Positions 1-64,000 of a stretch of 64,000 nt of DNA are shown here, one piece after another; position 1 is the stretch's first letter, and each line of letters begins with the position of its first letter. The DNA lies in assembly GCF_024349785.1 (NCBI RefSeq), contig NZ_AP018817.1, forward strand, positions 775,501-839,500, read 5' to 3'. The translations under genes were made by a program, and so were the position numbers. The notes beneath the pieces are model-generated. The model saw nothing but the letters and a program-made list of their open reading frames with translations. It was not told the origin of the DNA and did no database searches. This DNA is from Sphingomonas bisphenolicum (GTDB lineage: Bacteria; Pseudomonadota; Alphaproteobacteria; Sphingomonadales; Sphingomonadaceae).

Positions 1-365
1 CCCATGCCGCCGCTGTGCTGGACGCGATCGGCATCGCCTCGCTGGAATTGCGGGAGCCGGGGCCGGACGGCACCTTCGGCCGGACCGACGTGCCGCGCCA
101 GTCGCCGCTCATTCGCCGGCATTTCAAGGGGCCGCTGATCCTGAACAGCGATTATGACATCGACCGGGCGCAGGCGGATCTGGCCAGCGGCCTCGCCGAC
201 GCGATCAGCTTTGGCCGCCCGCTGATGGCCAATCCCGATCTGGTCGAACGGTTCCGCATCGGCGCCCCGCTCAACCCGACGCAGCCGATGGCGACATGGT
301 ACGGGCAGGGCGAGGCAGGCTATACCGACTATCCGACGCTGGCGCAGGAAAAGGCGGACGCCTGA
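1..365 (+). CDS. Old Yellow Enzyme family NADH:flavin oxidoreductase, C-terminal part
   Basis: Only the last ~120 codons are in the window; the gene starts upstream and is read in the frame whose codons begin at base 3. The visible part has the end of an OYE TIM barrel: the FGRPLMANPDLV segment that helps bind the FMN phosphate, followed by the family's typical C-terminal TWYGQGEAGYTDYP tail. OYE enzymes are cytoplasmic FMN proteins that reduce activated alkenes, nitro compounds or N-ethylmaleimide with NAD(P)H. A bidirectional terminator follows directly and separates it from the convergent riboflavin operon. The physiological substrate cannot be inferred. Confidence 0.9.
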   Translation, partial: HAAAVLDAIGIASLELREPGPDGTFGRTDVPRQSPLIRRHFKGPLILNSDYDIDRAQADLASGLADAISFGRPLMANPDLVERFRIGAPLNPTQPMATWYGQGEAGYTDYPTLAQEKADA

Positions 366-385
366 ACCCCGCACGCCTACCGAAG

Positions 386-420
386 AAAAAAAGGGGGCTC
401 GTTAAGGAGTCCCCTTTTTT
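386..420. terminator. Bidirectional Rho-independent terminator
   Basis: An A-tract, a stem of GGGG-g-CTC pairing with GAG-t-CCCC around a 6-nt loop, and a T-tract give a symmetric hairpin. It lies between two convergent genes (the OYE gene and ribH) and can serve both strands. Confidence 0.85.
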
Positions 421-421
421 G

Positions 422-844
422 TCACATGCCGAAGCGTTCGCGCAAGGCCAGCATGGCGATCGCCGCCTTGGCCGCTTCGCCGCCCTTGTCCTTTTCGGTC
501 GGCTTCGCGCGGGTCAGCGCCTGCGCTTCATTCTCGACCGTCAAAATGCCGTTGCCGATCGCGATCGCATCCATGCTCAGCGCCATCAGGCCGCGCGCGC
601 TTTCGTTCGACACCACTTCGAAATGATAGGTTTCGCCGCGGATCACCACGCCGATCGCGACGAAGCCGTCATAACGGCCGCTTTCCGCAGCCAGCGCGAT
701 CGCGCCGGGGATTTCCAGCGCGCCCGGCACCGTCACCACATCATATTTATGGCCTGCCTCGTCCAGCGCGGCTTTAGCGCCTTCGATCAACAGGTCGTTC
801 AGATGGTCGTAGAAGCGGGCTTCGACGATCAGGAATTTTGCCAT
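422..844 (-). CDS. ribH: 6,7-dimethyl-8-ribityllumazine synthase
   Basis: Condenses 5-amino-6-ribitylamino-uracil with dihydroxybutanone phosphate to give lumazine, the penultimate step of riboflavin synthesis; cytoplasmic and normally a large oligomer. The 140-residue protein has the usual family length. It carries the substrate-binding PGALEIP segment (about residues 40-46) and the [12 protein letters not shown] motif (65-76) with the catalytic histidine at 74. It is the last gene of the operon ribD-ribE-ribBX-ribH, 14 bp after ribBX, so it is very likely co-transcribed. Nothing is unusual in its sequence. Confidence 0.97.
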
Positions 845-858
845 GGCGATATATCCTT

Positions 859-2139
859 TTACAGCTCGATCGGGCGCTGGCCAACCACGGCCAGGTCATA
901 GCCGTCAAGCGCGATCAGGCTGTGATGGCTGTTGGTCAACAGGATCATGTCGTGCACGCCCAGATCCGCCAGGATCTGCGCGCCCGCGCCATAGTTGCGC
1001 AATTCATCCATGTCGCCCTGCACGATGCCGGCATTATGCTGTAGCATCCGGGTCAGCATGTCGGGTTCGTCGCCGCGCAGGATGACGATGATGCCCGCGC
1101 CTTCCTCACCGATGATTTCCATGCATCGGGGCAGCAGGCCGGCGCGCGCGCCCAGCTTGCCGAACGTGTCGCTCAGCGGCGACATCTGATGCATCCGCAC
1201 CAGCGTCGGCTTGTCGGGATCGACATGGCCCTTCTGCAGCACCAGCTGCTCGGTCTGGGTCGCCTTGTTATAGAAGCTGATCGCCTTCCAGTCGCCGCCC
1301 CAGCGGCTGTCGAAGCTGGTTTCGGCGCGCCGCTCGATCATATGGTCGTGGCGGCGGCGATAGGCGATCAGGTCGCGGATCGTGCCGATCTTCATCTTGT
1401 GTTTCTGGGCGAAGGGGATGAGGTCGTCGAGACGCGCCATCGTGCCGTCGTCCTTCATCACTTCGCAGATGACGCCCGACGGGTTGAGGCCGGCCAGCCG
1501 CGCGACGTCCACCGCCGCCTCGGTATGGCCGGTGCGCACCAGCACGCCGCCATCCTTGGCGATCAATGGGAAGACATGGCCGGGCGTGACGATATCGACC
1601 TTGCCCTTGGACCCGTCGATCGCCACGGACACGGTGCGGGCGCGGTCGGCCGCGCTGATGCCGGTCGTCACGCCTTCGCGCGCCTCGATCGACACGGTGA
1701 AGGCGGTTTCATGCCGGGTGCCGTTGTTGCGGCTCATCAGGTCCAGGCCCAGTTCCTCGGTCCGGCTCTTGGTCAGCGCCAGGCAGATGAGGCCGCGGCC
1801 GTGCGTGGCCATGAAATTGATCGCGTCGGGCGTCGCCATCTGCGCGGGGATCACCAGGTCCCCCTCATTCTCGCGATCCTCGTCGTCGACCAGGATGAAC
1901 ATGCGGCCGTTGCGGGCTTCGTTGATGATTTCTTCCGGGCTGGCGAGCGCGGTGCCGCCCTCGCGCTTGAGCAGGTAGGATTCCAGCTTGCCCAGCGTGT
2001 CGGCAGTCGGGTTCCAGTCGCTTTCGCCCAGCTTGCGCAGCGAATTGGCGTGCAGCCCGGCGGCGCGCGCCAGACCGGAACGGGACATGCCGCCGTCGGT
2101 GACGAGATTGCGGACGGTATCGATAAGGGCAGAGGACAT
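859..2139 (-). CDS. ribB: 3,4-dihydroxy-2-butanone-4-phosphate synthase with degenerate GTP cyclohydrolase II-like domain (RibBX type)
   Basis: Makes the four-carbon precursor of riboflavin from ribulose 5-phosphate. The start is the ATG at 2139, preceded by GGAAGGAG at good spacing. Residues 1-55 look like a small helix-turn-helix domain. Residues 67-265 are the DHBP synthase domain with [10 protein letters not shown] (85-94) and GHTEAAVD (204-211). Residues 280-426 are homologous to GTP cyclohydrolase II. However, the zinc-binding cysteine cluster (normally C, then RCDCG) is missing: the matching stretch around 316-340 has only one cysteine (339). The second domain is therefore probably not a cyclohydrolase, as known for RibBX proteins, and a separate ribA is expected elsewhere in the genome. 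Confidence 0.95.
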
Positions 2140-2209
2140 GGAACGACTCCTTCCCACAAGCGGGATGGCGTCGCATATCACACTGTAGTGTGATTAATTC
2201 AAGCTATAA

Positions 2210-2824
2210 TCACATGCTGCGGTTGCGAAGGCTTTGCATCCGGTCGAGATACCGCGCCAGCACGTCGATCTCCAGATTGAAGGTCCGATCCTCCGGCAGC
2301 GCATCCAGCGTGGTCGCGGCGGCGGTGTGCGGGATGATGTTCAATCCGAAATGCACGCTGCCGTCGGCCTGGTCGTCGACGCTGTTGACCGTCAGCGAAA
2401 TGCCGTCCAGCGTGATCGATCCCTTGGCGGCGAGCGCGGCGGCGAGGTCGGCGGGCGCCTTGATCGTCAGCCGGGTCGAATCGCCTTCGCGTACCGCCGA
2501 CACCAGATGGCCGATGCCGTCGACATGGCCGGTCACGATATGCCCGCCCAGTTCGTCACCGACCTTGAGCGCTCGTTCCAGATTCAGCCGGCCGCCCTCG
2601 TCCCACAGGCCGGGCGCGGTGCGCGCGACCGTTTCGGCCGACAGGTCCACCGCGAACCAGTCCACACCCTTTTCCACCACCGTCAGGCAGGCACCCGAAC
2701 AGGCGATCGACGCGCCGATGGCGACGCCGTCCATATCATAGGCGCTGCCGATGACGAGTCGCAGGTCGCCGCGCTGTTCATGGCTGCGGATGGTCCCGAT
2801 GTCGGTGATGATGCCGGTGAACAT
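2210..2824 (-). CDS. ribE: Riboflavin synthase, alpha subunit
   Basis: Dismutates two lumazine molecules to riboflavin, the last step of the pathway. The 204-residue protein shows the two tandem lumazine-binding beta-barrel repeats: the first begins with the conserved N-terminus MFTGII and contains CLTVV (46-50), the second begins near residue 94 with GHIVTGHVDG and contains GISLTVN. The start at 2824 is fixed by the invariant MFTGII; the longer open frame upstream runs into a palindromic repeat. It sits between ribD and ribBX on the same strand. Confidence 0.97.
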   Translation of the reverse strand: MFTGIITDIGTIRSHEQRGDLRLVIGSAYDMDGVAIGASIACSGACLTVVEKGVDWFAVDLSAETVARTAPGLWDEGGRLNLERALKVGDELGGHIVTGHVDGIGHLVSAVREGDSTRLTIKAPADLAAALAAKGSITLDGISLTVNSVDDQADGSVHFGLNIIPHTAAATTLDALPEDRTFNLEIDVLARYLDRMQSLRNRSM

Positions 2825-2843
2825 GTTGCCCCAATCCAATCTT

Positions 2844-2939
2844 CCGTTCGCCCTGAGCGAAGTCGAAGGGTGCGGCCGACCATGGGAGGCCACTTCGCTT
2901 CGCTCAGTGATAGGCTTCGACTTCGCTCAGCCCGAACGG
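2844..2939. repeat. REP-like palindromic intergenic repeat
   Basis: Two 25-bp arms (2844-2868 and 2915-2939) are inverted copies that differ at two positions; both contain the CTGAGCGAAGTCGAAG core common in intergenic repeats of alphaproteobacteria. The repeat sits between ribE and ribD inside the operon, so it would be in the transcript and could fold into a stable stem. Confidence 0.75.
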
Positions 2940-2956
2940 GTGAGTTTGGGGCTGAT

Positions 2957-3910
2957 CTAAGCGCTCCGAACCGCCTCGTAAACCTCCAGCCGATCGACCC
3001 CCAGCGCACGGCTGTCGGTCATGCGCCAGCGGCCATGCGCATCGGCCAGATCGAACAGCCCGATGTCGCCGATCCCGGCCAGCCCCGACCCGATGACGAT
3101 CGGCGCGCGATAGAGCAGCAGCCGGTCGACCAGCCCGGCGCGCAGGAAGGCGGCGGCCGTCTCCGCCCCGCCCTCCACCAGCAGATGATCGACCCGCTCC
3201 AGCGCCGCAATCTCCTCCGGCGCGCCGATCCGCGTCCAGCCATCCGGCGCATCGCCCCGGCTCATCAGCACGCGGCGCGGCGACCGCGCTTCCAGCCCCG
3301 CCAGCCGTACGTCCAGCTTCGGGGCATCCGCCCTTAAGGTGCCGCCGCCCACCAATATGGCGTCATGCCGCGCCCGCTCCATATGGGCATGGGCGCGCGC
3401 GTCCGGCCCGGTGATCCATCGGCTCGATCCGTCCGCCAGCGCGATTCGCCCGTCGAGCGAGAGGCCGAGCTTCAGCGTAACATGCGGCCGCCCCAGCGTC
3501 TGGCGCAGCACGAAACCGGCCATGGCGCGCGCGGCGTCGTCCGCCATCAGGCCCATCTCCACCTTGACGCCCCGGTCGCGCAGCCAGGCCGCACCCTGTC
3601 CGTCGGTGCGCGGATCGGGATCGCGCAGGGCGATTACCATGCGGGCGATGCCGGCGCGCGCCATCAGGTCGGCGCAGCGCGGCCCACGCGGAGACAGATG
3701 AAAACACGGCTCCAGCGTCACATAGGCGGTCGCGCCGGCGGCCCGGTCCATCGCCTGGTCCAGCGCCTGCGCCTCGGCATGGGGGCGGCCGCCCTTCTGG
3801 GTCCAGCCGCGCCCCACGATCCTGTCATCGTGGACGATCAGACAGCCGACATTGGGATTGGGGGTGGAAAGGCCGCGCCCGCGCCCCGACAGAGCGATGG
3901 CGGCGCTCAT
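2957..3910 (-). CDS. ribD: Bifunctional diaminohydroxyphosphoribosylaminopyrimidine deaminase / 5-amino-6-(5-phosphoribosylamino)uracil reductase
   Basis: Catalyses the second and third steps of riboflavin synthesis from GTP. The N-terminal deaminase domain has the zinc site HAEA (44-47), PCFH (68-71) and C79. The C-terminal reductase domain begins near residue 135 with the TLKLGLSLDGRIA segment and ends with LLVEGGAETAAAF. The ATG at 3910 is used here. Conserved-looking residues (TPAQDRRY) precede it in frame with no ATG, GTG or TTG nearby, so the true N-terminus may be about ten residues longer with an unusual start. It follows the membrane-protein gene ending at 3961 by about 50 bp. Confidence 0.94.
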   Translation of the reverse strand: MSAAIALSGRGRGLSTPNPNVGCLIVHDDRIVGRGWTQKGGRPHAEAQALDQAMDRAAGATAYVTLEPCFHLSPRGPRCADLMARAGIARMVIALRDPDPRTDGQGAAWLRDRGVKVEMGLMADDAARAMAGFVLRQTLGRPHVTLKLGLSLDGRIALADGSSRWITGPDARAHAHMERARHDAILVGGGTLRADAPKLDVRLAGLEARSPRRVLMSRGDAPDGWTRIGAPEEIAALERVDHLLVEGGAETAAAFLRAGLVDRLLLYRAPIVIGSGLAGIGDIGLFDLADAHGRWRMTDSRALGVDRLEVYEAVRSA

Positions 3911-3960
3911 ATAGCGCCGATCCTGAGCGGGCGTTACCTGTGGGTGTGGGGACGCGTCGT

Positions 3961-4428
3961 TCAGGGCCGGGCGGCTCCCGCCGGCGCAACGATCGGCGTC
4001 TTCTCGGTCGCTTCGGCCTTGGCCAGTCGCTCGTCCAGCAGCGCGTCGATCTGCTTGACCGCTTCCTTCCGGCGGGCGGTGTTGCGGGCTTCCTCGTCGC
4101 GCCATTCAATGCCGAAGGCGTCGGCGAAGCCCTGCATCTTCTTCTGCTGCTTCTGCAGCGCGGCCTCCCGCTTGGCGAAGTCGATCTTCTGCTGCAGGAT
4201 GATCGCGGCGTCGGACCGGTTCGCGTCCCAGCTCTGGACATAGATGATCTTGTTGCGCGTCGGCATCGTGTTGGTGTTCGCATCGACCACGAACGTCCAG
4301 ATGATGACATAGGTCAGCGCAACGGACACGCCCAGCAACGGCCATTTATGCTGCCGCTGCTGCTTGAAATAGCCCCAGAAATCGCCAAGCGCATTTTTGG
4401 GGGAAACGGGACGGGGAAAGATCGCCAT
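3961..4428 (-). CDS. Single-pass inner-membrane protein of unknown function
   Basis: 155 residues from an ATG at 4428 with AAGGGCGG just upstream. One hydrophobic segment (about residues 30-48) follows a basic N-terminus. The rest is a charged helical stretch rich in K, Q, E and A (85-150) that could form a coiled coil, and the chain ends in an Ala/Pro-rich tail. No enzyme motif is seen. It lies directly upstream of ribD on the same strand and may be the first gene of that transcript. Conserved hypothetical; function not inferred. Confidence 0.75.
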   Translation of the reverse strand: MAIFPRPVSPKNALGDFWGYFKQQRQHKWPLLGVSVALTYVIIWTFVVDANTNTMPTRNKIIYVQSWDANRSDAAIILQQKIDFAKREAALQKQQKKMQGFADAFGIEWRDEEARNTARRKEAVKQIDALLDERLAKAEATEKTPIVAPAGAARP

Positions 4429-4521
4429 GCCGCCCTTATAGGACAGGGCGGGCGCAGATGCAAAATGGTCCATGATGCGTCCCTTCATTGAGCGGAGAAG
4501 CGTAATGTCGAGAGGTCGCTT

Positions 4522-4890
4522 TCAGCAGAAATCGACGGTCATAAGCGTGGGGTGTGCGGATTTGCGCGCGATCTGGTTTGCCTGATCCCGGTCGATCCGG
4601 GAAAAGGCGGTGATCGTCACAAGCTTGACACCGCGTCCTTTTCGCTGGCCGGTGCCAGCGATCCGCCACAGCGACAGGCCGCATCTACCTTGCGCGCCCG
4701 CCTGCCAACTTTTCCTTGCGAAGTTCCGATAAGTATCCGGCCCATCCTCGACCATAGCCCAGTCCGTGAACCGGGCATCGGCCGAGAAGACGCCGACGCG
4801 GCCGACTTGCGCCAGATAGCCACTGACCGGCACCGTGGACGTTCCACAGCCTGCCACGGCGCAGGAAAGGGGAAGAAGAAGGTAGCGCAT
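4522..4890 (-). CDS. Small putative lipoprotein, function unknown
   Basis: 122 residues from ATG 4890, which has AAAGGGGAAG immediately upstream; an in-frame ATG at 4920 has no such site. The N-terminus is a lipoprotein signal peptide with the lipobox VAGC and lipidated cysteine at residue 15. The mature part is short, has a few basic clusters and no recognisable domain. It is transcribed toward the riboflavin genes with about 90 bp between, so it could be an independent unit. Confidence 0.7.
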   Translation of the reverse strand: MRYLLLPLSCAVAGCGTSTVPVSGYLAQVGRVGVFSADARFTDWAMVEDGPDTYRNFARKSWQAGAQGRCGLSLWRIAGTGQRKGRGVKLVTITAFSRIDRDQANQIARKSAHPTLMTVDFC

Positions 4891-4950
4891 ATCTTCCCCT
4901 TTACGGTACTGGCCCATCACCAGCTATGGGCTTATCGCGGCGGCCTTCCC

Positions 4951-5664
4951 CTATCGCTCCGTCAGGGTGAACCGCACCGTCAATATCTTGGTCGAACCGA
5001 TCGCCACGCCGTCGCGGGTCGCGGGGCGGAAGCGCCATTTGCGCAGGGCGTGGCGCTGGGTCGCCACCCAGAAGCTCTCGTCCGTGGCGGAGACTTTCTC
5101 GATCGCGGTGACGCGGCCCTCGGGGCTGATGGTGACGCGCACCGTCACTGTGCCTTCCAGCCCTTGCCGGATCATCGCGCCGGGATAGTCGGGCTGGAAC
5201 GCGCCCATTGCGCGGGGATCGATCGCCGGTTCGGTCAGCACCGGCGGGCGGGGTGGATCGATCGGAGGCAGGATGATCGGCTTGACCGGATCGAGCCCGC
5301 TGTCGGTGCTGCCGATAACCACCGGATCGCCCTTAGGCAGGATGATTTCGGGATCGGTGGCGGTGGGCCGTTGCGGCTGGGGCTGGGTCGGAAGCTTGGC
5401 ATCGACCTGCGATTCCGGCGTCTGTTCGGGTGGCGGGGGATCTTCCGTCACCGGATAGGTGATGATCGGTGGCGTGGGCGTGACGAACTGGATCACCTCC
5501 TTGGGAATCAACAGGAAGGCGCCGATCAGCAGCGCATGGACCGCCACCGTGCCGCCCAATCCCAGCGGCGATTTGCGCCCGGCGCCATAGCGCGATGGCC
5601 CGCCCGCGTCCGTCGTCCGATTCGCTATAGTCTGTCCCATTGCCGATAGGGTCATGAGTCGCAT
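4951..5664 (-). CDS. tonB: Energy transducer TonB
   Basis: Couples the proton-motive force (through ExbB/ExbD) to TonB-dependent outer-membrane receptors. From ATG 5664 (GAGGAG seven bases upstream; a longer start at 5688 has no spaced SD) the protein has 237 residues: a cytoplasmic tail, one transmembrane anchor (about 35-53), a proline-rich periplasmic spacer (about 60-147) and the TonB C-terminal domain with YPGAMIRQGLEGTVTVRV and a WRFRPATRDG strand. exbBD are not adjacent. The divergent spacer to the EF-hand gene carries palindromic operator-like repeats. Confidence 0.93.
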   Translation of the reverse strand: MRLMTLSAMGQTIANRTTDAGGPSRYGAGRKSPLGLGGTVAVHALLIGAFLLIPKEVIQFVTPTPPIITYPVTEDPPPPEQTPESQVDAKLPTQPQPQRPTATDPEIILPKGDPVVIGSTDSGLDPVKPIILPPIDPPRPPVLTEPAIDPRAMGAFQPDYPGAMIRQGLEGTVTVRVTISPEGRVTAIEKVSATDESFWVATQRHALRKWRFRPATRDGVAIGSTKILTVRFTLTER

Positions 5665-5737
5665 CGTCTCGCTCCTCGTCTGTCGCATCCTCTCGCCGAT
5701 GCCGGCTCTTCTTGCCCGAACCAGTCTTCGTCGATGA

Positions 5738-5805
5738 CATGATACAACATCATTTAATGATATGTTGCAACATCATTTTTTACGGTCTGCAACATTGCCG
5801 CTGCA
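5738..5805. promoter_or_regulatory. AT-rich operator-like region between tonB and the EF-hand gene
   Basis: The 205-bp divergent spacer contains a perfect 12-bp palindrome ATGTTGCAACAT (5762-5773). It is flanked by an AACATCATT / AATGATaTGTT inverted pair, and CAACATCATT is repeated directly. This clustering of one motif in an AT-rich island is typical of a repressor site, though the regulator is unknown. Confidence 0.5.
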
Positions 5806-5869
5806 TCGCGACATATGGCGGCAAAGCGCAGGTGCGAGGAGAAGGGGAATCCCGCTTCCAGGAGCCTCC

Positions 5870-6454
5870 ATGCCTTTGCGTCATTGCCTTTCTACTGTCT
5901 CGCTCGCTGTCTCGCTTCTGGCCTCTGCGCCGCTTCCGGCGCAGCCGCCCGCTGCTCCCGAAACCGGTCCCTGGGCCGCCGATGCCGATGGCGACGGCCG
6001 GATCACCCGCGACGAGATGCGCGCCTATATGGAGCGCCGCTTCGGCCTGATGGACCAGGACAGCGACGGGCTGGTGCCGGTTCAGGCGATGCAGCGGATG
6101 TTGGGCCATGAGCGGCAGGCGCGCGCCCCTGCAGAGGACAGCACCGGGAAAGAAGGCGGGTCCGGCAAGAGGCATGGCGGTCCCGGTGGTGGTCGAGAAG
6201 GCCCTGGTGGCGCAGGCGGTCCGCCGCCCGGTGGCCGTCCGCCTCGCGGCGATCGCGCCGATGCGGCACCGCCGCCGCCAGGCCGCGCCATGCCCTGGCC
6301 CGAGGACAGCAATGACGATGGCCAGATCGATCGCGCCGAATTTCTCGCCCCCGCGCTTGCCCTGTTCGCCGATCAGGACCGCAGCGGCGATGGCGTGCTG
6401 ACTGCAGACGAACTGCCCCCGCCGCCCGGTAGCGAGGCGCGTCGCGAAGACTGA
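5870..6454 (+). CDS. Secreted EF-hand calcium-binding protein
   Basis: 194 residues from ATG 5870, with AGGAG five bases upstream. A signal peptide (cleavage around residues 24-25) indicates periplasmic or secreted location. Four EF-hand-type loops are visible: DADGDGRITRDE (38-49), DQDSDGLVP (62-70), DSNDDGQIDRAE (146-157) and DRSGDGVLTADE (170-181). They form two pairs separated by a long Gly/Pro-rich linker (90-140). The second loop is incomplete. The role is unknown, but calcium sensing or buffering outside the cytoplasm fits the family. Divergent from tonB. Confidence 0.9.
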   Translation: MPLRHCLSTVSLAVSLLASAPLPAQPPAAPETGPWAADADGDGRITRDEMRAYMERRFGLMDQDSDGLVPVQAMQRMLGHERQARAPAEDSTGKEGGSGKRHGGPGGGREGPGGAGGPPPGGRPPRGDRADAAPPPPGRAMPWPEDSNDDGQIDRAEFLAPALALFADQDRSGDGVLTADELPPPPGSEARRED

Positions 6455-6578
6455 GTTTACCAGTCAGGAATCGGCCGCCTCTCTCTCCTCTGCGCGGCCG
6501 GTTCCGCCGGGGCGTGTCGTTTGGCCCGACGCGCCCCGGCACATCGGCCGAAGCGCATGCCAGGACGGTACGGCCCTC

Positions 6579-7844
6579 CTAAAAAAACCGATCGACCGTA
6601 TGGATCGCCAGGCCGACCAGCCCGCCGACCAGCGTGCCGTTGACGCGGATATATTGCAGGTCGCGCCCGACCGCATTTTCCAGCCGGCTGGTGACCGTGC
6701 CCGCATCCCATCCGCGCACCGTGTCGCTGACCAGCCGCACGATCGCATCGCCATAGGTGGCGGTCGCGCCGACCGCGGCGCGACGTACGAAGCGGTTGAT
6801 GACCAGCCGCAACCGCGCTTCCTGCTGCAACGTGCCGCCGAGCTGGCGCAGGGCTTCGCCCAGTCGCCCTGCCATCGCCTTGCCCGGATCGCGCACCGCG
6901 CGCAGCAGGCCGGCGCGCGCCTGTTCCCACATCCCCTCGATCCAGCGCTGCATCGCCGGATTATCGACGATCTCGTCGCGGATCTTGGCGACCTTGGCCT
7001 GCATCTCCAGGTCGAACTGCAGGTCGAAGGCCAGCTTGGCCATGCCTTCTTCCGCCTTCAGGCGCAGGCTGTGGCCCGGATCGGCGGCCATCTCCGCCAG
7101 CATCTTGCGCAGGCCCGACAGGATGGCGTTGGCCAGATTCTCGTCCAGACCGGTCCAGCGCAGCACCTTGCCCGCCCGTTCCTGCACCATCTGGCGGATC
7201 AGATGCTCGTTCGCTTCCAGCGTGCGGTCGGCCCAATGGATGATACCGTCCATCACCGGGGCGTGGCGACCGTCGCGCATCGCCGCCTCGATCGCCTGCC
7301 CCGCCAGCGGGCCGACGTTGATCGCGCGCAGCCGCTGGCCGATCGCGCCCTTGACCATGCCGCCCAGCCGTTCCTGGTCCAGCGCTTCCAATATGTCGGC
7401 GATCAGGCGCGATGCACCCTCGCGCAATCGCCCGTCGCCTTCGGACGGACTGGCCAGGAAGCGGCCGGCGGCGGCGGCGACGTCCATGCCGCGCATCCGC
7501 CGCGCGACGACGGCGGGGGTCAGGAAATTGTCGCGCAGGAACAGGGCCAGCGTGTCGCCGATCCGGTCCTTGTTGCGCGGGATGATGGCGGTATGCGGGA
7601 TGGGCAGGCCCATCGGGTGCCGGAACAGGGCGGTGACCGCAAACCAGTCGGCCAGCCCGCCGACCATCGCCGCCTCGGCAAAGGCCTGGACGAAGCCGAT
7701 GGCGGGGTGGAGGTGGATGGTGGCGCGCGCGGTGATGAACACCACCGCCATCGCCACCAGCATCCCCGTCGCCACCAGCCGCATCCGCCGCGCGGGGTGC
7801 GGTGCGAATTCGCCTCTGGGCCGGGGGATGCGAAGCAGCGTCAT
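6579..7844 (-). CDS. DUF445 family inner-membrane protein
   Basis: 421 residues matching the DUF445 (YjiN-like) family. An N-terminal hydrophobic segment (about 21-43) is followed by the family signature AEAAMVGGLADWFAVTALF and RHPMG..PHTAIIPRNKDRIG, then a long helical region and a C-terminal hydrophobic segment (GTLVGGLVGLAIHTVDRFF). DUF445 proteins are membrane proteins of unknown biochemical role. It is transcribed in the same direction as the RND operon, whose permease gene ends 56 bp upstream of its start; no functional link is known. Confidence 0.92.
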   Translation of the reverse strand: MTLLRIPRPRGEFAPHPARRMRLVATGMLVAMAVVFITARATIHLHPAIGFVQAFAEAAMVGGLADWFAVTALFRHPMGLPIPHTAIIPRNKDRIGDTLALFLRDNFLTPAVVARRMRGMDVAAAAGRFLASPSEGDGRLREGASRLIADILEALDQERLGGMVKGAIGQRLRAINVGPLAGQAIEAAMRDGRHAPVMDGIIHWADRTLEANEHLIRQMVQERAGKVLRWTGLDENLANAILSGLRKMLAEMAADPGHSLRLKAEEGMAKLAFDLQFDLEMQAKVAKIRDEIVDNPAMQRWIEGMWEQARAGLLRAVRDPGKAMAGRLGEALRQLGGTLQQEARLRLVINRFVRRAAVGATATYGDAIVRLVSDTVRGWDAGTVTSRLENAVGRDLQYIRVNGTLVGGLVGLAIHTVDRFF

Positions 7845-7900
7845 GGCCGTCCAACGGTTACGCCGCCGTTTCGTTCAGGCAAAGCCTTCTTTTACCGGCC

Positions 7901-10900
7901 TCACTCGGCGGGGTGCGGATGCCCCGGCCGGTCCTTGTCGTCGCCCGCCTTGTAGGTCAGCAGGCCCCGGCCCAGCCGCGGTCCGATCCAGCTTTCGATC
8001 CCGACCGCCAGGCTGAAGGTCGCCGGCACGATCACCAGCGTCAGCACCGTCGACAGCAGCAGGCCGCCGATCACGGTGATGCCCATCGGCGCGCGCCAGG
8101 CACCGTCGCCCGACAAAGCGAGCGCAGTCGGCACCATGCCCGCGACCATCGCCACCGTGGTCATGACGATCGGCTGTGCGCGCTTGTGCCCGGCATCGAC
8201 GATGGCGTCGAACTTGGGCACGCCCTTCTCCATCTCCTCCAGTGCGAAGTCGATGACGAGGATCGAGTTCTTGGCGACGATACCCAGCAGCATCAGCAGG
8301 CCGATCAGCACCGGCATGGAAATGGGTTCTCCGGCGATATGCAGCGCCAGCGCGCCGCCCAGCGGAGCGAGCAGCAACGAGCCCAGGTTGACGAAGGGCG
8401 GCATGATCCGCTTGTACAGCAGCACCAGCACCGCCAGCACCAGCAGAATGCCGGATGCGACCGCGATCATGAAATTGGTCAGCATTTCCGCCTGGAACTT
8501 GCTGTCGCCGGCATTGATCTTCTGGATGCCCTGGATCTTGCCCTCATTGATCGCCTTCATCAGCGGCAGTGCGTTGATCTTTTGCGTCGCCTGGCTGGTG
8601 ACGATGCCCGGCGCCAGATCCGCGCCCACGACGATGCGGCGGATCTGGTTGTAGCGGCGGATCTGCGTCGGCCCTGCGCCGAAATGGATGTCGGCTACGA
8701 CCTTGAGCGGCACCGATCCGCCACTGACGGTCGGCACCGGCATGTTCTGGATCGTCGCGATATCCTTCCGACTATCCTCGGCGATCGACACGCGGATCGG
8801 GATCTGGCGGTCGGACAGCGAGAATTTGGCGCTGTTCTGGTCGATATCGCCGATTGTCGCGATGCGGATGGACTGGCTGAGCGCGGCCGTGGTCACGCCC
8901 AGGCTGGCGGCCAGGTCGAGGCGTGGCGTGATGATGATTTCGGGCCGCTGCATGTCGCCCTGCACGCGCGGCGCGCGCAGTTCTTGGATGCGCGCCATCT
9001 CCGCGACGAGCTGGTTGGCCGTGCGTTCCAGCTTTTCCGGGTCGTCCGACCCGAACATCATGATGATGTCGCGGCCAAAGCCGCCGCCCGACTGCGACTG
9101 GAAATTGACCCGCGCGTCGGCGACGGTCTGGAATTGCGGCGCGATCTTACGCTCCCAGTCGACCGAACTGATCGGGCGCGTCTTCTTGAGCGTCAGGAAG
9201 ATGTCGGCCGTGGTCGGCTCGATATCGGCGAAGGCCGCCTCAACGACGTCGGTATCGGCGGCCAGCATGTCGGCGACCTTGCGGGTGATGGCGGTGGTCT
9301 GCGCCAGCGTGCTGCCCGGCACCGTTTCGATCTTCACCTGGCTGAAATCGGTGTTGGTCGTCGGCTGGAACGTCATCGGCAGCGTGGCGAAGGCGATGAT
9401 CGTGGCGATGAACGCCAGCGCGCCGATGCCCACCGTCCACATCCTGTGATCCAGGAAGATGGCGGTGAAGCGTCGCCAGCCACCCCGCGCGCGATGGGCG
9501 ATCGCCCGGCGCTCGTCGAGCGACCAGCGCAGCACGCTCATATAGCGGTCCATCATCCAGCCTTCGCCATGGCTTTCCTCGCCATGGGCTTTGAGGAAAT
9601 AGGCGGCGATCATCGGCGTGATGAGGCGGGCGACCGCCAGGCTCATCAGCACCGACACGACCACGGTCATCCCGAACTGGATGAAGAACTGGCCCGATAT
9701 GCCGGGCATCAGCGCAACCGGCAGGAATACCGCGACGATCGCCATGGTGGTGGCCAGCACGGCCAGGCCGATCTCGTCCGCCGCGTCGATCGACGCCTGA
9801 TAGGCGGATTTGCCCATGCGCATGTGGCGTACGATATTCTCGATCTCCACGATGGCGTCGTCGACCAGCACGCCCGCGACCAGGCTGAGCGCCAGCAGCG
9901 AAATGCCGTTCAGCGTGAAGCCCATCATCTCCATGAACCAGAAGGTCGGGATCGCCGACAGCGGGATCGCCAGCGCCGAAATCATCGTCGCGCGCCAGTC
10001 GCGCAGGAACAGGAAGACGATGACGACCGCCAGCACCGCGCCCTCGATCATCGCGGCCATGGCCGAATGATATTGTTCCTTGGTATAGCCGACGCTGGTG
10101 TAGAGTTCCTTGAACTGAACTTTGGGATTTTCGACCTTCAGCTTGTCCAGCACCTTCATCGCATTGTCGTAGACGGTGACGTCGGAAGAGCCCTTGGCCT
10201 TTTCCATGCTGAAGCTGGTGACCTGCCGCCCGTTCATCAGCGACAGGTTGCGCTGTTCGGCATACATGTCGCGCACGTCGGCAATGTCGGCCAGCTTGAC
10301 CGTGCGGCCGCCGCTGATCGCGATCTGGGTCGCGCCCAGGTCGCGGGCGTTGCGGGCGTTGCCCAGCACGCGGATCGACTGTTCGGCGCCGGCGATCTCG
10401 GTACGGCCGCCCGCGGCGTTCAGGTTCACCTGCTGCAACTGGGCGTTCACCTGCGCCGCGGTGATACCGAATGCCTGAAGCTTGGCCGGGTCCAGGATGA
10501 CGCGGATTTCGCGGCTGACGCCGCCGCCGCGATTGACCGCCGCCATACCGCTGACCGACAGCAGCCGCTTGGCCACGGTGTTGTCGACATACCAGGACAG
10601 TTCCTCCAGCGTCATGTCGGTGGCCTCGGCGCTGAAATAGGCGATGGGGCCGCCATCGATGTCGATGCGCTGGACCTGCGGTTCCAAAATGCCGTCGGGC
10701 AAGTCGCTGCGGATCTGGTCGACGGCGTTCTTGACGTCGTTGACCGCGCGATCGACCGGGGTGCCGATCTGGAACTGGACATTGGTCAGCGACCGGCCTT
10801 CGGACGCGAAGGAGGTGATTTCGTCGACGCCGCTGATGCCGCGCACCGCCGCCTCGACCCGCTGGGTGACCTGCGTCTCCAGCTCGGTCGGCGCCGCGCC

Positions 10901-11065
10901 CGGCTGTAATACGGTGACGCTGACCATCGGGAAGCTGATGTCGGGGTTGTTGTTGACGTCCATGCGCATGAAGCTGACGATGCCCGCCAGCATCAACGCG
11001 GCGAACAGCACCAGCGGCGTCACCGGGTTGCGGATCGCCCATGCGGAAATGTTACGAAAATTCAT
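7901..11065 (-). CDS. RND (HAE-1 family) multidrug efflux permease
   Basis: A 1,054-residue inner-membrane proton antiporter of the AcrB/MexB class. It has the first transmembrane helix at about 13-30, a large periplasmic porter domain beginning with the [13 protein letters not shown] segment, TM4 with the proton-relay pair [11 protein letters not shown] (near 400), and a second half with the same architecture ending in a cytoplasmic tail. It would pump hydrophobic or amphiphilic compounds through a tripartite complex. The upstream gene on the same strand encodes the periplasmic adaptor; no TolC-type outer-membrane gene is present here. Substrates cannot be deduced. Confidence 0.96.
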
Positions 11066-11212
11066 GACGGGCTTCCTTCACCGGACGCGCTGGCGCGTCC
11101 GTCCAACCTGTGCCGGACGCAGCAGCGCGTCCCTTCGACCTGTTCGGCGCGTCCATGGCGCGCATTCTGCCGTCCGGGGGACGCGCGCGGCCGGCGTCGG
11201 CCGCGCCGTTTC

Positions 11213-12385
11213 CTAGCGGCCTTTCAACAATTCCGGCTTCACCTTCTGCCCCGGCGCCAGGAAAGCGCCGGCGGAGGTGACGATGCTTTCCGTGCCGTCG
11301 ATGCCGCTGGTCACGGCAACGCCGGCGTCGGACACCTGGCCGACGCTCACGCTGCGGCGCTCGACCTGATTCTTGGCGTTGACCACATAGACATAGCTGC
11401 CCTTGGCGTCGCTCTGCACCGCCGATTCGGGCAGCAGGGGGGCGCTGCCCGATCCGCTGGTGATGGTCGCGGAGGCGAAGCCGCCCGGCCGGATCGCCGG
11501 ATTATAGGCGATGGCGATGCGGGCGATACCCTGGCGCATCTGGGGATCGACCACCGGCGATACCTGCCACACGCGTCCGGCGAACTGGTCGCTATGGCCG
11601 ATCGGCGTCACGGTCGCGCTGTTGCCCGGGCGCAGCGTCGCCAGATCACCCTCGGCCACCTGCGCCTGCAACTCCATCTCGCCATCCTTGGCCAAACGGA
11701 AGAGCACGCCGCTGCCCGCCTGGACGATCTGGCCCGGCTCGACCGCGCGGGTCAGGACCAGGCCGGATGCCGGGGCGCGAATGTCCAGCCGCCCGGTGCG
11801 GGCGCGCTGTTCGGCGAGTTGCGCCGCGGCGACGTTCACGCGCGCCACCGCCGCATCGCGGGTCGCGGTGCGCTGATCGATGTCGGCGGCGCTGATGAAG
11901 CCGCGACTGACCAGCGCCTTGGCGCGGTCGAGCTGGGCCTGGGCGAGCTTGGCGTCCGCGCGGGCCACGTCCACCTGCGCGGCGAGCGAGCGCACCTGTT
12001 CCACCTGGACCGACCGTTCGATGATCGCCAGCGGCTGGCCAGCGCGTACCCAGTCGCCCGGTTGCACCAAAACCCGCGTGACCATGCCGCCTTCGCCGAC
12101 AACGCCGACCGGCATGTCGATCCGCGCCGCGAGCGATCCCGTCGCGCTGACGGTGCGCGACACGACCGACTGGCCGGGGCGGATCACGGTCACGACCGGC
12201 ACCTGCGCCGCAGGAGCGGTGGGGGCGGCGGCGGTGTCGCCGCGCATCGATATCCAGGCGGCCGCGGCGACCAGCAGAGCGGCCACGCCGCCGCCGATCA
12301 GCAGCAGGCGTTTGCGCCGCCGGCGCGCCTCATCTTCGTCGATGACGACCATCGAGTCGCCCACCAGCTGGGTTTCGTAATTCAT
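11213..12385 (-). CDS. RND efflux periplasmic adaptor (membrane fusion protein)
   Basis: 390 residues from ATG 12385; a longer frame to 12424 lacks support. A basic cytoplasmic stretch (RRRRKR) and one transmembrane helix (about 27-45) anchor it. These are followed by the HlyD/AcrA-like barrel-sandwich half-motif, an alpha-helical hairpin rich in Ala/Gln/Arg (about 130-190), the second lipoyl half (IRAPASGLVLTRAVEPGQIV) and beta-barrel domains. It links the permease to an outer-membrane channel. It is transcribed first, 147 bp before the permease, in the same operon. Confidence 0.94.
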   Translation of the reverse strand: MNYETQLVGDSMVVIDEDEARRRRKRLLLIGGGVAALLVAAAAWISMRGDTAAAPTAPAAQVPVVTVIRPGQSVVSRTVSATGSLAARIDMPVGVVGEGGMVTRVLVQPGDWVRAGQPLAIIERSVQVEQVRSLAAQVDVARADAKLAQAQLDRAKALVSRGFISAADIDQRTATRDAAVARVNVAAAQLAEQRARTGRLDIRAPASGLVLTRAVEPGQIVQAGSGVLFRLAKDGEMELQAQVAEGDLATLRPGNSATVTPIGHSDQFAGRVWQVSPVVDPQMRQGIARIAIAYNPAIRPGGFASATITSGSGSAPLLPESAVQSDAKGSYVYVVNAKNQVERRSVSVGQVSDAGVAVTSGIDGTESIVTSAGAFLAPGQKVKPELLKGR

Positions 12386-12627
12386 GCCGCTTCTCGTCTC
12401 TCCGGCGCATCGCCATTTCGGCAACTGTGTTATATGAATATAGCACCGCTCTCAACCCCCAATATCATGGTTCAAAGGCGGACGGCAAAGCGATTATGCG
12501 CGATGGAAAGGGCCGGAATGGCGATATGTCGTTGTCATCCCTCCCCTTGGACCACATTGACTTGCCAAAGGCTCAGGATTGTGGCGCAATGATCGCCCGC
12601 GCGGCATCCGCCGCCGAGGAGCGCGCC

Positions 12628-12876
12628 ATGGACTTGCTGGGATGGATCGTGGTCGGCCTGCTTGCGGGCGCTATCGCGCGGCTGATAATGCCCGGCCGTG
12701 ATCCGGGCGGCTGCGTCGTCACCATATTGCTGGGCATTGCCGGGGCGTTGTTGGCCGGGTTCGTCGGTCGGCTCGCCGGCTTTTATGCGACCGGCGAGCG
12801 CGCTGGCTTCGTCGCCGCCATCGTCGGCGCGATCGCGGTGCTGGCGCTCTACCGGTTTTTCGCGGCGCGCCGCTGA
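12628..12876 (+). CDS. GlsB/YeaQ/YmgE family stress-response membrane protein
   Basis: 82 residues from ATG 12628, with GAGGAG well placed upstream. Three hydrophobic helices with the family's Gly-rich pattern: WIVVGLLAGAIARLIMPG, then a GCVVTILLGIAGALLAGFVG segment, then a C-terminal helix. These small inner-membrane proteins are often stress induced; the molecular role is unknown. It is convergent with a second member of the same family, across a shared terminator. Confidence 0.88.
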   Translation: MDLLGWIVVGLLAGAIARLIMPGRDPGGCVVTILLGIAGALLAGFVGRLAGFYATGERAGFVAAIVGAIAVLALYRFFAARR

Positions 12877-12884
12877 GTGGACGC

Positions 12885-12917
12885 AAAAAAAGGGCCGCGC
12901 CGTGGCGCGACCCTTTT
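12885..12917. terminator. Bidirectional terminator between the two GlsB-type genes
   Basis: A seven-A tract, GGG-CC-GCGC stem pairing with GCGC-GA-CCC (one mismatch), and a T-tract form a symmetric hairpin between two convergent genes. Confidence 0.8.
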
Positions 12918-12936
12918 GGTTGAGTGGGATTTGCGT

Positions 12937-13191
12937 TTAACGCATCGACCCGCGGCGAACCAGATTGACGATTGCCAGCAGGATGATCGCGCCGACCAGC
13001 GACACCAGGAAGCTGTACAGCGTCAGCCCTTGGTTGATCGATCCGCCGCTGAAGATCAGGCCGCCGATGAAGGCGCCGACGATGCCGACCACGATGTTAA
13101 GCAGGATGCCCTGCTGTGCGTCGGTGCGCATGACCATGCTGGCGAGCCAGCCGATGATGCCGCCGACGATAAGCCACAAGATGATGCCCAT
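12937..13191 (-). CDS. GlsB/YeaQ/YmgE family stress-response membrane protein
   Basis: 84 residues from ATG 13191, preceded by AAGGAG six bases upstream; the longer frame reaching 13392 runs through a hairpin and is not coding. Three hydrophobic segments include MGIILWLIVGGIIGWLASM and a Gly-rich middle helix (GIVGAFIGGLIF), as in transglycosylase-associated (YeaQ-like) proteins. A GGAAC-N16-CGTT promoter lies about 46-70 bp upstream, so general-stress control by an EcfG-type sigma factor is likely. Molecular function is unknown. Confidence 0.9.
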   Translation of the reverse strand: MGIILWLIVGGIIGWLASMVMRTDAQQGILLNIVVGIVGAFIGGLIFSGGSINQGLTLYSFLVSLVGAIILLAIVNLVRRGSMR

Positions 13192-13236
13192 ATTACTCTC
13201 CTTGACCACGCCCCCAGCGGGTTGGGTGCTGCATTC

Positions 13237-13261
13237 AACGGAGGAGAGAGCGTCCCGTTCC
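13237..13261 (-). promoter_or_regulatory. Putative EcfG (general stress sigma) promoter for the GlsB-type gene
   Basis: On the minus strand GGAAC (-35, 13261-13257) is followed after exactly 16 bases by CGTT (-10, 13240-13237). This equals the EcfG consensus known from sphingomonads and other alphaproteobacteria. It is positioned upstream of the start at 13191. Confidence 0.6.
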
Positions 13262-13345
13262 ATGTGTGTAAAAATGATTCCGGACTGGAAACCATCTTGG
13301 CTTTGCGCCGTTTGAACGCCCCCGGCGGTCGATTTCCCGCTCGCA

Positions 13346-13389
13346 GAGCCAAAGGGCCGCCGGATTTGCATCCGGCGGCCCTTTGGCTC
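13346..13389 (-). terminator. Perfect 20-bp hairpin, probable sciP terminator
   Basis: Arms 13346-13365 and 13370-13389 are exact inverted copies around a 4-nt loop, with an inner GC-rich stem and CCCTTT near the outer end. It lies 24 bp downstream of sciP and would act as its terminator; a poly-U run outside the stem is missing. Confidence 0.7.
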
Positions 13390-13412
13390 CATCCTGACGG
13401 CGTGATCGCCGG

Positions 13413-13712
13413 TCAGTATTTCTGCTGGCGCTCGTAGAGCGACTTATAATATTGGATGCGGGTGACGCGCAGGCCATGCATGCCCGACCGGTCGACCGCC
13501 CGCTGCCAGCCGGCAAATTCCTCCAGCGTCAGATTGTAGCGCGAACACGCTTCGTCCACGCTCAGCAGGCCTCCATTCACCGCTGCGACGACTTCCGCCT
13601 TGCGCCGCACCACCCAGCGTGTGGTGTCGGCCGGCGGCAGGCTGTCCAGGGTCAGGGGTTCCCCAAGTGGCCCGACGACCTGAGCCGGCTTGATTTTCTG
13701 GTTCTCGATCAT
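13413..13712 (-). CDS. sciP: SciP-type CtrA inhibitor (DUF1153)
   Basis: 99 residues from ATG 13712, with GAGGG just upstream. The sequence is the conserved DUF1153 protein: MIENQKIKPAQVVGPLGE at the N-terminus and a helix-turn-helix with TRWVVRRKAEVVAAVNGG, then ACSRYNLTLEEFAGWQ and VDRSGMHGLRVTRIQ. In Caulobacter SciP binds DNA and the cell-cycle regulator CtrA and blocks CtrA-dependent transcription in G1. Identification is by sequence; a cell-cycle role here is inferred from the family. Its presence supports an alphaproteobacterial host. It is a single-gene unit. Confidence 0.93.
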   Translation of the reverse strand: MIENQKIKPAQVVGPLGEPLTLDSLPPADTTRWVVRRKAEVVAAVNGGLLSVDEACSRYNLTLEEFAGWQRAVDRSGMHGLRVTRIQYYKSLYERQQKY

Positions 13713-13818
13713 TCTTACCCTCAAAGTGCGGCACTGGCGTTACCGAATTCAACAGTGAAACCCTTATCTGCTTCAGCCCTGAAGAACGGCTAAAGCGCCA
13801 CGGTAAACACTGCCTTCA

Positions 13819-14115
13819 TCATTCCTGCCCCCTGGCTAAACGGCTCGCGATCAACGGGTTGAAACTTCCCGCGAGACGCACGGCTTCGATCTTGCCGCCG
13901 GAACGTGGCGCGAAAATGCCCGCCAGTTCCTGGATCCAGTCGTCGCTTCCGCCCTGCCCCCGCAGGACGCCCGCCACCGCCTGCGCGGTCGGACTGGCCG
14001 CCTGCGCCGCCGCCGTAGCGGCCCGCAGAAACGGCCAGGCCGGCACGCGCGGCCGGCTGAGGGGTCTGGGAGTGCCGGGCTTCAGCCCGCCACCCCGAAG
14101 GAAACTCAGATCCAT
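13819..14115 (-). CDS. Hypothetical small protein
   Basis: A 98-residue open frame between sciP and mnmA, starting at ATG 14115 with AGGGGG very close upstream. The composition (Ala, Pro, Arg rich at the start; IQELAGIFAPRSGGKIEAVRLAG in the middle) looks more protein-like than the competing frames. No domain is recognised, and no signal peptide is evident. It may be a genuine lineage-specific gene or a chance frame in GC-rich DNA. Confidence 0.4.
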   Translation of the reverse strand: MDLSFLRGGGLKPGTPRPLSRPRVPAWPFLRAATAAAQAASPTAQAVAGVLRGQGGSDDWIQELAGIFAPRSGGKIEAVRLAGSFNPLIASRLARGQE

Positions 14116-14278
14116 GCCCCCTGTGTAGGGGGTAATGAATAAGGGTCGGTAAACTCGAAGACGCTTTCGTGACTCGTCCGGCCCCCGTTTCGCGTCGATC
14201 CGTCCCGATTATGGGCAAAGCGGCGCTACCTTTTGTTAACTTTTGCGCCGCGGCCGTCGCTGCATTATAGGGCCGCCC

Positions 14279-15400
14279 ATGCAGCCTCAGTTTCAGCTCC
14301 CCCAATTCCAGCTTTCTGGCCCGCTCGCCGAGCGGCGCATCGTCGTCGCCATGTCGGGCGGCGTGGACAGCAGCGTCGTCGCCGCGCTCGCCGCCAAGAC
14401 CGGCGCCGAAGTGATCGGCGTCACGCTCCAGCTTTACGACCATGGCGCGGCGGTCGGCCGCACCGGGAGCTGCTGCGCCGGGCAGGATATCCGCGACGCC
14501 CGCGCGGTCGCCGACCGGATCGGCATCGCGCACTATGTCTTTGATTATGAAACGGCCTTTCGCGATTCGGTGATAGCCGACTTCGCCGATGAATATATGG
14601 CCGGGCGCACGCCCATCCCCTGCGTGAAGTGCAATATGGGGGTGAAGTTCACCGACCTGTTCCAGATCGCGCGCGACCTGGGCGCCGACTGCCTGGCTAC
14701 CGGCCATTATGTACAGCGGGTCGAGGGCGTGGCTGGCGCGGAACTGCACCGCGCCGCCGATCCCGCCCGTGACCAGAGCTATTTCCTGTTCGCCACGACT
14801 CAGGCGCAGCTCGACTATCTGCGTTTCCCGCTAGGCGGATTGCCCAAGCCGATGGTGCGCGAGATTGCCGCCGAATTGGGTCTTTCGGTGGCGCTCAAGC
14901 CCGACAGCCAGGACATCTGCTTCGTGCCGGACGGCGACTATGCCAAGATCGTGCGCAAGCTGCGCCCCGATGCGGACGAGGGCGGCGACATCGTCCATAT
15001 CGACGGTCGCGTGCTCGGCCGGCACAAGGGGATGATCCATTTCACCGTCGGCCAGCGCAAGGGGCTGGACATTGGCGGCCAGCCCGACCCGCTCTATGTC
15101 GTGCGTCTGGATGCGGCGGCCAAGCGGGTGATCGTGGGGCCGCGGGCGGCGCTGGCGGTATCGGGCGCGGCGTTGAGCGACATCAACTGGCTGGGCGGCG
15201 ACTTCACCGGCCCGCTGACTGCCAAGGTGCGGTCGATGGCGAAACCCGTCCCCGCGCGGCTGGATGGCGACCGCCTGCTGTTCGACGCCCCCGAATATGG
15301 CGTCGCGCCGGGGCAGGCGGCGGTGTTGTATGCGGGCGAACGCATATTGGGCGGCGGCTGGATCGCCAGCACCCAGGCGGCTATGGCGGAAGCGGCCTGA
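14279..15400 (+). CDS. mnmA: tRNA-specific 2-thiouridylase
   Basis: Installs the 2-thio group on U34 of tRNAs for Lys, Glu and Gln, using ATP and a persulfide relay; cytoplasmic. From ATG 14279 the protein has 373 residues. It contains the PP-loop ATP-binding motif SGGVDSS (26-32), catalytic Cys115 in TPIPCVKCN and the second catalytic Cys214 in [11 protein letters not shown], followed by the [10 protein letters not shown] and C-terminal beta-barrel segments. An in-frame earlier Met (14243) extends into the spacer and is less likely. Expressed away from sciP. Confidence 0.96.
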
Positions 15401-15417
15401 CTTTCGAAGGCAGATAT

Positions 15418-15741
15418 ATGAGCGCTCCGAAAACCCGCATCATGTATATCGAGGATAATAGCGGCAGCCTGAATGGATCGGCGCGGATAGGTCGCGTCAC
15501 ACTGTCGAAGTCCGGGCAATCGCTGCATTATGATGGACACACCTTCCAGCGGCTGGGCGGACGTGGCGTCAAAGCCAATTATTTCGACGTCGAGACCGGA
15601 AGCCATTTCTGGATATCCGGTCCCAGGAAAGACGGTCGCGACCGCCTTTACGAGAACAGCGCAAAGCCTGTCGCCATCGACCCTGATGTCATGGATGAAT
15701 ATTGGCGTGATATCAGGGGTGCGCAGCTTCCGCTTGTCTGA
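15418..15741 (+). CDS. Conserved hypothetical protein
   Basis: 107 residues, 17 bp after mnmA. The sequence MYIEDNSGSLNGSARIG, FQRLGGRGVKANYFDVETG and FWISGPRKDGRDRLYE belongs to a widespread small-protein family in bacteria that databases sometimes mislabel as a DXP synthase. It is far too short for that enzyme and has no thiamine-diphosphate motif. Mostly beta-strand in character, cytoplasmic, function unknown. Codon use is like the neighbours but less GC-rich, so it may be a later arrival. Confidence 0.85.
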   Translation: MSAPKTRIMYIEDNSGSLNGSARIGRVTLSKSGQSLHYDGHTFQRLGGRGVKANYFDVETGSHFWISGPRKDGRDRLYENSAKPVAIDPDVMDEYWRDIRGAQLPLV

Positions 15742-15816
15742 AGCCTCCTTAGGCAACTGCGGCATGCTCCCCCAAACCTTGCCCTTTCGCGCCCCCGCGC
15801 GTAAGGCCCGCGCGTC

Positions 15817-16479
15817 ATGACTCGCCCGCTCACCTTCGCCATCCCCAAGGGCCGCATCCTCGATGAAGCGCTGCCCCTGCTCGCCAAAGCCGGTATCGAA
15901 CCGGAGGCGGAGTTTCACGACAAGAAGAGCCGCGCGCTGCGCTTCGCCACCAACCGGCCCGACGTGTCGATCATCCGCGTGCGCGCGTTCGACGTCGCCA
16001 CCTTCGTCGCCCATGGTGCCGCGCAGATCGGCATCGTCGGTTCCGACGTGGTGGAGGAGTTCAACTATTCCGAACTCTACGCGCCGGTCGACCTCGACAT
16101 CGGCCATTGCCGCCTGTCGGTGGCCGAACCGGTCGACGCCGCCGACGAGGATCAGGCCGCGATGAGCCATGTCCGCGTCGCCACAAAATATCCGCACCTC
16201 ACCCGCCGCTATTATGAAGCGCGCGGCCTCCAGGCCGAATGCGTGAAATTGAATGGCGCAATGGAACTCGCCCCTTCGCTTGGCCTGTCGCGCCGCATCG
16301 TCGATCTCGTCTCGTCGGGCGCGACGCTGAAAGCCAATGGCTTGGTCGAAACCGACATCATCATGCAGATCAGCGCCCGCCTGATCGTCAACCGCGCCGC
16401 CTACAAGATGCGCTCGGCGGAACTCTCGCCGCTGGTCGAGGCGTTTCGCGCCGCCGTGGGGGTGAAAGATGCCGCTTAG
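15817..16479 (+). CDS. hisG: ATP phosphoribosyltransferase, short form
   Basis: First step of histidine synthesis: ATP + PRPP to phosphoribosyl-ATP. The 220-residue length marks the short HisG form, which lacks the C-terminal regulatory domain and needs HisZ, not present in this window. Visible motifs are the N-terminal [26 protein letters not shown] and the C-terminal [23 protein letters not shown]. It overlaps hisD by 11 bp and heads the operon hisG-hisD-nusB-thiL. Confidence 0.96.
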
Positions 16480-17764
16480 GCTCGACAGTCGCGACGCCGG
16501 TTTCGCCGCCGCCTTCGCCGCCTTGGTCGATGACCGCCGTGAAGCGGACGAGGATGTCTCGCGGGATGTCACCGCGATCCTGAAAGCCGTGCGCGCCGGA
16601 GGCGACGCCGCGCTCGCCGACTATACCCAGCGGTTCGACCGGCATGACCTGGATGTCAGCGGCTGGGCCGTTACCCCTGCGGAAACCCGCGCCGCACTCG
16701 ACGCCCTCTCCACGGAACTCCGGGACGCGCTGGAACTCGCCGCCGCGCGCATCACCACCTATCACGAAAAGCAGCGCCCGCAGGACAGCGACGGCGTGGA
16801 CAGCGCGGGCGTGCGCCTCGGCGCGCGCTGGAGCGCGGTCGATGCCGCCGGCCTCTATGTGCCGGGCGGCCGCGCCGCCTATCCCAGCTCGCTGCTGATG
16901 AACGTGATCCCCGCCAAGGTTGCGGGCGTCCGCCGCATCGCCATGGTGACGCCGACGCCGGGTGGCGCAATCAACCCGCTCGTCCTGGCCGCCGCGCAGA
17001 TCGCCGGGATCGAGGAAATCTGGCGGGTCGGCGGCGCGCAGGCCGTCGCCGCGCTCGCCTATGGCACCGATCGGATCAAGCCGGTGGACGTCATCACTGG
17101 CCCCGGCAACGCCTGGGTCGCCGAAGCCAAGCGCCAGCTTTACGGCGTGGTCGGCATCGACATGGTCGCCGGCCCGTCCGAGATCGTCGTCGTCGCGGAC
17201 GGCAAGAACGACCCGGAATGGACCGCCGCCGACCTGCTCAGCCAGTCGGAACATGACCCGACCAGCCAGTCGATCCTCTTCACCGACGACGCGGCCTTCG
17301 CCGATGCCGTCGCGCAAGCGGTCGATCGCCAGATCCCGGCGCTCTCCACCAGCGCCGTCGCCCGCACCAGCTGGAACGCCAATGGCGCGATCATCCTGGT
17401 CTGCGACTTGGACGAGGCCATGCCGCTGGTCGACCGGCTCGCGCCTGAACATCTGGAACTCGCGGTGGACGATCCCGATCGCTATTTCGCGCAGGTCCGC
17501 CATGCCGGATCGGTTTTCCTCGGCCGCATGACGCCCGAAGCGGTGGGCGATTATGTCGCCGGGCCGAACCATGTGTTGCCCACCGGCCGTCGCGCCCGTT
17601 TCTCATCGGGCCTGTCGGTGCTCGATTTCATGAAGCGCACCAGTTTTCTCAGCCTGGACGCCGCCGCAGTTCGTGCGATCGGCCCCGCCGCCGTCGCGCT
17701 GGCGCAGGCGGAAGGGCTGCCCGCGCATGCCGCTTCTGTGGCGCTGCGCCTCAAACATCATTAG
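16469..17764 (+). CDS. hisD: Histidinol dehydrogenase
   Basis: Zinc enzyme that oxidises L-histidinol to L-histidine in two NAD-dependent steps, the end of the pathway. The 431-residue protein has the expected length and the markers [48 protein letters not shown], the zinc-ligand region LLSQSEHDP, and APEHLELAV. Start ATG lies inside the end of hisG (11-bp overlap), implying translational coupling. nusB follows 9 bp later. Confidence 0.97.
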
Positions 17765-17773
17765 GAATATCCC

Positions 17774-18220
17774 ATGAACGACCGCTCCAAATCCCGCTCC
17801 GCCGCGCGCCTTGCCGCGGTCCAGGCGCTCTACCAGCTCGAAATGGAGGGCACGCCCGTCCATGTGCTGCTGCATGAATTCCACCAGCATCGGCTGGGCG
17901 CGACGATCGAGGACGTCACCTACGCCCCGGCGGAGGAGCCGTTCTTCGACGATGTCGTGACCGGCGTGGACAAGCGCCGCGATGAGATCGACGCGCTGAT
18001 CGCCGCCCGCCTGTCGAGCGGCTGGAGCCTTGACCGGCTCGACAAGCCGATGCGCCAGATCTTGCGCGCGGGCACCTATGAGCTGCTCGCGCGGCAGGAT
18101 GTCGGCACCGGCACCGTCATCAGCGAATATGTCGACGTCGCCCACGCCTTTTACGACAAGCGCGAATCCGGCTTCGTCAACGGCCTGCTCGACGGCGTGT
18201 CGAAGGACGTGCGGAAATAA
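17774..18220 (+). CDS. nusB: Transcription antitermination factor NusB
   Basis: RNA-binding factor that works with NusE (S10) at boxA during rRNA transcription. The 148-residue protein has the NusB fold markers SRSAARLAAVQALYQLEM at the N-terminus, then LIAARLSSGWSLDRLDKPMRQILRAGTYEL and the C-terminal VISEYVDVAHAFYDKRESGFVNGLLD. Start ATG 17774 has AGGAA upstream. In many bacteria nusB follows ribH; here it is with histidine genes and thiL, about 17 kb from the riboflavin operon. Confidence 0.97.
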   Translation: MNDRSKSRSAARLAAVQALYQLEMEGTPVHVLLHEFHQHRLGATIEDVTYAPAEEPFFDDVVTGVDKRRDEIDALIAARLSSGWSLDRLDKPMRQILRAGTYELLARQDVGTGTVISEYVDVAHAFYDKRESGFVNGLLDGVSKDVRK

Positions 18221-18229
18221 GCGTGGCAG

Positions 18230-18249
18230 GCTCCTGCGTAGGCAGGAGC
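18230..18249. other. Short hairpin between nusB and thiL
   Basis: GCTCCTGC (18230-18237) and GCAGGAGC (18242-18249) form a perfect 8-bp stem with a 4-nt loop in the 53-bp nusB-thiL spacer. There is no T-tract, so it is more likely an RNA processing or stability element than a terminator. Confidence 0.4.
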
Positions 18250-18273
18250 AGGCTGATCGGCTAGGCATCGGCC

Positions 18274-19188
18274 ATGTCCGGCGAATCCCGCTTCCTCACC
18301 CTGTTGCGCCTGCTGGCGAACGACCCCGCGGCGCAGGGGCTGGCCGACGATGTCGCCATCCTGCCGGTCGGCGACGCCCGCCTGATCCTGACCAGCGACA
18401 CGATGGTCGAGGGCGTCCACTATCTTCCCGCCGATCCGCCCGCCGACATCGGCTGGAAACTCGCCGCGGTGAATCTGTCCGATCTCGCCGCCAAGGGCGC
18501 GAAGCCGGTCGGTTGCCTGCTGAACTACGCCTTGTCCGGCAACGATGCGTGGGATGAGGCCTTCGTCGCGGGGCTGGGCGAGGCGCTCGACCGCCACGCC
18601 ATGCCGCTGCTGGGCGGGGACACGGTCAAGATGCCCGCCGGATCGGCCCGCAGCTACAGCCTGACCGCGATCGGCGAGGCGACTGGTGCCGTCCCCACCC
18701 GCAACGGGGCGCAACCGGGCGACCGGCTCTATCTCACCGGCCCGGTCGGCGACGCTGGCATTGGCCTCGCCCTCGCCAGCGCCGATCCGGCAGCGACCGG
18801 GCCGTTGGTGGAGGCCTATCGCCGCCCGCGCCCGCGCCTGGCCGAAGGCGCGCTGCTCGCGCCCCATGCGACCGCGATGATGGATGTGTCGGACGGCCTG
18901 CTGATCGACGCATCGCGCATGGGCCAAGCGAGCGGCGTCGCGATCACCATCGACCACATTCCGCTGTCCCCTGCGCTGGAGCGGGTGCGCGGCGCCAGCA
19001 CCGCGGTCCAGATCGCCGCGGCGCGCGCGGGCGACGATTATGAACTGCTCTTCACCCTCCCGCCGGGGCTGGCGCCGCCGGTGCGCGCCATCCCGGTCGG
19101 CCATGTCGCGACGGGTTCAGGCCTGACCCTCAGGATCGACGGCGCGGTCATCCCGCTGCCCGACAGTCTGGGTTGGGAACATGATTGA
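18274..19188 (+). CDS. thiL: Thiamine-monophosphate kinase
   Basis: Phosphorylates thiamine monophosphate to the active cofactor thiamine diphosphate with ATP. The 304-residue protein has the AIR-synthase-like fold motifs: LADDVAILPVGDARLILTSD near the N-terminus, VNLSDLAAKGAKPVG, LLGGDTVK, MMDVSDGLLIDASRMG and AGDDYELLFT. It follows nusB in the same direction and is a common partner of nusB in alphaproteobacteria. thiL ends 3 bp before the convergent DUF1345 gene. Confidence 0.95.
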   Translation: MSGESRFLTLLRLLANDPAAQGLADDVAILPVGDARLILTSDTMVEGVHYLPADPPADIGWKLAAVNLSDLAAKGAKPVGCLLNYALSGNDAWDEAFVAGLGEALDRHAMPLLGGDTVKMPAGSARSYSLTAIGEATGAVPTRNGAQPGDRLYLTGPVGDAGIGLALASADPAATGPLVEAYRRPRPRLAEGALLAPHATAMMDVSDGLLIDASRMGQASGVAITIDHIPLSPALERVRGASTAVQIAAARAGDDYELLFTLPPGLAPPVRAIPVGHVATGSGLTLRIDGAVIPLPDSLGWEHD

Positions 19189-19191
19189 GTC

Positions 19192-19827
19192 TCAGCCGCC
19201 GCCCAGCACATTGATGGTGAAAGCCAATATACCGAGGTTGAACAGGAAGGCCGCCAGGCACTGGAACAACACCGTACGGCGCATCGCGGTCGCCGTGATC
19301 GACACGTCGGACGTCTGGAATGTCATGCCCAGCGTGAAGGCGAAATAGAGGAAATCCCAATAGCCCGGCTCGTCCTCGTCCGGGAAATCCAGCCCGCCCC
19401 GGTCCTTCCCCACCTTGTCGGGCAGATAGAAGATATGCGCATAATGCATCGCATAGACGAGGTTCGAAAAGAGCCAGGCGATCAGCAAAGTCGCAAGCAG
19501 CAGCGCGATCATCGCCCCGTTCGGCCCGCCATGCTGGCTGATCGCCACTCCCACCGCGACCAGGATCACCAGGCTGACGATCCCGGTCAGCAACAGCATC
19601 AGTTCCCGGTTGGCGTCGTTCGCCGCGGCCTTGCGCCGCATCGACGCGGCGTCGGCATCGATCAGCGGCACGACCGAGATCATGAAGGCAAGGGCCGCGA
19701 GGTCGAACCCCGCCATCACCGCTTCATGCCAGGGCATCCACAAGGCCAGTGGCGCAGCCAGCGCCAGCAGCACCAGGAACATGCCATAGCGCCAGGGGAA
19801 GAGGGACGAGGACCGCATGGCCCGCAT
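19192..19827 (-). CDS. DUF1345 family membrane protein
   Basis: About 211 residues from ATG 19827 (another ATG at 19818 is possible). Four to five hydrophobic helices are seen (starting FLVLLALAAPLALW, VMAGFDLAALAFMISVVP, LLLLTGIVSLVILVAVGVAI, IALLLATLLIAWLFSNLVYAMHYA). The segment YWDFLYFAFTLGMTFQTSDV resembles the selectivity region of two-TM ion-channel-like proteins and is the DUF1345 signature. Function is not established. Same strand as the ClpP-like gene 32 bp upstream, so probably one unit. Confidence 0.87.
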   Translation of the reverse strand: MRAMRSSSLFPWRYGMFLVLLALAAPLALWMPWHEAVMAGFDLAALAFMISVVPLIDADAASMRRKAAANDANRELMLLLTGIVSLVILVAVGVAISQHGGPNGAMIALLLATLLIAWLFSNLVYAMHYAHIFYLPDKVGKDRGGLDFPDEDEPGYWDFLYFAFTLGMTFQTSDVSITATAMRRTVLFQCLAAFLFNLGILAFTINVLGGG

Positions 19828-19858
19828 CAAAGGCGCAGCCGCGCCATCTGGCAAGCGC

Positions 19859-20434
19859 TTATAGCACCGCCGCGATCAGCCCCAGCGCCTGCGCCTCGTT
19901 CGCCTCCATATACCAGTTTTCCGGCGCCCGCTGGAGCAGTTGCTCCATCGTCACCTGCGACCCCAGGATCAGGTTCGCAAACCCCTCATTCTGGATCGCG
20001 ATCGACGATTCGATCTCGTTCAGCGTCGCCTTCAGGGTCGCGATGCAGGTGGAGAGCGGCCCGGCGAGCTGGATATTCTTGGTGATGACGCGTTCGTGGA
20101 TCATCAGCCGCGTGCCGCGCGTCAGATAACGGTTTTCGGTCGCGAAGAAGCTCATGAAGGTCGCACCCGCCGAATAGACCGCGGTCCGGCCCAGAAACAC
20201 CAGCCGCCGGTCGGGATAGAGTTCGGAATGGAAGCGAATATCCTCGCCCATCAGCCGGGCGATCTCCGGATCGCCGCCCAGCGTGGCCAGTTCCACCACC
20301 ACCAGCCCCTGTTGCGGTGCGGTGGACAGGCAGTTCTTGAAATGCAGATACATGCCATGGTCGACCACGCCCGACAGCATGATCGCAGGAAATTCGAAAT
20401 CCTTCGGCGAAAGCATCGGGGCCGTCATCAGCAT
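19859..20434 (-). CDS. ClpP/SppA-fold serine protease-like protein
   Basis: 191 residues from ATG 20434, with AAGGA eight bases upstream. The fold is that of Clp/crotonase-type serine peptidases: VVVELATLGGDPEIAR (46-61), nucleophile Ser88 in YSAGATFM and the probable base His113 in RLMIHER. A signal peptide and the Clp axial-loop region are not apparent, and the protein is shorter and more divergent than housekeeping ClpP. It could be an active peptidase of the SDH clan or a homologue with another role. No ATPase partner is adjacent. Confidence 0.8.
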   Translation of the reverse strand: MLMTAPMLSPKDFEFPAIMLSGVVDHGMYLHFKNCLSTAPQQGLVVVELATLGGDPEIARLMGEDIRFHSELYPDRRLVFLGRTAVYSAGATFMSFFATENRYLTRGTRLMIHERVITKNIQLAGPLSTCIATLKATLNEIESSIAIQNEGFANLILGSQVTMEQLLQRAPENWYMEANEAQALGLIAAVL

Positions 20435-20575
20435 CCATAGGTCCTTAAGTGGGTGAGGTTGCGCTGCTCTACGCACGGGACAGCAAAAGGTGCCGCGCTT
20501 TTGACTGGCGCGGGGCGCGACAGGCTGTAAAGAACAGATCATGACCATAGGGCGGGACGCCGAAGGGCAGGGCAG

Positions 20576-21184
20576 ATGATCTCGAAACTCAAGGGCTTGC
20601 TGGACAGCACGGGCATCGACCACGCCGTCATCGACGTGGGCGGGGTCGGCTATCTGGTCGGCGCGTCGTCGCGCACGCTGGCGGCCCTGGGGTCGGTCGG
20701 CGAAGCGGTGACGATCCATACAGAAATGCTGGTCGCGGCGGATTCGATCCGGCTGGTCGGCTTCGCCCGCGCCGAGGAACGCGACTGGTATCGGCTGCTC
20801 ACCCATGTGCAAGGGGTGGGATCGCGCGTCGCGCTGGCGATCCTCTCCGCGCTCGAACCGCTGGAACTGCACCGCGCCGTGGCGATGGGTGACAAGGCGA
20901 TGATCGCGCGCGCCAACGGCGTCGGCCCGAAACTCGCCCAGCGCATCGTCAATGAATTGAAGGACAAGATCGGCGCGGCCCCGGCCGGCAGTCCGATCGG
21001 CATCGGCGGCGTAGTGGCGCTCCCGACCGGCAGCTTCGCCGCCGACGCTTTGTCCGCGCTCCAGAATCTGGGCTTCAAGCCGCATGAGGCCAGCACCGCC
21101 GTCGCCGCCGCCGAAGAGGAACTGGGTGACAATGCCAGCCTCGACGCGCTGGTCCGGCTTGCGCTGCGGAAGGCGGCGAAGTGA
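20576..21184 (+). CDS. ruvA: Holliday junction branch migration protein RuvA
   Basis: Binds four-way DNA junctions and loads the RuvB motor. The 202-residue protein has the N-terminal OB-fold ([21 protein letters not shown]), the tandem helix-hairpin-helix region ([36 protein letters not shown]) and the C-terminal domain III ([16 protein letters not shown]) that contacts RuvB. Its stop overlaps the GTG start of ruvB by 4 bp (GTGA). ruvC is not in the window. Confidence 0.97.
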
Positions 21185-22203
21185 CCGACGACGACCGCCT
21201 CATCACCCCCGCGCGTCGTCCCGAGGATGTCGATGCCGCGCTGCGCCCGAAATCGCTCGACGAATTTATCGGCCAGCAGGCCGCGCGCGAAAATCTGCGT
21301 ATCTTCATCCAGGCGGCCCGGTCGCGTGGCGATGCGCTCGACCATGTGCTGTTCTTCGGGCCGCCGGGCCTGGGCAAGACCACTTTGGCGCAGATCGTCG
21401 CCAAGGAAATGGGCGTCGGTTTCCGCGCCACCTCCGGCCCGGTGATCGCCAAGTCGGGCGATCTGGCTGCCTTGCTCACAAATCTGGACGAGGGCGACGT
21501 GCTGTTCGTGGACGAAATCCATCGGCTCAATCCCGCGGTCGAGGAAGTTCTCTATCCCGCGATGGAGGATCGCGCGCTCGACCTGATGATCGGGGAGGGG
21601 CCGTCCGCCCGCTCTGTCCGCATCGATCTGCCGCCCTTCACCCTGGTCGGGGCGACGACGCGGCAGGGGCTGCTCACCACGCCGCTGCGCGACCGATTCG
21701 GCATCCCGGTGCGATTGCAATTCTACACGGTGGATGAACTGGAACTGGTCGTGCGCCGCGCCGCGCGGCTGCTCGATCTCGCCATCACCCCCGATGGCGC
21801 GGTCGAAATTGCCCGCCGCTCGCGCGGCACGCCGCGTATCGCCGGGCGTTTGCTGCGCCGCGTGCGCGACTTCGCCAATGTCGCCGGCGTGGCCGCGGTC
21901 GACGCGAAGGTTGCCGACGCATCGCTGATGCGGCTGGAGGTCGATCATCTCGGCCTCGACCTGATGGATCGCCGTTACCTGATGATGATCGCCGATATCT
22001 ATCGCGGCGGGCCGGTCGGCGTCGAAACGCTCGCCGCGGGTCTTTCCGAAGCGCGCGACACGATCGAGGAAGTGGTCGAGCCCTATCTGATCCAGCTCGG
22101 CCTCATCGCCCGCACGGCGCGCGGCCGCTGTCTCAATGGTCCCGGCTGGAAGCATCTGGGCCTCAATCCGCCGCAGGATGTCCAGAACGGGCTTTTCGAC
22201 TAG
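21181..22203 (+). CDS. ruvB: Holliday junction branch migration DNA helicase RuvB
   Basis: AAA+ motor that drives branch migration with RuvA. GTG start at 21181, coupled to ruvA. The 340-residue protein shows [11 protein letters not shown], Walker [13 protein letters not shown], Walker [11 protein letters not shown], sensor 1 (TLVGATTR), the arginine finger region (LRDRFGI), sensor 2 ([16 protein letters not shown]) and the C-terminal winged helix ([17 protein letters not shown]). A short hairpin follows. Confidence 0.98.
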
Positions 22204-22231
22204 GAAACCCTTCAAACCTCTTGGCCGTTAC

Positions 22232-22256
22232 GGCAAGGCACCGTTATAGCCTTGCC
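22232..22256. other. Hairpin downstream of ruvB
   Basis: GGCAAGGC (22232-22239) and GCCTTGCC (22249-22256) form a perfect 8-bp stem around a 9-nt loop, 28 bp after the ruvB stop. No T-tract follows; it may be a weak terminator or part of the leader of the next gene. A second inverted pair, GCATTTCC/GGAAATGC (22261-22268, 22295-22302), lies just downstream. Confidence 0.4.
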
Positions 22257-22361
22257 AGGAGCATTTCCGAGCCGGGGCTTCGTCCGGCGACTTTGGAAAT
22301 GCGGCAAACAATGGACATTCAGGCGCGCATCAGATGCGCCGGAAACCGCAGGAGTCGAGCC

Positions 22362-24140
22362 TTGAGGGCCATCGAGAAATTTCCCAACCTCGTCACCATG
22401 TTCTTCGCCCGCGCCCAGGAAAAGGGCGACGCGCCCTTTCTCTGGCGCAAGAGCGGCGGCACCTGGCACAGCCAGAGCTGGGCTGAGATCGCGCGCCAGG
22501 TCGCGTCGCTCGCCGCCGCCTTGAAGGCGCAGGGTCTGAAGCCCGGCGATCCGGTGATGCTGGTCAGCGAAAACCGGCCCGAATTTTGCGTCGCCGACCT
22601 GGCGATCATGGCGGCGGGGTGTATCACCGTGCCGACCTACACCACCAATACGACGCGCGATCACCAGCATATATTGACAGACAGCGGCGCCCGCGCGGTG
22701 ATCGTGTCGACCGCCAAGCTGGCGCAGGCGCTGATGCCCGCGGTCGTCCGGTCGCAGGCCAGCTTCGTCATCGGCATGGAGCCGTTGCGCGGCGCGCAGG
22801 GGACGTCCACCTGCCATCTGTGGAGCGACCTGATCGCTGCGTACCCGGCCGATGTGGACGCGATCGCCGCCGCGCAGACCGCAACCCGCAATGATCAGGC
22901 CTGCATCATCTACACCAGCGGCACCGGCGGCGCCCCGCGCGGCGTGATGCAGCATCATGGCGCGATCCTCGCCAATGTGGAGGGCGCGGGCAAGGTCGTG
23001 GCAGAGGATTTCGGCTGGGATGACGAGGTGTTCTTGTCCTTCCTGCCGCTGTCCCACGCCTATGAACATAGCGGCGGCCAGTTCCTGCCTATGCTGCTGG
23101 GCGGGCAGATCTATTATGCGGAAGGGCTGGAAAAGCTCGCCTCCAATATCGAGGAAGCCCGCCCGACCATCATGGTCGTCGTCCCGCGCCTGTTCGAAGT
23201 GCTGCGCACCCGCATCATCAAGTCGATCGAGAAACAGGGCAAATTCCCGACCTATCTGCTCGGCCAGGCGCTGCGCATCGCGGCAAAGGAGCAGGCGGGC
23301 AAGGGATCGATCCTCGACCTGCCGATGAAGGCGCTGCTGTCGCGCACGTTGATCCCCAAAATCCGGGCGCGTTTCGGCGGGCGGATGAAGGCTTTGGTGT
23401 CGGGCGGGGCTCCGCTCAACCCGGACGTCGGCCTCTTCTTCCATGCCATGGGGCTGACGCTGTTGCAGGGCTACGGCCAGACCGAGGCCGGCCCGGTGGT
23501 GAGTTGCAACCGCCCCGCAGCCGGCATCGCGATGGACACGGTCGGCCCGCCGCTCGACGGGGTGGAGGTCCGCATCGCCGAGGATGGCGAAATCCTCGTG
23601 CGCGGCGAACTGGTCATGCACGGCTATTGGCGCAACCCGGCCGAAACCGAAAAGGCGTTGAAGGACGGCTGGCTTCACACCGGAGACATTGGCGAGTTCG
23701 ACGCCAAGGGCCGCATCCGCATCACCGACCGCAAGAAGGATCTGATCGTCAACGACAAGGGCGACAATGTCTCGCCGCAGAAGGTCGAGGGGATGCTGAC
23801 GCTGCAAAGCGAGATCGGCCAGGCGATGGTCCATGGCGACCGCCGCCCCCATCTGGTCGGCCTGGTCGTCCCCGACGCCGAATGGACCCGCGAATGGGCC
23901 GCGGCGCAGGGCGTGGCCGTGGACGGCGTCGCGTCGAACCCGGCCTATATGGCGGCGCTCCGCGCGGCGGTGGACCGGGTGAATGACGACCTGTCGGTAC
24001 TGGAACGCGTCCGCCGCTTCATCCTGGCCGACGAACCCTTCACGATCGAAAATGAGGAAATGACGCCGTCGATGAAGATCCGCCGCCATGTGATCCGCAA
24101 ACGCTATGCCGACCGGCTGGACGCGCTGTATAAGGGATGA
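22362..24140 (+). CDS. AMP-dependent long-chain acyl-CoA synthetase
   Basis: Activates fatty acids to acyl-CoA via acyl-adenylate. Motifs: P-loop-like ACIIYTSGTGGAPRGVMQHH, GYGQTEAGPVVSC (A5), WLHTGDIGEFD (A7), ITDRKKDLI (A8) and the C-terminal lysine region PSMKIRRHVI. I choose the TTG at 22362 because AGGAG lies seven bases upstream and the homologous part (IEKFPNLVTMFFARA) begins right there, giving 592 residues. The frame is open back to 22221, where other starts exist. Transcribed alone, between ruvB and the convergent toxin-antitoxin operon. Confidence 0.92.
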   Translation: MRAIEKFPNLVTMFFARAQEKGDAPFLWRKSGGTWHSQSWAEIARQVASLAAALKAQGLKPGDPVMLVSENRPEFCVADLAIMAAGCITVPTYTTNTTRDHQHILTDSGARAVIVSTAKLAQALMPAVVRSQASFVIGMEPLRGAQGTSTCHLWSDLIAAYPADVDAIAAAQTATRNDQACIIYTSGTGGAPRGVMQHHGAILANVEGAGKVVAEDFGWDDEVFLSFLPLSHAYEHSGGQFLPMLLGGQIYYAEGLEKLASNIEEARPTIMVVVPRLFEVLRTRIIKSIEKQGKFPTYLLGQALRIAAKEQAGKGSILDLPMKALLSRTLIPKIRARFGGRMKALVSGGAPLNPDVGLFFHAMGLTLLQGYGQTEAGPVVSCNRPAAGIAMDTVGPPLDGVEVRIAEDGEILVRGELVMHGYWRNPAETEKALKDGWLHTGDIGEFDAKGRIRITDRKKDLIVNDKGDNVSPQKVEGMLTLQSEIGQAMVHGDRRPHLVGLVVPDAEWTREWAAAQGVAVDGVASNPAYMAALRAAVDRVNDDLSVLERVRRFILADEPFTIENEEMTPSMKIRRHVIRKRYADRLDALYKG

Positions 24141-24144
24141 GAGG

Positions 24145-24465
24145 TCAGGCGGCGCGGCGCGTTATGCGGTCTAGGTCATCACCATGGGCGCGCCGCTCTT
24201 CCTCCAGATCGTAATCGATCTGAAGGCCAAGGAAAAATCCTTCGCTTACACCGAAATAGCGGGCAAGCCGCAAGTCGATATTGGCGTCGATCGGCGCAAT
24301 TTCCGCCAAAATTGCTTCTAGCCGGTCATGCGTGATGCCAGCCCCTTTGATGACTTCATCGATAGGGACATCGCTGCCGATCATAAAATCCTCGCGCAAG
24401 ATGGAGCCGGGATGGATATTGTCCAGCCGGTCATCATCCTCTGTGATAGTCCTCGATCCGGACAT
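24145..24465 (-). CDS. higA: HigA-type antitoxin (XRE family)
   Basis: 106 residues from ATG 24465, with GGAGG eight bases upstream. The helix-turn-helix region IHPGSILREDFMIGSDVPIDEVIKGAGI followed by RLEAILAE and LRLARYFGVSEGFFLGLQIDYDLEEE is the HigA/VapA-type pattern. It should neutralise the toxin of the upstream gene and autoregulate the operon. It overlaps higB by 32 bp, so it is translationally coupled. Antitoxin after toxin is the usual HigBA order. The GC content is lower than in flanking core genes, consistent with acquisition. Confidence 0.9.
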   Translation of the reverse strand: MSGSRTITEDDDRLDNIHPGSILREDFMIGSDVPIDEVIKGAGITHDRLEAILAEIAPIDANIDLRLARYFGVSEGFFLGLQIDYDLEEERRAHGDDLDRITRRAA

Positions 24466-24721
24466 TCTCTGCGCCTCCATCTGACCAGCCGAACGTGATG
24501 CGCCACTGGTCGTTGATCCGCAGACTATATCGTGAAGGGGTAAAGCCTTTCAACTGCTCAAACCGATTTCCCGTAGGCACGCGCAGATCGTGGAGGTTGA
24601 GTGTCCGGTGGATTTGCCGCAACTTCCGCCGCGCCGTCTGCTGAATGTCTGGCGGCAGCTTGCGGCTGCGTTGGCCAAGCCAGACTTTTTCAGTTTCAGG
24701 GTCGGCGAATGAGCGGATCAT
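24434..24721 (-). CDS. higB: HigB-type mRNA interferase toxin (RelE superfamily)
   Basis: A 95-residue protein with the HigB pattern: MIRSFADPETEKVWLG at the start, ARRKLRQIHRTLNLHDLRVP, then LKGFTPSRYSLRINDQWRI and VRIEDYHRG at the end. Family members cleave mRNA on the ribosome. It overlaps the antitoxin gene by 32 bp and the upstream gene by 4 bp (24718-24721), so three genes form one tightly coupled operon. Confidence 0.93.
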   Translation of the reverse strand: MIRSFADPETEKVWLGQRSRKLPPDIQQTARRKLRQIHRTLNLHDLRVPTGNRFEQLKGFTPSRYSLRINDQWRITFGWSDGGAENVRIEDYHRG

Positions 24722-25146
24722 TTCTCATTCTCGACGCGCAGAGCCCATTTTCCTCCGCCAATTCCTTCGACAGCTCGGAACCAGTCGCGGCTACCAGTGA
24801 ATGCGCTAGCATCAGAACTATTATATTCAAGCTCTCTTCTTATGATGGCGTCTGTATTGAGGGGGAGGCTTCGGCCCGCAGAAAGGCGCATTTTCCGAAC
24901 CTCTGCATATATCTCACGTAATGAAGCCGCACCGCCCAACATTTCCAATGCCTGCCGAACATCGTCACGCCATAGGATTTTACGCTTCACCTTGAGCAGT
25001 TTTGGTTTGGTATTGTGCAGTTTTGTGGGGTGGGTATCTTGCACGCCAAGCAACCGCTGGAGAATCTGATTCTCGCTTTCTTCACCATTAGTCCGCTGCG
25101 CCCAAATCTTTGCAAAAACGTCTGTGCTGATCTCGATCGTGCGCAT
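24718..25146 (-). CDS. SeqA-N-like and winged-helix DNA-binding protein upstream of higBA
   Basis: 142 residues from ATG 25146; a TTG at 25170 would overlap the operator. Residues 1-35 (MRTIEISTDVFAKIWAQRTN, then ENQILQRLLG) resemble the ribbon-helix-helix N-terminus of SeqA. Residues 58-137 (LWRDDVRQALEMLGGAASLR, then EIYAEVRKMR and WFRAVEGIGGGKWALR) look like a HARE/restriction-type winged helix with the terminal G-W-x-L pattern. It overlaps higB by 4 bp. I infer a DNA-binding regulator or an accessory component of the toxin-antitoxin unit; no catalytic motif is seen. Assignment of both domains is by eye. Confidence 0.75.
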   Translation of the reverse strand: MRTIEISTDVFAKIWAQRTNGEESENQILQRLLGVQDTHPTKLHNTKPKLLKVKRKILWRDDVRQALEMLGGAASLREIYAEVRKMRLSAGRSLPLNTDAIIRRELEYNSSDASAFTGSRDWFRAVEGIGGGKWALRVENEK

Positions 25147-25158
25147 TGGTCCATCCCA

Positions 25159-25181
25159 TTCTGATTTCAATCTTATCAGAA
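25159..25181. promoter_or_regulatory. Inverted-repeat operator before the three-gene higBA operon
   Basis: TTCTGAT and ATCAGAA are perfect inverted arms separated by 9 bp, ending about 13 bp upstream of the first ATG (25146), where an autorepressor of a toxin-antitoxin operon would bind. Confidence 0.55.
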
Positions 25182-25215
25182 CAGTTTTGATCTTTCCAGA
25201 AAAAGTTCTAGAATT

Positions 25216-27399
<2,184 letters not shown>

Positions 27400-27439
27400 G
27401 GGACGAATATGGTGCCTTTGCGCGCAGGCGCAATCGGGA

Positions 27440-27867
27440 TCAGGGCTTCAGTTCAAACGCGGTCTTGGGCATCGGCGGATAGACCACCGGCTTGTCGCCG
27501 AAACGGGCGCGTAGGGCGGTCTGGCGGCGTTCGTCATCGATCACTTCGACATCCACCTCGTCGGGATAGCGGTAGTTGATCTCGAACTTTCCATCTTTGA
27601 TCTCATATTCCAGGATCGACCAGCGCTTGATCCCGCCTTCCTCCGACTCAGCGGACAAGGCTTCCCAAAGAAGATCGGAAAGAAGCCTGCTACCGTCGAT
27701 ATTCCGGATCTGATGTCCTTCATCCTTGAAGACATTGGGGCTGATCCATCGGTCACCGACTTCCACGTAGAGGAAAATGCCATCGGGATCGCCGCCGACG
27801 AGGTGAACAGCTCCACGCCGATTTCGTTGTAAAGCGGTCCCAGAATGTCGAACTTATCTTTTGGCAT
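27440..27867 (-). pseudogene. YezG/DUF600-like immunity gene, frameshifted
   Basis: Starts at ATG 27867 as MPKDKFDILGPLYNEIGVEL in one frame, which loses protein character near 27805. The adjacent frame then continues with GGDPDGIFLYVEVGDRWISP, later [20 protein letters not shown], to the stop at 27440. Joining the frames with one added base gives a ~142-residue protein resembling YezG (DUF600) immunity proteins, which neutralise nuclease toxins. The start overlaps the nuclease gene by 14 bp, the usual toxin-immunity arrangement. Either a real inactivating frameshift or a sequencing error; family assignment is moderate. Confidence 0.6.
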
Positions 27868-28294
27868 CTTCGGCGCCTTTCGCTTCGTTCGGGAATTCTT
27901 TGAAGGACTTTCTACCATCGACGTACCATGCGACGATAAGGTGATAGGGCCGTTGCGAAGTTCCTTCATAAAGTGGTTCGATATCCACGAACACCTTATG
28001 CCCGGCGTGCAATTCCTTAGCCCATGAATCTTCCATGACGCGATAGCTGCCACGGTTGAAGTTTGCATTCTGGGCGAAATGATTGAAGCTGTCGCTGGGC
28101 CCATTGAAGCGAGCAGCGATGAAATGACCCCCATCATCATCGCCAAGCCGGTCGGGCTTGCCAGCCTGTGCCTGAAAGACGTCAGTTCGCCCGGCGAAGT
28201 CCGCCGCATCAAAACTCTCCCTAAAGCTAGACGCCGTTGCTGTAGCAGGCCAATAGGAACAAATAAAGAACAAATAACCCTTGCGTCCCGTCAT
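27854..28294 (-). CDS. Orphan polymorphic-toxin C-terminal nuclease domain (DNA/RNA non-specific endonuclease type)
   Basis: 146 residues from ATG 28294. The catalytic-type motif DDDGGHFIAARF (52-63, His57) is followed by NHFAQNANFNRGSYR (71-85, Asn79) and the RPYHLIVAWYVDG strand. This pattern is known from toxins such as B. subtilis YeeF, whose immunity partner is YezG. No LXG, VgrG, RHS or signal sequence precedes it, and upstream DNA is the divergent lipoprotein gene. It is therefore probably a displaced toxin tip (orphan cassette). The downstream immunity gene is frameshifted, so the nuclease may be silent or inactive. Confidence 0.65.
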   Translation of the reverse strand: MTGRKGYLFFICSYWPATATASSFRESFDAADFAGRTDVFQAQAGKPDRLGDDDGGHFIAARFNGPSDSFNHFAQNANFNRGSYRVMEDSWAKELHAGHKVFVDIEPLYEGTSQRPYHLIVAWYVDGRKSFKEFPNEAKGAEDAKR

Positions 28295-28355
28295 TGAACC
28301 TGCGCGTGGCGCTGTTATGATCGGCGTAAGAACACGGAAACAGGGAGGAATGATG

Positions 28356-28931
28356 ATGCGCCGGACATTTTTGACGCTCCTGCTGGTGACCGCCAGCGTC
28401 GCCGCCTGTAGCGACAAGCCCGGCGACAAACCCGGCGACAAGACGGGCGAGATCGCAGCCACCGACGCCATGAGCAAGCAGGAGGTGAAGGCGCAGGTCG
28501 ATAAGGTGCAACTCAGGCCCGGCCAGTGGGAGGGCCGCTTCACTGTCAAGGATCTGGACCTTGGCAACATGCCCGGCGCCCCGGCGAACATGAAGGATCA
28601 GATGAAGAGCGCGATGAACCAGACATCGCTCAAATATTGCGTCACGCCCGAGCAGGCCGCCAATCCGAGCGGAGAAATGTTCGCCGGACAGGAGAATGAG
28701 AACTGCACCTATGGCGGCTTCGAGGCGAAGGGCGGCACGGTGAAGGGGCAGGTGTCGTGCAAGTCGCAGGGCGGCACGATGAACGCGACCATGTCCGGCG
28801 TCTATGCGCCTGAAACCTATGCGATGGACATGGATATGAAGATGGTGGGCGGCCCGCAGGGCATGACCATGGCGATGACCGCCCGGTCGGAGGGCAAATG
28901 GATCGCGGACCGTTGCACGCAGGGCGAATGA
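28356..28931 (+). CDS. DUF3617 family lipoprotein
   Basis: 191 residues. Three ATGs are in tandem; the third (28356) has GGAGG at the best spacing. Lipobox SVAAC gives a lipid-anchored protein (Cys17), followed by a short DKPGDKPGDKTG repeat. The mature part has the DUF3617 pattern: LRPGQWEGRFTVKDL, YCVTPEQAANP, ENENCTYGGFEAKGG and MSGVYAPETYAMDM. Function of the family is unknown; members are common in sphingomonads. Its stop overlaps the next start (ATGA). Confidence 0.88.
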   Translation: MRRTFLTLLLVTASVAACSDKPGDKPGDKTGEIAATDAMSKQEVKAQVDKVQLRPGQWEGRFTVKDLDLGNMPGAPANMKDQMKSAMNQTSLKYCVTPEQAANPSGEMFAGQENENCTYGGFEAKGGTVKGQVSCKSQGGTMNATMSGVYAPETYAMDMDMKMVGGPQGMTMAMTARSEGKWIADRCTQGE

Positions 28932-29854
28932 GACGGCGATTGGCGGCTTGCGCGTCCGCCACCTTGTGGCTCGCCGGGCTGGCGTCTGCCGCCGCTTCGG
29001 CCCAGCCGGCCCAGGATGGCGACATGATCGTGGTCGAGGGCCAGCGCCTGACCCGCGAGCAAGTCCGCGCCAAGGCCAATGATTTCGTGCGCAAGCTGGG
29101 CGTTGTGCAGGGCGACCGCAGCGTCGCCCGCTGGGTGGAAGGCATCTGCCCCAAGGTGATGGGCCTGTCGCCGGATCATGGCCGGATCGTGACCGACCGG
29201 CTGCGCGCGACCATCAGGACGATCGGCGCGCCGCTGGCGAAGACGGATTGCGACACCAATTTGCTGGTCGCCTTCGTCAGCGATGGCAAGGATATGGTCG
29301 CCATCATCAACGACAGGCGTCCCAGCCGCATGGCGCAGGTGGAGGGGCCGGAACGCCGCGCGCTGCTGGAAAGCGATGCGCCGATCCGCTGGTGGTATAC
29401 GATCGGTATCGGGTCGGGCGACGGCGCAATGACCGGGGCGACCCCGTCTCCGGTCACGGGCGGCAATAGCGAATCGGGGTCTTCCATGCTGCCCGACGGC
29501 GTGCCGATGGGCGGCTCCTTCGCCTCCAGCCTGATCCGTACCCAGGCGGTCCGCATCCTGTCAGCCGCGACCGTCGTCATCGATGTCCATCGCGCGGAGG
29601 GCGTGTCGCTCAATGCCGCCGCCGACTATGCCGCCTTCGTCGGATTGGCCGAAGTGCGGGGCAAGGCGCAGCCGCCGGTGCCGTCCGTCCTCAACCTGTT
29701 CGCGCTACAGGACCGGGCGCGCAATCTTACCGATTGGGACCGGCGCTTTCTGATCGAACTGTACGACCTGCCGCTCAACCGGTTCGGCCGCAGCCAGCGC
29801 GGCCATCTGGTGAAGGCGCTGGTGGACGAGGATGGGACCGGCCCTGCCGACTGA
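28928..29854 (+). CDS. Secreted protein of unknown function
   Basis: 308 residues from ATG 28928, coupled to the preceding lipoprotein gene by a 4-bp overlap. Signal peptide (cleavage about residue 25, ASA|QP). The mature protein starts with DGDMIVVEGQRLTREQVRAK, has GICPKVMGLSPDHG with a cysteine matched by another in KTDCDTNLLVAFV, and later a VRILSAATVVIDVHRAEGVS segment and a basic C-terminus. No catalytic motif is recognised. Conserved among sphingomonads to my knowledge, without assigned function. Confidence 0.82.
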   Translation: MRRRLAACASATLWLAGLASAAASAQPAQDGDMIVVEGQRLTREQVRAKANDFVRKLGVVQGDRSVARWVEGICPKVMGLSPDHGRIVTDRLRATIRTIGAPLAKTDCDTNLLVAFVSDGKDMVAIINDRRPSRMAQVEGPERRALLESDAPIRWWYTIGIGSGDGAMTGATPSPVTGGNSESGSSMLPDGVPMGGSFASSLIRTQAVRILSAATVVIDVHRAEGVSLNAAADYAAFVGLAEVRGKAQPPVPSVLNLFALQDRARNLTDWDRRFLIELYDLPLNRFGRSQRGHLVKALVDEDGTGPAD

Positions 29855-30125
29855 GGCGCCCGCCGCCTGCTGGCTCTGCGCCCGTCCGCTGGGCCGCCGG
29901 GTAGAGTGGCACCATCCGCTGCCCAAAAGCCGGGGCGGGCGCGACACGGTGCCGCTCCATCCGATCTGTCATCGCGTCATTCACGCGACCCTGCCCAACG
30001 CCGATCTGGCACGCGCCTATGGCGATGCCGCCGCCCTGCGCACGCATCCCGCCATCGCCCGCTTCCTGGCCTGGGTCGCCGACAAGCCAGCCGATTTCCA
30101 CGCCCCCACCCACCGCCGCCGATAA
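29832..30125 (+). CDS. HNH-type nuclease domain protein
   Basis: 97 residues from ATG 29832, which lies 23 bp inside the preceding gene. CWLC (13-16) and ICHRVIH (45-51) supply zinc ligands, and WHHPLPKSRGG (26-36) holds the HNH-type histidines. This compact HNH protein could be a housekeeping nuclease or part of an old mobile element. It follows the secreted protein without a gap, so co-transcription is likely. Confidence 0.8.
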   Translation: MGPALPTEAPAACWLCARPLGRRVEWHHPLPKSRGGRDTVPLHPICHRVIHATLPNADLARAYGDAAALRTHPAIARFLAWVADKPADFHAPTHRRR

Positions 30126-30230
30126 TCGCGCGCAGGCGTCATTTCCGCTTGCGCTTTGGCGTCGGCGGGTAGAGCCTCCTGCCGTTCCGATCAGAGAACG
30201 GCGTCAAAAACAGGGGACGAGGATATGCGC

Positions 30231-30731
30231 ATGAAACTGCTGGCGGCGGTGCCGCTCGGATTGGCCCTCGGCCTTGGCGCCTGTGGCGGCGATCCGGTCC
30301 CCGCGCCCCAGGCGGAGGAAGCGCCGGTGCTGATGCAGGCGGGCGAATGGACGATCACCCGCAAGACCACCGGCTACAACACCCCCACCGTCACGCCCGC
30401 CGAATATCAGGCGGCGCTCAAGCAGATCGGCGAGGAGAAATTGTGCATCGCCGTGGACGCAAAGGGCTTGCCCGACGCGAACGCGCTGGCGGGCAAGGAA
30501 GGCACGGCCTGCAGCTACAAGGACCAGATGGTGCGCAAGGGGCGGTTGATCGCCACCCTGTCCTGCACCGCCGGGACCGGCACCTCGGAAATCGTGGTGG
30601 AGGGCAATTATACCGCCGACACGCTGACCCTGGGCACCACGATGACCAAGATGCAGGGTGGCAGCGCGGTGTTGCGCACGACGCATGACGTCACCGGCAA
30701 GCGGGTGGGGGATTGTCCCAAGGCCGGCTGA
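30231..30731 (+). CDS. DUF3617 family lipoprotein
   Basis: 166 residues from ATG 30231, with GAGG eight bases upstream; ATG 30225 is too close to that site. Lipobox GLGAC (Cys15). Mature part: MQAGEWTITRKTTGYNTPTV, KLCIAVDAKGLPD, ACSYKDQMVRKGRL, ATLSCTAGTGTSEI, and a C-terminal VGDCP, the cysteine pattern of DUF3617. The second such gene in this neighbourhood, so probably a local duplication. Envelope location is predicted, function unknown. Confidence 0.87.
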   Translation: MKLLAAVPLGLALGLGACGGDPVPAPQAEEAPVLMQAGEWTITRKTTGYNTPTVTPAEYQAALKQIGEEKLCIAVDAKGLPDANALAGKEGTACSYKDQMVRKGRLIATLSCTAGTGTSEIVVEGNYTADTLTLGTTMTKMQGGSAVLRTTHDVTGKRVGDCPKAG

Positions 30732-30796
30732 CGGCCCGTTAGGCTTTCGGTAATCGCCCGCCCCCACTGTGCATCGGCCAGATGAGGGGAAGGGCG

Positions 30797-31324
30797 ATGC
30801 GGCGGGTCGGATGGACGTTGATGGCAGGGCTGCTGGCGACCGGCGCCCTGACGGACTGCGCGCGCCAGGTGGACGATCCCGACAATCCGCCGCGCCTGGG
30901 CCATTGGCGCGACGAGACGCGGGCGATCGGGGTGACGCTGGACGATCGTTCGGTGCCGCTGGAGGATGTGCCGCCAGGCCTGCACGCGCAACTGGCGCAG
31001 GCGACCAGGACGGAGGAGCTGTGCGGCGAACCGCGGCTGCGCAATCGGGACGAGGCGACCCGGCTGATCGCGGCGCGCCTGCCCGATTGCAGCCTGGAGG
31101 AATGGACCCTGGAAGGGCATAGCGTATCCGGCCTTGCCCGCTGCGCGCCGCGCACTTGGGGCGCGACCGCGGTGACCCCGACCGTCCGGGTCGAAGGCGC
31201 GATGGGCGCGACCTATATCCGCCTCGACATCCAGAGCATCGCGCGCATTCCCGAACCGTCGGGCAACACCCATAGCGCCGTCTTCCGCCTGCGCCGCACG
31301 ATCGAACGCACCGGGGACTGCTGA
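30797..31324 (+). CDS. DUF3617-like envelope protein
   Basis: 175 residues from ATG 30797, with AGGGGAAGGG upstream. A hydrophobic N-terminus ends at ALTDC (Cys22). This is not a textbook lipobox, so lipidation is uncertain. The downstream pattern PRLGHWRDETRAIGVTLD, TEELCGEPRL, LPDCSLEEW, LARCAPRTWG and a final GDC mirrors the two DUF3617 proteins before it with more divergence. Third of a tandem group. It ends 3 bp before the convergent hydrolase gene. Confidence 0.75.
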   Translation: MRRVGWTLMAGLLATGALTDCARQVDDPDNPPRLGHWRDETRAIGVTLDDRSVPLEDVPPGLHAQLAQATRTEELCGEPRLRNRDEATRLIAARLPDCSLEEWTLEGHSVSGLARCAPRTWGATAVTPTVRVEGAMGATYIRLDIQSIARIPEPSGNTHSAVFRLRRTIERTGDC

Positions 31325-31327
31325 TCC

Positions 31328-32545
31328 TCATTCCAGCGCCCGGATCGCCCGTTCGTCGCATCGCTTCGGCCCGATCGGCACCGGGCTGACGGTCGGCACC
31401 GGCAGCGACTGGCCGATGCGCAGCGGGGCGAAGCGCTTGCGCGCGATCCCCGCGCAGCGCAGCGCCAGTTCCAGCATCCGGGGCGGCGTGTCCCATTGTT
31501 CGTAGGACAGGCGGAACGTGCCCCAGTGGATCGGGATCGCGGTCGACGCGCCCAGTCGCCGGAATACGTCCACCGCCTGCAATGGGCCGATATGCGCGTC
31601 CGACTGCATCTGCCCCTTCCAGAACCGGAATGCGCCGATCGGGATCAATGCCAGCCGGATCGGGCCATAGCGCCGCGCTTGCATGGGCCAGCCCATGTCG
31701 CCCGCGCCGGTGTCGCCGGCGAAGAAGATATTGCCCGCCCGCGTTTCGATCACGAAGCTCGACCAGAGCGCCCGGTTGCGGTCCGTGCCCCAGCGGCTGC
31801 CCCAATGATGGTTGCGGGTCACATGCACCTGATAGTCGGGACAATGTTCGTAACTGCCGCACTGGATCACCGCTTGCGGCGCCAGTCCGTTCAAGGCCGC
31901 GCCGCTGACCGACTGGCCCCAGTCCAGCGCCGTCGCCGGAATGCCGTGCGCCTTCAGGATCGTGTCATTGCCCAGGCTGGTGACGATCTTGGGCCGGTCC
32001 CGCTCCCACAGCCGCTTGAGCGTGGGCAGGTCCATATGGTCGTAATGATCGTGGCTGAGCAGGATCAGGTCGATTTTCGGCAGGTCGTCGAACTTTATGC
32101 CCGGCTGCGCGATCCGCTTCGGGCCGAGCGGGGGGAGGGGGCTGGCATAGTCGGACCAGATCGGATCGGTCAGGATGTTGAGCCCCGCCGCCTGCACCAG
32201 CACGGTCGCATGGCCGACCCAGGTCGCCACCATGCCGCGCGGCGCGGCAAAGGGGGCGGGACGCGCGGGCTTGACCGCGATCCCCAGCGGCCATTCCGGC
32301 CGGTCGTCATGGCCGATCAGCCAGCGCGCGATGAATCCCTGCCGACTGGTGCCGGGCGGGGCGGGGCTTTCGATCGCGCCATCGGGATTGAAGAAATGCG
32401 CGCCGTCATAATGGCGGCTCACCGGTCCCTGATAATAGATGCGGTCCAGGAAGGGCGGCAGACATGTGATCGCCAGGCACAGGCCGATGACGGCGAACAG
32501 CAGCGCGATCCCTATCCCCTGGACGATGCTGACAAGGCGACCCAT
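31328..32545 (-). CDS. MBL-fold metallo-hydrolase, NAPE-PLD/RomA-like
   Basis: 405 residues from ATG 32545 (GGGAG upstream; the longer frame runs into a palindromic repeat). An N-terminal hydrophobic helix (about 6-28) anchors it to the inner membrane. The metallo-beta-lactamase fold shows VGHATVLVQ, ILTDPIWSDYASP, the zinc motif LLSHDHYDHMDLPTL, VTRNHHWGSRW, FFAGDTGAGD and AIPIHWGTFRLS. Similar proteins are annotated as N-acylphosphatidylethanolamine phospholipase D-like or RomA. The true substrate is unknown; a membrane phospholipid is plausible. Confidence 0.88.
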   Translation of the reverse strand: MGRLVSIVQGIGIALLFAVIGLCLAITCLPPFLDRIYYQGPVSRHYDGAHFFNPDGAIESPAPPGTSRQGFIARWLIGHDDRPEWPLGIAVKPARPAPFAAPRGMVATWVGHATVLVQAAGLNILTDPIWSDYASPLPPLGPKRIAQPGIKFDDLPKIDLILLSHDHYDHMDLPTLKRLWERDRPKIVTSLGNDTILKAHGIPATALDWGQSVSGAALNGLAPQAVIQCGSYEHCPDYQVHVTRNHHWGSRWGTDRNRALWSSFVIETRAGNIFFAGDTGAGDMGWPMQARRYGPIRLALIPIGAFRFWKGQMQSDAHIGPLQAVDVFRRLGASTAIPIHWGTFRLSYEQWDTPPRMLELALRCAGIARKRFAPLRIGQSLPVPTVSPVPIGPKRCDERAIRALE

Positions 32546-32649
32546 GGCTGCTCCCGCGTTGATGATTTCCAGCGACATAGCGCAAGGCGAGGATGGGGCA
32601 AGGGCGGAAGGTCGCCTATGGGTGGGAAGGGGACGCCCCATCCCTATAC

Positions 32650-32739
32650 CGTCATCCCCGCGCAGGCGGGGGGCCATCTCCAGCCTTCGGGTCGTGTCGA
32701 GAGGTTGGGAGATGGGTTCCCGCCTGCGCGGGAATGACG
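32650..32739. repeat. CGTCATTCCCGC-type palindromic intergenic repeat
   Basis: Outer 21-bp arms (32650-32670 and 32719-32739) are inverted copies with one mismatch; an inner CCATCTC/GAGATGG pair extends the stem. This intergenic repeat type is common in proteobacterial genomes. It lies in the 289-bp spacer between the divergent MBL-fold and frameshifted genes. Confidence 0.75.
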
Positions 32740-32834
32740 AAAACGGGGTGGGTAGCAGTCTGTCCGCTTTAGGAGCATAAAGAGGCGAACCGGATACAAG
32801 AGGTCCAATCGCAAATGTTTTGGGAATCAAACCC

Positions 32835-33189
32835 ATGGAAGTCGGGCTTTTTGCGATCTCGTTCTATGAAGAAGGGGTATTGCGAACGCGCAAGCTGGCC
32901 ACTTACTTGGCGGCGCGCGGGCTTAAACGACTGGCCCGCCATATCTGCACTCGGAGACGACCACGATTGGACGCGAAAGATGGGAACGGGGTTCGTCGCC
33001 GAATTTGGAAATGAAGTCTTGTTTTTGATTGATCGGGATTGGTTTGGCTGGCCTGATCCGCCCCAATGGGGACTGGCGTCGTTCGATGTGGCTAATGTAA
33101 AGTGGAACCTGTGGGGTAACTTTTCAGATTTGCCTTCTGCGTGGACTGTTCCTGAACCCCTATATGCACCGGAACTAAATCCTGCTTAG
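32835..33189 (+). pseudogene. Frameshifted small gene of unknown function
   Basis: One frame starts with MEVGLFAISFYEEGVLRTRK and ATYLAARGL. The adjacent frame continues from GLNDWPAISALGDDHDWTRK to VPEPLYAPELNPA and a TAG at 33187-33189. The switch lies near 32930 in a run of G; removing one base gives a continuous ~118-residue acidic protein rich in W, F and D. No family is recognised; the composition resembles small immunity proteins. Lower GC than its neighbours. A hairpin terminator follows. Real decay and sequencing error cannot be separated here. Confidence 0.55.
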
Positions 33190-33220
33190 TTTGGTCCTGG
33201 AATTGATTTATTTGCAATTG

Positions 33221-33244
33221 AACGACCCGCTTTGGTCGTTTTCG
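33221..33244 (+). terminator. Rho-independent terminator
   Basis: AACGACC (33221-33227) and GGTCGTT (33234-33240) pair perfectly around a 6-nt loop, followed by more T. It ends the transcript of the frameshifted gene. Confidence 0.7.
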
Positions 33245-33289
33245 TCGCCCCCAATACGCTGCAACGCGCGCAACTCTTGGCCCGCTGCC

Positions 33290-34693
33290 TCAGCTCTGGT
33301 CCTGATAGGCCATCTGCAATATGCCCCAATGGCGGCCCTTCACATGGATGGACGCGATCACCTGTTTCAAAAGGATGACGTCGCCCTGCGCGGTCAGGCG
33401 GCGATAGGCCTTGATGCAGAAGGGTTTTGTGATCTTCGCCTGTTCGCGGGTATCGGGGAAATCGAAGATTACGCCCTGGCGCGCATATTCCAGGTTCCAG
33501 GTTTCGTCGCCGGGGCGCTGCTGCTGCGCGCGTTCGGGCATGGCGACCGCGCCATAGGCGTTGCGATCGGTGAAGGTCATGCCGAACAGGCCGGGAAAGC
33601 CGCGGGCCTTTTCCTGCGCGGCGCGGGCGGCGGGCAACATCGCATCCTGCACCGGATGGGTGAAGAGCGGCGGGTTGGTGCCGGTGATCGGCGCATAATA
33701 GTCGCTGAAGATCGCCGCTTCGCTGATCCTACCTTCGTCGATCGCGCGTTCGATCGCGTCGCTGACCTGCTGCGCGCTCTCCAGGCTGAAGCGGATATAG
33801 GGCGAATCGGGAATATCGACACCACTTTCGGCGAGATATTGCAGCAGTTCGTTGGTGTCGTCGCTGGCGGTGGAAACGCGGCCCGACAGGCGCTGGAGCC
33901 CGTCGGCATTGTCGGTGGACGTGCTGGCGAGCGCCGCCAGCCCGCCGCGAATCTCGCCCGCGGAACCCACCATCGAGGCAATGCGCTCGGCCACCGCCTC
34001 GCTATTGTGCGACAGGCCCTGCATCAGCGTACCCAGCCGATCGACCAGATTCTCGATATTCTTGGTGTCGTTGAGCGCGGTGCGCGCGGTCTGCGCGCCA
34101 TGGGTGATGCTGGCCAGTATCCCGCCCGCCTCGCCGGTCAGCGCCGCGATCGACTGTTCGATCGTATGGGTCGCCGCCGCGGTCTCCTGCGCCAGTTTCT
34201 TCACTTCGGACGCGACCACGGCGAAACCGCGTCCCGCATCGCCGGCGCGCGCGGCCTCGATCGTGGCGTTGAGCGCGAGCAGATTGGTCTGGCTGGCGAT
34301 GCCGCTGATGACGCTGGTGACATGGGCCACGGTCTTGAGCGCCTCGCCGAAACCGTCCAGCCGGCTGTGGACCTGCTTCACCTGTTCGATCAGATCGACG
34401 AAATTATGGTTGGCCGCGGACAGTTGCCGCCCCGAATCGTCGATGATGCCACGGGCGGCCACCGCCTGCGCGCGCGCTTCCTGGCCTGCCATCGCCACGC
34501 TGTCGCCGTCGCGCGACAATTGCGCCGCCGCGCCGCTGATCGCCTCGATCGTGCGGGCCTGGTGCGTCACCCGGTCGGCCAGTTCGCTGATGTCCGCTTG
34601 CAGATCGAGCGTGCGGATGCCCAGGTCGCCAGACAATTTGGCGACCTTCATCACCGCTCGGGCGACGTTCTCGGAGTGCGCTTCTTTTCCCAC
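33290..34693 (-). CDS. Soluble methyl-accepting chemotaxis-type protein
   Basis: 467 residues with no transmembrane segment or HAMP domain. The signalling domain is near the N-terminus: the hairpin tip [20 protein letters not shown] and [18 protein letters not shown] lies around residues 125-170, flanked by long heptad helices. The C-terminal ~190 residues (from [14 protein letters not shown] to [10 protein letters not shown]) form a separate globular domain, possibly a sensor. Such cytoplasmic receptors usually pass cues to CheA. No che or flagellar genes are near. A role other than chemotaxis is possible. Confidence 0.85.
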
Positions 34694-34748
34694 ATGGGAA
34701 GGGCTAGCAGGCCATGGTAAAGGAAAGCTTAGCGCTGGGGCGCGCGGC

Positions 34749-35666
34749 TCACAGCGCGCCCGCCAGCGCCAGCGCCACGCCGCTCACCACCAGCAGCAGG
34801 CCCGCCGCCTCGCTCCGCCGCATCCGCTCCTTCAGGTAGAAATGGCCGAACGCCATGGTGAAGGCGACTTCGACCTGGCCCACGATCCGCACCAGCGCCA
34901 CCGGTGCGGTGGCGAAGCCGGTGAACCAGCAGGCGCTGCCCAGCGCGGACAGCAAGCCAACCTGACCCGATACCCGCCAGCTTGCAAGCACCCGCCGCAT
35001 CTCGCCCGGCTCGCGCGTCATCAGCCAGGCGCCCTGCATCAGCGTCTGGACCAGCACCGTAGCGACCAGCACCAGCAGCGCGGCGAGAATGCGGTCGTCC
35101 CCGCCCACCGCCTGCGTCGCCCGGCGGATGCCGATCGCGGTCAGCGCGAAGAAGAAGCCCGACGCGATGCCGGCCTTGGCCGCCGGTTGCCCCAGCGCGC
35201 GCAGAAAATCCCCCGGCCCTATCCGCCTGCCCCCGGTGGACAGCAGCATCACCCCGATCACGCCGCAGCCGATCCCGGCCCAGGCCAGCGGGTGCAGCCG
35301 TTCCCCCAGCAAAAGGAAGGAGAGGACGGCACCCTGCACCGCCTCGGTCTTGGAATATGCAGTGCCGACGACGAAATTGCGATGGTGGAACGCGGCGATC
35401 AGCAAGTTCGTGGCGACGATCTGCGCCAGCCCGCCGCCGACGCAGAAGAGCAGGAAATCGGCCTCGATCGCCGGCGGTCGCGCAGCGAAGAGCAGGGCAT
35501 AGCCGCCCAGCAGCAGCAGGGTGAAGGGGATGCCGTACAGATAGCGCACCAGCCCTGCGGCATTGATCGACAGGCTGTGGCTGACGCGCCGCTGGATCGC
35601 GGTGCGCCACGCCTGCACGGCCCCGGCGACCAGCGTCGCGGGCAACCAGATCGGGGATGTGATCAT
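34749..35666 (-). CDS. EamA (DMT superfamily) transporter
   Basis: About 305 residues from ATG 35666, with ten predicted membrane helices arranged as two EamA repeats: the first includes [19 protein letters not shown] and [18 protein letters not shown], the second includes [19 protein letters not shown] and [16 protein letters not shown] transporters export or import small metabolites such as amino acids; the substrate cannot be told. It ends 55 bp downstream of the chemoreceptor-like gene start, same strand; 31 bp separate it from the upstream DUF3667 gene. Confidence 0.9.
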
Positions 35667-35697
35667 CGCGGGCGCTATAGCGCGTCCCGCCCCCACG

Positions 35698-36753
35698 TCA
35701 CCCCATCATCACCAGGAAGGTGAAGAACAGCGACAGCGACACGCAGGCGAAGCCGTAGAGCAGGGGCAGTCGCCACAATGCGCCCCTGCGCGACAGGGCA
35801 TAGGCGTCCTTGAACTGGCGATACATGTGCCAGGTGGCGAAGAGCAGCAGCGCCAGCGTCACCAGCCCGCTGGTCGCATGGACGGTCGTGAGGATCATCG
35901 ACAGCGAAAAGAGCAGCGACATGAAGGCGATCGAATAGGTGATGTAGATCGCATGGTCGTACATCTTGTAGCGGCGGCTGAAGGGGAAGAGCAGCCAGAT
36001 GAAGGGCAACGAAATCAGGATCAGCGCCCAGGAGAATTTATAGGCGTTGGCCTTGAGCTTGTAATAAGCGAATTCGGGGTTCTTGGCCGCGGCGCTGATG
36101 GTCTTGCCCACGGTCTGCGCCACCCCGCCGCTCATGCCTTCGCCCCGCAGCGAATCGGTGATGCCGCTCGCCAGCGTCAACCCGTCGCGCTCCTCCCGCG
36201 CCTCTGTCAGATTTTCGGTCAAGGCCTCCTTGCGGCCGGCGGAAATGCCCGGCTGCGCCAGCTTCGCCTCGATCTTGCGGATGTCGGCGTCGGCCTTGTC
36301 CTGCTCCTTGCGCAGTTCGGCCTGCGCTTCCCTGTTCATCCTGACGCCTTGCGCCTTGCCCTCCGGCCCATGACTGGTGAAGGAGAAGATCGCGTACATC
36401 AGGAAGGCGCTGAACAGGAACAGGGCGAAGGGCGACACGAATTTCGCCCGCTCGCCATGGATATAGCGCCGCGTCAGATGGCCCGGCCGCAGCGCCAGTT
36501 CGGGCAGGGTGGTCCAGATCTTGCCCTCGAAATGCAGCACGCCATGGGCCAGGTCATGGCCGATCGCGGCGAAGCTGCGATGCAGATGTGCCGCCTGCCC
36601 GCATTGTGCGCAATAATTGCCGTGAATGGTCGCGCCGCAATTGCGGCAGGCGCCATGGCCGGCCGCATGGGCCTCCCCATGGCCCGGCTCCACCGCGCGC
36701 GCCAGCATCCCCCCGGTGATCGCATCACCCGCCGCTTCGATTTCCCCCGTCAT
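35698..36753 (-). CDS. DUF3667 domain membrane protein with zinc ribbon
   Basis: 351 residues. The N-terminus carries a zinc ribbon, CRNCGATIHGNYCAQCGQ (about 36-53), followed by the DUF3667 region (FAAIGHDLAHGVLHFEGKIW, ELALRPGHLTRRYIHGER) and a membrane helix (FVSPFALFLFSAFLMYAIF). A charged helical insertion (about 130-210) separates it from four further hydrophobic segments at the C-terminus. Biochemical role unknown. Likely in one transcript with the EamA gene. Confidence 0.88.
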   Translation of the reverse strand: MTGEIEAAGDAITGGMLARAVEPGHGEAHAAGHGACRNCGATIHGNYCAQCGQAAHLHRSFAAIGHDLAHGVLHFEGKIWTTLPELALRPGHLTRRYIHGERAKFVSPFALFLFSAFLMYAIFSFTSHGPEGKAQGVRMNREAQAELRKEQDKADADIRKIEAKLAQPGISAGRKEALTENLTEAREERDGLTLASGITDSLRGEGMSGGVAQTVGKTISAAAKNPEFAYYKLKANAYKFSWALILISLPFIWLLFPFSRRYKMYDHAIYITYSIAFMSLLFSLSMILTTVHATSGLVTLALLLFATWHMYRQFKDAYALSRRGALWRLPLLYGFACVSLSLFFTFLVMMG

Positions 36754-36807
36754 GGGACCGGAGGATATCAGGGCTATGGGGCGGACACCAGACGGCTTGC
36801 GTCGATA

Positions 36808-37044
36808 TCAACTCGGCTTGGTGCCCGGCGGCAGGCCATGCGGCAGGCCCTGCCGCCCCATCGTCCAGTTCGCCTCCAGCCGCACCAGCGGATTGGGGGC
36901 GCACCAGATTTCGCCGGTATCGCTCAGGCCCGTCACCCAGATCAGATTATGTTCCTGCCCATAGTCGATGACCGCCAGGGCATAGCCCTTCCCCTTGCCT
37001 TCGACATGGACGGGCAGGGGCGGGTCGAGCTGGGTGAAGGACAT
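36808..37044 (-). CDS. Conserved small protein of unknown function
   Basis: 78 residues: VEGKGKGYALAVIDYGQEHN, LIWVTGLSDTGEIWCAPNP and LVRLEANWTMGR form a compact, probably all-beta domain. The pattern VIDYG-x3-LIWV-x8-GEIW-x4-NP is a recognisable family of small alphaproteobacterial proteins, function unknown. No signal peptide. It lies between fumarase and the DUF3667 gene on the same strand but is separated from fumarase by a hairpin. Confidence 0.75.
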   Translation of the reverse strand: MSFTQLDPPLPVHVEGKGKGYALAVIDYGQEHNLIWVTGLSDTGEIWCAPNPLVRLEANWTMGRQGLPHGLPPGTKPS

Positions 37045-37123
37045 GGGCGATGCTCCGGCATGAGGGTGCCGGTGACAATGCAGGGCAAGGGGGCTGGTTC
37101 CTGCCGGTTAACCAAGATCAGCC

Positions 37124-37167
37124 AGTTTCTCCTCCTCCCCATCTTGTGATGGGGAGGAGGAGAAACT
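37124..37167. terminator. Perfect 20-bp hairpin after fumarase
   Basis: Arms 37124-37143 and 37148-37167 are exact inverted copies with a 4-nt loop; the outer end overlaps the last base of the fumarase stop codon. There is no poly-T run, so it may terminate transcription inefficiently or protect the 3' end of the mRNA. Confidence 0.7.
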
Positions 37168-38687
37168 TACGCGCCTTCGAGCAGTTTCTCGCGCTTGATC
37201 TTTTCCTGCCACACCAGCGGGGCGAGGCGGTGGACATTCTGCCCTTCGCTGTCGACCGCCACGGTCACCGGCATGTCCTGGACATCGAACTCGTAGATCG
37301 CCTCCATGCCCAGATCTTCGAAGCCGACGACCTTGGCGCCCTTGATCGCGCGCGCGACCAGATAGGCCGCGCCGCCGACCGCCATCAGATAGGCGCTCTT
37401 ATGCTTGGCGATGCTTTCCGTCGCCGCCACGCCGCGCTCGGCCTTGCCGACGCAGCCCAGCAGCCCCTGTTCCAGCATCATGTCCATGAAGCTGTCCATG
37501 CGGGTCGCGGTGGTCGGGCCGGCCGGGCCGACCACCTCGTCGCGCACCGGATCGACCGGGCCGACATAATAGATGACGCGGCCCTTGAAATCGACTGGCA
37601 GGCTCTCGCCCTTGGCCAGCATGTCCTTGATCCGCTTGTGCGCGGCGTCGCGGCCGGTCAGCATCTTGCCGTTCAGCAGCAGCCGGTCGCCATGTTTCCA
37701 GCTCTGCACGATTTCGGGCGTCAGCGTGTTGAGATCGACGCTGATCGCTTCCTTGCTCGGCTTCCAGTCGACCTGCGGCCATTGCGAAATCCTGGGCGCT
37801 TCCAGATAGGCCGGGCCGGAGCCGTCCAGCGTGAAATGGGCGTGGCGGGTGGCAGCGCAATTGGGGATCATCGCCACCGGCTTGCCCGCCGCATGGCAGG
37901 GATAGTCGTAAATCTTGACGTCCAGGATGGTGGACAGGCCGCCCAGGCCCTGCGCGCCGATGCCCAGCGCATTGACCTTGTCGAAAATCTCGATCCGCAT
38001 CTCCTCGATCTTGTTCTGCGGCCCGCGGAGCTTGAGTTCGCCCATGTCGATGGGCTCCATCAGGCTTTCCTTGGCCAGCGCTACCGCCTTTTCCGCGGTG
38101 CCGCCGATGCCGATGCCCAACATGCCGGGCGGGCACCAGCCCGCGCCCATCTGCGGGATCATCTCCAGCACCCAGTCGACGATCGAATCGCTGGGGTTCA
38201 TCATCTTGAACTTGGTCTTGTTCTCCGAGCCGCCGCCCTTGGCCGCCACGTCTACCGTCACTGTGTTCCCCGGCACCATTTCCACGTTCAGCACGCAGGG
38301 CGTATTGTCCTTGGTATTCTGGCGGGCGAAGGCCGGATCGCGCAGGATGGAGGCGCGCAGGCGGTTTTCGGGGTTCAGATAGGCCTTGCGCACGCCGTCA
38401 TCGACGATGTCCTGCATGGAACGGCTATTGTCGTCCAGGCGGCAGTCCATACCCCATTTGATGAAGATGTTGACGATGCCGGTGTCCTGGCAGATCGGGC
38501 GATGCCCCTCCGCGCACATGCGGCTGTTGGTCAGGATCTGCGCGATCGCGTCCTTGGCCGCCGGATTGGCTTCGGCGTCATAGGCTTTGCCCAGCGCGCG
38601 GATATAATCCATCGGATGATAATAGCTGATGAATTGGAGCGCGTCGGCGACGCTCTCGATCAGGTCGGCGGTTTTGATGAGCGTCAT
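37167..38687 (-). CDS. fumA: Fumarate hydratase, class I (iron-sulfur)
   Basis: Interconverts fumarate and malate in the TCA cycle using a labile 4Fe-4S cluster. 506 residues, the single-chain class I form. Cysteines of the cluster appear in RPICQDTG, in WCPPGMLGIG or IPNCAATRH, and in the C-terminal GLLGCVGKAERG region; other markers are GGGSENKTKFKM, HKRIKDMLAKGESLPVDFKG and VGPAGPTTATRMDSFMDMML. Class I enzymes are oxygen- and iron-sensitive; a class II fumC may exist elsewhere. Confidence 0.96.
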   Translation of the reverse strand: MTLIKTADLIESVADALQFISYYHPMDYIRALGKAYDAEANPAAKDAIAQILTNSRMCAEGHRPICQDTGIVNIFIKWGMDCRLDDNSRSMQDIVDDGVRKAYLNPENRLRASILRDPAFARQNTKDNTPCVLNVEMVPGNTVTVDVAAKGGGSENKTKFKMMNPSDSIVDWVLEMIPQMGAGWCPPGMLGIGIGGTAEKAVALAKESLMEPIDMGELKLRGPQNKIEEMRIEIFDKVNALGIGAQGLGGLSTILDVKIYDYPCHAAGKPVAMIPNCAATRHAHFTLDGSGPAYLEAPRISQWPQVDWKPSKEAISVDLNTLTPEIVQSWKHGDRLLLNGKMLTGRDAAHKRIKDMLAKGESLPVDFKGRVIYYVGPVDPVRDEVVGPAGPTTATRMDSFMDMMLEQGLLGCVGKAERGVAATESIAKHKSAYLMAVGGAAYLVARAIKGAKVVGFEDLGMEAIYEFDVQDMPVTVAVDSEGQNVHRLAPLVWQEKIKREKLLEGA

Positions 38688-38776
38688 CTACCCTGGTCCT
38701 TATGTGCGGCCAGCCTCTGCACGGCCGGTCCCTGCAAGGGGCAGCGGCTAGTGCGTAATCGGCCCCAAGTCCAGCA

Positions 38777-39421
38777 TCAGCCGTCCGCAAAGGGGAAGAG
38801 GTGCCACCAGGGCTGCTTCTCCTCCAGCACGCGGGCGACGCTCGGTCGCGCCCCCAGCCGCGCCAGATAGGCCGCCAGCCCCGGAAAGTCCGGCGTTAGC
38901 GGCACGATCCTGTCGACGTAGAACAGCGCCGGGGCGGCGGCGCAGTCGGCCAGGGTGAAGGCTTCGCCCACCGCCCAGCGCCGCCCGGCCATTCGCGCCT
39001 CGATCAGCGCATAGGCCTTGGCCAGCAAATCGCGTGCCTGCGTCACGCCCAACGAGTCGCGCTGTTCTTCGGGCCGCAGCCGGTCGGCCACGATCGCCTG
39101 CATCGGCGCCATCACATAATTGTCGAACAATCGATCCATCAGCCGCACCTCCAGCGCCGCATCGGGATCGGCGGGGATGGGGCGAAAGGTGCCGGCTTCA
39201 TGCTGGGCGAGATATTCGATGATGACGCTCGCCTCGCCGATCGTGGCGTTCCTGGCCGGATCGTGCAGCAGCGGGAATTTGCCGATCGGCCACAGCGCCA
39301 TCCACTCCTGCGCGACCTCTCCATCCTCCAGCATCCGGCCCGCAAAGGGCGCGCCATTTTCGTAGAAGGCGATCAGCACCTTCCAGCAATAGGAGGAGAG
39401 GGGGTGGTAATAGAGAATCAT
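38777..39421 (-). CDS. Glutathione S-transferase family protein
   Basis: 214 residues from ATG 39421, with GGAGGA six bases upstream; the longer frame to 39502 is not supported. N-terminal thioredoxin-like domain (MILYYHPLSSYCWKVLIAFY, then PIGKFPLLHDPA with the cis-proline and EASVIIEYLAQH), C-terminal helical domain with FTLADCAAAPALFYVD. The residue at the usual Ser/Cys/Tyr position is in PLSSYCWK. Substrate unknown. Same strand as fumarase, 89 bp away. Confidence 0.92.
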   Translation of the reverse strand: MILYYHPLSSYCWKVLIAFYENGAPFAGRMLEDGEVAQEWMALWPIGKFPLLHDPARNATIGEASVIIEYLAQHEAGTFRPIPADPDAALEVRLMDRLFDNYVMAPMQAIVADRLRPEEQRDSLGVTQARDLLAKAYALIEARMAGRRWAVGEAFTLADCAAAPALFYVDRIVPLTPDFPGLAAYLARLGARPSVARVLEEKQPWWHLFPFADG

Positions 39422-39922
39422 CGAACATCCTCCGCACATCCGCAGCATCCTGCGCATCTGGCCATATCCGGCATAGCGCGCCCCGGCCATGACGGGCGGC
39501 ATTGGCGATCGAGGGTCGCAACCCTTTAGACCTTCGTCTCAATTTGGCTGACAAGCGAAATTTATTTTTCAGCCTGCATATCTCTCTTGCCTTTTTTGGG
39601 GGCAAGGCAAGTCCATGCGTCGCCCGCGCGCCAGGCGGTGAAATGACTCCGATCGGCGACGAACCGAGTCTTTCAATTGTCATTTACCCTCTTGCGCCTG
39701 CAACCGGCTATGGCACTATCTGTGGTATCGGGTTAACGGGGGTTACCCAACAGATTGTGATTGCGTCGCTGGCAGATTTTCCGGTGCGGGGGGATTTTTG
39801 TCCCTGCGATTGCTCGGTTGGGCCCTTTTCCGTCCCCGGAGTGGTGCGGTTCATGCTAGGATGCGCGGCTTGTCGCGACCCGCTTGACCGAGTCGAACGG
39901 AACAGGAACATCGGGGGCTCGC
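39422..39922. other. 501-bp intergenic region before nrdA
   Basis: No convincing gene on either strand. Two GANTC sites (around 39644 and 39668) could be CcrM methylation targets, which in Caulobacter mark cell-cycle genes. A GGGTTAACGGGGGTTACCC near-palindrome lies around 39731, and a CTTGCC/GGCAAG hairpin at 39586-39606. A long leader with such sites fits cell-cycle control of ribonucleotide reductase, but no site is a full match to NrdR or CtrA consensus. Confidence 0.45.
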
Positions 39923-41863
39923 ATGGATTTTCGGGATAGTGGACAAGGTGCTGGCGACGTGGCGACTGTGATGGACGATCTTTTGGATGATATGAAGGCG
40001 CAGGCCTCGGCCGCGCCCGTGGAAACGCGGGCGGAGCCGGAGGTGCTGACCTCCTCGACCGTGCAGGCGCGGCGCTTCGCCGTCACGACCGATCCGTCGC
40101 GCGACGCGCTGCTGACGGAGTTCGGCAAGGACACGCTGAACGACCGATATCTGCTGCCTGGCGAATCCTATCAGGATCTCTTCGCCCGCGTCGCCGCCGC
40201 TTATGCCGACGACGCCGCGCATGCCCAGCGCGTCTATGATTATATTTCGCGCCTCTGGTTCATGCCCGCGACGCCGGTCCTGTCGAACGGCGGCACCGGG
40301 CGCGGCCTGCCGATCAGCTGCTATCTCAACAGCGTGGACGACAGCCTGGAAGGCATCGTCAACACCTGGAACGAGAATGTCTGGCTCGCGTCGCGCGGCG
40401 GCGGCATCGGCACCTATTGGGGCAATGTGCGCGGCATCGGCGAACCGGTCGGTTTGAACGGCAAGACCAGCGGCATCATTCCCTTCGTTCGGGTGATGGA
40501 TTCGCTGACCCTCGCGATTTCGCAGGGTTCGCTGCGCCGTGGCTCTGCCGCCTGCTATCTCGACGTCTCCCACCCGGAGATCGAGGAGTTTCTGGAAATC
40601 CGCAAGACCAGCGGCGACTTCAACCGGAAGGCGCTGAACCTGCATCATGGCGTGCTGCTGACCGACGAGTTCATGGAAGCGGTGCGCGACGGTGCGGACT
40701 TCCATCTGCGCAGCCCCAAGGATCAGTCGATCCGCGGCACGGTCAATGCCCGCGCCCTGTTCCAGAAGCTTGTCGAGGTACGGCTGGCCACCGGCGAGCC
40801 CTATATCGTGTTCAACGACACGGTGAACCGCATGATGCCCAAACATCATCGCGATCTGGGGCTGAAGGTATCGACCTCCAACCTCTGCTCGGAAATCACG
40901 CTGCCCACCGGTCGCGACCATCTGGGCAATGATCGCACGGCGGTCTGCTGCCTGTCGTCGATGAACCTGGAAACCTGGGACGAGTGGAAGGATCATCCGA
41001 CCTTCGCCGAGGATATCATGCGCTTCCTCGACAATGTGTTGCAGGATTATATCGACCGCGCCCCGCCCGAAATGGCGCGCGCCAAATATAGCGCGATGCG
41101 CGAACGCTCGGTGGGTCTGGGCGTCATGGGCTTCCACAGCTTCCTCCAGGCGCGTGGGCTTCCCTTCGAAGGCGCCATGGCCAAGTCGTGGAACCTGCGC
41201 ATCTTCAAGCATATCAACGCTCAGGTGAACGAAGCGTCGATGATGCTGGCGCAGGAACGCGGCCCGTGCCCCGACGCCGCCGATCAGGGCGTGATGGAGC
41301 GCTTTTCCTGCAAGATGGCGATCGCGCCGACCGCGTCGATTTCCATCATCTGCGGCGGCACGTCGGCCTGTATCGAACCGATCCCGGCGAACATCTACAC
41401 CCACAAGACGCTGTCGGGCAGCTTCTCGATCAAGAATCCCTATCTGGAAAAGCTGCTGGTCGCCAAGGCGAAGGACAGCAGCGCGGTGTGGAACTCGATC
41501 CTGGAGAAGGGCGGCTCGGTCCAGCATCTCGACTTCCTGAGCCAGGAAGAAAAGGACACGTTCAAGACCAGCTTCGAAATCGACCAGCGCTGGCTGCTCG
41601 AACTGGCCGCCGACCGCACGCCCTATATCGACCAGGCGCAGTCGCTGAACCTGTTCATCCCGGCCGATGTGGAAAAATGGGATCTGCTCATGCTCCACTT
41701 CCGCGCCTGGGAATTGGGCATCAAGTCGCTCTACTATCTGCGGTCGAAATCGGTCCAGCGCGCGGGCTTCGCCGGCGGCGTGGAGGCCGACAATACGATC
41801 GACGCACCCAAGTTCGAAATCGGCGAGACCACCGACTATGACGAGTGCCTCGCCTGTCAATAA
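39923..41863 (+). CDS. nrdA: Ribonucleoside-diphosphate reductase, class Ia, alpha subunit
   Basis: Reduces ribonucleotides to deoxyribonucleotides with the NrdB radical subunit. 646 residues from ATG 39923; an earlier Met at 39884 extends into the spacer. The redox cysteines are in LPISCYLN and VCCLSSMN, the thiyl cysteine in TSNLCSEITLP, the radical-transfer tyrosines in SLYYLRS, and the shuttle pair in the C-terminal CLACQ. No full N-terminal ATP-cone domain is evident, so dATP activity control may be absent. nrdB follows but is separated by an antisense DUF2171 gene. Confidence 0.96.
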   Translation: MDFRDSGQGAGDVATVMDDLLDDMKAQASAAPVETRAEPEVLTSSTVQARRFAVTTDPSRDALLTEFGKDTLNDRYLLPGESYQDLFARVAAAYADDAAHAQRVYDYISRLWFMPATPVLSNGGTGRGLPISCYLNSVDDSLEGIVNTWNENVWLASRGGGIGTYWGNVRGIGEPVGLNGKTSGIIPFVRVMDSLTLAISQGSLRRGSAACYLDVSHPEIEEFLEIRKTSGDFNRKALNLHHGVLLTDEFMEAVRDGADFHLRSPKDQSIRGTVNARALFQKLVEVRLATGEPYIVFNDTVNRMMPKHHRDLGLKVSTSNLCSEITLPTGRDHLGNDRTAVCCLSSMNLETWDEWKDHPTFAEDIMRFLDNVLQDYIDRAPPEMARAKYSAMRERSVGLGVMGFHSFLQARGLPFEGAMAKSWNLRIFKHINAQVNEASMMLAQERGPCPDAADQGVMERFSCKMAIAPTASISIICGGTSACIEPIPANIYTHKTLSGSFSIKNPYLEKLLVAKAKDSSAVWNSILEKGGSVQHLDFLSQEEKDTFKTSFEIDQRWLLELAADRTPYIDQAQSLNLFIPADVEKWDLLMLHFRAWELGIKSLYYLRSKSVQRAGFAGGVEADNTIDAPKFEIGETTDYDECLACQ

Positions 41864-41875
41864 GGGTTTGACGCC

Positions 41876-41903
41876 GGGCGCGACGGCCTATGCCGCCGCG
41901 CCC
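41876..41903. terminator. Bidirectional hairpin between nrdA and the DUF2171 gene
   Basis: Twelve-base arms (41876-41887, 41892-41903) pair with one internal mismatch around a 4-nt loop. It separates the convergent ends of nrdA and the DUF2171 gene; no T-tract. Confidence 0.6.
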
Positions 41904-41909
41904 GCGCAT

Positions 41910-42155
41910 TCAGGCTTCTTCTTCGAACGTCACCGCGACGTCGGCATTGGCGGAAAGCCGCACCGTGCCGTCATCCTCGACTGCCGCGATCAGGCCCTGG
42001 CTGATATAATGATGATGCCCCTTATGGCTGCCTTCCCCGCTGTCCTTCTTGGTCAGCTTGATCCGGTCACCGTCCATATGGTCGACGGTGCCGACATGGA
42101 CGCCATCGGCGCCGATCACTTCGGCATGTTCCTGAATGCTGCTGAGGTCGACCAT
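41910..42155 (-). CDS. DUF2171 domain protein
   Basis: 81 residues from ATG 42155, with AGGAG seven bases upstream; the long open frame further upstream is antisense to nrdB. The sequence IQEHAEVIGADGVHVGTVDH, then GDRIKLTKKD and HHHYISQGLIAAVEDDGTVR is the DUF2171 (PRC-barrel-like) pattern. Function unknown; relatives are often stress associated. It is inserted in opposite orientation between nrdA and nrdB and shares the spacer with the nrdB promoter. Confidence 0.85.
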   Translation of the reverse strand: MVDLSSIQEHAEVIGADGVHVGTVDHMDGDRIKLTKKDSGEGSHKGHHHYISQGLIAAVEDDGTVRLSANADVAVTFEEEA

Positions 42156-42257
42156 GATATTTCTCCTGTGCGGGGGGTAGCGACGTCTCAACGTCCCGTC
42201 CCCGCCCGGGTTGCAACCGCCCTTCATTCGTAACGATTTCGCCCGGAGTTCCGTCCC

Positions 42258-43310
42258 ATGCCTCTTCTCCAAGCCTCCAAGGTGTACAAGCCCTTCGAAT
42301 ATCCCTGGGCCTATGAATATTGGAAGCGCCAGCAGCAGCTGCACTGGCTGCCCGAGGAAGTGCCTTTGGGTGAGGATTGCCGCGACTGGGCGCAGAAGCT
42401 GTCCGATCATGAGCGCAACCTGCTGACGCAGATTTTCCGCTTCTTCACCCAGGCCGACGTGGAAGTGCAGGATTGCTACCACGAAAAATATGGCCGCGTG
42501 TTCAAGCCGACCGAGGTCAAGATGATGCTGACCGCGTTCAGCAACATGGAAACCGTCCACATCGCCGCCTACTCGCATCTGCTCGACACGATCGGGATGC
42601 CCGAAAGCGAATATAGCGCCTTCATGCAGTATAAGGAGATGAAGGACAAACACGACTATCTGCAACAGTTCGGCGTCGACACGGACGAGGATATCGCCCG
42701 CACGCTCGCCATGTTCGGCGGCTTTACCGAAGGCTTGCAGCTCTTCGCCTCCTTCGCGATGCTGATGAACTTCCCGCGCTTCAACAAGATGAAGGGGATG
42801 GGCCAGATCGTCACCTGGTCGATCCGCGACGAAACGCTCCATTGCGAAGGCATCATCAAGCTGTTCCACGCCTTCTGCGCGGAACGCAACTGCCTGACCC
42901 CGGCGGTCAAGGACGACATCATGGACATGTGCCAGAAGACGGTGCGGATCGAGGATGCGTTCGTCGATCTGGTCTTCGAAATGGGTCCGGTGCCCGGCAT
43001 GACGCCCAAGGACATCAAGAAATATGTCCGCTATATCGCCGACTGGCGCCTGGGCCAGCTGGGTTTGAAGCCCATCTACATGATCGACGAGCATCCGCTC
43101 CCCTGGCTCGCCCCGATGCTGAACGGCGTGGAGCACGCCAACTTCTTCGAAACCCGCGCGACCGAATATTCGAAGGGCGCGACGCGCGGCCAGTGGAACG
43201 ACGTCTGGGACGCCTTCGACCGTCGTCAGAAGATCAAGGGCAGCGACGCGGCCAACACCGACGACACCGACCCGGACATGTTCAAGGCGGCGGGCATCGC
43301 GGCGGAGTGA
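42258..43310 (+). CDS. nrdB: Ribonucleoside-diphosphate reductase, class Ia, beta subunit
   Basis: Ferritin-like subunit that houses the diiron-tyrosyl radical cofactor. 350 residues. Iron ligands and radical site are visible: D in FFTQADVEVQ, E-x2-H-x3-Y in ETVHIAAYSH (with the tyrosine present), E in FGGFTEGLQLF, and RDETLHCEG. The C-terminus (PDMFKAAGIAAE) is the NrdA-binding tail. Start ATG 42258 with CGGAG upstream. It has its own spacer because of the intervening antisense gene. Confidence 0.96.
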   Translation: MPLLQASKVYKPFEYPWAYEYWKRQQQLHWLPEEVPLGEDCRDWAQKLSDHERNLLTQIFRFFTQADVEVQDCYHEKYGRVFKPTEVKMMLTAFSNMETVHIAAYSHLLDTIGMPESEYSAFMQYKEMKDKHDYLQQFGVDTDEDIARTLAMFGGFTEGLQLFASFAMLMNFPRFNKMKGMGQIVTWSIRDETLHCEGIIKLFHAFCAERNCLTPAVKDDIMDMCQKTVRIEDAFVDLVFEMGPVPGMTPKDIKKYVRYIADWRLGQLGLKPIYMIDEHPLPWLAPMLNGVEHANFFETRATEYSKGATRGQWNDVWDAFDRRQKIKGSDAANTDDTDPDMFKAAGIAAE

Positions 43311-43319
43311 CAATGATCG

Positions 43320-43350
43320 AAGGTGGCGCCTGCGATGGCGCCACCTTTAC
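43320..43350 (+). terminator. Terminator of nrdB
   Basis: AAGGTGGCGCC (43320-43330) and GGCGCCACCTT (43337-43347) form a perfect 11-bp stem with a 6-nt loop, followed by T, 10 bp after the nrdB stop. Confidence 0.8.
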
Positions 43351-43445
43351 GCTTCCAATATGCCTTCGACGGCGGGAACCGTGCTTTGCGTCCATAACGG
43401 ACCCATCTCGCGCCAAAACGGCGCGAATCGCTTTATGCTCGCCCC

Positions 43446-43712
43446 ATGACCGAGCCAGCCCCGCCCCCTCACACATCCCGCCATCACAGCTATATCTGCA
43501 ATGTCTGCGGCAGCGACCATGTCACGCGCGACGCTTGGGCGGCGTGGGACATGGCGGCGCAGCATTGGGTGCTGGAGGTCGTCTTCGACCAGTGCTGGTG
43601 TCATCGCTGCATGAGCGCCACGCGGCTCGACCGGGTCGTGCTGACCAGCCCGATCACCTTTGCCGCCCCCGATCCCGCAAAGGACCGCGTCGCCGGGGTG
43701 AAGCTTCCTTAA
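43446..43712 (+). CDS. Conserved small zinc-ribbon protein
   Basis: 88 residues. CNVCGSDHVTRDAWAAWD and a second pair CWCHRC form a plausible zinc ribbon; the middle is AQHWVLEVVFDQ. The pattern CxVCGSDxVTRDAWAxWD occurs in many small alphaproteobacterial proteins with no assigned role. Cytoplasmic. It is followed 15 bp later by a small membrane protein gene on the same strand. Confidence 0.8.
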   Translation: MTEPAPPPHTSRHHSYICNVCGSDHVTRDAWAAWDMAAQHWVLEVVFDQCWCHRCMSATRLDRVVLTSPITFAAPDPAKDRVAGVKLP

Positions 43713-43727
43713 CCCCGCTCGCTTATC

Positions 43728-43928
43728 ATGCGCGCCATGTTCTTCGGCGTCCGCCTCCGCTCGATCTTCACCAGCCGCTGGTTCGCGCTGCTCTGGGCGC
43801 TGCTGGTGATCCTGACCGCCATCCAGTTCGTCGGCTCCGGCGACGACAGTCCCGGCGCGCAGGACGACAACGCTGCCGCCGACGGCCTCACCAACGACCA
43901 GCGCGCCGCCCTCGCCAACGCGCTCTGA
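43728..43928 (+). CDS. Small single-pass membrane protein
   Basis: 66 residues (ATG 43728, or 43737 in frame). Basic N-terminus, one transmembrane helix SRWFALLWALLVILTAIQFV (about 16-35), then an acidic tail with QDDNAAADGLTNDQRAAL. No family recognised. It may share a transcript with the zinc-ribbon gene just upstream. Confidence 0.65.
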   Translation: MRAMFFGVRLRSIFTSRWFALLWALLVILTAIQFVGSGDDSPGAQDDNAAADGLTNDQRAALANAL

Positions 43929-44230
43929 CGCCGTTGGCGCCCTGGGCGCATCCGGCCGATCCCGTCCGCGCTGTCCTACATGCCGCCGCTACGCTATGCT
44001 CTGCCCGTTCCTTCGCATCGTCAGACCGCATCCCGCCGTGCGAGGGGGAAATCGTCCTGCAAAAAACTTCCCATGGTCGACAGGCATGAAATTCCGGAAG
44101 TTCCGGTCGCCCGCGCCGCTCCTTACGCCCCTGTCCCCCGACTGAACGACGCGTTTTGTTCCGTTCATGCAACATCCCCTAATCTCGCGGGTTCTACCGC
44201 CACGATACCCAGAGGGAAGGAGTCCCACCC
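43929..44230. other. 302-bp intergenic region
   Basis: No convincing coding frame; the open frame seen there lacks a ribosome-binding site and has random-looking composition. It must hold the promoter of the following secreted protein gene. An imperfect palindrome GAAATTCCGGAAGTTCC lies around 44089-44105. I see no consensus promoter. Confidence 0.4.
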
Positions 44231-44845
44231 GTGAGATTTTCGTTGCACAAGGCCATCGCCGCCGTGTCGCTCGGCGCAATCGCCCTGACCGGCGTCGCCG
44301 CCACCCCGGCCTTCGCCCAGCCCGGCCAGCATAATCGCGAGCATCGCCAGGAACGGCGCGAGGATCGCCGCGAATTTCGCCAGGAAAAGCGCGAGGACCG
44401 TCGCGATTTCCGCCAGGATCGTCGCGCCGATCGTCGCGATTTCCGGCAGGATCGCCGGGAAGACCGCCGCGATTGGCACCAGGATCGCCGCGCGGACAAT
44501 CGTCGCGCCGACTATCGCCGTCCCGGCCGTCCGGTCTACAGCTATGACTGGAACCGTCCCGATCCGCGCTATGGTCGTTCCTATCGGCCCGACCGCTATT
44601 ATCGCACCGGCTACGCCCCGATCCGGGTCGATCGCCGCACCCGTATCTACCGTGGCTATGACGACCGCTATTATTGCCGCCGGTCGGACGGCACCACCGG
44701 TCTGATCGTGGGCGCAGCTCTGGGCGGCCTCCTCGGCAGCCAGATCGACCGTGGCCAGTCCAATGTCGCGGGCATCCTGATCGGCGGCGGCGCCGGCGCG
44801 CTGCTGGGTCGCGAGATCGACCGCGGCGGCGTCAACTGCCGCTAA
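44231..44845 (+). CDS. Secreted Arg/Asp-rich repeat protein with glycine-zipper 2TM domain
   Basis: 204 residues from GTG 44231, with GGAAGGAG eight bases upstream. A signal peptide (cleavage after AFA, about residue 29) is followed by an R/E/D/Q-rich tandem repeat (about 35-95) of units like EDRREFRQ and ADRRDFRQDR. A Tyr/Arg/Pro-rich stretch then precedes a C-terminal glycine-zipper domain (GLIVGAALGGLLGSQIDRG, VAGILIGGGAGALLG). The underlying DNA is a tandem array. The zipper suggests association with the outer membrane. Function unknown, similar proteins are common in sphingomonads. Confidence 0.85.
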   Translation: MRFSLHKAIAAVSLGAIALTGVAATPAFAQPGQHNREHRQERREDRREFRQEKREDRRDFRQDRRADRRDFRQDRREDRRDWHQDRRADNRRADYRRPGRPVYSYDWNRPDPRYGRSYRPDRYYRTGYAPIRVDRRTRIYRGYDDRYYCRRSDGTTGLIVGAALGGLLGSQIDRGQSNVAGILIGGGAGALLGREIDRGGVNCR

Positions 44846-44852
44846 GTCGGCA

Positions 44853-45374
44853 CTAGCACCAGGGGTGGCGGCTGCCATCCCAGCGTCGGGCCAGTCGATC
44901 GGCGACCAGTTGTTCGCCGATCGACTGGCCCCCGCGCGTTACCAACCGCAAGGCCCGGCCATAGCGGTCGCTGTCGCGATCGCCGCTTTCCAGCGAGAAA
45001 GCCCCTTCATTCATCAGCGCCTGCAATCGCCGTGTCGCACGCGCGCCCAGTTCGCCCTCCGCCAGGCAGCGCGGGCCATGGGTTTCGGGCGTGTCGATGT
45101 CGGCGATGCGATATTTCTCGCCGCGGAACCAGAATGTGTCGCCATCGACAACGCAATTGGTCCCGCCGCCGCTATGGCAGAAGGCGAAATCGGCCCGCAG
45201 GCCGTCGGCCGCAACCTCCGGCGCTGGCGCAGCGATCGGAGGCAGGTCGATCCGCGCGATCCAGTCCGGCCCATACCAGCCAAGCAGCAAGCCCAGGCAC
45301 AGCATATAGAGAAGCGCCGGCCCGCTAAATCCCAACCGGACCTGCCGGCCACGCGCATATTTCTGTCTCGCCAT
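44853..45374 (-). CDS. Staphylococcal-nuclease-like (thermonuclease) protein
   Basis: 173 residues from ATG 45374. A membrane anchor or signal (ALLYMLCLGLLLGWYGPDW, about 22-40) precedes the SNase fold: NCVVDGDTFWFRGEKYRIAD, IDTPETHGPRC with the calcium and catalytic Asp/Arg, LESGDRDSDRYGRALRLV with the second catalytic Arg, and GEQLVADRLARRW. It probably acts in the periplasm on nucleic acids. Convergent with the glycine-zipper gene, 7 bp apart. Confidence 0.9.
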   Translation of the reverse strand: MARQKYARGRQVRLGFSGPALLYMLCLGLLLGWYGPDWIARIDLPPIAAPAPEVAADGLRADFAFCHSGGGTNCVVDGDTFWFRGEKYRIADIDTPETHGPRCLAEGELGARATRRLQALMNEGAFSLESGDRDSDRYGRALRLVTRGGQSIGEQLVADRLARRWDGSRHPWC

Positions 45375-45549
45375 GCCCCGCTCTAGCGAGCGTCCGGCAA
45401 ACAGGGCGTTAAAGCCGATCCAGCTTTTCACCGATCCGGCGACGATCCGATTTGACGCCGGTCAACGCCATGGACCGGCGCACTATCATCCCGGCCGGGA
45501 TCATCCGAAACGGCGCTTAAAGGATGAACACCGTCGCCAGCGCCCAGCG

Positions 45550-45846
45550 CTATTCGTCCTCCTCGGTCGGCCCCATCTCATCTTCCTCATCGTCCATTTG
45601 CGGCTCGCCGGCATAGGCGTCCATGTCGATCCGGCCGGACCGGTCCATCTCGGTCATCTTGTCGACCAGATCGGGCACGTCGTCGGGGATGATCTGCGCC
45701 GGGTTGGCGCGCCCGCCATGTTCGCTTTCTTCGGCAAGGTCGGTGGAGCGCGCCCGCGCATCATCCGCGACATCCTGCGCCTGGGTGCCGGCCTCGGCCT
45801 GTTCCTTATTGTCTTCCAGTTCGCGGTCGGGGGTAGGGCGGTCCAT
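45550..45846 (-). CDS. Small acidic protein, probably stress induced
   Basis: 98 residues from ATG 45846, with AAGGAG seven bases upstream. Very hydrophilic: ADDARARSTDLAEESEHGG, IIPDDVPDLVDKMTEMDRSG and a C-terminal run of D and E. No domain or signal peptide. A GGAAC-N16-CGTT promoter sits about 40-63 bp upstream, suggesting EcfG control. Probably an intrinsically disordered stress protein; function unknown. Confidence 0.8.
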   Translation of the reverse strand: MDRPTPDRELEDNKEQAEAGTQAQDVADDARARSTDLAEESEHGGRANPAQIIPDDVPDLVDKMTEMDRSGRIDMDAYAGEPQMDDEEDEMGPTEEDE

Positions 45847-45884
45847 CGCATGTCTCCTTGGGGCCTGATGCCCGATCCTTCCCC

Positions 45885-45909
45885 AACGGCCTTGCGCGCC
45901 CGCCGTTCC
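45885..45909 (-). promoter_or_regulatory. Putative EcfG promoter of the small acidic protein
   Basis: Minus strand GGAAC (45909-45905), 16-bp spacer, CGTT (45888-45885): identical spacing to the promoter of the GlsB-type gene. Located upstream of the ATG at 45846. Confidence 0.6.
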
Positions 45910-46001
45910 GGGGAAATGACTGGCCCGGAAATGACTGGACAGTCTTTCGTCAAGGAGGCAAAGGCCGCTCTGATCCTTTCGCACTGCAGCAGGAATCTCC
46001 C

Positions 46002-46382
46002 ATGCCCCGCCAGCTCATTTCCTCCGGCTCGCCCTTCGAGGCGCAGGTCGGCTATTCGCGCGCCGTCGTCCAGGGCGACTGGTGCTTCGTCGCCGGCACC
46101 ACCGGCACCGATCCCGAAACCAAGACCATGCCGGAATCGGTTGTGGAGCAGGGCCGGAATGCGCTCAAGGTCATCGGCAAGGCACTGGACGACGCGGGCT
46201 TTTCCTTCTCCGACGTCGTGCGCGTGACCTATTATATCACCGACGCGGCCTATTGGGATGTGATGGGCGATATCGCCGGCCCTGTGTTCGGCGACATCCG
46301 CCCCGCGGCCAGTTGCGTCATCGCCGGCCTCGTCAAGCCGGAGATGAAGATCGAAATCGAAGTCACCGCCTTCAAAGGGTAA
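46002..46382 (+). CDS. ridA: RidA family enamine/imine deaminase
   Basis: 126 residues from ATG 46002. RidA proteins hydrolyse reactive enamine intermediates made by PLP enzymes. The family pattern is present: SSGSPFEAQVGYSRAVVQGD, VAGTTGTDPETKTMP, NALKVIGKALDDAGFSFSDV, VRVTYYITDA and RPAASCVIAGLVKPEMKIEI with the arginine and cysteine of the active-site region. Close to the YjgH/YER057c branch. It is followed by an ArsC-like gene 15 bp later. Confidence 0.92.
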   Translation: MPRQLISSGSPFEAQVGYSRAVVQGDWCFVAGTTGTDPETKTMPESVVEQGRNALKVIGKALDDAGFSFSDVVRVTYYITDAAYWDVMGDIAGPVFGDIRPAASCVIAGLVKPEMKIEIEVTAFKG

Positions 46383-46397
46383 CAGGAGCACCGCATC

Positions 46398-46754
46398 ATG
46401 ATTACCATGTATGGCATCAAAAATTGCGACACGATCAAGAAGGCCCGCAACTGGCTGGACAATGAGCGGGTCAGCTACAGCTTCCACGACTATAAGGTCG
46501 CCGGCGTCGATAAGGCGAAGCTGGAAGAATGGGTGATGGAACATGGCTGGGAAACCATCCTCAACCGCTCCGGCACCACCTTCAAGGCGCTGGACGCCGG
46601 GGACAAGGCGCATATCGATGCGGACAAGGCGATCCTGCTGATGATCACCAACCCTTCGATGATCAAGCGCCCGATCCTCGACACCGGCCGCGAAACTCTC
46701 GTCGGGTTCAAGGCGACGACCTATGAAAATGCACTACAGGGCGTGAAGGCATGA
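46398..46754 (+). CDS. ArsC/Spx family reductase-like protein (YffB type)
   Basis: 118 residues: ITMYGIKNCDTIKKARNWLD carries a single Cys in a C-x2-x motif, then VDKAKLEEWVMEHGWETILN, RSGTTFKAL and NPSMIKRPILDTGRETLVGF. This is the YffB/ArsC-related thioredoxin fold; YffB-type proteins interact with glutathione and are not proven arsenate reductases. No ars genes are close. It overlaps the next gene by 4 bp (ATGA). Confidence 0.9.
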   Translation: MITMYGIKNCDTIKKARNWLDNERVSYSFHDYKVAGVDKAKLEEWVMEHGWETILNRSGTTFKALDAGDKAHIDADKAILLMITNPSMIKRPILDTGRETLVGFKATTYENALQGVKA

Positions 46755-47794
46755 TCGGGCGGGGGCTGGCGCGCATCGGACTGTATCTGTTGATGAGCCT
46801 CATTCCCCTCTCTGCGGTTCAGGCCGAACCGATCCTGATCGCCCATCGTGGCGCCAGCGGCGAACGGCCCGAACATACGCTCGCTAGCTATGAGCGGGCG
46901 ATCGATCAGGGCGCCGACTATATCGAGCCGGACCTGGTGTTGACCAAGGACGGCGTGCTGGTCGCCCGGCATGAAAATGAGATAGCCGGCACCACCGATG
47001 TCGCCGAGCATCCTGAATTCGCCGATCGCAAGACGACGAAGACGATCGACGGGGTCGCCATGACGGGTTGGTTCACCGAGGATTTTACCCTCGCCGAACT
47101 GCGCACGCTGCATGCGCGCGAACGGCTGCCCGATGTCCGCCCGGCCAATCGGCGTTTCGACGACCTTTATCAAATCCCGACCTTCGAGGAGATATTGAAG
47201 CTGGTCCGCGCGAAGGAGGCCGAAACCGGCCGCCGCATCGGCCTCTATCCCGAAACCAAGCATCCCGGCTATTTCGCGGGGCTGGGGCTGCCGCATCAGG
47301 CCGCGCTGCTCGATCTGCTCGGCCGCTACGGCTATCAGAGCGAGGCCGACCCGGTCTTCATCCAGTCGTTCGAGGTCGGCAATCTGAAGGCCCTTCGCGC
47401 CGCGACCCGGCTGCGCCTGATTCAACTGGTCGACGCGGAGGGCGGCCCGGCCGACCTGCCCGGCACCAGCTATGCGGACATGCTGACGGTCCAGGGCCTG
47501 ACGGAGATCGCCACCTACGCCGATGGCATCGGGCCTTCGGCGGCGCTGATCATCGCGCCCGAAGGCCCGACCGCGCTGGTTGGCCGCGCCCATGATGCGG
47601 GCTTGCAGGTTCATGTCTGGACGCTGCGGATGGAAAACAGCTTCCTGCCCGCCCAATATCAGCGCCCCGACGATCCGCAGGGTCGCGGCGACTTCGCCGG
47701 CTGGGTCCGTGCCATCGCCGCCACCGGGGTCGATGGCCTGTTCAGCGACTTTCCCGGGCAGGCGCGCGCGGCTCTGTCCGCCACCGCACCCTGA
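46751..47794 (+). CDS. glpQ: Glycerophosphodiester phosphodiesterase (periplasmic type)
   Basis: Hydrolyses glycerophosphodiesters to glycerol 3-phosphate and an alcohol. 347 residues with a signal peptide (cleavage after QA, about residue 25). The GDPD motifs are LIAHRGASGERPEHT with the catalytic His/Arg, YIEPDLVLTKDGVLVARHE with the metal-binding Glu/Asp and second His, IGLYPETKHP, and VHVWTLRMEN. Coupled to the ArsC-like gene. A GlpQ-type activity in the periplasm is expected. Confidence 0.93.
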   Translation: MIGRGLARIGLYLLMSLIPLSAVQAEPILIAHRGASGERPEHTLASYERAIDQGADYIEPDLVLTKDGVLVARHENEIAGTTDVAEHPEFADRKTTKTIDGVAMTGWFTEDFTLAELRTLHARERLPDVRPANRRFDDLYQIPTFEEILKLVRAKEAETGRRIGLYPETKHPGYFAGLGLPHQAALLDLLGRYGYQSEADPVFIQSFEVGNLKALRAATRLRLIQLVDAEGGPADLPGTSYADMLTVQGLTEIATYADGIGPSAALIIAPEGPTALVGRAHDAGLQVHVWTLRMENSFLPAQYQRPDDPQGRGDFAGWVRAIAATGVDGLFSDFPGQARAALSATAP

Positions 47795-47880
47795 TCGGCG
47801 ATGGCGCGCCAAGCGAAAACTTCTTTCTCTCTCGCCTCGCTTGACTTGCCAAAGCGGGTGCGCGGGCGAATAACGGACCC

Positions 47881-48309
47881 ATGTTGTCCCAGAAGACCCG
47901 TTACGCCATCCGTGCGCTTCAGCATCTCGCCGATCGCTACCGCCAGGGTCCGGTACCCCTCAATGAAATCGCGACGCGCCAGAATATCCCATCCAAATTC
48001 CTGACCGTGATCCTGTCCGAACTGTCGCGCGAAGGACTGGTCGCGACGCAGCGGGGCAGGGATGGAGGCTATTGGCTGGCGCTGGCGCCGGTGGACGTCA
48101 GCTATGGCGACATCGTCCGGCTGACCCGCGGCTCGCTGGCGCTCACCCCCTGCGCCAGCCGGTTCGCGCATGAAAGCTGCACCAACTGCCTGCCCGAATC
48201 GGAATGCCGCCTGCACCGCGTGATGCTGCGCGTCCGCGACGAAACCGCCAAGGTGCTGGACAGCATCAGCCTGGCGGAGCCGTTTGCGGTGACCGACGAC
48301 GCGGCCTGA
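47881..48309 (+). CDS. Rrf2 family transcription regulator with iron-sulfur cysteines
   Basis: 142 residues. Winged helix at the N-terminus (SQKTRYAIRALQHLADRY, EIATRQNIPSKFLTVILSEL, GRDGGYWLALAP wing). Four cysteines at 91, 100, 103 and 109 (TPCASR, ESCTNC, ECRLHR) fit a cluster-binding Rrf2 protein of the IscR/RirA/NsrR group. It may sense iron, NO or redox state. Target genes are not evident; the next gene, an MBL hydrolase, starts 38 bp later. Confidence 0.92.
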   Translation: MLSQKTRYAIRALQHLADRYRQGPVPLNEIATRQNIPSKFLTVILSELSREGLVATQRGRDGGYWLALAPVDVSYGDIVRLTRGSLALTPCASRFAHESCTNCLPESECRLHRVMLRVRDETAKVLDSISLAEPFAVTDDAA

Positions 48310-48347
48310 GCCTTGCGCTTGCGCCTTACCTTCGCCACATCAGCCGC

Positions 48348-49007
48348 ATGACCACCCCGCCGCTCAAAGCCGTCCTGATCCCCGTCACCCCGTTGCAGCA
48401 GAATTGCACCCTCTTCTGGTGCACGGCAACGATGCGCGGCGCCTTCGTCGATCCGGGTGGCGACCTGCCGGTGCTCAGGAAGGCGGCGCAGCAACATGGT
48501 GTGACGATCGAGAAGATCCTCGTCACCCACGGTCATATCGACCATTGCGGACAGGCTGGCGTGCTGGCGCGCGACCTGAATGTCCCGATCGAGGGGCCGC
48601 ATGAGGATGATCGTTTCTGGATCGACCGGCTGCCGCAGGATGGGGAGCGCTGGGGCCTGCCCGGCGAGAGCTTCGAACCCGATCGCTGGCTGGTCGACGG
48701 CGATCAGGTGACGGTCGGTCAACTGACCTTCGATGTCTATCACTGTCCCGGCCACACGCCTGGCCATGTCGTCTTCCACCATGCGCCCAGCAAGCTGGCG
48801 ATCGTGGGCGATGTCCTGTTCCAGGGATCGATCGGCCGCACCGACTTTCCGCGCGGCAATCATCAGCATCTGATCGACGCCATTACGGGCAAGCTGTGGC
48901 CGCTGGGCGGCGAGACGGCCTTCGTGCCCGGCCATGGCCAGATGAGCAATTTCGCCCATGAGCGGCGGACCAACCCCTTCGTCGCCGATTCGGTGCTGGC
49001 GGGATAA
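48348..49007 (+). CDS. MBL-fold hydrolase (glyoxalase II-like, YcbL type)
   Basis: 219 residues from ATG 48348. Short MBL fold with LIPVTPLQQNCTLFWC, FVDPGGDLPVL, the zinc motif THGHIDHCGQAGVLARDL, HCPGHTPGHVVFHH, VGDVLFQGSIGRTDFPRGNH and VPGHGQMSNFAHER. This matches the YcbL family (type II glyoxalase II-like), which may hydrolyse thioesters such as S-lactoylglutathione. A canonical gloB is also in the window (53206-53949). Confidence 0.92.
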   Translation: MTTPPLKAVLIPVTPLQQNCTLFWCTATMRGAFVDPGGDLPVLRKAAQQHGVTIEKILVTHGHIDHCGQAGVLARDLNVPIEGPHEDDRFWIDRLPQDGERWGLPGESFEPDRWLVDGDQVTVGQLTFDVYHCPGHTPGHVVFHHAPSKLAIVGDVLFQGSIGRTDFPRGNHQHLIDAITGKLWPLGGETAFVPGHGQMSNFAHERRTNPFVADSVLAG

Positions 49008-49439
49008 TTACCCCCGCGCCGCCATTGCCGGCGGCACGGGCATTGCCCGCGTCGCGCTATAGGCGATCGTCAGCGCGGTGATGGCCATCGCGACCATCAC
49101 GCCCCAGGTCAGCAGCGCGCCGCCCGCGCGCCAGACCGTGGGCTGGTCGGCGTCCATGCCGAACGCATGGGCGACCCGCGCCACCACATAGACCAGTGCG
49201 CCGATCCACAGCCAGAGCGACGCGCCCACGGCCAGTTCGACCAGCGCGAAGAGAATCAGCACGATCGGCGTATATTCCACGAAATTGGCATGGGCGCGCA
49301 TCCGCCGCGCCAGCACGCTGTTGCCCGCATCGCCATGCATCACCTTGTCGGCGATGCGAATGCGCGCGCAGCGAGTCGCGATCCACAGGTTGAGCAGCGC
49401 GCAGGCCGCGGCAAAGGTCAGGGTGATCGGCAGCAGCAT
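49008..49439 (-). CDS. MAPEG family membrane protein
   Basis: 143 residues from ATG 49439 (GAGG nine bases upstream; an ATG at 49466 has no usable site). Four hydrophobic helices with the MAPEG signature: HGDAGNSVLARRMRAHANFV, EYTPIVLILFALVELAVGA and LVYVVARVAHAFGMDAD. MAPEG proteins include microsomal glutathione transferases and leukotriene synthases; bacterial members are of uncertain activity. Convergent with the MBL gene, ends adjoining. Confidence 0.9.
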   Translation of the reverse strand: MLLPITLTFAAACALLNLWIATRCARIRIADKVMHGDAGNSVLARRMRAHANFVEYTPIVLILFALVELAVGASLWLWIGALVYVVARVAHAFGMDADQPTVWRAGGALLTWGVMVAMAITALTIAYSATRAMPVPPAMAARG

Positions 49440-49671
49440 GGAATATCCCCTCGTTTCAGGCGCCATATCCTAGACGGCATGGACGACCGGGCAAGGTCAA
49501 AGGGAAAGGCCAATGGGAAAGGAAAGCCTTGCACCCCCGACAAAAAGCGCTATAGGCGCAGGGCTTCGCGATCACCCGGGCCGCATGGGTCTGCGGCGCC
49601 GTTGGCGTCAGCTTTTCTGTTCGGAACTGGCCGGTCGTACAACTTGATATTATACGGAACAAGGTGCCGAC

Positions 49672-49851
49672 ATGGCTGTCCCCAAAAGGAAAACGTCCCC
49701 CTCCAAGCGCGGCATGCGCCGTAGCCACGATTCGCTGCGCGTCGAAGCATTTCAGGAATGCTCCAACTGCGGCGAGCTGAAGCGTCCCCACAATCTGTGC
49801 GACGCCTGCGGGCATTATAACGGCCGCGAAATCGTCGCCGTCGGGGCGTAA
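49672..49851 (+). CDS. rpmF: 50S ribosomal protein L32
   Basis: 59 residues, ATG 49672 to TAA 49849-49851. Starts with [20 protein letters not shown] and has the zinc-binding pattern [18 protein letters not shown]. Upstream of plsX, its normal neighbour in most bacteria. Too short to be conspicuous in frame scans but unambiguous in sequence. Confidence 0.97.
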
Positions 49852-49884
49852 GCCCATCCCCATCTCCGCAAAGGGGTGATCTGA

Positions 49885-50939
49885 GTGTCCAGTCAGCCGC
49901 GAATCGCAATAGACGCGATGGGCGGGGACGAAGGCGTGCGCGTGATGATGGCAGGCGTGGCTTTGGCCCGCCACCGTCATGACGGGCTGCGCTTCACCCT
50001 GTTTGGCGACGAGACGCAGATCAAGGCTGCGCTCGATCATCACCCCAACCTGCGCGCGGCGTCGGAAATCGTCCATGCCGACACCGTCGTGGCGGGTTCC
50101 GACAAGCCGAGCGTGGCGATCCGCAAGAAGAGCAGCTCGATGAGCATGGCGATCGCCGCCGTGAAATCGGGTCAGGCGGGCGCGGCCGTGTCTGCCGGCA
50201 ATACCGGCGCGCTGATGGCGATGGCGAAGCTGGCGTTGCGCACCATGCCGGGCGTCGATCGTCCCGCGCTGGCGGCCTTGCTGCCGACGCTGGGCGACAA
50301 TGACGTCGTCATGCTGGACTTGGGCGCCAATACCGAGTGCGACGCCCGCAACCTCGTCCAGTTCGCGGTAATGGGCGCGGCCTATTCGCGCATCGCCTTC
50401 GACCTTGAACGGCCGCGCGTGCGCCTGCTCAACATCGGCACCGAAGACCTCAAGGGCACCGACGAGATTCGCGACGCCGCCGCCGTGCTGCGTAGCGCAA
50501 AGACTCTGCCGCTCCAGTTCGACGGATTCACCGAAGGCGACAAGATCGCGCGCGGCGACGCCGACGTGATCGTGTGCGACGGTTTTTCCGGCAATGTCGC
50601 GCTCAAGACGGCGGAGGGCACTGCCCGTTTCGTCACCGATGTGCTGCGCAAGGCGTTCACCAGTTCGATCCGCTCGAAGATCGGCTTCCTGATCTCCAAG
50701 CCCGCCATGCACCTGCTCAAGCATCATCTCGACCCCAACAACCACAATGGCGCGGTCTTCCTCGGCCTCAACGGCGTGGTTGTGAAGAGCCATGGCAGCG
50801 CGAACGACAAGGGCGTGGCCAACGCCGTCCATGTCGCCGCGCGCCTGCTGGAGGAAGACATCACCCGCCGGATCGCCGCCGACATGGCGGGCATCCAGTC
50901 GCTGTCGGCCGCCGCGTCCAAGCTGGAGCAGCCCGTCAA

Positions 50940-50943
<4 letters not shown>
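49885..50943 (+). CDS. plsX: Phosphate acyltransferase PlsX
   Basis: Makes acyl-phosphate from acyl-ACP for phospholipid synthesis. 352 residues from GTG 49885. Motifs: [93 protein letters not shown] and [17 protein letters not shown]. Its stop overlaps the fabH start by 4 bp (GTGA). It is part of the rpmF-plsX-fabH-ihfA-merR cluster. Confidence 0.97.
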
Positions 50944-51908
<965 letters not shown>

Positions 51909-52015
51909 GCCTGCACGCAGGATAGGCGGCGCTTGCCAAAGCGCTGCGAATCGATCACATTTCAGACAGATCATCCGCGAAGATGGTCGCTGAGGCCATG
52001 AAGTGGGGATGTTCG

Positions 52016-52312
52016 ATGACCGGCAATGCAACCTTGACGCGGGCGGACCTGGCTGAAAGCGTGAACCGCCATGTCGGCCTGTCGCGGGCGGAAGCCGCGG
52101 CGCTGGTCGAATCGATCCTCGAACATATGTCCTGCGCGCTCGAACGCGGGGAGAATGTGAAGATTTCCAGCTTCGGCACCTTCGTCCTGCGCGACAAGAC
52201 GGAACGTATGGGCCGCAATCCCAAGACCGGCGTCGAAGTGCCGATCGAACCGCGCCGGGTGCTCACCTTCCGCGCCAGCCAGACGATGCGCGACCGGGTC
52301 GCCGCAGTTTAA
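52016..52312 (+). CDS. ihfA: Integration host factor subunit alpha
   Basis: 98 residues from ATG 52016 (the family starts here; an ATG at 51983 is in frame). DNA-bending HU-family protein: [60 protein letters not shown] with the Pro at the tip of the DNA-intercalating arm, and [14 protein letters not shown]. IhfA pairs with IhfB for integration, replication and transcription. Follows fabH in the conserved order. Confidence 0.96.
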
Positions 52313-52333
52313 AGTGCGGCTGGCCGCTTTTCC
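52311..52333 (+). terminator. Terminator of ihfA
   Basis: AAAG-t-GCGG pairs with CCGC-CTTTT around CTGG, with a T-run at the 3' end, directly after the ihfA stop. Confidence 0.7.
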
Positions 52334-52394
52334 AGCATTACCATTGCTTTACCATAGTTGACGTTCGGTCGATTATGGGTGCAACATCGCTGTC

Positions 52395-52745
52395 ATGGAA
52401 AAGGCAGAGGGTGCATTTCTGACCATCAGCGAGCTGGCCGGCGAGCTTGGTCTTCCCCAGCATATATTGCGCTATTGGGAAACGCGTTTCCCACAACTGC
52501 GCCCGCTACAGCGATCGGGCAACCGCCGCTATTATCGGCCCACCGACGTCGCGCTTGCGCGCCGCATCCACCAATTGCTCAATGTCGAGGGTTTCACCGT
52601 CAAGGGCGCGCAAAAGGCGCTGGTGGATGGCAATGGCCATGCGCCCGCCATGCCCGTCGTCAAGGCTGCGCCGCTGGATCCTTCGGACCTTCTGGCCCGC
52701 CTCATGGCCGTCCGTACCGCCCTCGCCAGAGCGATCGGCGACTGA
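52395..52745 (+). CDS. MerR family transcription regulator
   Basis: 116 residues. The N-terminal MerR helix-turn-helix and wing (LTISELAGELGLPQHILRYW, ETRFPQLRPL, GNRRYYRPTDVALARRIHQL) is followed by a short dimerisation stretch without cysteines or a clear ligand domain. It is the usual MerR-type gene after ihfA in alphaproteobacteria. The ligand is unknown. Confidence 0.92.
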   Translation: MEKAEGAFLTISELAGELGLPQHILRYWETRFPQLRPLQRSGNRRYYRPTDVALARRIHQLLNVEGFTVKGAQKALVDGNGHAPAMPVVKAAPLDPSDLLARLMAVRTALARAIGD

Positions 52746-52751
52746 CCCTGT

Positions 52752-53153
52752 TTATGGCTTCGGTGCGCGATAGGGTATGAAGTCGCCCAGCGCGCAGGCG
52801 CCGGTCGTGATGCCCGTCTGCAAATTGGCGGTGGTGGTGAAGTCGCCCCGGCACATTTGCGATCCATAGCTGCGCACGATCATCGTGTCGCCATAGGTCA
52901 GGCCGCTGCAACTGCCGATCAGGTCATTCTTGTACACCAGCTTGCGGTTGACCTTGTAGAGCAGGACATTGTTGCTGATGACCGTCAGGTTGGTCTGCGG
53001 TTCGCGATTGATGCAACTGACCTTCTCGCCCGCCACCTTGCCGGCCAGCGCCTTGTCGAGTTTCGTCGCCTGCTTGTCGGTCAGCGGCGTCGGCTCATAG
53101 CTGCCGGTGCAGGCCGCCAGCAGCAGCGGCGCCATCCCAATCCATCCGCGCAT
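52752..53153 (-). CDS. Putative lipoprotein with paired cysteines
   Basis: 133 residues. Signal peptide with lipobox LAAC (Cys15). Mature part: LTDKQATKLDKALAGKVAGE, VSCINREPQTNL, LLYKVNRKLVYKNDLIGSCS, YGSQMCRGDFTTTANLQTG and TGACALGDFIPYR. Four cysteines suggest disulfides in the periplasm. A conserved sphingomonad family without assigned function. Stop is 6 bp from the convergent merR stop. Confidence 0.8.
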   Translation of the reverse strand: MRGWIGMAPLLLAACTGSYEPTPLTDKQATKLDKALAGKVAGEKVSCINREPQTNLTVISNNVLLYKVNRKLVYKNDLIGSCSGLTYGDTMIVRSYGSQMCRGDFTTTANLQTGITTGACALGDFIPYRAPKP

Positions 53154-53205
53154 CGCGATTCTCCATCATCTCCGCATCTAGGACGCCACCATAGCGCAAA
53201 AACCG

Positions 53206-53949
53206 TCAGGCGGCGTCCTTTGCCGCGCGCCGTTCGGCCAGTTCCGCCACATTGCGCGCGCGCATGAAGATATTCGTGTCCCGCTCCAGCCCGATGCTGG
53301 TCGGCACCGTCGCCTCGCCGCGCGACCGCGCCGCCTCCACCGCCGCGACCCGTCGTGCCAGCGCGGCGTTGCCCGGCTCCACGCCCAGCGCAAAGCGGCC
53401 GTTGGAGAGCGTATATTCATGCGCGCAATAGACGATCGTGTCGTCCGGCAGCGCGGCGAAGCGCGTCATATTGCTGAACATCTGCGCCGCCGTCCCTTCG
53501 AACAGCCGGCCGCAGCCCATGGCGAATAGCGTGTCGCCCACGAACAGGATCTGATCGTCGGCCAGATGATAGGCGATATGCCCCGCCGTATGCGCCGGCA
53601 CCGCCATCACCGCAGCGACATGGTCGCCGATCCGCACGCTGTCGCCTTCGACCACCGTCCGGTCCAGCGTGCCGATCTTCTCGGCCTCCGCCGCCGGGCC
53701 GGTGATGATGCATCCGCCCCATGCCTCTGCTGCCGCCTTGATCGCCGCATTGCCGCCGACATGGTCCCCATGCCAATGGGTGTTCCATATCTGGCCGATG
53801 GTCCAGCCGCGCGCGGCCGCCGCCTGCAACACCGGTTCCGCCACCGCCGGATCGATGGCGACGGTTTCGTCGCTTGCCCCGTCGTGGAGCAGCCAGACAT
53901 AATTGTCGTTGAGCACGGGGATGCGGACAACCTCCAGCATGGCGTTCAC
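53206..53949 (-). CDS. gloB: Hydroxyacylglutathione hydrolase (glyoxalase II)
   Basis: 247 residues. Hydrolyses S-D-lactoylglutathione to lactate and glutathione. MBL fold with IPVLNDNYVWLLHDG, the binuclear metal motif THWHGDHVGG, VPAHTAGHIAYHL, FVGDTLFAMGCGRLFEG, VYCAHEYTLSNGRF and the C-terminal glutathione-binding RDTNIFMRARN. It follows gloA with a 4-bp overlap, so both glyoxalase steps are in one operon. Confidence 0.96.
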   Translation of the reverse strand: MNAMLEVVRIPVLNDNYVWLLHDGASDETVAIDPAVAEPVLQAAAARGWTIGQIWNTHWHGDHVGGNAAIKAAAEAWGGCIITGPAAEAEKIGTLDRTVVEGDSVRIGDHVAAVMAVPAHTAGHIAYHLADDQILFVGDTLFAMGCGRLFEGTAAQMFSNMTRFAALPDDTIVYCAHEYTLSNGRFALGVEPGNAALARRVAAVEAARSRGEATVPTSIGLERDTNIFMRARNVAELAERRAAKDAA

Positions 53950-54380
53950 CAGACGCCGATATTGGGCATCGACGCCCAGGGCTCGGCCGGTTCCAGCCGC
54001 CCGTCCTGCAGCAGTTCGATCGAAATAGCGTCCGGCGTCCGCACGAACGCCATATGCCCGTCACGCGGCGGCCGGTTGATCGTGACGCCGGCGTCCATCA
54101 GCCGCTGGCAAGTGTCGTAGATATTCTCGACCTGATACGCGATATGGCCGAAATTGCGCCCGCCATCATAGGTTTCGGCTGGACTGCCATCGGCCGGTGG
54201 CCAATTGTAGGTCAGTTCGACCTGCGCGTCCTCGTCGCCCGGCGCGGCGAGATAGACCAGCGTGAAACGCCCTTGCTCGCTGTCGAAGCGCTTGACCTCC
54301 TTCAGGCCCAGCAGGTCGAAAAAGGCGATGCTCTTGCCGACGTCACTGACGCGGATCATGCTATGCAGAAATTTGGGCAA
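53946..54380 (-). CDS. gloA: Lactoylglutathione lyase (glyoxalase I, VOC fold)
   Basis: 144 residues. Converts the methylglyoxal-glutathione hemithioacetal to S-lactoylglutathione. LHSMIRVSDVGKSIAFFDLL supplies the first His ligand, VELTYNWP the Glu, NFGHIAYQVENIYDTCQRL the second His and ISIELLQDGRL the last Glu. Transcribed before gloB and overlapping it, giving a complete methylglyoxal detoxification pair. Confidence 0.95.
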   Translation of the reverse strand: MPKFLHSMIRVSDVGKSIAFFDLLGLKEVKRFDSEQGRFTLVYLAAPGDEDAQVELTYNWPPADGSPAETYDGGRNFGHIAYQVENIYDTCQRLMDAGVTINRPPRDGHMAFVRTPDAISIELLQDGRLEPAEPWASMPNIGVW

Positions 54381-54484
54381 GTCTTTCTCCGTTCGTCGCT
54401 ATAAAGCAACGGTTCATCTCGGCGATCGTAGCTGTGTACCCAAGATAAGGTCGCGCATCACCGGACGGAAGAGGGAAGCAGACA

Positions 54485-55192
54485 ATGGCGTTGGAAATGC
54501 GGGACAAGGTTTTGCTGGGCGGCGCGGCGCTGCTGGCGTTCGGGACGATCGCGGGCGGCTATCTGCTCGGCGACGGGCTGAAACGGGCCAAGGCGGCGGA
54601 CCGCTCGGTCACGGTGCGCGGCCTGGCGGAAAAGGATGTGACGGCGGACCTCGCCACCTGGTCGATCAGCTATTCCGCGACCGGCTTCGACCTGCCCACC
54701 GTTCGCGCCGAAATCGATAATAATACCAAGGAATTGCAGGCCTATTTCACTGGCCTTGGCTTCAAGCCGGGCGAGCTGACCCCGACCGGCGCGGGGGTGA
54801 ACCAATATCTCAACAATGGCGTCAACAATATCACCATTACCCAGCGGATGCTGCTCCGCACGACCGACATCGCTCGCGCGGAAAAGGCGGTGGCGCAGCA
54901 ATTCGACCTCGTCCGTCGCGGCGTGACGCTGCAGGAAGGGTCGGGCATGAAATACAGCTTCACCAGGCTGAACGACGTGAAGCCCGACATGGTCGCCGCC
55001 GCCACGAAGGACGCCCGCGCCGCGGCCGAACAGTTCGCCAAGGATTCTGGGTCCGGGGTAGGGGGCATCAAGAGCGCTACCCAGGGCTATTTCTCGATCG
55101 ACGCCCGCGATGGCGAAGGCGGCGACGGATCGAGCGACACGCCCTATAAGAAGGTGCGCGTCGTCACGACCGTCGACTTCTACCTCAAATAA
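54485..55192 (+). CDS. SIMPL domain protein (DUF541)
   Basis: 235 residues. N-terminal membrane anchor or signal (VLLGGAALLAFGTIAGGYLL, about 9-28), then the SIMPL fold: RSVTVRGLAEKDVTADLATW, YSATGFDLPTVRAEIDNN, LQEGSGMKYSFTRLND and SVTVKKVR-like strands ending VRVVTTVDFYLK. A periplasmic or membrane-facing protein; family members are oxidative-stress related in some bacteria, but the role here is unknown. Confidence 0.88.
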   Translation: MALEMRDKVLLGGAALLAFGTIAGGYLLGDGLKRAKAADRSVTVRGLAEKDVTADLATWSISYSATGFDLPTVRAEIDNNTKELQAYFTGLGFKPGELTPTGAGVNQYLNNGVNNITITQRMLLRTTDIARAEKAVAQQFDLVRRGVTLQEGSGMKYSFTRLNDVKPDMVAAATKDARAAAEQFAKDSGSGVGGIKSATQGYFSIDARDGEGGDGSSDTPYKKVRVVTTVDFYLK

Positions 55193-55201
55193 TCGGCCTT
55201 A

Positions 55202-55447
55202 TCAGCACCGGCCCCGGCGACGATCCCGACGCGAACAGCGCTCGTCCTTGTCGCCGATGACCGCGCCGACCGCGCCACCGATCGCCGCGCCTTCCACTGT
55301 GCCAAGACCGGTGGCGCTGCCCACGACCGCGCCGCCGGCGCCGCCGATCAGGCCGCCGCGCGTCGCGCCGCGCGAACAGGCGGTGGTCGCCATCGCACCG
55401 ACCAGCAGCAGGCCGATCGCCGCGCTTTTCTTCCAATAACTGTCCAA
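55202..55447 (-). CDS. Glycine-zipper lipoprotein
   Basis: 81 residues using a TTG start at 55447, eight bases after GAAGGAG; a TTG at 55468 would put that site inside the gene. Lipobox ATTAC (Cys about 24) then a glycine-zipper (GGLIGGAGGAVVGSATGLGT, GAAIGGAVGAVIGDK) and a basic, cysteine-containing tail (CSRRDRRRGRC). A GGAAC-N17-CGTT promoter lies about 40-65 bp upstream, so it is probably EcfG-controlled. Outer-membrane association likely. Confidence 0.8.
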   Translation of the reverse strand: MDSYWKKSAAIGLLLVGAMATTACSRGATRGGLIGGAGGAVVGSATGLGTVEGAAIGGAVGAVIGDKDERCSRRDRRRGRC

Positions 55448-55486
55448 CTCGCTGTCTCCTTCACGCAATCCCGCTACGGACGAGCG

Positions 55487-55512
55487 AACGGGGCGAAGGC
55501 GAAAGCGGTTCC
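55487..55512 (-). promoter_or_regulatory. Putative EcfG promoter of the glycine-zipper lipoprotein
   Basis: Minus strand GGAAC (55512-55508), 17-bp spacer, CGTT (55490-55487), upstream of the TTG start at 55447. Third match to this consensus in the window. Confidence 0.55.
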
Positions 55513-55535
55513 GTTACAAAGTCTTGCTGGTGATC

Positions 55536-56408
55536 TTAACGTGCAGGCTGGGCGACCGGGAGCCGCGACAGATTGTCCGCCGCCGCCTTGCCGGACGGCG
55601 CGTCCGGGGCCAGCCTCATCGCCCGCGCCCAGGCCGCGCGCGCAATGTCCTCATGATCGGTCAGGACCGCGATATTGCCCTCCTCCAGCGCCACGGAGGC
55701 ATCGTCGGGCGACAATTGCACCGCGCGCGCTATATGCGCCTGCGCCAGGCTCATCTCGCCCGACCGGCGCGCCAGCGTCGCCGACAACAGCCAGCCCAGC
55801 GGGTCTTTGGGCGCCTGTACCAGTGCGATGTCCAGCGAATCGCGCGCCGCATCCGGTTCGTTCAGCGCCACCAGCGCCCGCGCCCGGTCCAGATGGACCT
55901 CGCCCTTTTCCAGCCCGTCGGGCAGTCCGCGCGCCAGCGCCGCATCGAAATCGCCCCGGGCCTTGGGCAGGTCGCCGCTCGCCATCGCGGCATTGCCGGC
56001 CTGCGCCCATAGCCGCGCCGCCTCCACCATCTCGCCACTGCGCTCGGCTTCCTCGGCCGCCTGCTCGAAGGCGACGATCGCGGGCGTCCAGCGCTCGGCG
56101 CGCGCATAGGCGAAGCCCATACAGTGGCGCGCGTAGAAGCCGCCTCCGTCGATCCGCCATTTCTGGGCGAAGGCGATCCCGGCGTCGGGCGATTCGATCG
56201 CCTGATCCAGGCACGCCTGGAAGGGGGCGGCGAATTTGGCGGGCACGGGAATCTTGCCATCCGTCCGTGCCGGGGCCGCCGCCGCAGGAGTCGCCGCCGC
56301 CGCAGCCGCGGCGCGCTCTTCCTGCTTTTCCTTGCGGCTGCGGTTCATCACCGCCTCGATCTCGGGATCATAGGCCTGGAGCAGGATCGGCAGGAAAAGG
56401 AGCATCAA
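55536..56408 (-). CDS. Tetratricopeptide-repeat protein
   Basis: 290 residues. A short hydrophobic N-terminus (MMLLFLPILLQAY) may be a signal or anchor, followed by an Ala-rich linker. At least four TPR-like helix pairs follow, from FYARHCMGFAYARAERWTPA through DRARALVALNEPDAARDSLD to GNIAVLTDHEDIARAAWARA. No enzymatic domain; TPRs mediate protein-protein contacts. Start overlaps the hydrolase stop by 4 bp (ATGA), so both are one unit. Confidence 0.85.
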   Translation of the reverse strand: MMLLFLPILLQAYDPEIEAVMNRSRKEKQEERAAAAAAATPAAAAPARTDGKIPVPAKFAAPFQACLDQAIESPDAGIAFAQKWRIDGGGFYARHCMGFAYARAERWTPAIVAFEQAAEEAERSGEMVEAARLWAQAGNAAMASGDLPKARGDFDAALARGLPDGLEKGEVHLDRARALVALNEPDAARDSLDIALVQAPKDPLGWLLSATLARRSGEMSLAQAHIARAVQLSPDDASVALEEGNIAVLTDHEDIARAAWARAMRLAPDAPSGKAAADNLSRLPVAQPAR

Positions 56409-57187
56409 TGGGTATCCACAATTTGGGCCAACAGGCTGGCGACGGTGCGGATCAACAGGGCGATGTCGCCGTCGCGCGACAGGCGATGGTCGCCGTCCTT
56501 AATCAGCAACGTCTGCACATCCGATGAACGCAGCCGCGCCGCCGCCTTCACCGCCACATACCAGGGCACGTCCTTGTCCTGCTGACCGTGGAGCAGCCGC
56601 ACCGGGCAATCGATCGCGATCTCGCCCTCCAGCAGCCGCAATGCCTGCCCCGACTGCCAGAAGGCCAGCGTCGTGACATAAGGGGCTTCGCTATAGGGTG
56701 ACGGCTCCTCGATCCGCCCCTCGGTCGTCAGCAGCGCCTTGTCCGCGTCGGTAAAGCCCCATTCGGTGAAGTCGGGCGCGGCGGCGATGCCGACCACCCC
56801 CACCACGCGGTTCGGCCGCGCAAGTGCCACCAGCAACGCCAGCCACCCACCCATGGACGATCCGACCAGCACCACCGGCCCCTGCGTCACCGCGTCCAGC
56901 AGCAACAGCACATCGTCGCGCCAACTCGCCAGCGTTCCATCGGCAAAGCGGCCTTCGCTGGCGCCGCAACCGGCATAGTCCAGCCGCAGCATCGCGCGAC
57001 CCTGCTCTGTGGCCCACCGCTCCAGCGCGACCGCCTTGCTGCCCTCCATGTCGGACATGTAGCCGGGCAGGAAGACGATCGTCGGTCCGACGCCACCCTG
57101 TCGCCGATAGGCCAGGCGCAGCCCGTCAGGCCGGGCAAACAGCGCGGGCGGGGTGGCGGGAATAGCGTTCACGGTTGCATCCTTCAT
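56405..57187 (-). CDS. Alpha/beta hydrolase
   Basis: 260 residues from ATG 57187; the longer frame to 57400 is antisense to the tRNA. Alpha/beta-hydrolase fold with FLPGYMSDMEGSKA (oxyanion region), nucleophile elbow VLVGSSMGGWLALL, DYAGCGASEG, an acid in HGQQDKDVPW and the catalytic His in IKDGDHRLSRDGD. Related to short esterases and peptidases; substrate unknown. First gene of a two-gene unit with the TPR protein. Confidence 0.9.
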   Translation of the reverse strand: MKDATVNAIPATPPALFARPDGLRLAYRRQGGVGPTIVFLPGYMSDMEGSKAVALERWATEQGRAMLRLDYAGCGASEGRFADGTLASWRDDVLLLLDAVTQGPVVLVGSSMGGWLALLVALARPNRVVGVVGIAAAPDFTEWGFTDADKALLTTEGRIEEPSPYSEAPYVTTLAFWQSGQALRLLEGEIAIDCPVRLLHGQQDKDVPWYVAVKAAARLRSSDVQTLLIKDGDHRLSRDGDIALLIRTVASLLAQIVDTH

Positions 57188-57302
57188 GATCTTGTGACGA
57201 CAATTCCGCCTTAGACCGGCTTTTTGCGATGGCGAGAAAAATATTGGAGACAATGCGTTGACAGCATTGGGGGACCCGGTTAGAGGCGCCCTCCTACCCC
57301 GT

Positions 57303-57389
57303 GCCCAGATGGCGGAATTGGTAGACGCACCAGCTTCAGGTGCTGGCGATCGCAAGGTCGTGGAGGTTCGAGTCCTCTTCTGGGCACCA
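57303..57389 (+). tRNA. tRNA-Leu (anticodon CAG)
   Basis: A class II tRNA of 87 nt including an encoded CCA. Acceptor GCCCAGA pairs with TCTGGGC; the anticodon arm CCAGC-TTCAGGT-GCTGG gives anticodon CAG (Leu). The variable arm is long, as for leucine, and the T-loop GGTTCGAGTCC is standard. The 3' end is the integration target of the adjacent element and is shared with the 165-bp inverted repeat. Confidence 0.95.
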
Positions 57390-57537
57390 TTTGTTCTCAA
57401 AGCATTGATAATGCTGGGGGATCGTCGGCAAGACGGTCCCCAGAGAGCGTCTGCTACACAGAACTGCTACACAGTCCGGGGCACCAATCGTCCCCAAACC
57501 CTCGGAAAACTGCCGTAAATGGTCGTGAGGGCTGCTA
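57373..57537 (+). repeat. Left copy of a perfect 165-bp inverted repeat (attL-like)
   Basis: Identical, in inverted orientation, to 58970-59134 over 165 bp with no mismatch found by eye. It begins at the tRNA-Leu T-arm (TCCTCTTCTGGGCACC...) and so contains the tRNA 3' end. It also holds two CTGCTACACA direct repeats 13 bp apart. It flanks the tyrosine integrase gene on its 5' side. Confidence 0.95.
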
Positions 57538-57554
57538 CACAGCACTGCTACACA
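57451..57554 (+). repeat. Two pairs of CTGCTACACA direct repeats
   Basis: Copies start at 57451, 57464, 57532 (one base shorter match) and 57545; within each pair the spacing is 13 bp. The first pair lies in the inverted repeat, and the second straddles and follows its inner end. Direct repeats next to an att core are typical of arm-type sites bound by the N-terminal domain of tyrosine integrases. Confidence 0.6.
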
Positions 57555-57631
57555 ATCGGCCTGTCGGACTGTGTATCCGGGGCACGCAGTTCTATTACCG
57601 TCGCAGGATTCCGCATGACGCTCGCGCGCTC

Positions 57632-58972
57632 ATGGGCCGCGCCGAGATATGGCGGTCGCTTCGAACGGACAGCTTGAAGATCGCCTTGCGGCGGTTGCCC
57701 AGCGCCATGGCTCGGGTCGAAGCAGAGATCGAACATCGCCGCTGGGCCGCTGGTCTTCATTGCGATCCGACGCTCCTCGAACCGTCGTCGGACGATGCCA
57801 TGCCAAGGAGTCAGGCGATCCCTGATGCGGCTCTGGTCGAGGCGGAGCCATCGCCTCCTGTTCCGACCAGCAGCCTCACCCTTGGCGAAGCATACGAGCA
57901 GTATATGACCGATCCGACGCAGGGGTGGTCAGCCCGAACGCGGGAAGCATATGAGACAAGCCGCAGGCTTGCCGTGTCGATCATCGGCAAAGACGTTCCC
58001 ATGCGATCGCTGGCTCGCGCCCATTGTCGCGACTATATCGATGTTCTGCGTTTCATGCCGCGCAACGCCGCCAAGCGGTTCCCGAAGCTCACCGCCCGCC
58101 AAGCCGCCGATCGGGCTCGAACGCGCGGCGAAACCGACCTCATCAGCGCAGCAAACGCCAACACCTGTCTCGCCAACCTGTCGAGCTTCCTGAACTGGGC
58201 TGTCAATGAGGAGCTACTCGATCGGAATCCGATACGCGGCCTGCGTCTGCCCGACGACACTGCCAAGAAGGACAAGCGCTTTCCGTTCAGCCCGAGCCAG
58301 CTACACGCGATCTTCAACGCTCCGCTCTATCGGGGGTGCTTCGATGGGGAGCGCGGATACGCTAAACCGGGAATCGAGCGGCCTCGGAATGCACGTTTCT
58401 GGGTGCCGCTGATCGGCCTACACACAGGCATGCGATTGAACGAAATCTGCCAACTCGATGTCGCCGATATTCGAACGGTCGATGGGGTGCGTTGCTTCGT
58501 GATCACCGAGGAGTCTGTTGCCGGGAGCACTGACAAGAACCTCAAGACGGGCGCGAGTGAGCGCCTCATGCCGATCCACAAGAACCTGATCGACTGCGGG
58601 CTGCTACACTTCGTTGACAAACAGCGCCGCGCTGGTCGTATGAAGCTGTTCGAGGAGATTGACCCCGGCACCAAGGGCGTGCGGTCGGTCGCGTTTTCAA
58701 AATGGTTCACGCAGTTTCTTCGAAGCTGCGGTGCCTATCAACCTCGCACCTGCTTCCATTCATTCCGTCATAACTTCCGAGACGAGTTGCGTGCCGCACG
58801 TGTAGACCATGACCTTGCAATGGCGCTTGGCGGATGGACGAACGGAACGGGGAAGCGGGGAGCATCCGAGAACTACGGCAGCGGGCATCGGGTGGCCGTG
58901 CTGGCAGAGGCGGTCAGCCAGCTTACCTTCCGCGAAGTGGATATCTCACATCTGGCGTGGAACGCCAAATAG
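57632..58972 (+). CDS. int: Tyrosine-type site-specific integrase
   Basis: 446 residues from the first ATG (57632). Catalytic residues are visible: Arg in LHTGMRLNEIC, H-x-x-R in FHSFRHNFRDEL, Trp in ALGGWTNGTG and the nucleophile Tyr in SENYGSGHR. Homologous residues (RGTQFYYRRRIPHDARALMG) precede the ATG in frame from about 57581. That frame is open back through the tRNA with no ATG, GTG or TTG near, so the start is uncertain or lost. The stop codon lies within the right inverted repeat. It should act on the tRNA-Leu 3' end. Confidence 0.88.
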   Translation: MGRAEIWRSLRTDSLKIALRRLPSAMARVEAEIEHRRWAAGLHCDPTLLEPSSDDAMPRSQAIPDAALVEAEPSPPVPTSSLTLGEAYEQYMTDPTQGWSARTREAYETSRRLAVSIIGKDVPMRSLARAHCRDYIDVLRFMPRNAAKRFPKLTARQAADRARTRGETDLISAANANTCLANLSSFLNWAVNEELLDRNPIRGLRLPDDTAKKDKRFPFSPSQLHAIFNAPLYRGCFDGERGYAKPGIERPRNARFWVPLIGLHTGMRLNEICQLDVADIRTVDGVRCFVITEESVAGSTDKNLKTGASERLMPIHKNLIDCGLLHFVDKQRRAGRMKLFEEIDPGTKGVRSVAFSKWFTQFLRSCGAYQPRTCFHSFRHNFRDELRAARVDHDLAMALGGWTNGTGKRGASENYGSGHRVAVLAEAVSQLTFREVDISHLAWNAK

Positions 58973-59134
58973 CAGCCCTCACGACCATTTACGGCAGTTT
59001 TCCGAGGGTTTGGGGACGATTGGTGCCCCGGACTGTGTAGCAGTTCTGTGTAGCAGACGCTCTCTGGGGACCGTCTTGCCGACGATCCCCCAGCATTATC
59101 AATGCTTTGAGAACAAATGGTGCCCAGAAGAGGA
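58970..59134 (-). repeat. Right copy of the perfect 165-bp inverted repeat
   Basis: Exact inverse of 57373-57537. It includes the integrase stop codon at one end and an inverted copy of the tRNA-Leu 3' end at the other (TGCCCAGAAGAGGA). A shorter inverted fragment of the same core, TGCCCAGAAGA, recurs at about 59220. Confidence 0.95.
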
Positions 59135-59218
59135 GTATGCCAAGGTGGGTGATCGAGGTCGCCGGGTAGTGTCGAGTTTTGTCCTGCCTTTTCAATGGTG
59201 GGAGGGCTTGAAGGTTCG

Positions 59219-59488
59219 ATGCCCAGAAGAACACCCGAACCGCTGCGGTCTTCATCGGCGTTGAGTGATGGGGCGCGCTCTGTGGTATGGGCGGTCTTGG
59301 TCATGGACGAGGGCTCGGTGATAGATCGGCATAACGAGGAGTGTTTGGACGGCGATGATGAGCCGTGCCCGATCTGCCGGGGTGAAGAACTCGACCCGGA
59401 CTTCCTCGCGCGTATCGAGCAGGCAGGCGCGCAGCCGGGAATGGCGATGACCTTCGACGAGGCGATGGACTGGTTTCGCGCTTGCTGA
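59219..59488 (+). CDS. Hypothetical small protein
   Basis: 89 residues from ATG 59219 (an internal ATG at 59303 may be the true start). Acidic C-terminal half with HNEECLDGDDEPCPICRGEE and EQAGAQPGMAMTFDEAMDWF; a CPIC pair could bind metal. No family recognised. It lies between the integrase cassette and the truncated recombinase and probably belongs to the mobile element. Confidence 0.5.
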   Translation: MPRRTPEPLRSSSALSDGARSVVWAVLVMDEGSVIDRHNEECLDGDDEPCPICRGEELDPDFLARIEQAGAQPGMAMTFDEAMDWFRAC

Positions 59489-59956
59489 TCAGGCGGCGAG
59501 CGCCATCTGCTGCTTAACCCGATGGACGGTCGCGACACCGACCTTGAGCTTCTTGGCCGTGGCGTTGATGGAGACGCCCTTGGTGAGGGAGCGCTTGATA
59601 CGCTCGACTTTCTCGGCGTCGAGGGGCGGTCGGCCTGACCGTTTCGTGGATCGCGCCAACCCGGCCTTGATCCGGGAGATGATCATCTCGCGCTCGAAGT
59701 CGGCGAACACCGACAGCATGCCGAACATGGCGCGTCCGCTGGGCGTGCTGGTGTCGAGTGCTTGCTGGTGGAGATACAGGTCCACCCCCTTGGCGTTGAT
59801 CTCGGTGAGGAAGGTGACGAGGTTCTGGAGGGAGCGTCCGAGCCGGTCCACGGCCCAGCTTGCCACCATGTCGATCTCGCGCCGCGCGACAGCCTTCATC
59901 AGCGCGTCATAGCCGGGGCGCTTGTCACGTCCCTTCGACCCGCTGATACCGTGGTC
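59489..59956 (-). pseudogene. Serine recombinase (resolvase/invertase family), 5' truncated by IS21
   Basis: Visible from TDHGISGSKGRDKRPGYDAL, through VASWAVDRLGRSLQNLVTFL and FADFEREMIISRIKAGLARS to a C-terminal helix-turn-helix (RIKRSLTKGVSINATAKKLK). The catalytic serine region (about the first 45 residues) is missing: upstream of TDHG the sequence is the end of the IS21-family element. Reading frames that continue into the IS are artefacts. The missing 5' part is not found on the other side of the IS, so a deletion accompanied or followed the insertion. Not functional. Confidence 0.88.
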
Positions 59957-60070
59957 GGTGTGTTGATTGCTGCTGAGAAGTGACCCGGGGAAGCCAGTAA
60001 TTTCCACTGAGAAGTGACCCATGTTTGAACACGTCCCTGGCTTTGAGCGGGGGACCATGGAGTGTTGGAC

Positions 60071-61594
60071 ATGGCATTATTGAGCGTTATCCGGCGCTGG
60101 CATTACCGCGATCATCTGTCGATCCGGGAGATAGCCAAGCGCACCGGTCTATCCCGCAACACCGTCCGTAAGTATCTGCGGTCGGACACAGTCGAGCCGC
60201 AGTTCAAGGTGCCTGAGCGGCCGAGCAAGCTGGACCCGTTCGTCGAGCGACTGACGACCTGGCTCAGACGAGAGATGGGCCGTTCGCGCAAGCAGAAGCG
60301 AACCGTGAAGCAGTTGCATGCCGATCTGGTGAGCCTGGGCTTTGATGGATCCTATGGCCGTGTCGCGGCCTTTGCTCGTGCCTGGCGCGATGATTATCGC
60401 CGGCAGCAGCAGGTGAGCGGACGCGGCACCTTCGTGCCGCTGTCGTTTGCGCCGGGTGAGGCGTTCCAGTTCGACTGGAGCGAGGACTGGGCGATCATCG
60501 ATGGCGTGCGCACCAAGCTGCAGGTGGCGCACTTCAAGCTCAGCTACAGCCGTGCCTTCTTCGTGCGGGCCTATCTCCTTCAGACCCACGAGATGCTGTT
60601 CGATGCCCATAATCATGCGTTCCGCGTGCTGGGCGGGGTGCCGCGGCGCGGCATCTACGACAACATGCGCACCGCGGTCGACAAGGTCGGACGCGGCAAG
60701 GAACGGACCGTCAATGCCCGCTTCCTGACGATGGTCAGCCATTATCTGTTCGAGGCCGAGTTCTGTAATCCGGCAGCGGGCTGGGAGAAGGGCCAGGTCG
60801 AGAAGAACGTGCAGGATGCGCGCCATCGGCTCTGGCAGCCTGTTCCCCAGACCGAGACGCTCGACGCGTTGAACATCTGGCTTGAAGCGCGCTGCAAGGC
60901 GCTGTGGCAGGATATCCCACATGGTGTTGAGCTTGGTTCGGTCGCCGATGCCTGGGCCGATGAGGTGGCGAGCCTGATGCCGATGGGACGGCCGTTCGAC
61001 GGCTTCGTCGAGTATGGCAAGCGGGTCTCACCGACCTGCCTCGTCCATCTGGAGCGTAATCGCTACAGCGTTCCGGCGTCCTTCGCCAACCGTCCTGTCA
61101 GTGTGCGGCTCTACCCGGACCGCTTCCTCGTCGTCGCAGAGGGGCAGCTGCTATGTGAACATCAGCGGATCATCGATCGATCCCATGATGGGCCGGGACG
61201 CACTGTTTATGACTGGCGCCATTATCTGGCGGTCGTCCAGCGCAAGCCTGGCGCCCTGCGCAACGGCGCGCCGTTCCTCGAGATGCCTGAGGCCTTCCAG
61301 CGGTTACAGCGCCATCTGCTGCGATCCCCCGGCGGCGACAGGGAGATGGTCGAGATTCTTGCGCTGGTGCTGCATCATGATGAGCAGGTCGTGCTGATGG
61401 CGGTCACCATGGCGCTGGAGGCCGGTGTTCCGACCAAGACTCATATCCTCAACCTTTTGCACCGGCTGATCGACGGTAAGCCGCTGACAACACCGCCGAT
61501 CACGGCGCCACAGGCGCTAAGACTGGTCAGCGAGCCGATGGCCAATGTGGAACGCTATGACGCCCTGCGTCGGGAGAACCGCCATGCGTCATGA
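60071..61594 (+). CDS. istA: IS21-family transposase IstA
   Basis: 507 residues from ATG 60071, with GGAG eight bases upstream; GTG 60062 is in frame. N-terminal helix-turn-helix ([20 protein letters not shown]) and a DDE catalytic core: Asp in [15 protein letters not shown], Asp in [11 protein letters not shown] and Glu in [14 protein letters not shown]. The C-terminal beta-domain ([20 protein letters not shown]) is typical. Overlaps istB by 11 bp. It looks intact and so is potentially active. Confidence 0.96.
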
Positions 61595-62366
61595 TCCCGC
61601 CAGCGGCGCCATCATCGTCATGCTGCGCAGCCTCAAGATGCATGGCATGGCTCAGGCCGTCACCGATCTCATGGAGCAGGGCGCGCCAGCGTTCGATGCG
61701 GCGGTTCCGATCCTGTCACAACTGCTCAAGGCGGAGACCGCCGAACGGGAGGTGCGATCGGTATCCTATCAGCTCAAGGCCGCACGGTTCCCAGCCTATC
61801 GCGACCTAGCGGGCTTCGACTTTGCCAGCAGCGAGGTCAACGAGGCGCTGGTTCGCCAGCTCCACCGCTGCGAGTTTATGGATGTTGCCGACAATATCGT
61901 GCTGGTCGGCGGCCCCGGCACGGGCAAGACCCATATCGCCACGGCCCTGGGCGTCCAGGCCATCGAGCATCACCGCAAACGGGTGCGGTTCTTCTCCACG
62001 GTCGAGCTCGTCAACGCGCTCGAACAGGAGAAGGCCCAGGGCAAGGCGGGCCAGATCGCCGGAAGGCTCGCCCACTCCGATCTCGTGATCCTCGACGAAC
62101 TTGGCTATCTGCCGTTCAGCGCCTCAGGCGGTGCACTGCTGTTCCACCTGCTGAGCAAACTCTACGAGCGCACCAGCGTCATCATCACCACTAACCTGAG
62201 CTTCAGCGAATGGGCCACCGTCTTCGGTGACGCCAAAATGACCACCGCGCTCCTCGATCGGCTCACCCATCACTGCCACATCCTTGAGACCGGGAACGAC
62301 AGCTTCCGCTTCAAGAACAGCTCGGCTCAGCAGCCCAAAACCAGAAAGGAGAAAACCCCATCTTGA
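61584..62366 (+). CDS. istB: IS21-family helper ATPase IstB
   Basis: 260 residues from ATG 61584. AAA+ ATPase of the DnaC/IstB type with Walker [13 protein letters not shown] (109-116 core), Walker [15 protein letters not shown], sensor 1 [13 protein letters not shown] and the Arg region [16 protein letters not shown]. It helps IstA choose the target. Intact, translationally coupled to istA. Confidence 0.96.
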
Positions 62367-62529
62367 CCCACCCCTGACATCCGAAACATAATCGCAAGGT
62401 GGGTCACTTCTCGATGAAAACCCCGGGTCACTTCTCAGCAGCAATCAACACACCCGTGGATTTGGGAATTCGGGGTACCTGAAGGTATCTTTGTGGGTAT
62501 CGGCCAACATGGCCACGGGAGATACCCTC

Positions 62530-62676
62530 ATGGCACTTTCAGCCCTCGCGCTGGCCAAAGCGAAACCCCGAGAAAAGCTCTACGAGCTGGCGGACGGGCA
62601 TGGACTGGTGACACCTCAAGGCGGTCGCTACTGGCGCATGAATTATCGTTTCGACGGCAAGGCCAAGACCGGTCGT
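62530..62676 (+). pseudogene. 5' fragment of a P4-type tyrosine integrase
   Basis: From ATG 62530: MALSALALAKAKPREKLYEL, ADGHGLVTPQGGRYWRMNYR, FDGKAKTG, then the frame breaks off at about 62676 where an IS5-type transposase fragment begins. This is the N-terminal arm-binding domain (DUF4102) of P4-like integrases, and the catalytic part is gone. It sits directly beside the IS21 right end and shows a second integration event in this locus. Non-functional. Confidence 0.85.
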
Positions 62677-62860
62677 AGCGCGTCGCGACCCGTCGCCAGT
62701 CCTTGAGGCGGCCGAACATGATCTCGATGCGGTTGCGCCATTTGTAGCGGCGCTTGTCGTGTTTGACGGCCTTGTTCCGAGATTTGCGACCGGGGATGCA
62801 GGGGGGATATCCTTTTCCCCTAAAGCATCGCTCCGGCGACCCTGCCAGCGCCTTGGCCCG
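62671..62860 (-). pseudogene. Fragment of an IS5-family transposase
   Basis: On the minus strand: KGYPPCIPGRKSRNKAVKHD, then KRRYKWRNRIEIMFGRLKDW and RRVATRYDR, the C-terminal end of IS5-type transposases (DDE Glu in the RNRIEIMFGRLKDWRR motif). It is truncated at both ends and fused to the P4-integrase fragment at about 62671. Reading upstream appears frameshifted. Remnant only. Confidence 0.8.
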
Positions 62861-62901
62861 TTCGCGCATAAGGCAGGACGGGTCGGCATGTCGATCACTC
62901 C

Positions 62902-62935
62902 AAAAATATGGCCCACCCCTTGCGAGGTGGGCCAT
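62902..62935 (-). terminator. Terminator of the TonB-dependent receptor gene
   Basis: Minus-strand stem ATGGCCCACC pairing with GGTGGGCCAT (62926-62935, 62908-62917), 8-nt loop, then T-run (62906-62902). It follows the receptor stop at 62962. Confidence 0.85.
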
Positions 62936-62961
62936 CTTACCCCCGAGGAGGGCGGGCAAGC

Positions 62962-64000
62962 TCAATATTTGATGTTGAGGGTCGCGATCGCCGTCCGCCC
63001 GACCGCCTGGTTGGCATAATGGGCGGCATAGGCCTTGTCGTAATAACGTTTGTTGAAGACGTTGTTGACGTTGACCTGCAGGTTCACCGCGTCGCTGAAG
63101 CTGTACGACGCATTGCCGTCGAAGCGCCAGTAGCTGGGCACCATGCGGGCCAGTTCCTTGGTGATGACGACCGCGCCGTTGGTGATGGTGCGCAGGTCAG
63201 AATAGCCGCCATAGACCTTGCTCATGTAGATCGCGCCACCACCGATGGTGAAGGCCGGCGTCACCTTATAGTTGGTGAAGGCGGTGAAGCTGTGCTTGGG
63301 CGTGTTCGGGAACTGCTTGCCGGTATTGACCGACGGTGCATAGAGCGTGACACCGCTGACGGTGGTCGCCGTAAAGCCGCCGTCGACGATCTCGGAGTCC
63401 ATATAGGTGTAGCCGCCAAAGACGTTCCATTCCGGCGTGATATTGCCGTTGAACCCGACTTCGATGCCCTTGATGAGGCGTTCGCCGATAAAGGCGACGG
63501 TACCGGCATCGTTGGTGGCGCGGGCATTCTTGGTTTCTGTGCGGAACGCCGCCAGCGTCAGCGCCAGGCTGTCGTTGAACAGATTGGCCTTGGCGCCGAT
63601 TTCATAGGATTTGGTCTTTTCCACCTTGAGCGCGTCGGTCAGCGCCTGGCTGGTGGTGTTGAGCGCATTGCCCTCCGCGCCGTTCGCGATGAACGAACCG
63701 GGAGGCGTCGCGGCGGTCGAGGTCGACGCGTAGATGCTGCTGCTTTCCGTCGGCTTGAAGACGATGCCGGCCTGATAGGTCCACAGGTCGTCCTCGCGCT
63801 CCAGGACGATCCGGTTGGCGGTTGCGGTCGCGGCGAGGCCGGGGCTGACGGTCGTCTTATACTTGTCGAACCGACCGCCCAGGTTGATCAGCAGCTTGTC
63901 GCTGATGGTGATCGTGTCGAACAGCGACGCCGCCTGGGTCGTGGTCTTGGACATGGTCCAGGTCTTGCGCAGGCTGCGAACGATGGGGGAGACGACCGAC
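62962..64000 (-). CDS. TonB-dependent outer-membrane receptor, C-terminal part
   Basis: The frame is open to the window edge (residues SVVSPIVRSLRKTWT precede the first internal Met at 63954), so the gene continues beyond 64000. The visible ~345 residues are beta-barrel strands typical of siderophore receptors: TYQAGIVFKPTESSSIYAST, YEIGAKANLFNDSLALTLAA, GIEVGFNGNITPEWNVFGGY, NYKVTPAFTIGGGAIYMSKV and the C-terminal NVNNVFNKRYYDKAY and TLNIKY. The plug domain and TonB box are outside. Ligand not deducible; a catecholate or other siderophore is likely. Confidence 0.92.
   Translation of the reverse strand, partial: SVVSPIVRSLRKTWTMSKTTTQAASLFDTITISDKLLINLGGRFDKYKTTVSPGLAATATANRIVLEREDDLWTYQAGIVFKPTESSSIYASTSTAATPPGSFIANGAEGNALNTTSQALTDALKVEKTKSYEIGAKANLFNDSLALTLAAFRTETKNARATNDAGTVAFIGERLIKGIEVGFNGNITPEWNVFGGYTYMDSEIVDGGFTATTVSGVTLYAPSVNTGKQFPNTPKHSFTAFTNYKVTPAFTIGGGAIYMSKVYGGYSDLRTITNGAVVITKELARMVPSYWRFDGNASYSFSDAVNLQVNVNNVFNKRYYDKAYAAHYANQAVGRTAIATLNIKY

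Follow-up and report, generated by a model that had tools for sequence, protein, structure and literature searches.

Two inverted attP copies in the reading frame of a tRNA-targeting integrase gene: a possible self-latching switch in a bacterial element family

We analysed a stretch of 64,000 nucleotides from Sphingomonas bisphenolicum, called the window here. It is likely that the window holds the integrase (int) end of an element that carries two inverted attP copies inside the int reading frame, and that integration of this element severs a leader from int. We give about even weight to a wider reading, in which a bacterial family with dual inverted in-frame attP forms a self-latching switch. 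Int would silence itself and lock the element in, and the spare attP would allow rare reversal with the tRNA unharmed. As read from sequence, the architecture, the shared frame, and both severed and joined junctions occur in nature.

Inverted arms around the integrase gene

The tyrosine integrase gene adjoined an intact tRNA gene in the window and was bracketed by two arms. The features were located as follows.

57303..57389, plus strand: intact tRNA-Leu(CAG) gene, the integration target (ARAGORN)
57373..57389, plus strand: attL core, the last 17 nt of the tRNA, exact, with two genome copies
57373..57537, plus strand: left arm, consisting of the core and an attP arm, with two CTGCTACACA motifs (57451, 57464)
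57374..57631, plus strand: open int frame through the arm and the first part of DUF6538, without ATG, GTG or TTG
57632..58972, plus strand: int, with a partial DUF6538 domain and a Phage_integrase domain
58970..59134, minus strand: right arm, the exact inverse of the left arm, with the int stop codon as its inner end
59123..59134, minus strand: core 1, inverted (full 17 nt at 59118-59134)
59135..59221, minus strand: spacer between core 1 and core 2, encoding part of the leader
59222..59233, minus strand: core 2, inverted and degenerate, with 2 mismatches
58873..59304, minus strand: leader ORF of 143 aa in its present form (MTKTAHTT...), with homology to the N-terminal part of P0016 and P0023
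59489..60058, minus strand: serine resolvase ORF
59957..62454: IS21-family insertion, with 34-bp terminal inverted repeats and istA- and istB-like ORFs

The arms formed an inverted repeat of 165 nt (57373-57537 and 58970-59134), which was 100% complementary with its copies 1432 nt apart. This was far beyond chance. The initial annotation had reported a perfect 165-bp inverted repeat carrying the tRNA-Leu 3' end, and its coordinates proved exact. Both arms started with the final 17 nt of tRNA-Leu(CAG). This 17-mer core had exactly two copies in the 5.2-Mb, 6-contig genome, one per arm, and the whole 165-bp arm was also present twice in the host genome, with no copy beyond the window pair. The int stop codon TAG (58970-58972) was the start of the right arm. 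The degenerate core 2 was located 87 bp outside the right arm and was crossed by the minus-strand leader ORF. Some members had an inner attP split by a coding spacer of ~76-90 bp, a T-arm-like GGTTCGAGTCC and a second core; the inner attP had no spacer in L186, L187, L229 and L235.

The window copy looks decayed. No far attR was found in the host genome, where the core occurred only in the two arms, and no second leader copy was found there. As no far-end direct core repeat was found for it, the window element was filed as a remnant. The match of the resolvase to a relative started at the relative's residue 41, at position 59956, and ~40 N-terminal residues were lost at the IS21 edge. For this missing part, no good match was found across the IS21 element, within the window. 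Excision of the window element is probably not possible, and its cassette may still flip. A plus-strand ORF of 97 aa (...CPICRGEE...) was located at 59195-59488 and runs antisense to the leader. On inspection by eye, a CPICRGE-like coding stretch was also seen beside the leader in L119. Near the window end, a TonB-receptor-like C-terminal ORF was found on the minus strand (62962-63954), and the 145-aa ORF beside it (62528-62965) had no Pfam match. A further element of this kind was present in the host at tRNA-Phe (from C1:468464), with arms of 156 bp (99.4%). Besides int, the 3634-bp loop of this tRNA-Phe element (L176, G000:C1:458500-478499, 9964-13967) contained one more ORF and an IS-like transposase; beyond this came a direct repeat of 2520 bp.

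Recurrence among relatives and complete elements

A search of other genomes for int flanked by inverted tRNA 3' ends, as suggested earlier, gave 40 distinct int loci, the window included. Between them, they occupied tRNA genes specific for eight amino acids, namely tRNA-Leu, Phe, Lys, Gly (two anticodons), Ala (two), Val, Arg and Met. A one-off duplication was ruled out by these 40 loci. The arms of the 40 pairs were 87-466 bp long, and 26 pairs were identical and 38 at least 98% identical. The loop lengths varied by locus from 1363 to 4921 bp. A match in some other locus's arm over 70% of the length was found for 25 of the 40 arms (74-96%), and 15 had no matching arm in any other locus. The alignments indicate close similarity of the two arms of a locus and divergence from one locus to another, which makes the recent origin proposed from the perfect identity unneeded.

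Relatives of Int were taken from 80 genome contigs and were also sought by protein searches with a cutoff of E<=1e-60, which gave 18 of 396, 13 of 94 and 19 of 397 genomes in overlapping sets. Loci with identical int DNA were counted once, which left 66 full-length int loci. Identity classes were measured against residues 116-588 of P0016. Inverted arms of at least 87 bp were found in 37 of the 46 full-length int loci with at least 40% identity to P0016, in 2 of the 5 loci with 30-40% identity, and in none of the 15 below 30%. Only one of 52 partial loci had inverted arms. With four untestable loci set aside and two more counted that had arms cut near a contig end, the figure at >=40% identity was 39 of 42 testable loci. 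L039 and L185 had inverted repeats of 39 and 30 bp that reached within 161 bp of the contig end. Most of the upstream arm was missing in L036 and L189, and L060 and L184 ended within 700 bp. An inverted repeat of 87 bp was absent from the searched flanks of L043, L129 and L238. The loci L114-L131 and L133 were picked by arm DNA; L117, L118, L127 and L128 were counted among these, and all four were recovered again by protein search. In addition, an arm scan of 198 relatives gave a match in 48, and inverted pairs were found in seven genomes besides the host. The 549-aa fused integrase described below had partial matches in 55 plasmid records and 4 partial matches in phages, none of which covered 80% of it. 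Viral contigs gave 1 partial match, and solved structures gave none.

In complete relatives, the int module formed one end of a larger element, about 6-28 kb in length, which ruled out a self-contained 1.7-kb transposon. The G102 element was a 23.8-kb island that reached from tRNA-Leu to a far attR. The sequence abutting its attR core was repeated in inverted orientation behind the right arm of int over 947 bp (99.6%). A second inverted repeat was also found in G637 (768 bp), G492 (207 bp, 93%), G016b (1926 bp), G236 (1397 bp), and the G021 element of about 6 kb (378 bp). The circular attP was predicted by joining attR-left to attL-right. This predicted attP was present in inverted orientation behind int over 280 of 280 bp in G016b and G236, and at 97.5% of 276 bp in G492. 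In the case of G637 and G102, the inverted attP was found as two halves (100%/100% and 100%/99.2%) with a spacer of ~76-78 bp between them. These complete relatives therefore carry two attP copies in opposite orientation. The initial annotation had considered a minimal self-mobilising unit and a head-to-head joining of two elements. Neither is needed, since the inner arm of complete relatives was half of the second, inverted attP of the same element, and both attP belong to one element. The far inverted copy was found in 6 of the 14 elements examined, and inner parts only were found in 2 (G030, G088). It was not found in the other 6, which were G655, G427, the host tRNA-Phe element, the G016 tRNA-Phe element, G075 and the window. 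A far direct core repeat (attR) was present in five relatives and in G021. The far-end direct repeat of normal islands, which had been cited earlier as the expected arrangement, was thus seen in relatives and was not found in the window's genome. The int loop of G088 carried a passenger gene for a RhuM-family protein (L118:9492-10514, PF13310).

Two inverted sites per circle follow from the attR-attL joining in five elements, as far as these predicted circles are concerned. It is possible, and in our view unlikely, that the inverted attP pair serves chiefly for replication in a 2-micron-like manner, in which the flip drives amplification and the severed state of int is a by-product. In G016b and G236, the inner attP was the same as the predicted circular attP and both inverted repeats shared the core, so the circle would hold two long identical inverted copies that halve it. 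In addition, the cargo of G102 included one protein with a VapE-like helicase domain. Both observations would suit replication. However, neither a circle nor its copy number was observed, the inner copy was split by a spacer in G637 and G102, and replication alone would leave the shared reading frame unexplained.

The leader frame and the ON and OFF states

The preferred reading, in which integration severs a leader, concerns the frame of int. In the window, this frame was open from the tRNA core (PLLGTICSQ...) through the left arm, and its first start was ATG 57632. A start at this position would give an Int without about the first 23 of the 60 DUF6538 positions. The residues R268, K305, H376, R379, W402 and Y415, which we take to be the catalytic residues of Int, were invariant in a 6-protein alignment. 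The window leader ORF passed through core 2, the spacer, core 1 and the right arm, all in the frame of int. The order in frame was the leader ORF with its start codon, the core (tRNA 3' end), the arm and int, and the predicted attP lies within the integrase reading frame. When 57373-59134 was flipped in silico, the leader and int became a single ORF of 589 aa. It was collinear with the natural integrase P0016 (59%, residues 1 to 583), and tRNA-Leu was still called by ARAGORN. P0016 and P0023 both start like the minus-strand leader of the window. The proposal of the initial annotation that the segment is an invertible cassette keeping the tRNA intact held as a capability, given this flip and two relatives with int beside the leader; inversion within one strain was not observed.

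Among the 40 loci, int was severed from the leader (OFF) in 38 and was located beside the leader (ON) in 2. No single strain showed both the OFF and the ON orientation. In the OFF state, the tRNA was directly upstream of int in 35 of the 40 loci; L186, L187 and L230 had other or degraded targets upstream, and their leader or spacer lay past the right arm. In 31 of 34 OFF loci, the int frame stayed open across the arm (exceptions L055, L070 and L187). Beyond the inner arm, it was the longest of the three frames in 23 of the 26 OFF loci with at least 300 bp of flank (exceptions L037, L128 and L187). The int of L187 was broken by a frameshift. In a hand-chosen set of 17 loci, the stretch from the core to int was stop-free in the int frame in all 17, in the +1 frame in 8 and in the +2 frame in 2. 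A frameshift between the core and int was present in 2 of these 17 loci, L034 (= G021) and L035 (= G407).

The ON loci were G075 and G021. G075 had a fused leader-int ORF of 549 aa with a complete DUF6538, and its junctions fell at the 12-13 bp core, which would be too short for ordinary homologous recombination. In G021, the leader-int fusion was out of frame. Both ON loci, L117 (G075) and L119 (G021), were located at displaced tRNA-Leu fragments (ttcgag-core) and not at a tRNA gene. A broken attB that is unable to switch them OFF may be the reason why they stay ON. None of the 40 loci had the tRNA behind the right arm, as a simple arm-flip would give; this result and the 38 OFF against 2 ON ruled out a freely flipping cassette at equilibrium. 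Joined junctions were also looked for among proteins. At least 554 relatives of the fused protein were found, and in 24 among the 120 matches listed the EIW motif was preceded by more than 75 residues. When these 24 were inspected by eye, 11 read leader-core-spacer-core-arm, 3 read leader-core-arm, 7 read through the tRNA, and 3 were ambiguous. At least 14 natural proteins read leader-core-(spacer-core)-arm-int. A chimeric assembly is possible for the fused proteins with a spacer.

These results are consistent with the following mechanism. On integration, the attP that precedes int would be divided into attL and attR, and the leader would be cut from int (OFF). The second attP would be left inverted behind int, and for this reason int would be bracketed by inverted tRNA-end arms. 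The ON arrangement, leader-core-arm-int, would be restored either by circularisation, with attL recombining with the far attR, or by inversion, with attL recombining with the inner attP, and the tRNA gene would be whole in either state because both arms carry the tRNA end. On the circle, int would always be beside a leader, whichever the orientation of the cassette. After integration, only the int-severing orientation would be self-locking, and this would explain the 38 OFF against 2 ON. Int itself presumably catalyses the inversion, and the loss of the leader, with its start codon and perhaps a promoter, would silence int, so that the OFF state would act as a self-locking latch. A promoter scan of the window found 0 against 0.8 expected. 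If true, a mobile element would silence its own integrase by geometry and not by a repressor, and this would account for draft-assembly breaks at such islands and for mis-annotated integrase starts.

Somewhat less probable than the replication reading is that the arms are a passive relic of an inverted duplication, with the copies kept alike by homologous recombination, an internal start of int and no switch. The open arm frame would then be a DNA constraint from the repeated CTGCTACACA motifs, and these motifs did recur in the arm. Many OFF loci had a possible start codon near DUF6538, and possible internal starts were present in most of them. A start codon between the tRNA and DUF6538 was absent in only 4 of 33 tRNA-adjacent loci (the window, L038, L061 and L118), with L048 as a borderline case. 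L034 and L035 had an ATG right at DUF6538, and so did some in-frame loci. The apparent coding constraint on the arm was weak, which together with the often stop-free +1 frame also favours a relic. Over the 62 arm codons of 14 aligned, hand-chosen loci, from which the two frameshifted loci and L036 were left out, there was no gap and pN<pS was found in 80 of 91 pairs. The first 200 int codons gave pN<pS in 91 of 91 pairs for the same 14 loci. However, the arm pN/pS of five close loci was 0.61 in frame versus 0.87 and 1.68 in the shifted frames. The layout was kept across 40 loci, the leader was in the int frame in the 23 of 26 loci given above, and natural leader-int proteins exist, all of which argues against a passive relic. 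An assembly artefact at the repeat is very improbable: several draft contigs did stop at the arm or inside it (L039, L049, L053, L058 (within 3 bp), L048 (within 23 bp)), but the misassembly considered in the initial annotation was rejected by the recurrence of the same anatomy in 40 loci, some inside 2.6-5.2 Mb contigs (G102, G236, G637, G016), and by loop lengths that differ by locus.

Comparison with known systems

The dual inverted attP layout was not found described in the open-licence full-text literature, and a description may exist outside open-licence papers. The term DUF6538 was absent from the open-licence full-text literature searched. The FLP system of the yeast 2-micron plasmid consists of a tyrosine recombinase with two inverted recombination sites on one circle. 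On the circle of ICEclc, Pcirc reaches intB13. The element described here resembles the 2-micron system in its tyrosine recombinase and two inverted sites, with a circle that is predicted from sequence. Unlike the 2-micron plasmid, it integrates at tRNA genes, and the site is part of the recombinase gene. In the accessible text on ICEclc, the outward promoter Pcirc of intB13 is placed at 102,729 (PMC2892462, PMC9286271). As in ICEclc, expression of int would be tied to the other end of the element. In contrast to the ICEclc promoter, an in-frame start codon and a leader peptide would be supplied here, and there is an inverted spare attP.

Invertible phase-variation segments, such as PsrA of pneumococcus in the portion of PMC7096588 that was available, likewise involve a tyrosine recombinase and inverted repeats. 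However, the integrase gene would here be the very segment that inverts, and would do so at its own att sites. The sphingomonad integrative plasmid pPDL2 shares a tyrosine integrase and the use of a tRNA 3' end as attB, according to the available excerpt of PMC3516476. It differs in having two divergent copG-int-pgm units with attP at the 3' end of int1, and no inverted attP copies around one int are described in that excerpt. Finally, the self-disrupting (suicidal, SSV-type) integrases were called exclusively archaeal in the available sections of a 2021 review (PMC8371274). In these archaeal integrases, as here, the att site is inside the int frame, and integration splits the gene. Unlike the SSV type, only the leader is cut off here, with DUF6538 and the catalytic part in one piece; a second inverted attP remains, and the hosts are bacteria. 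If the reading given here is true, these elements would be a bacterial counterpart of the split 'suicidal' integrases.
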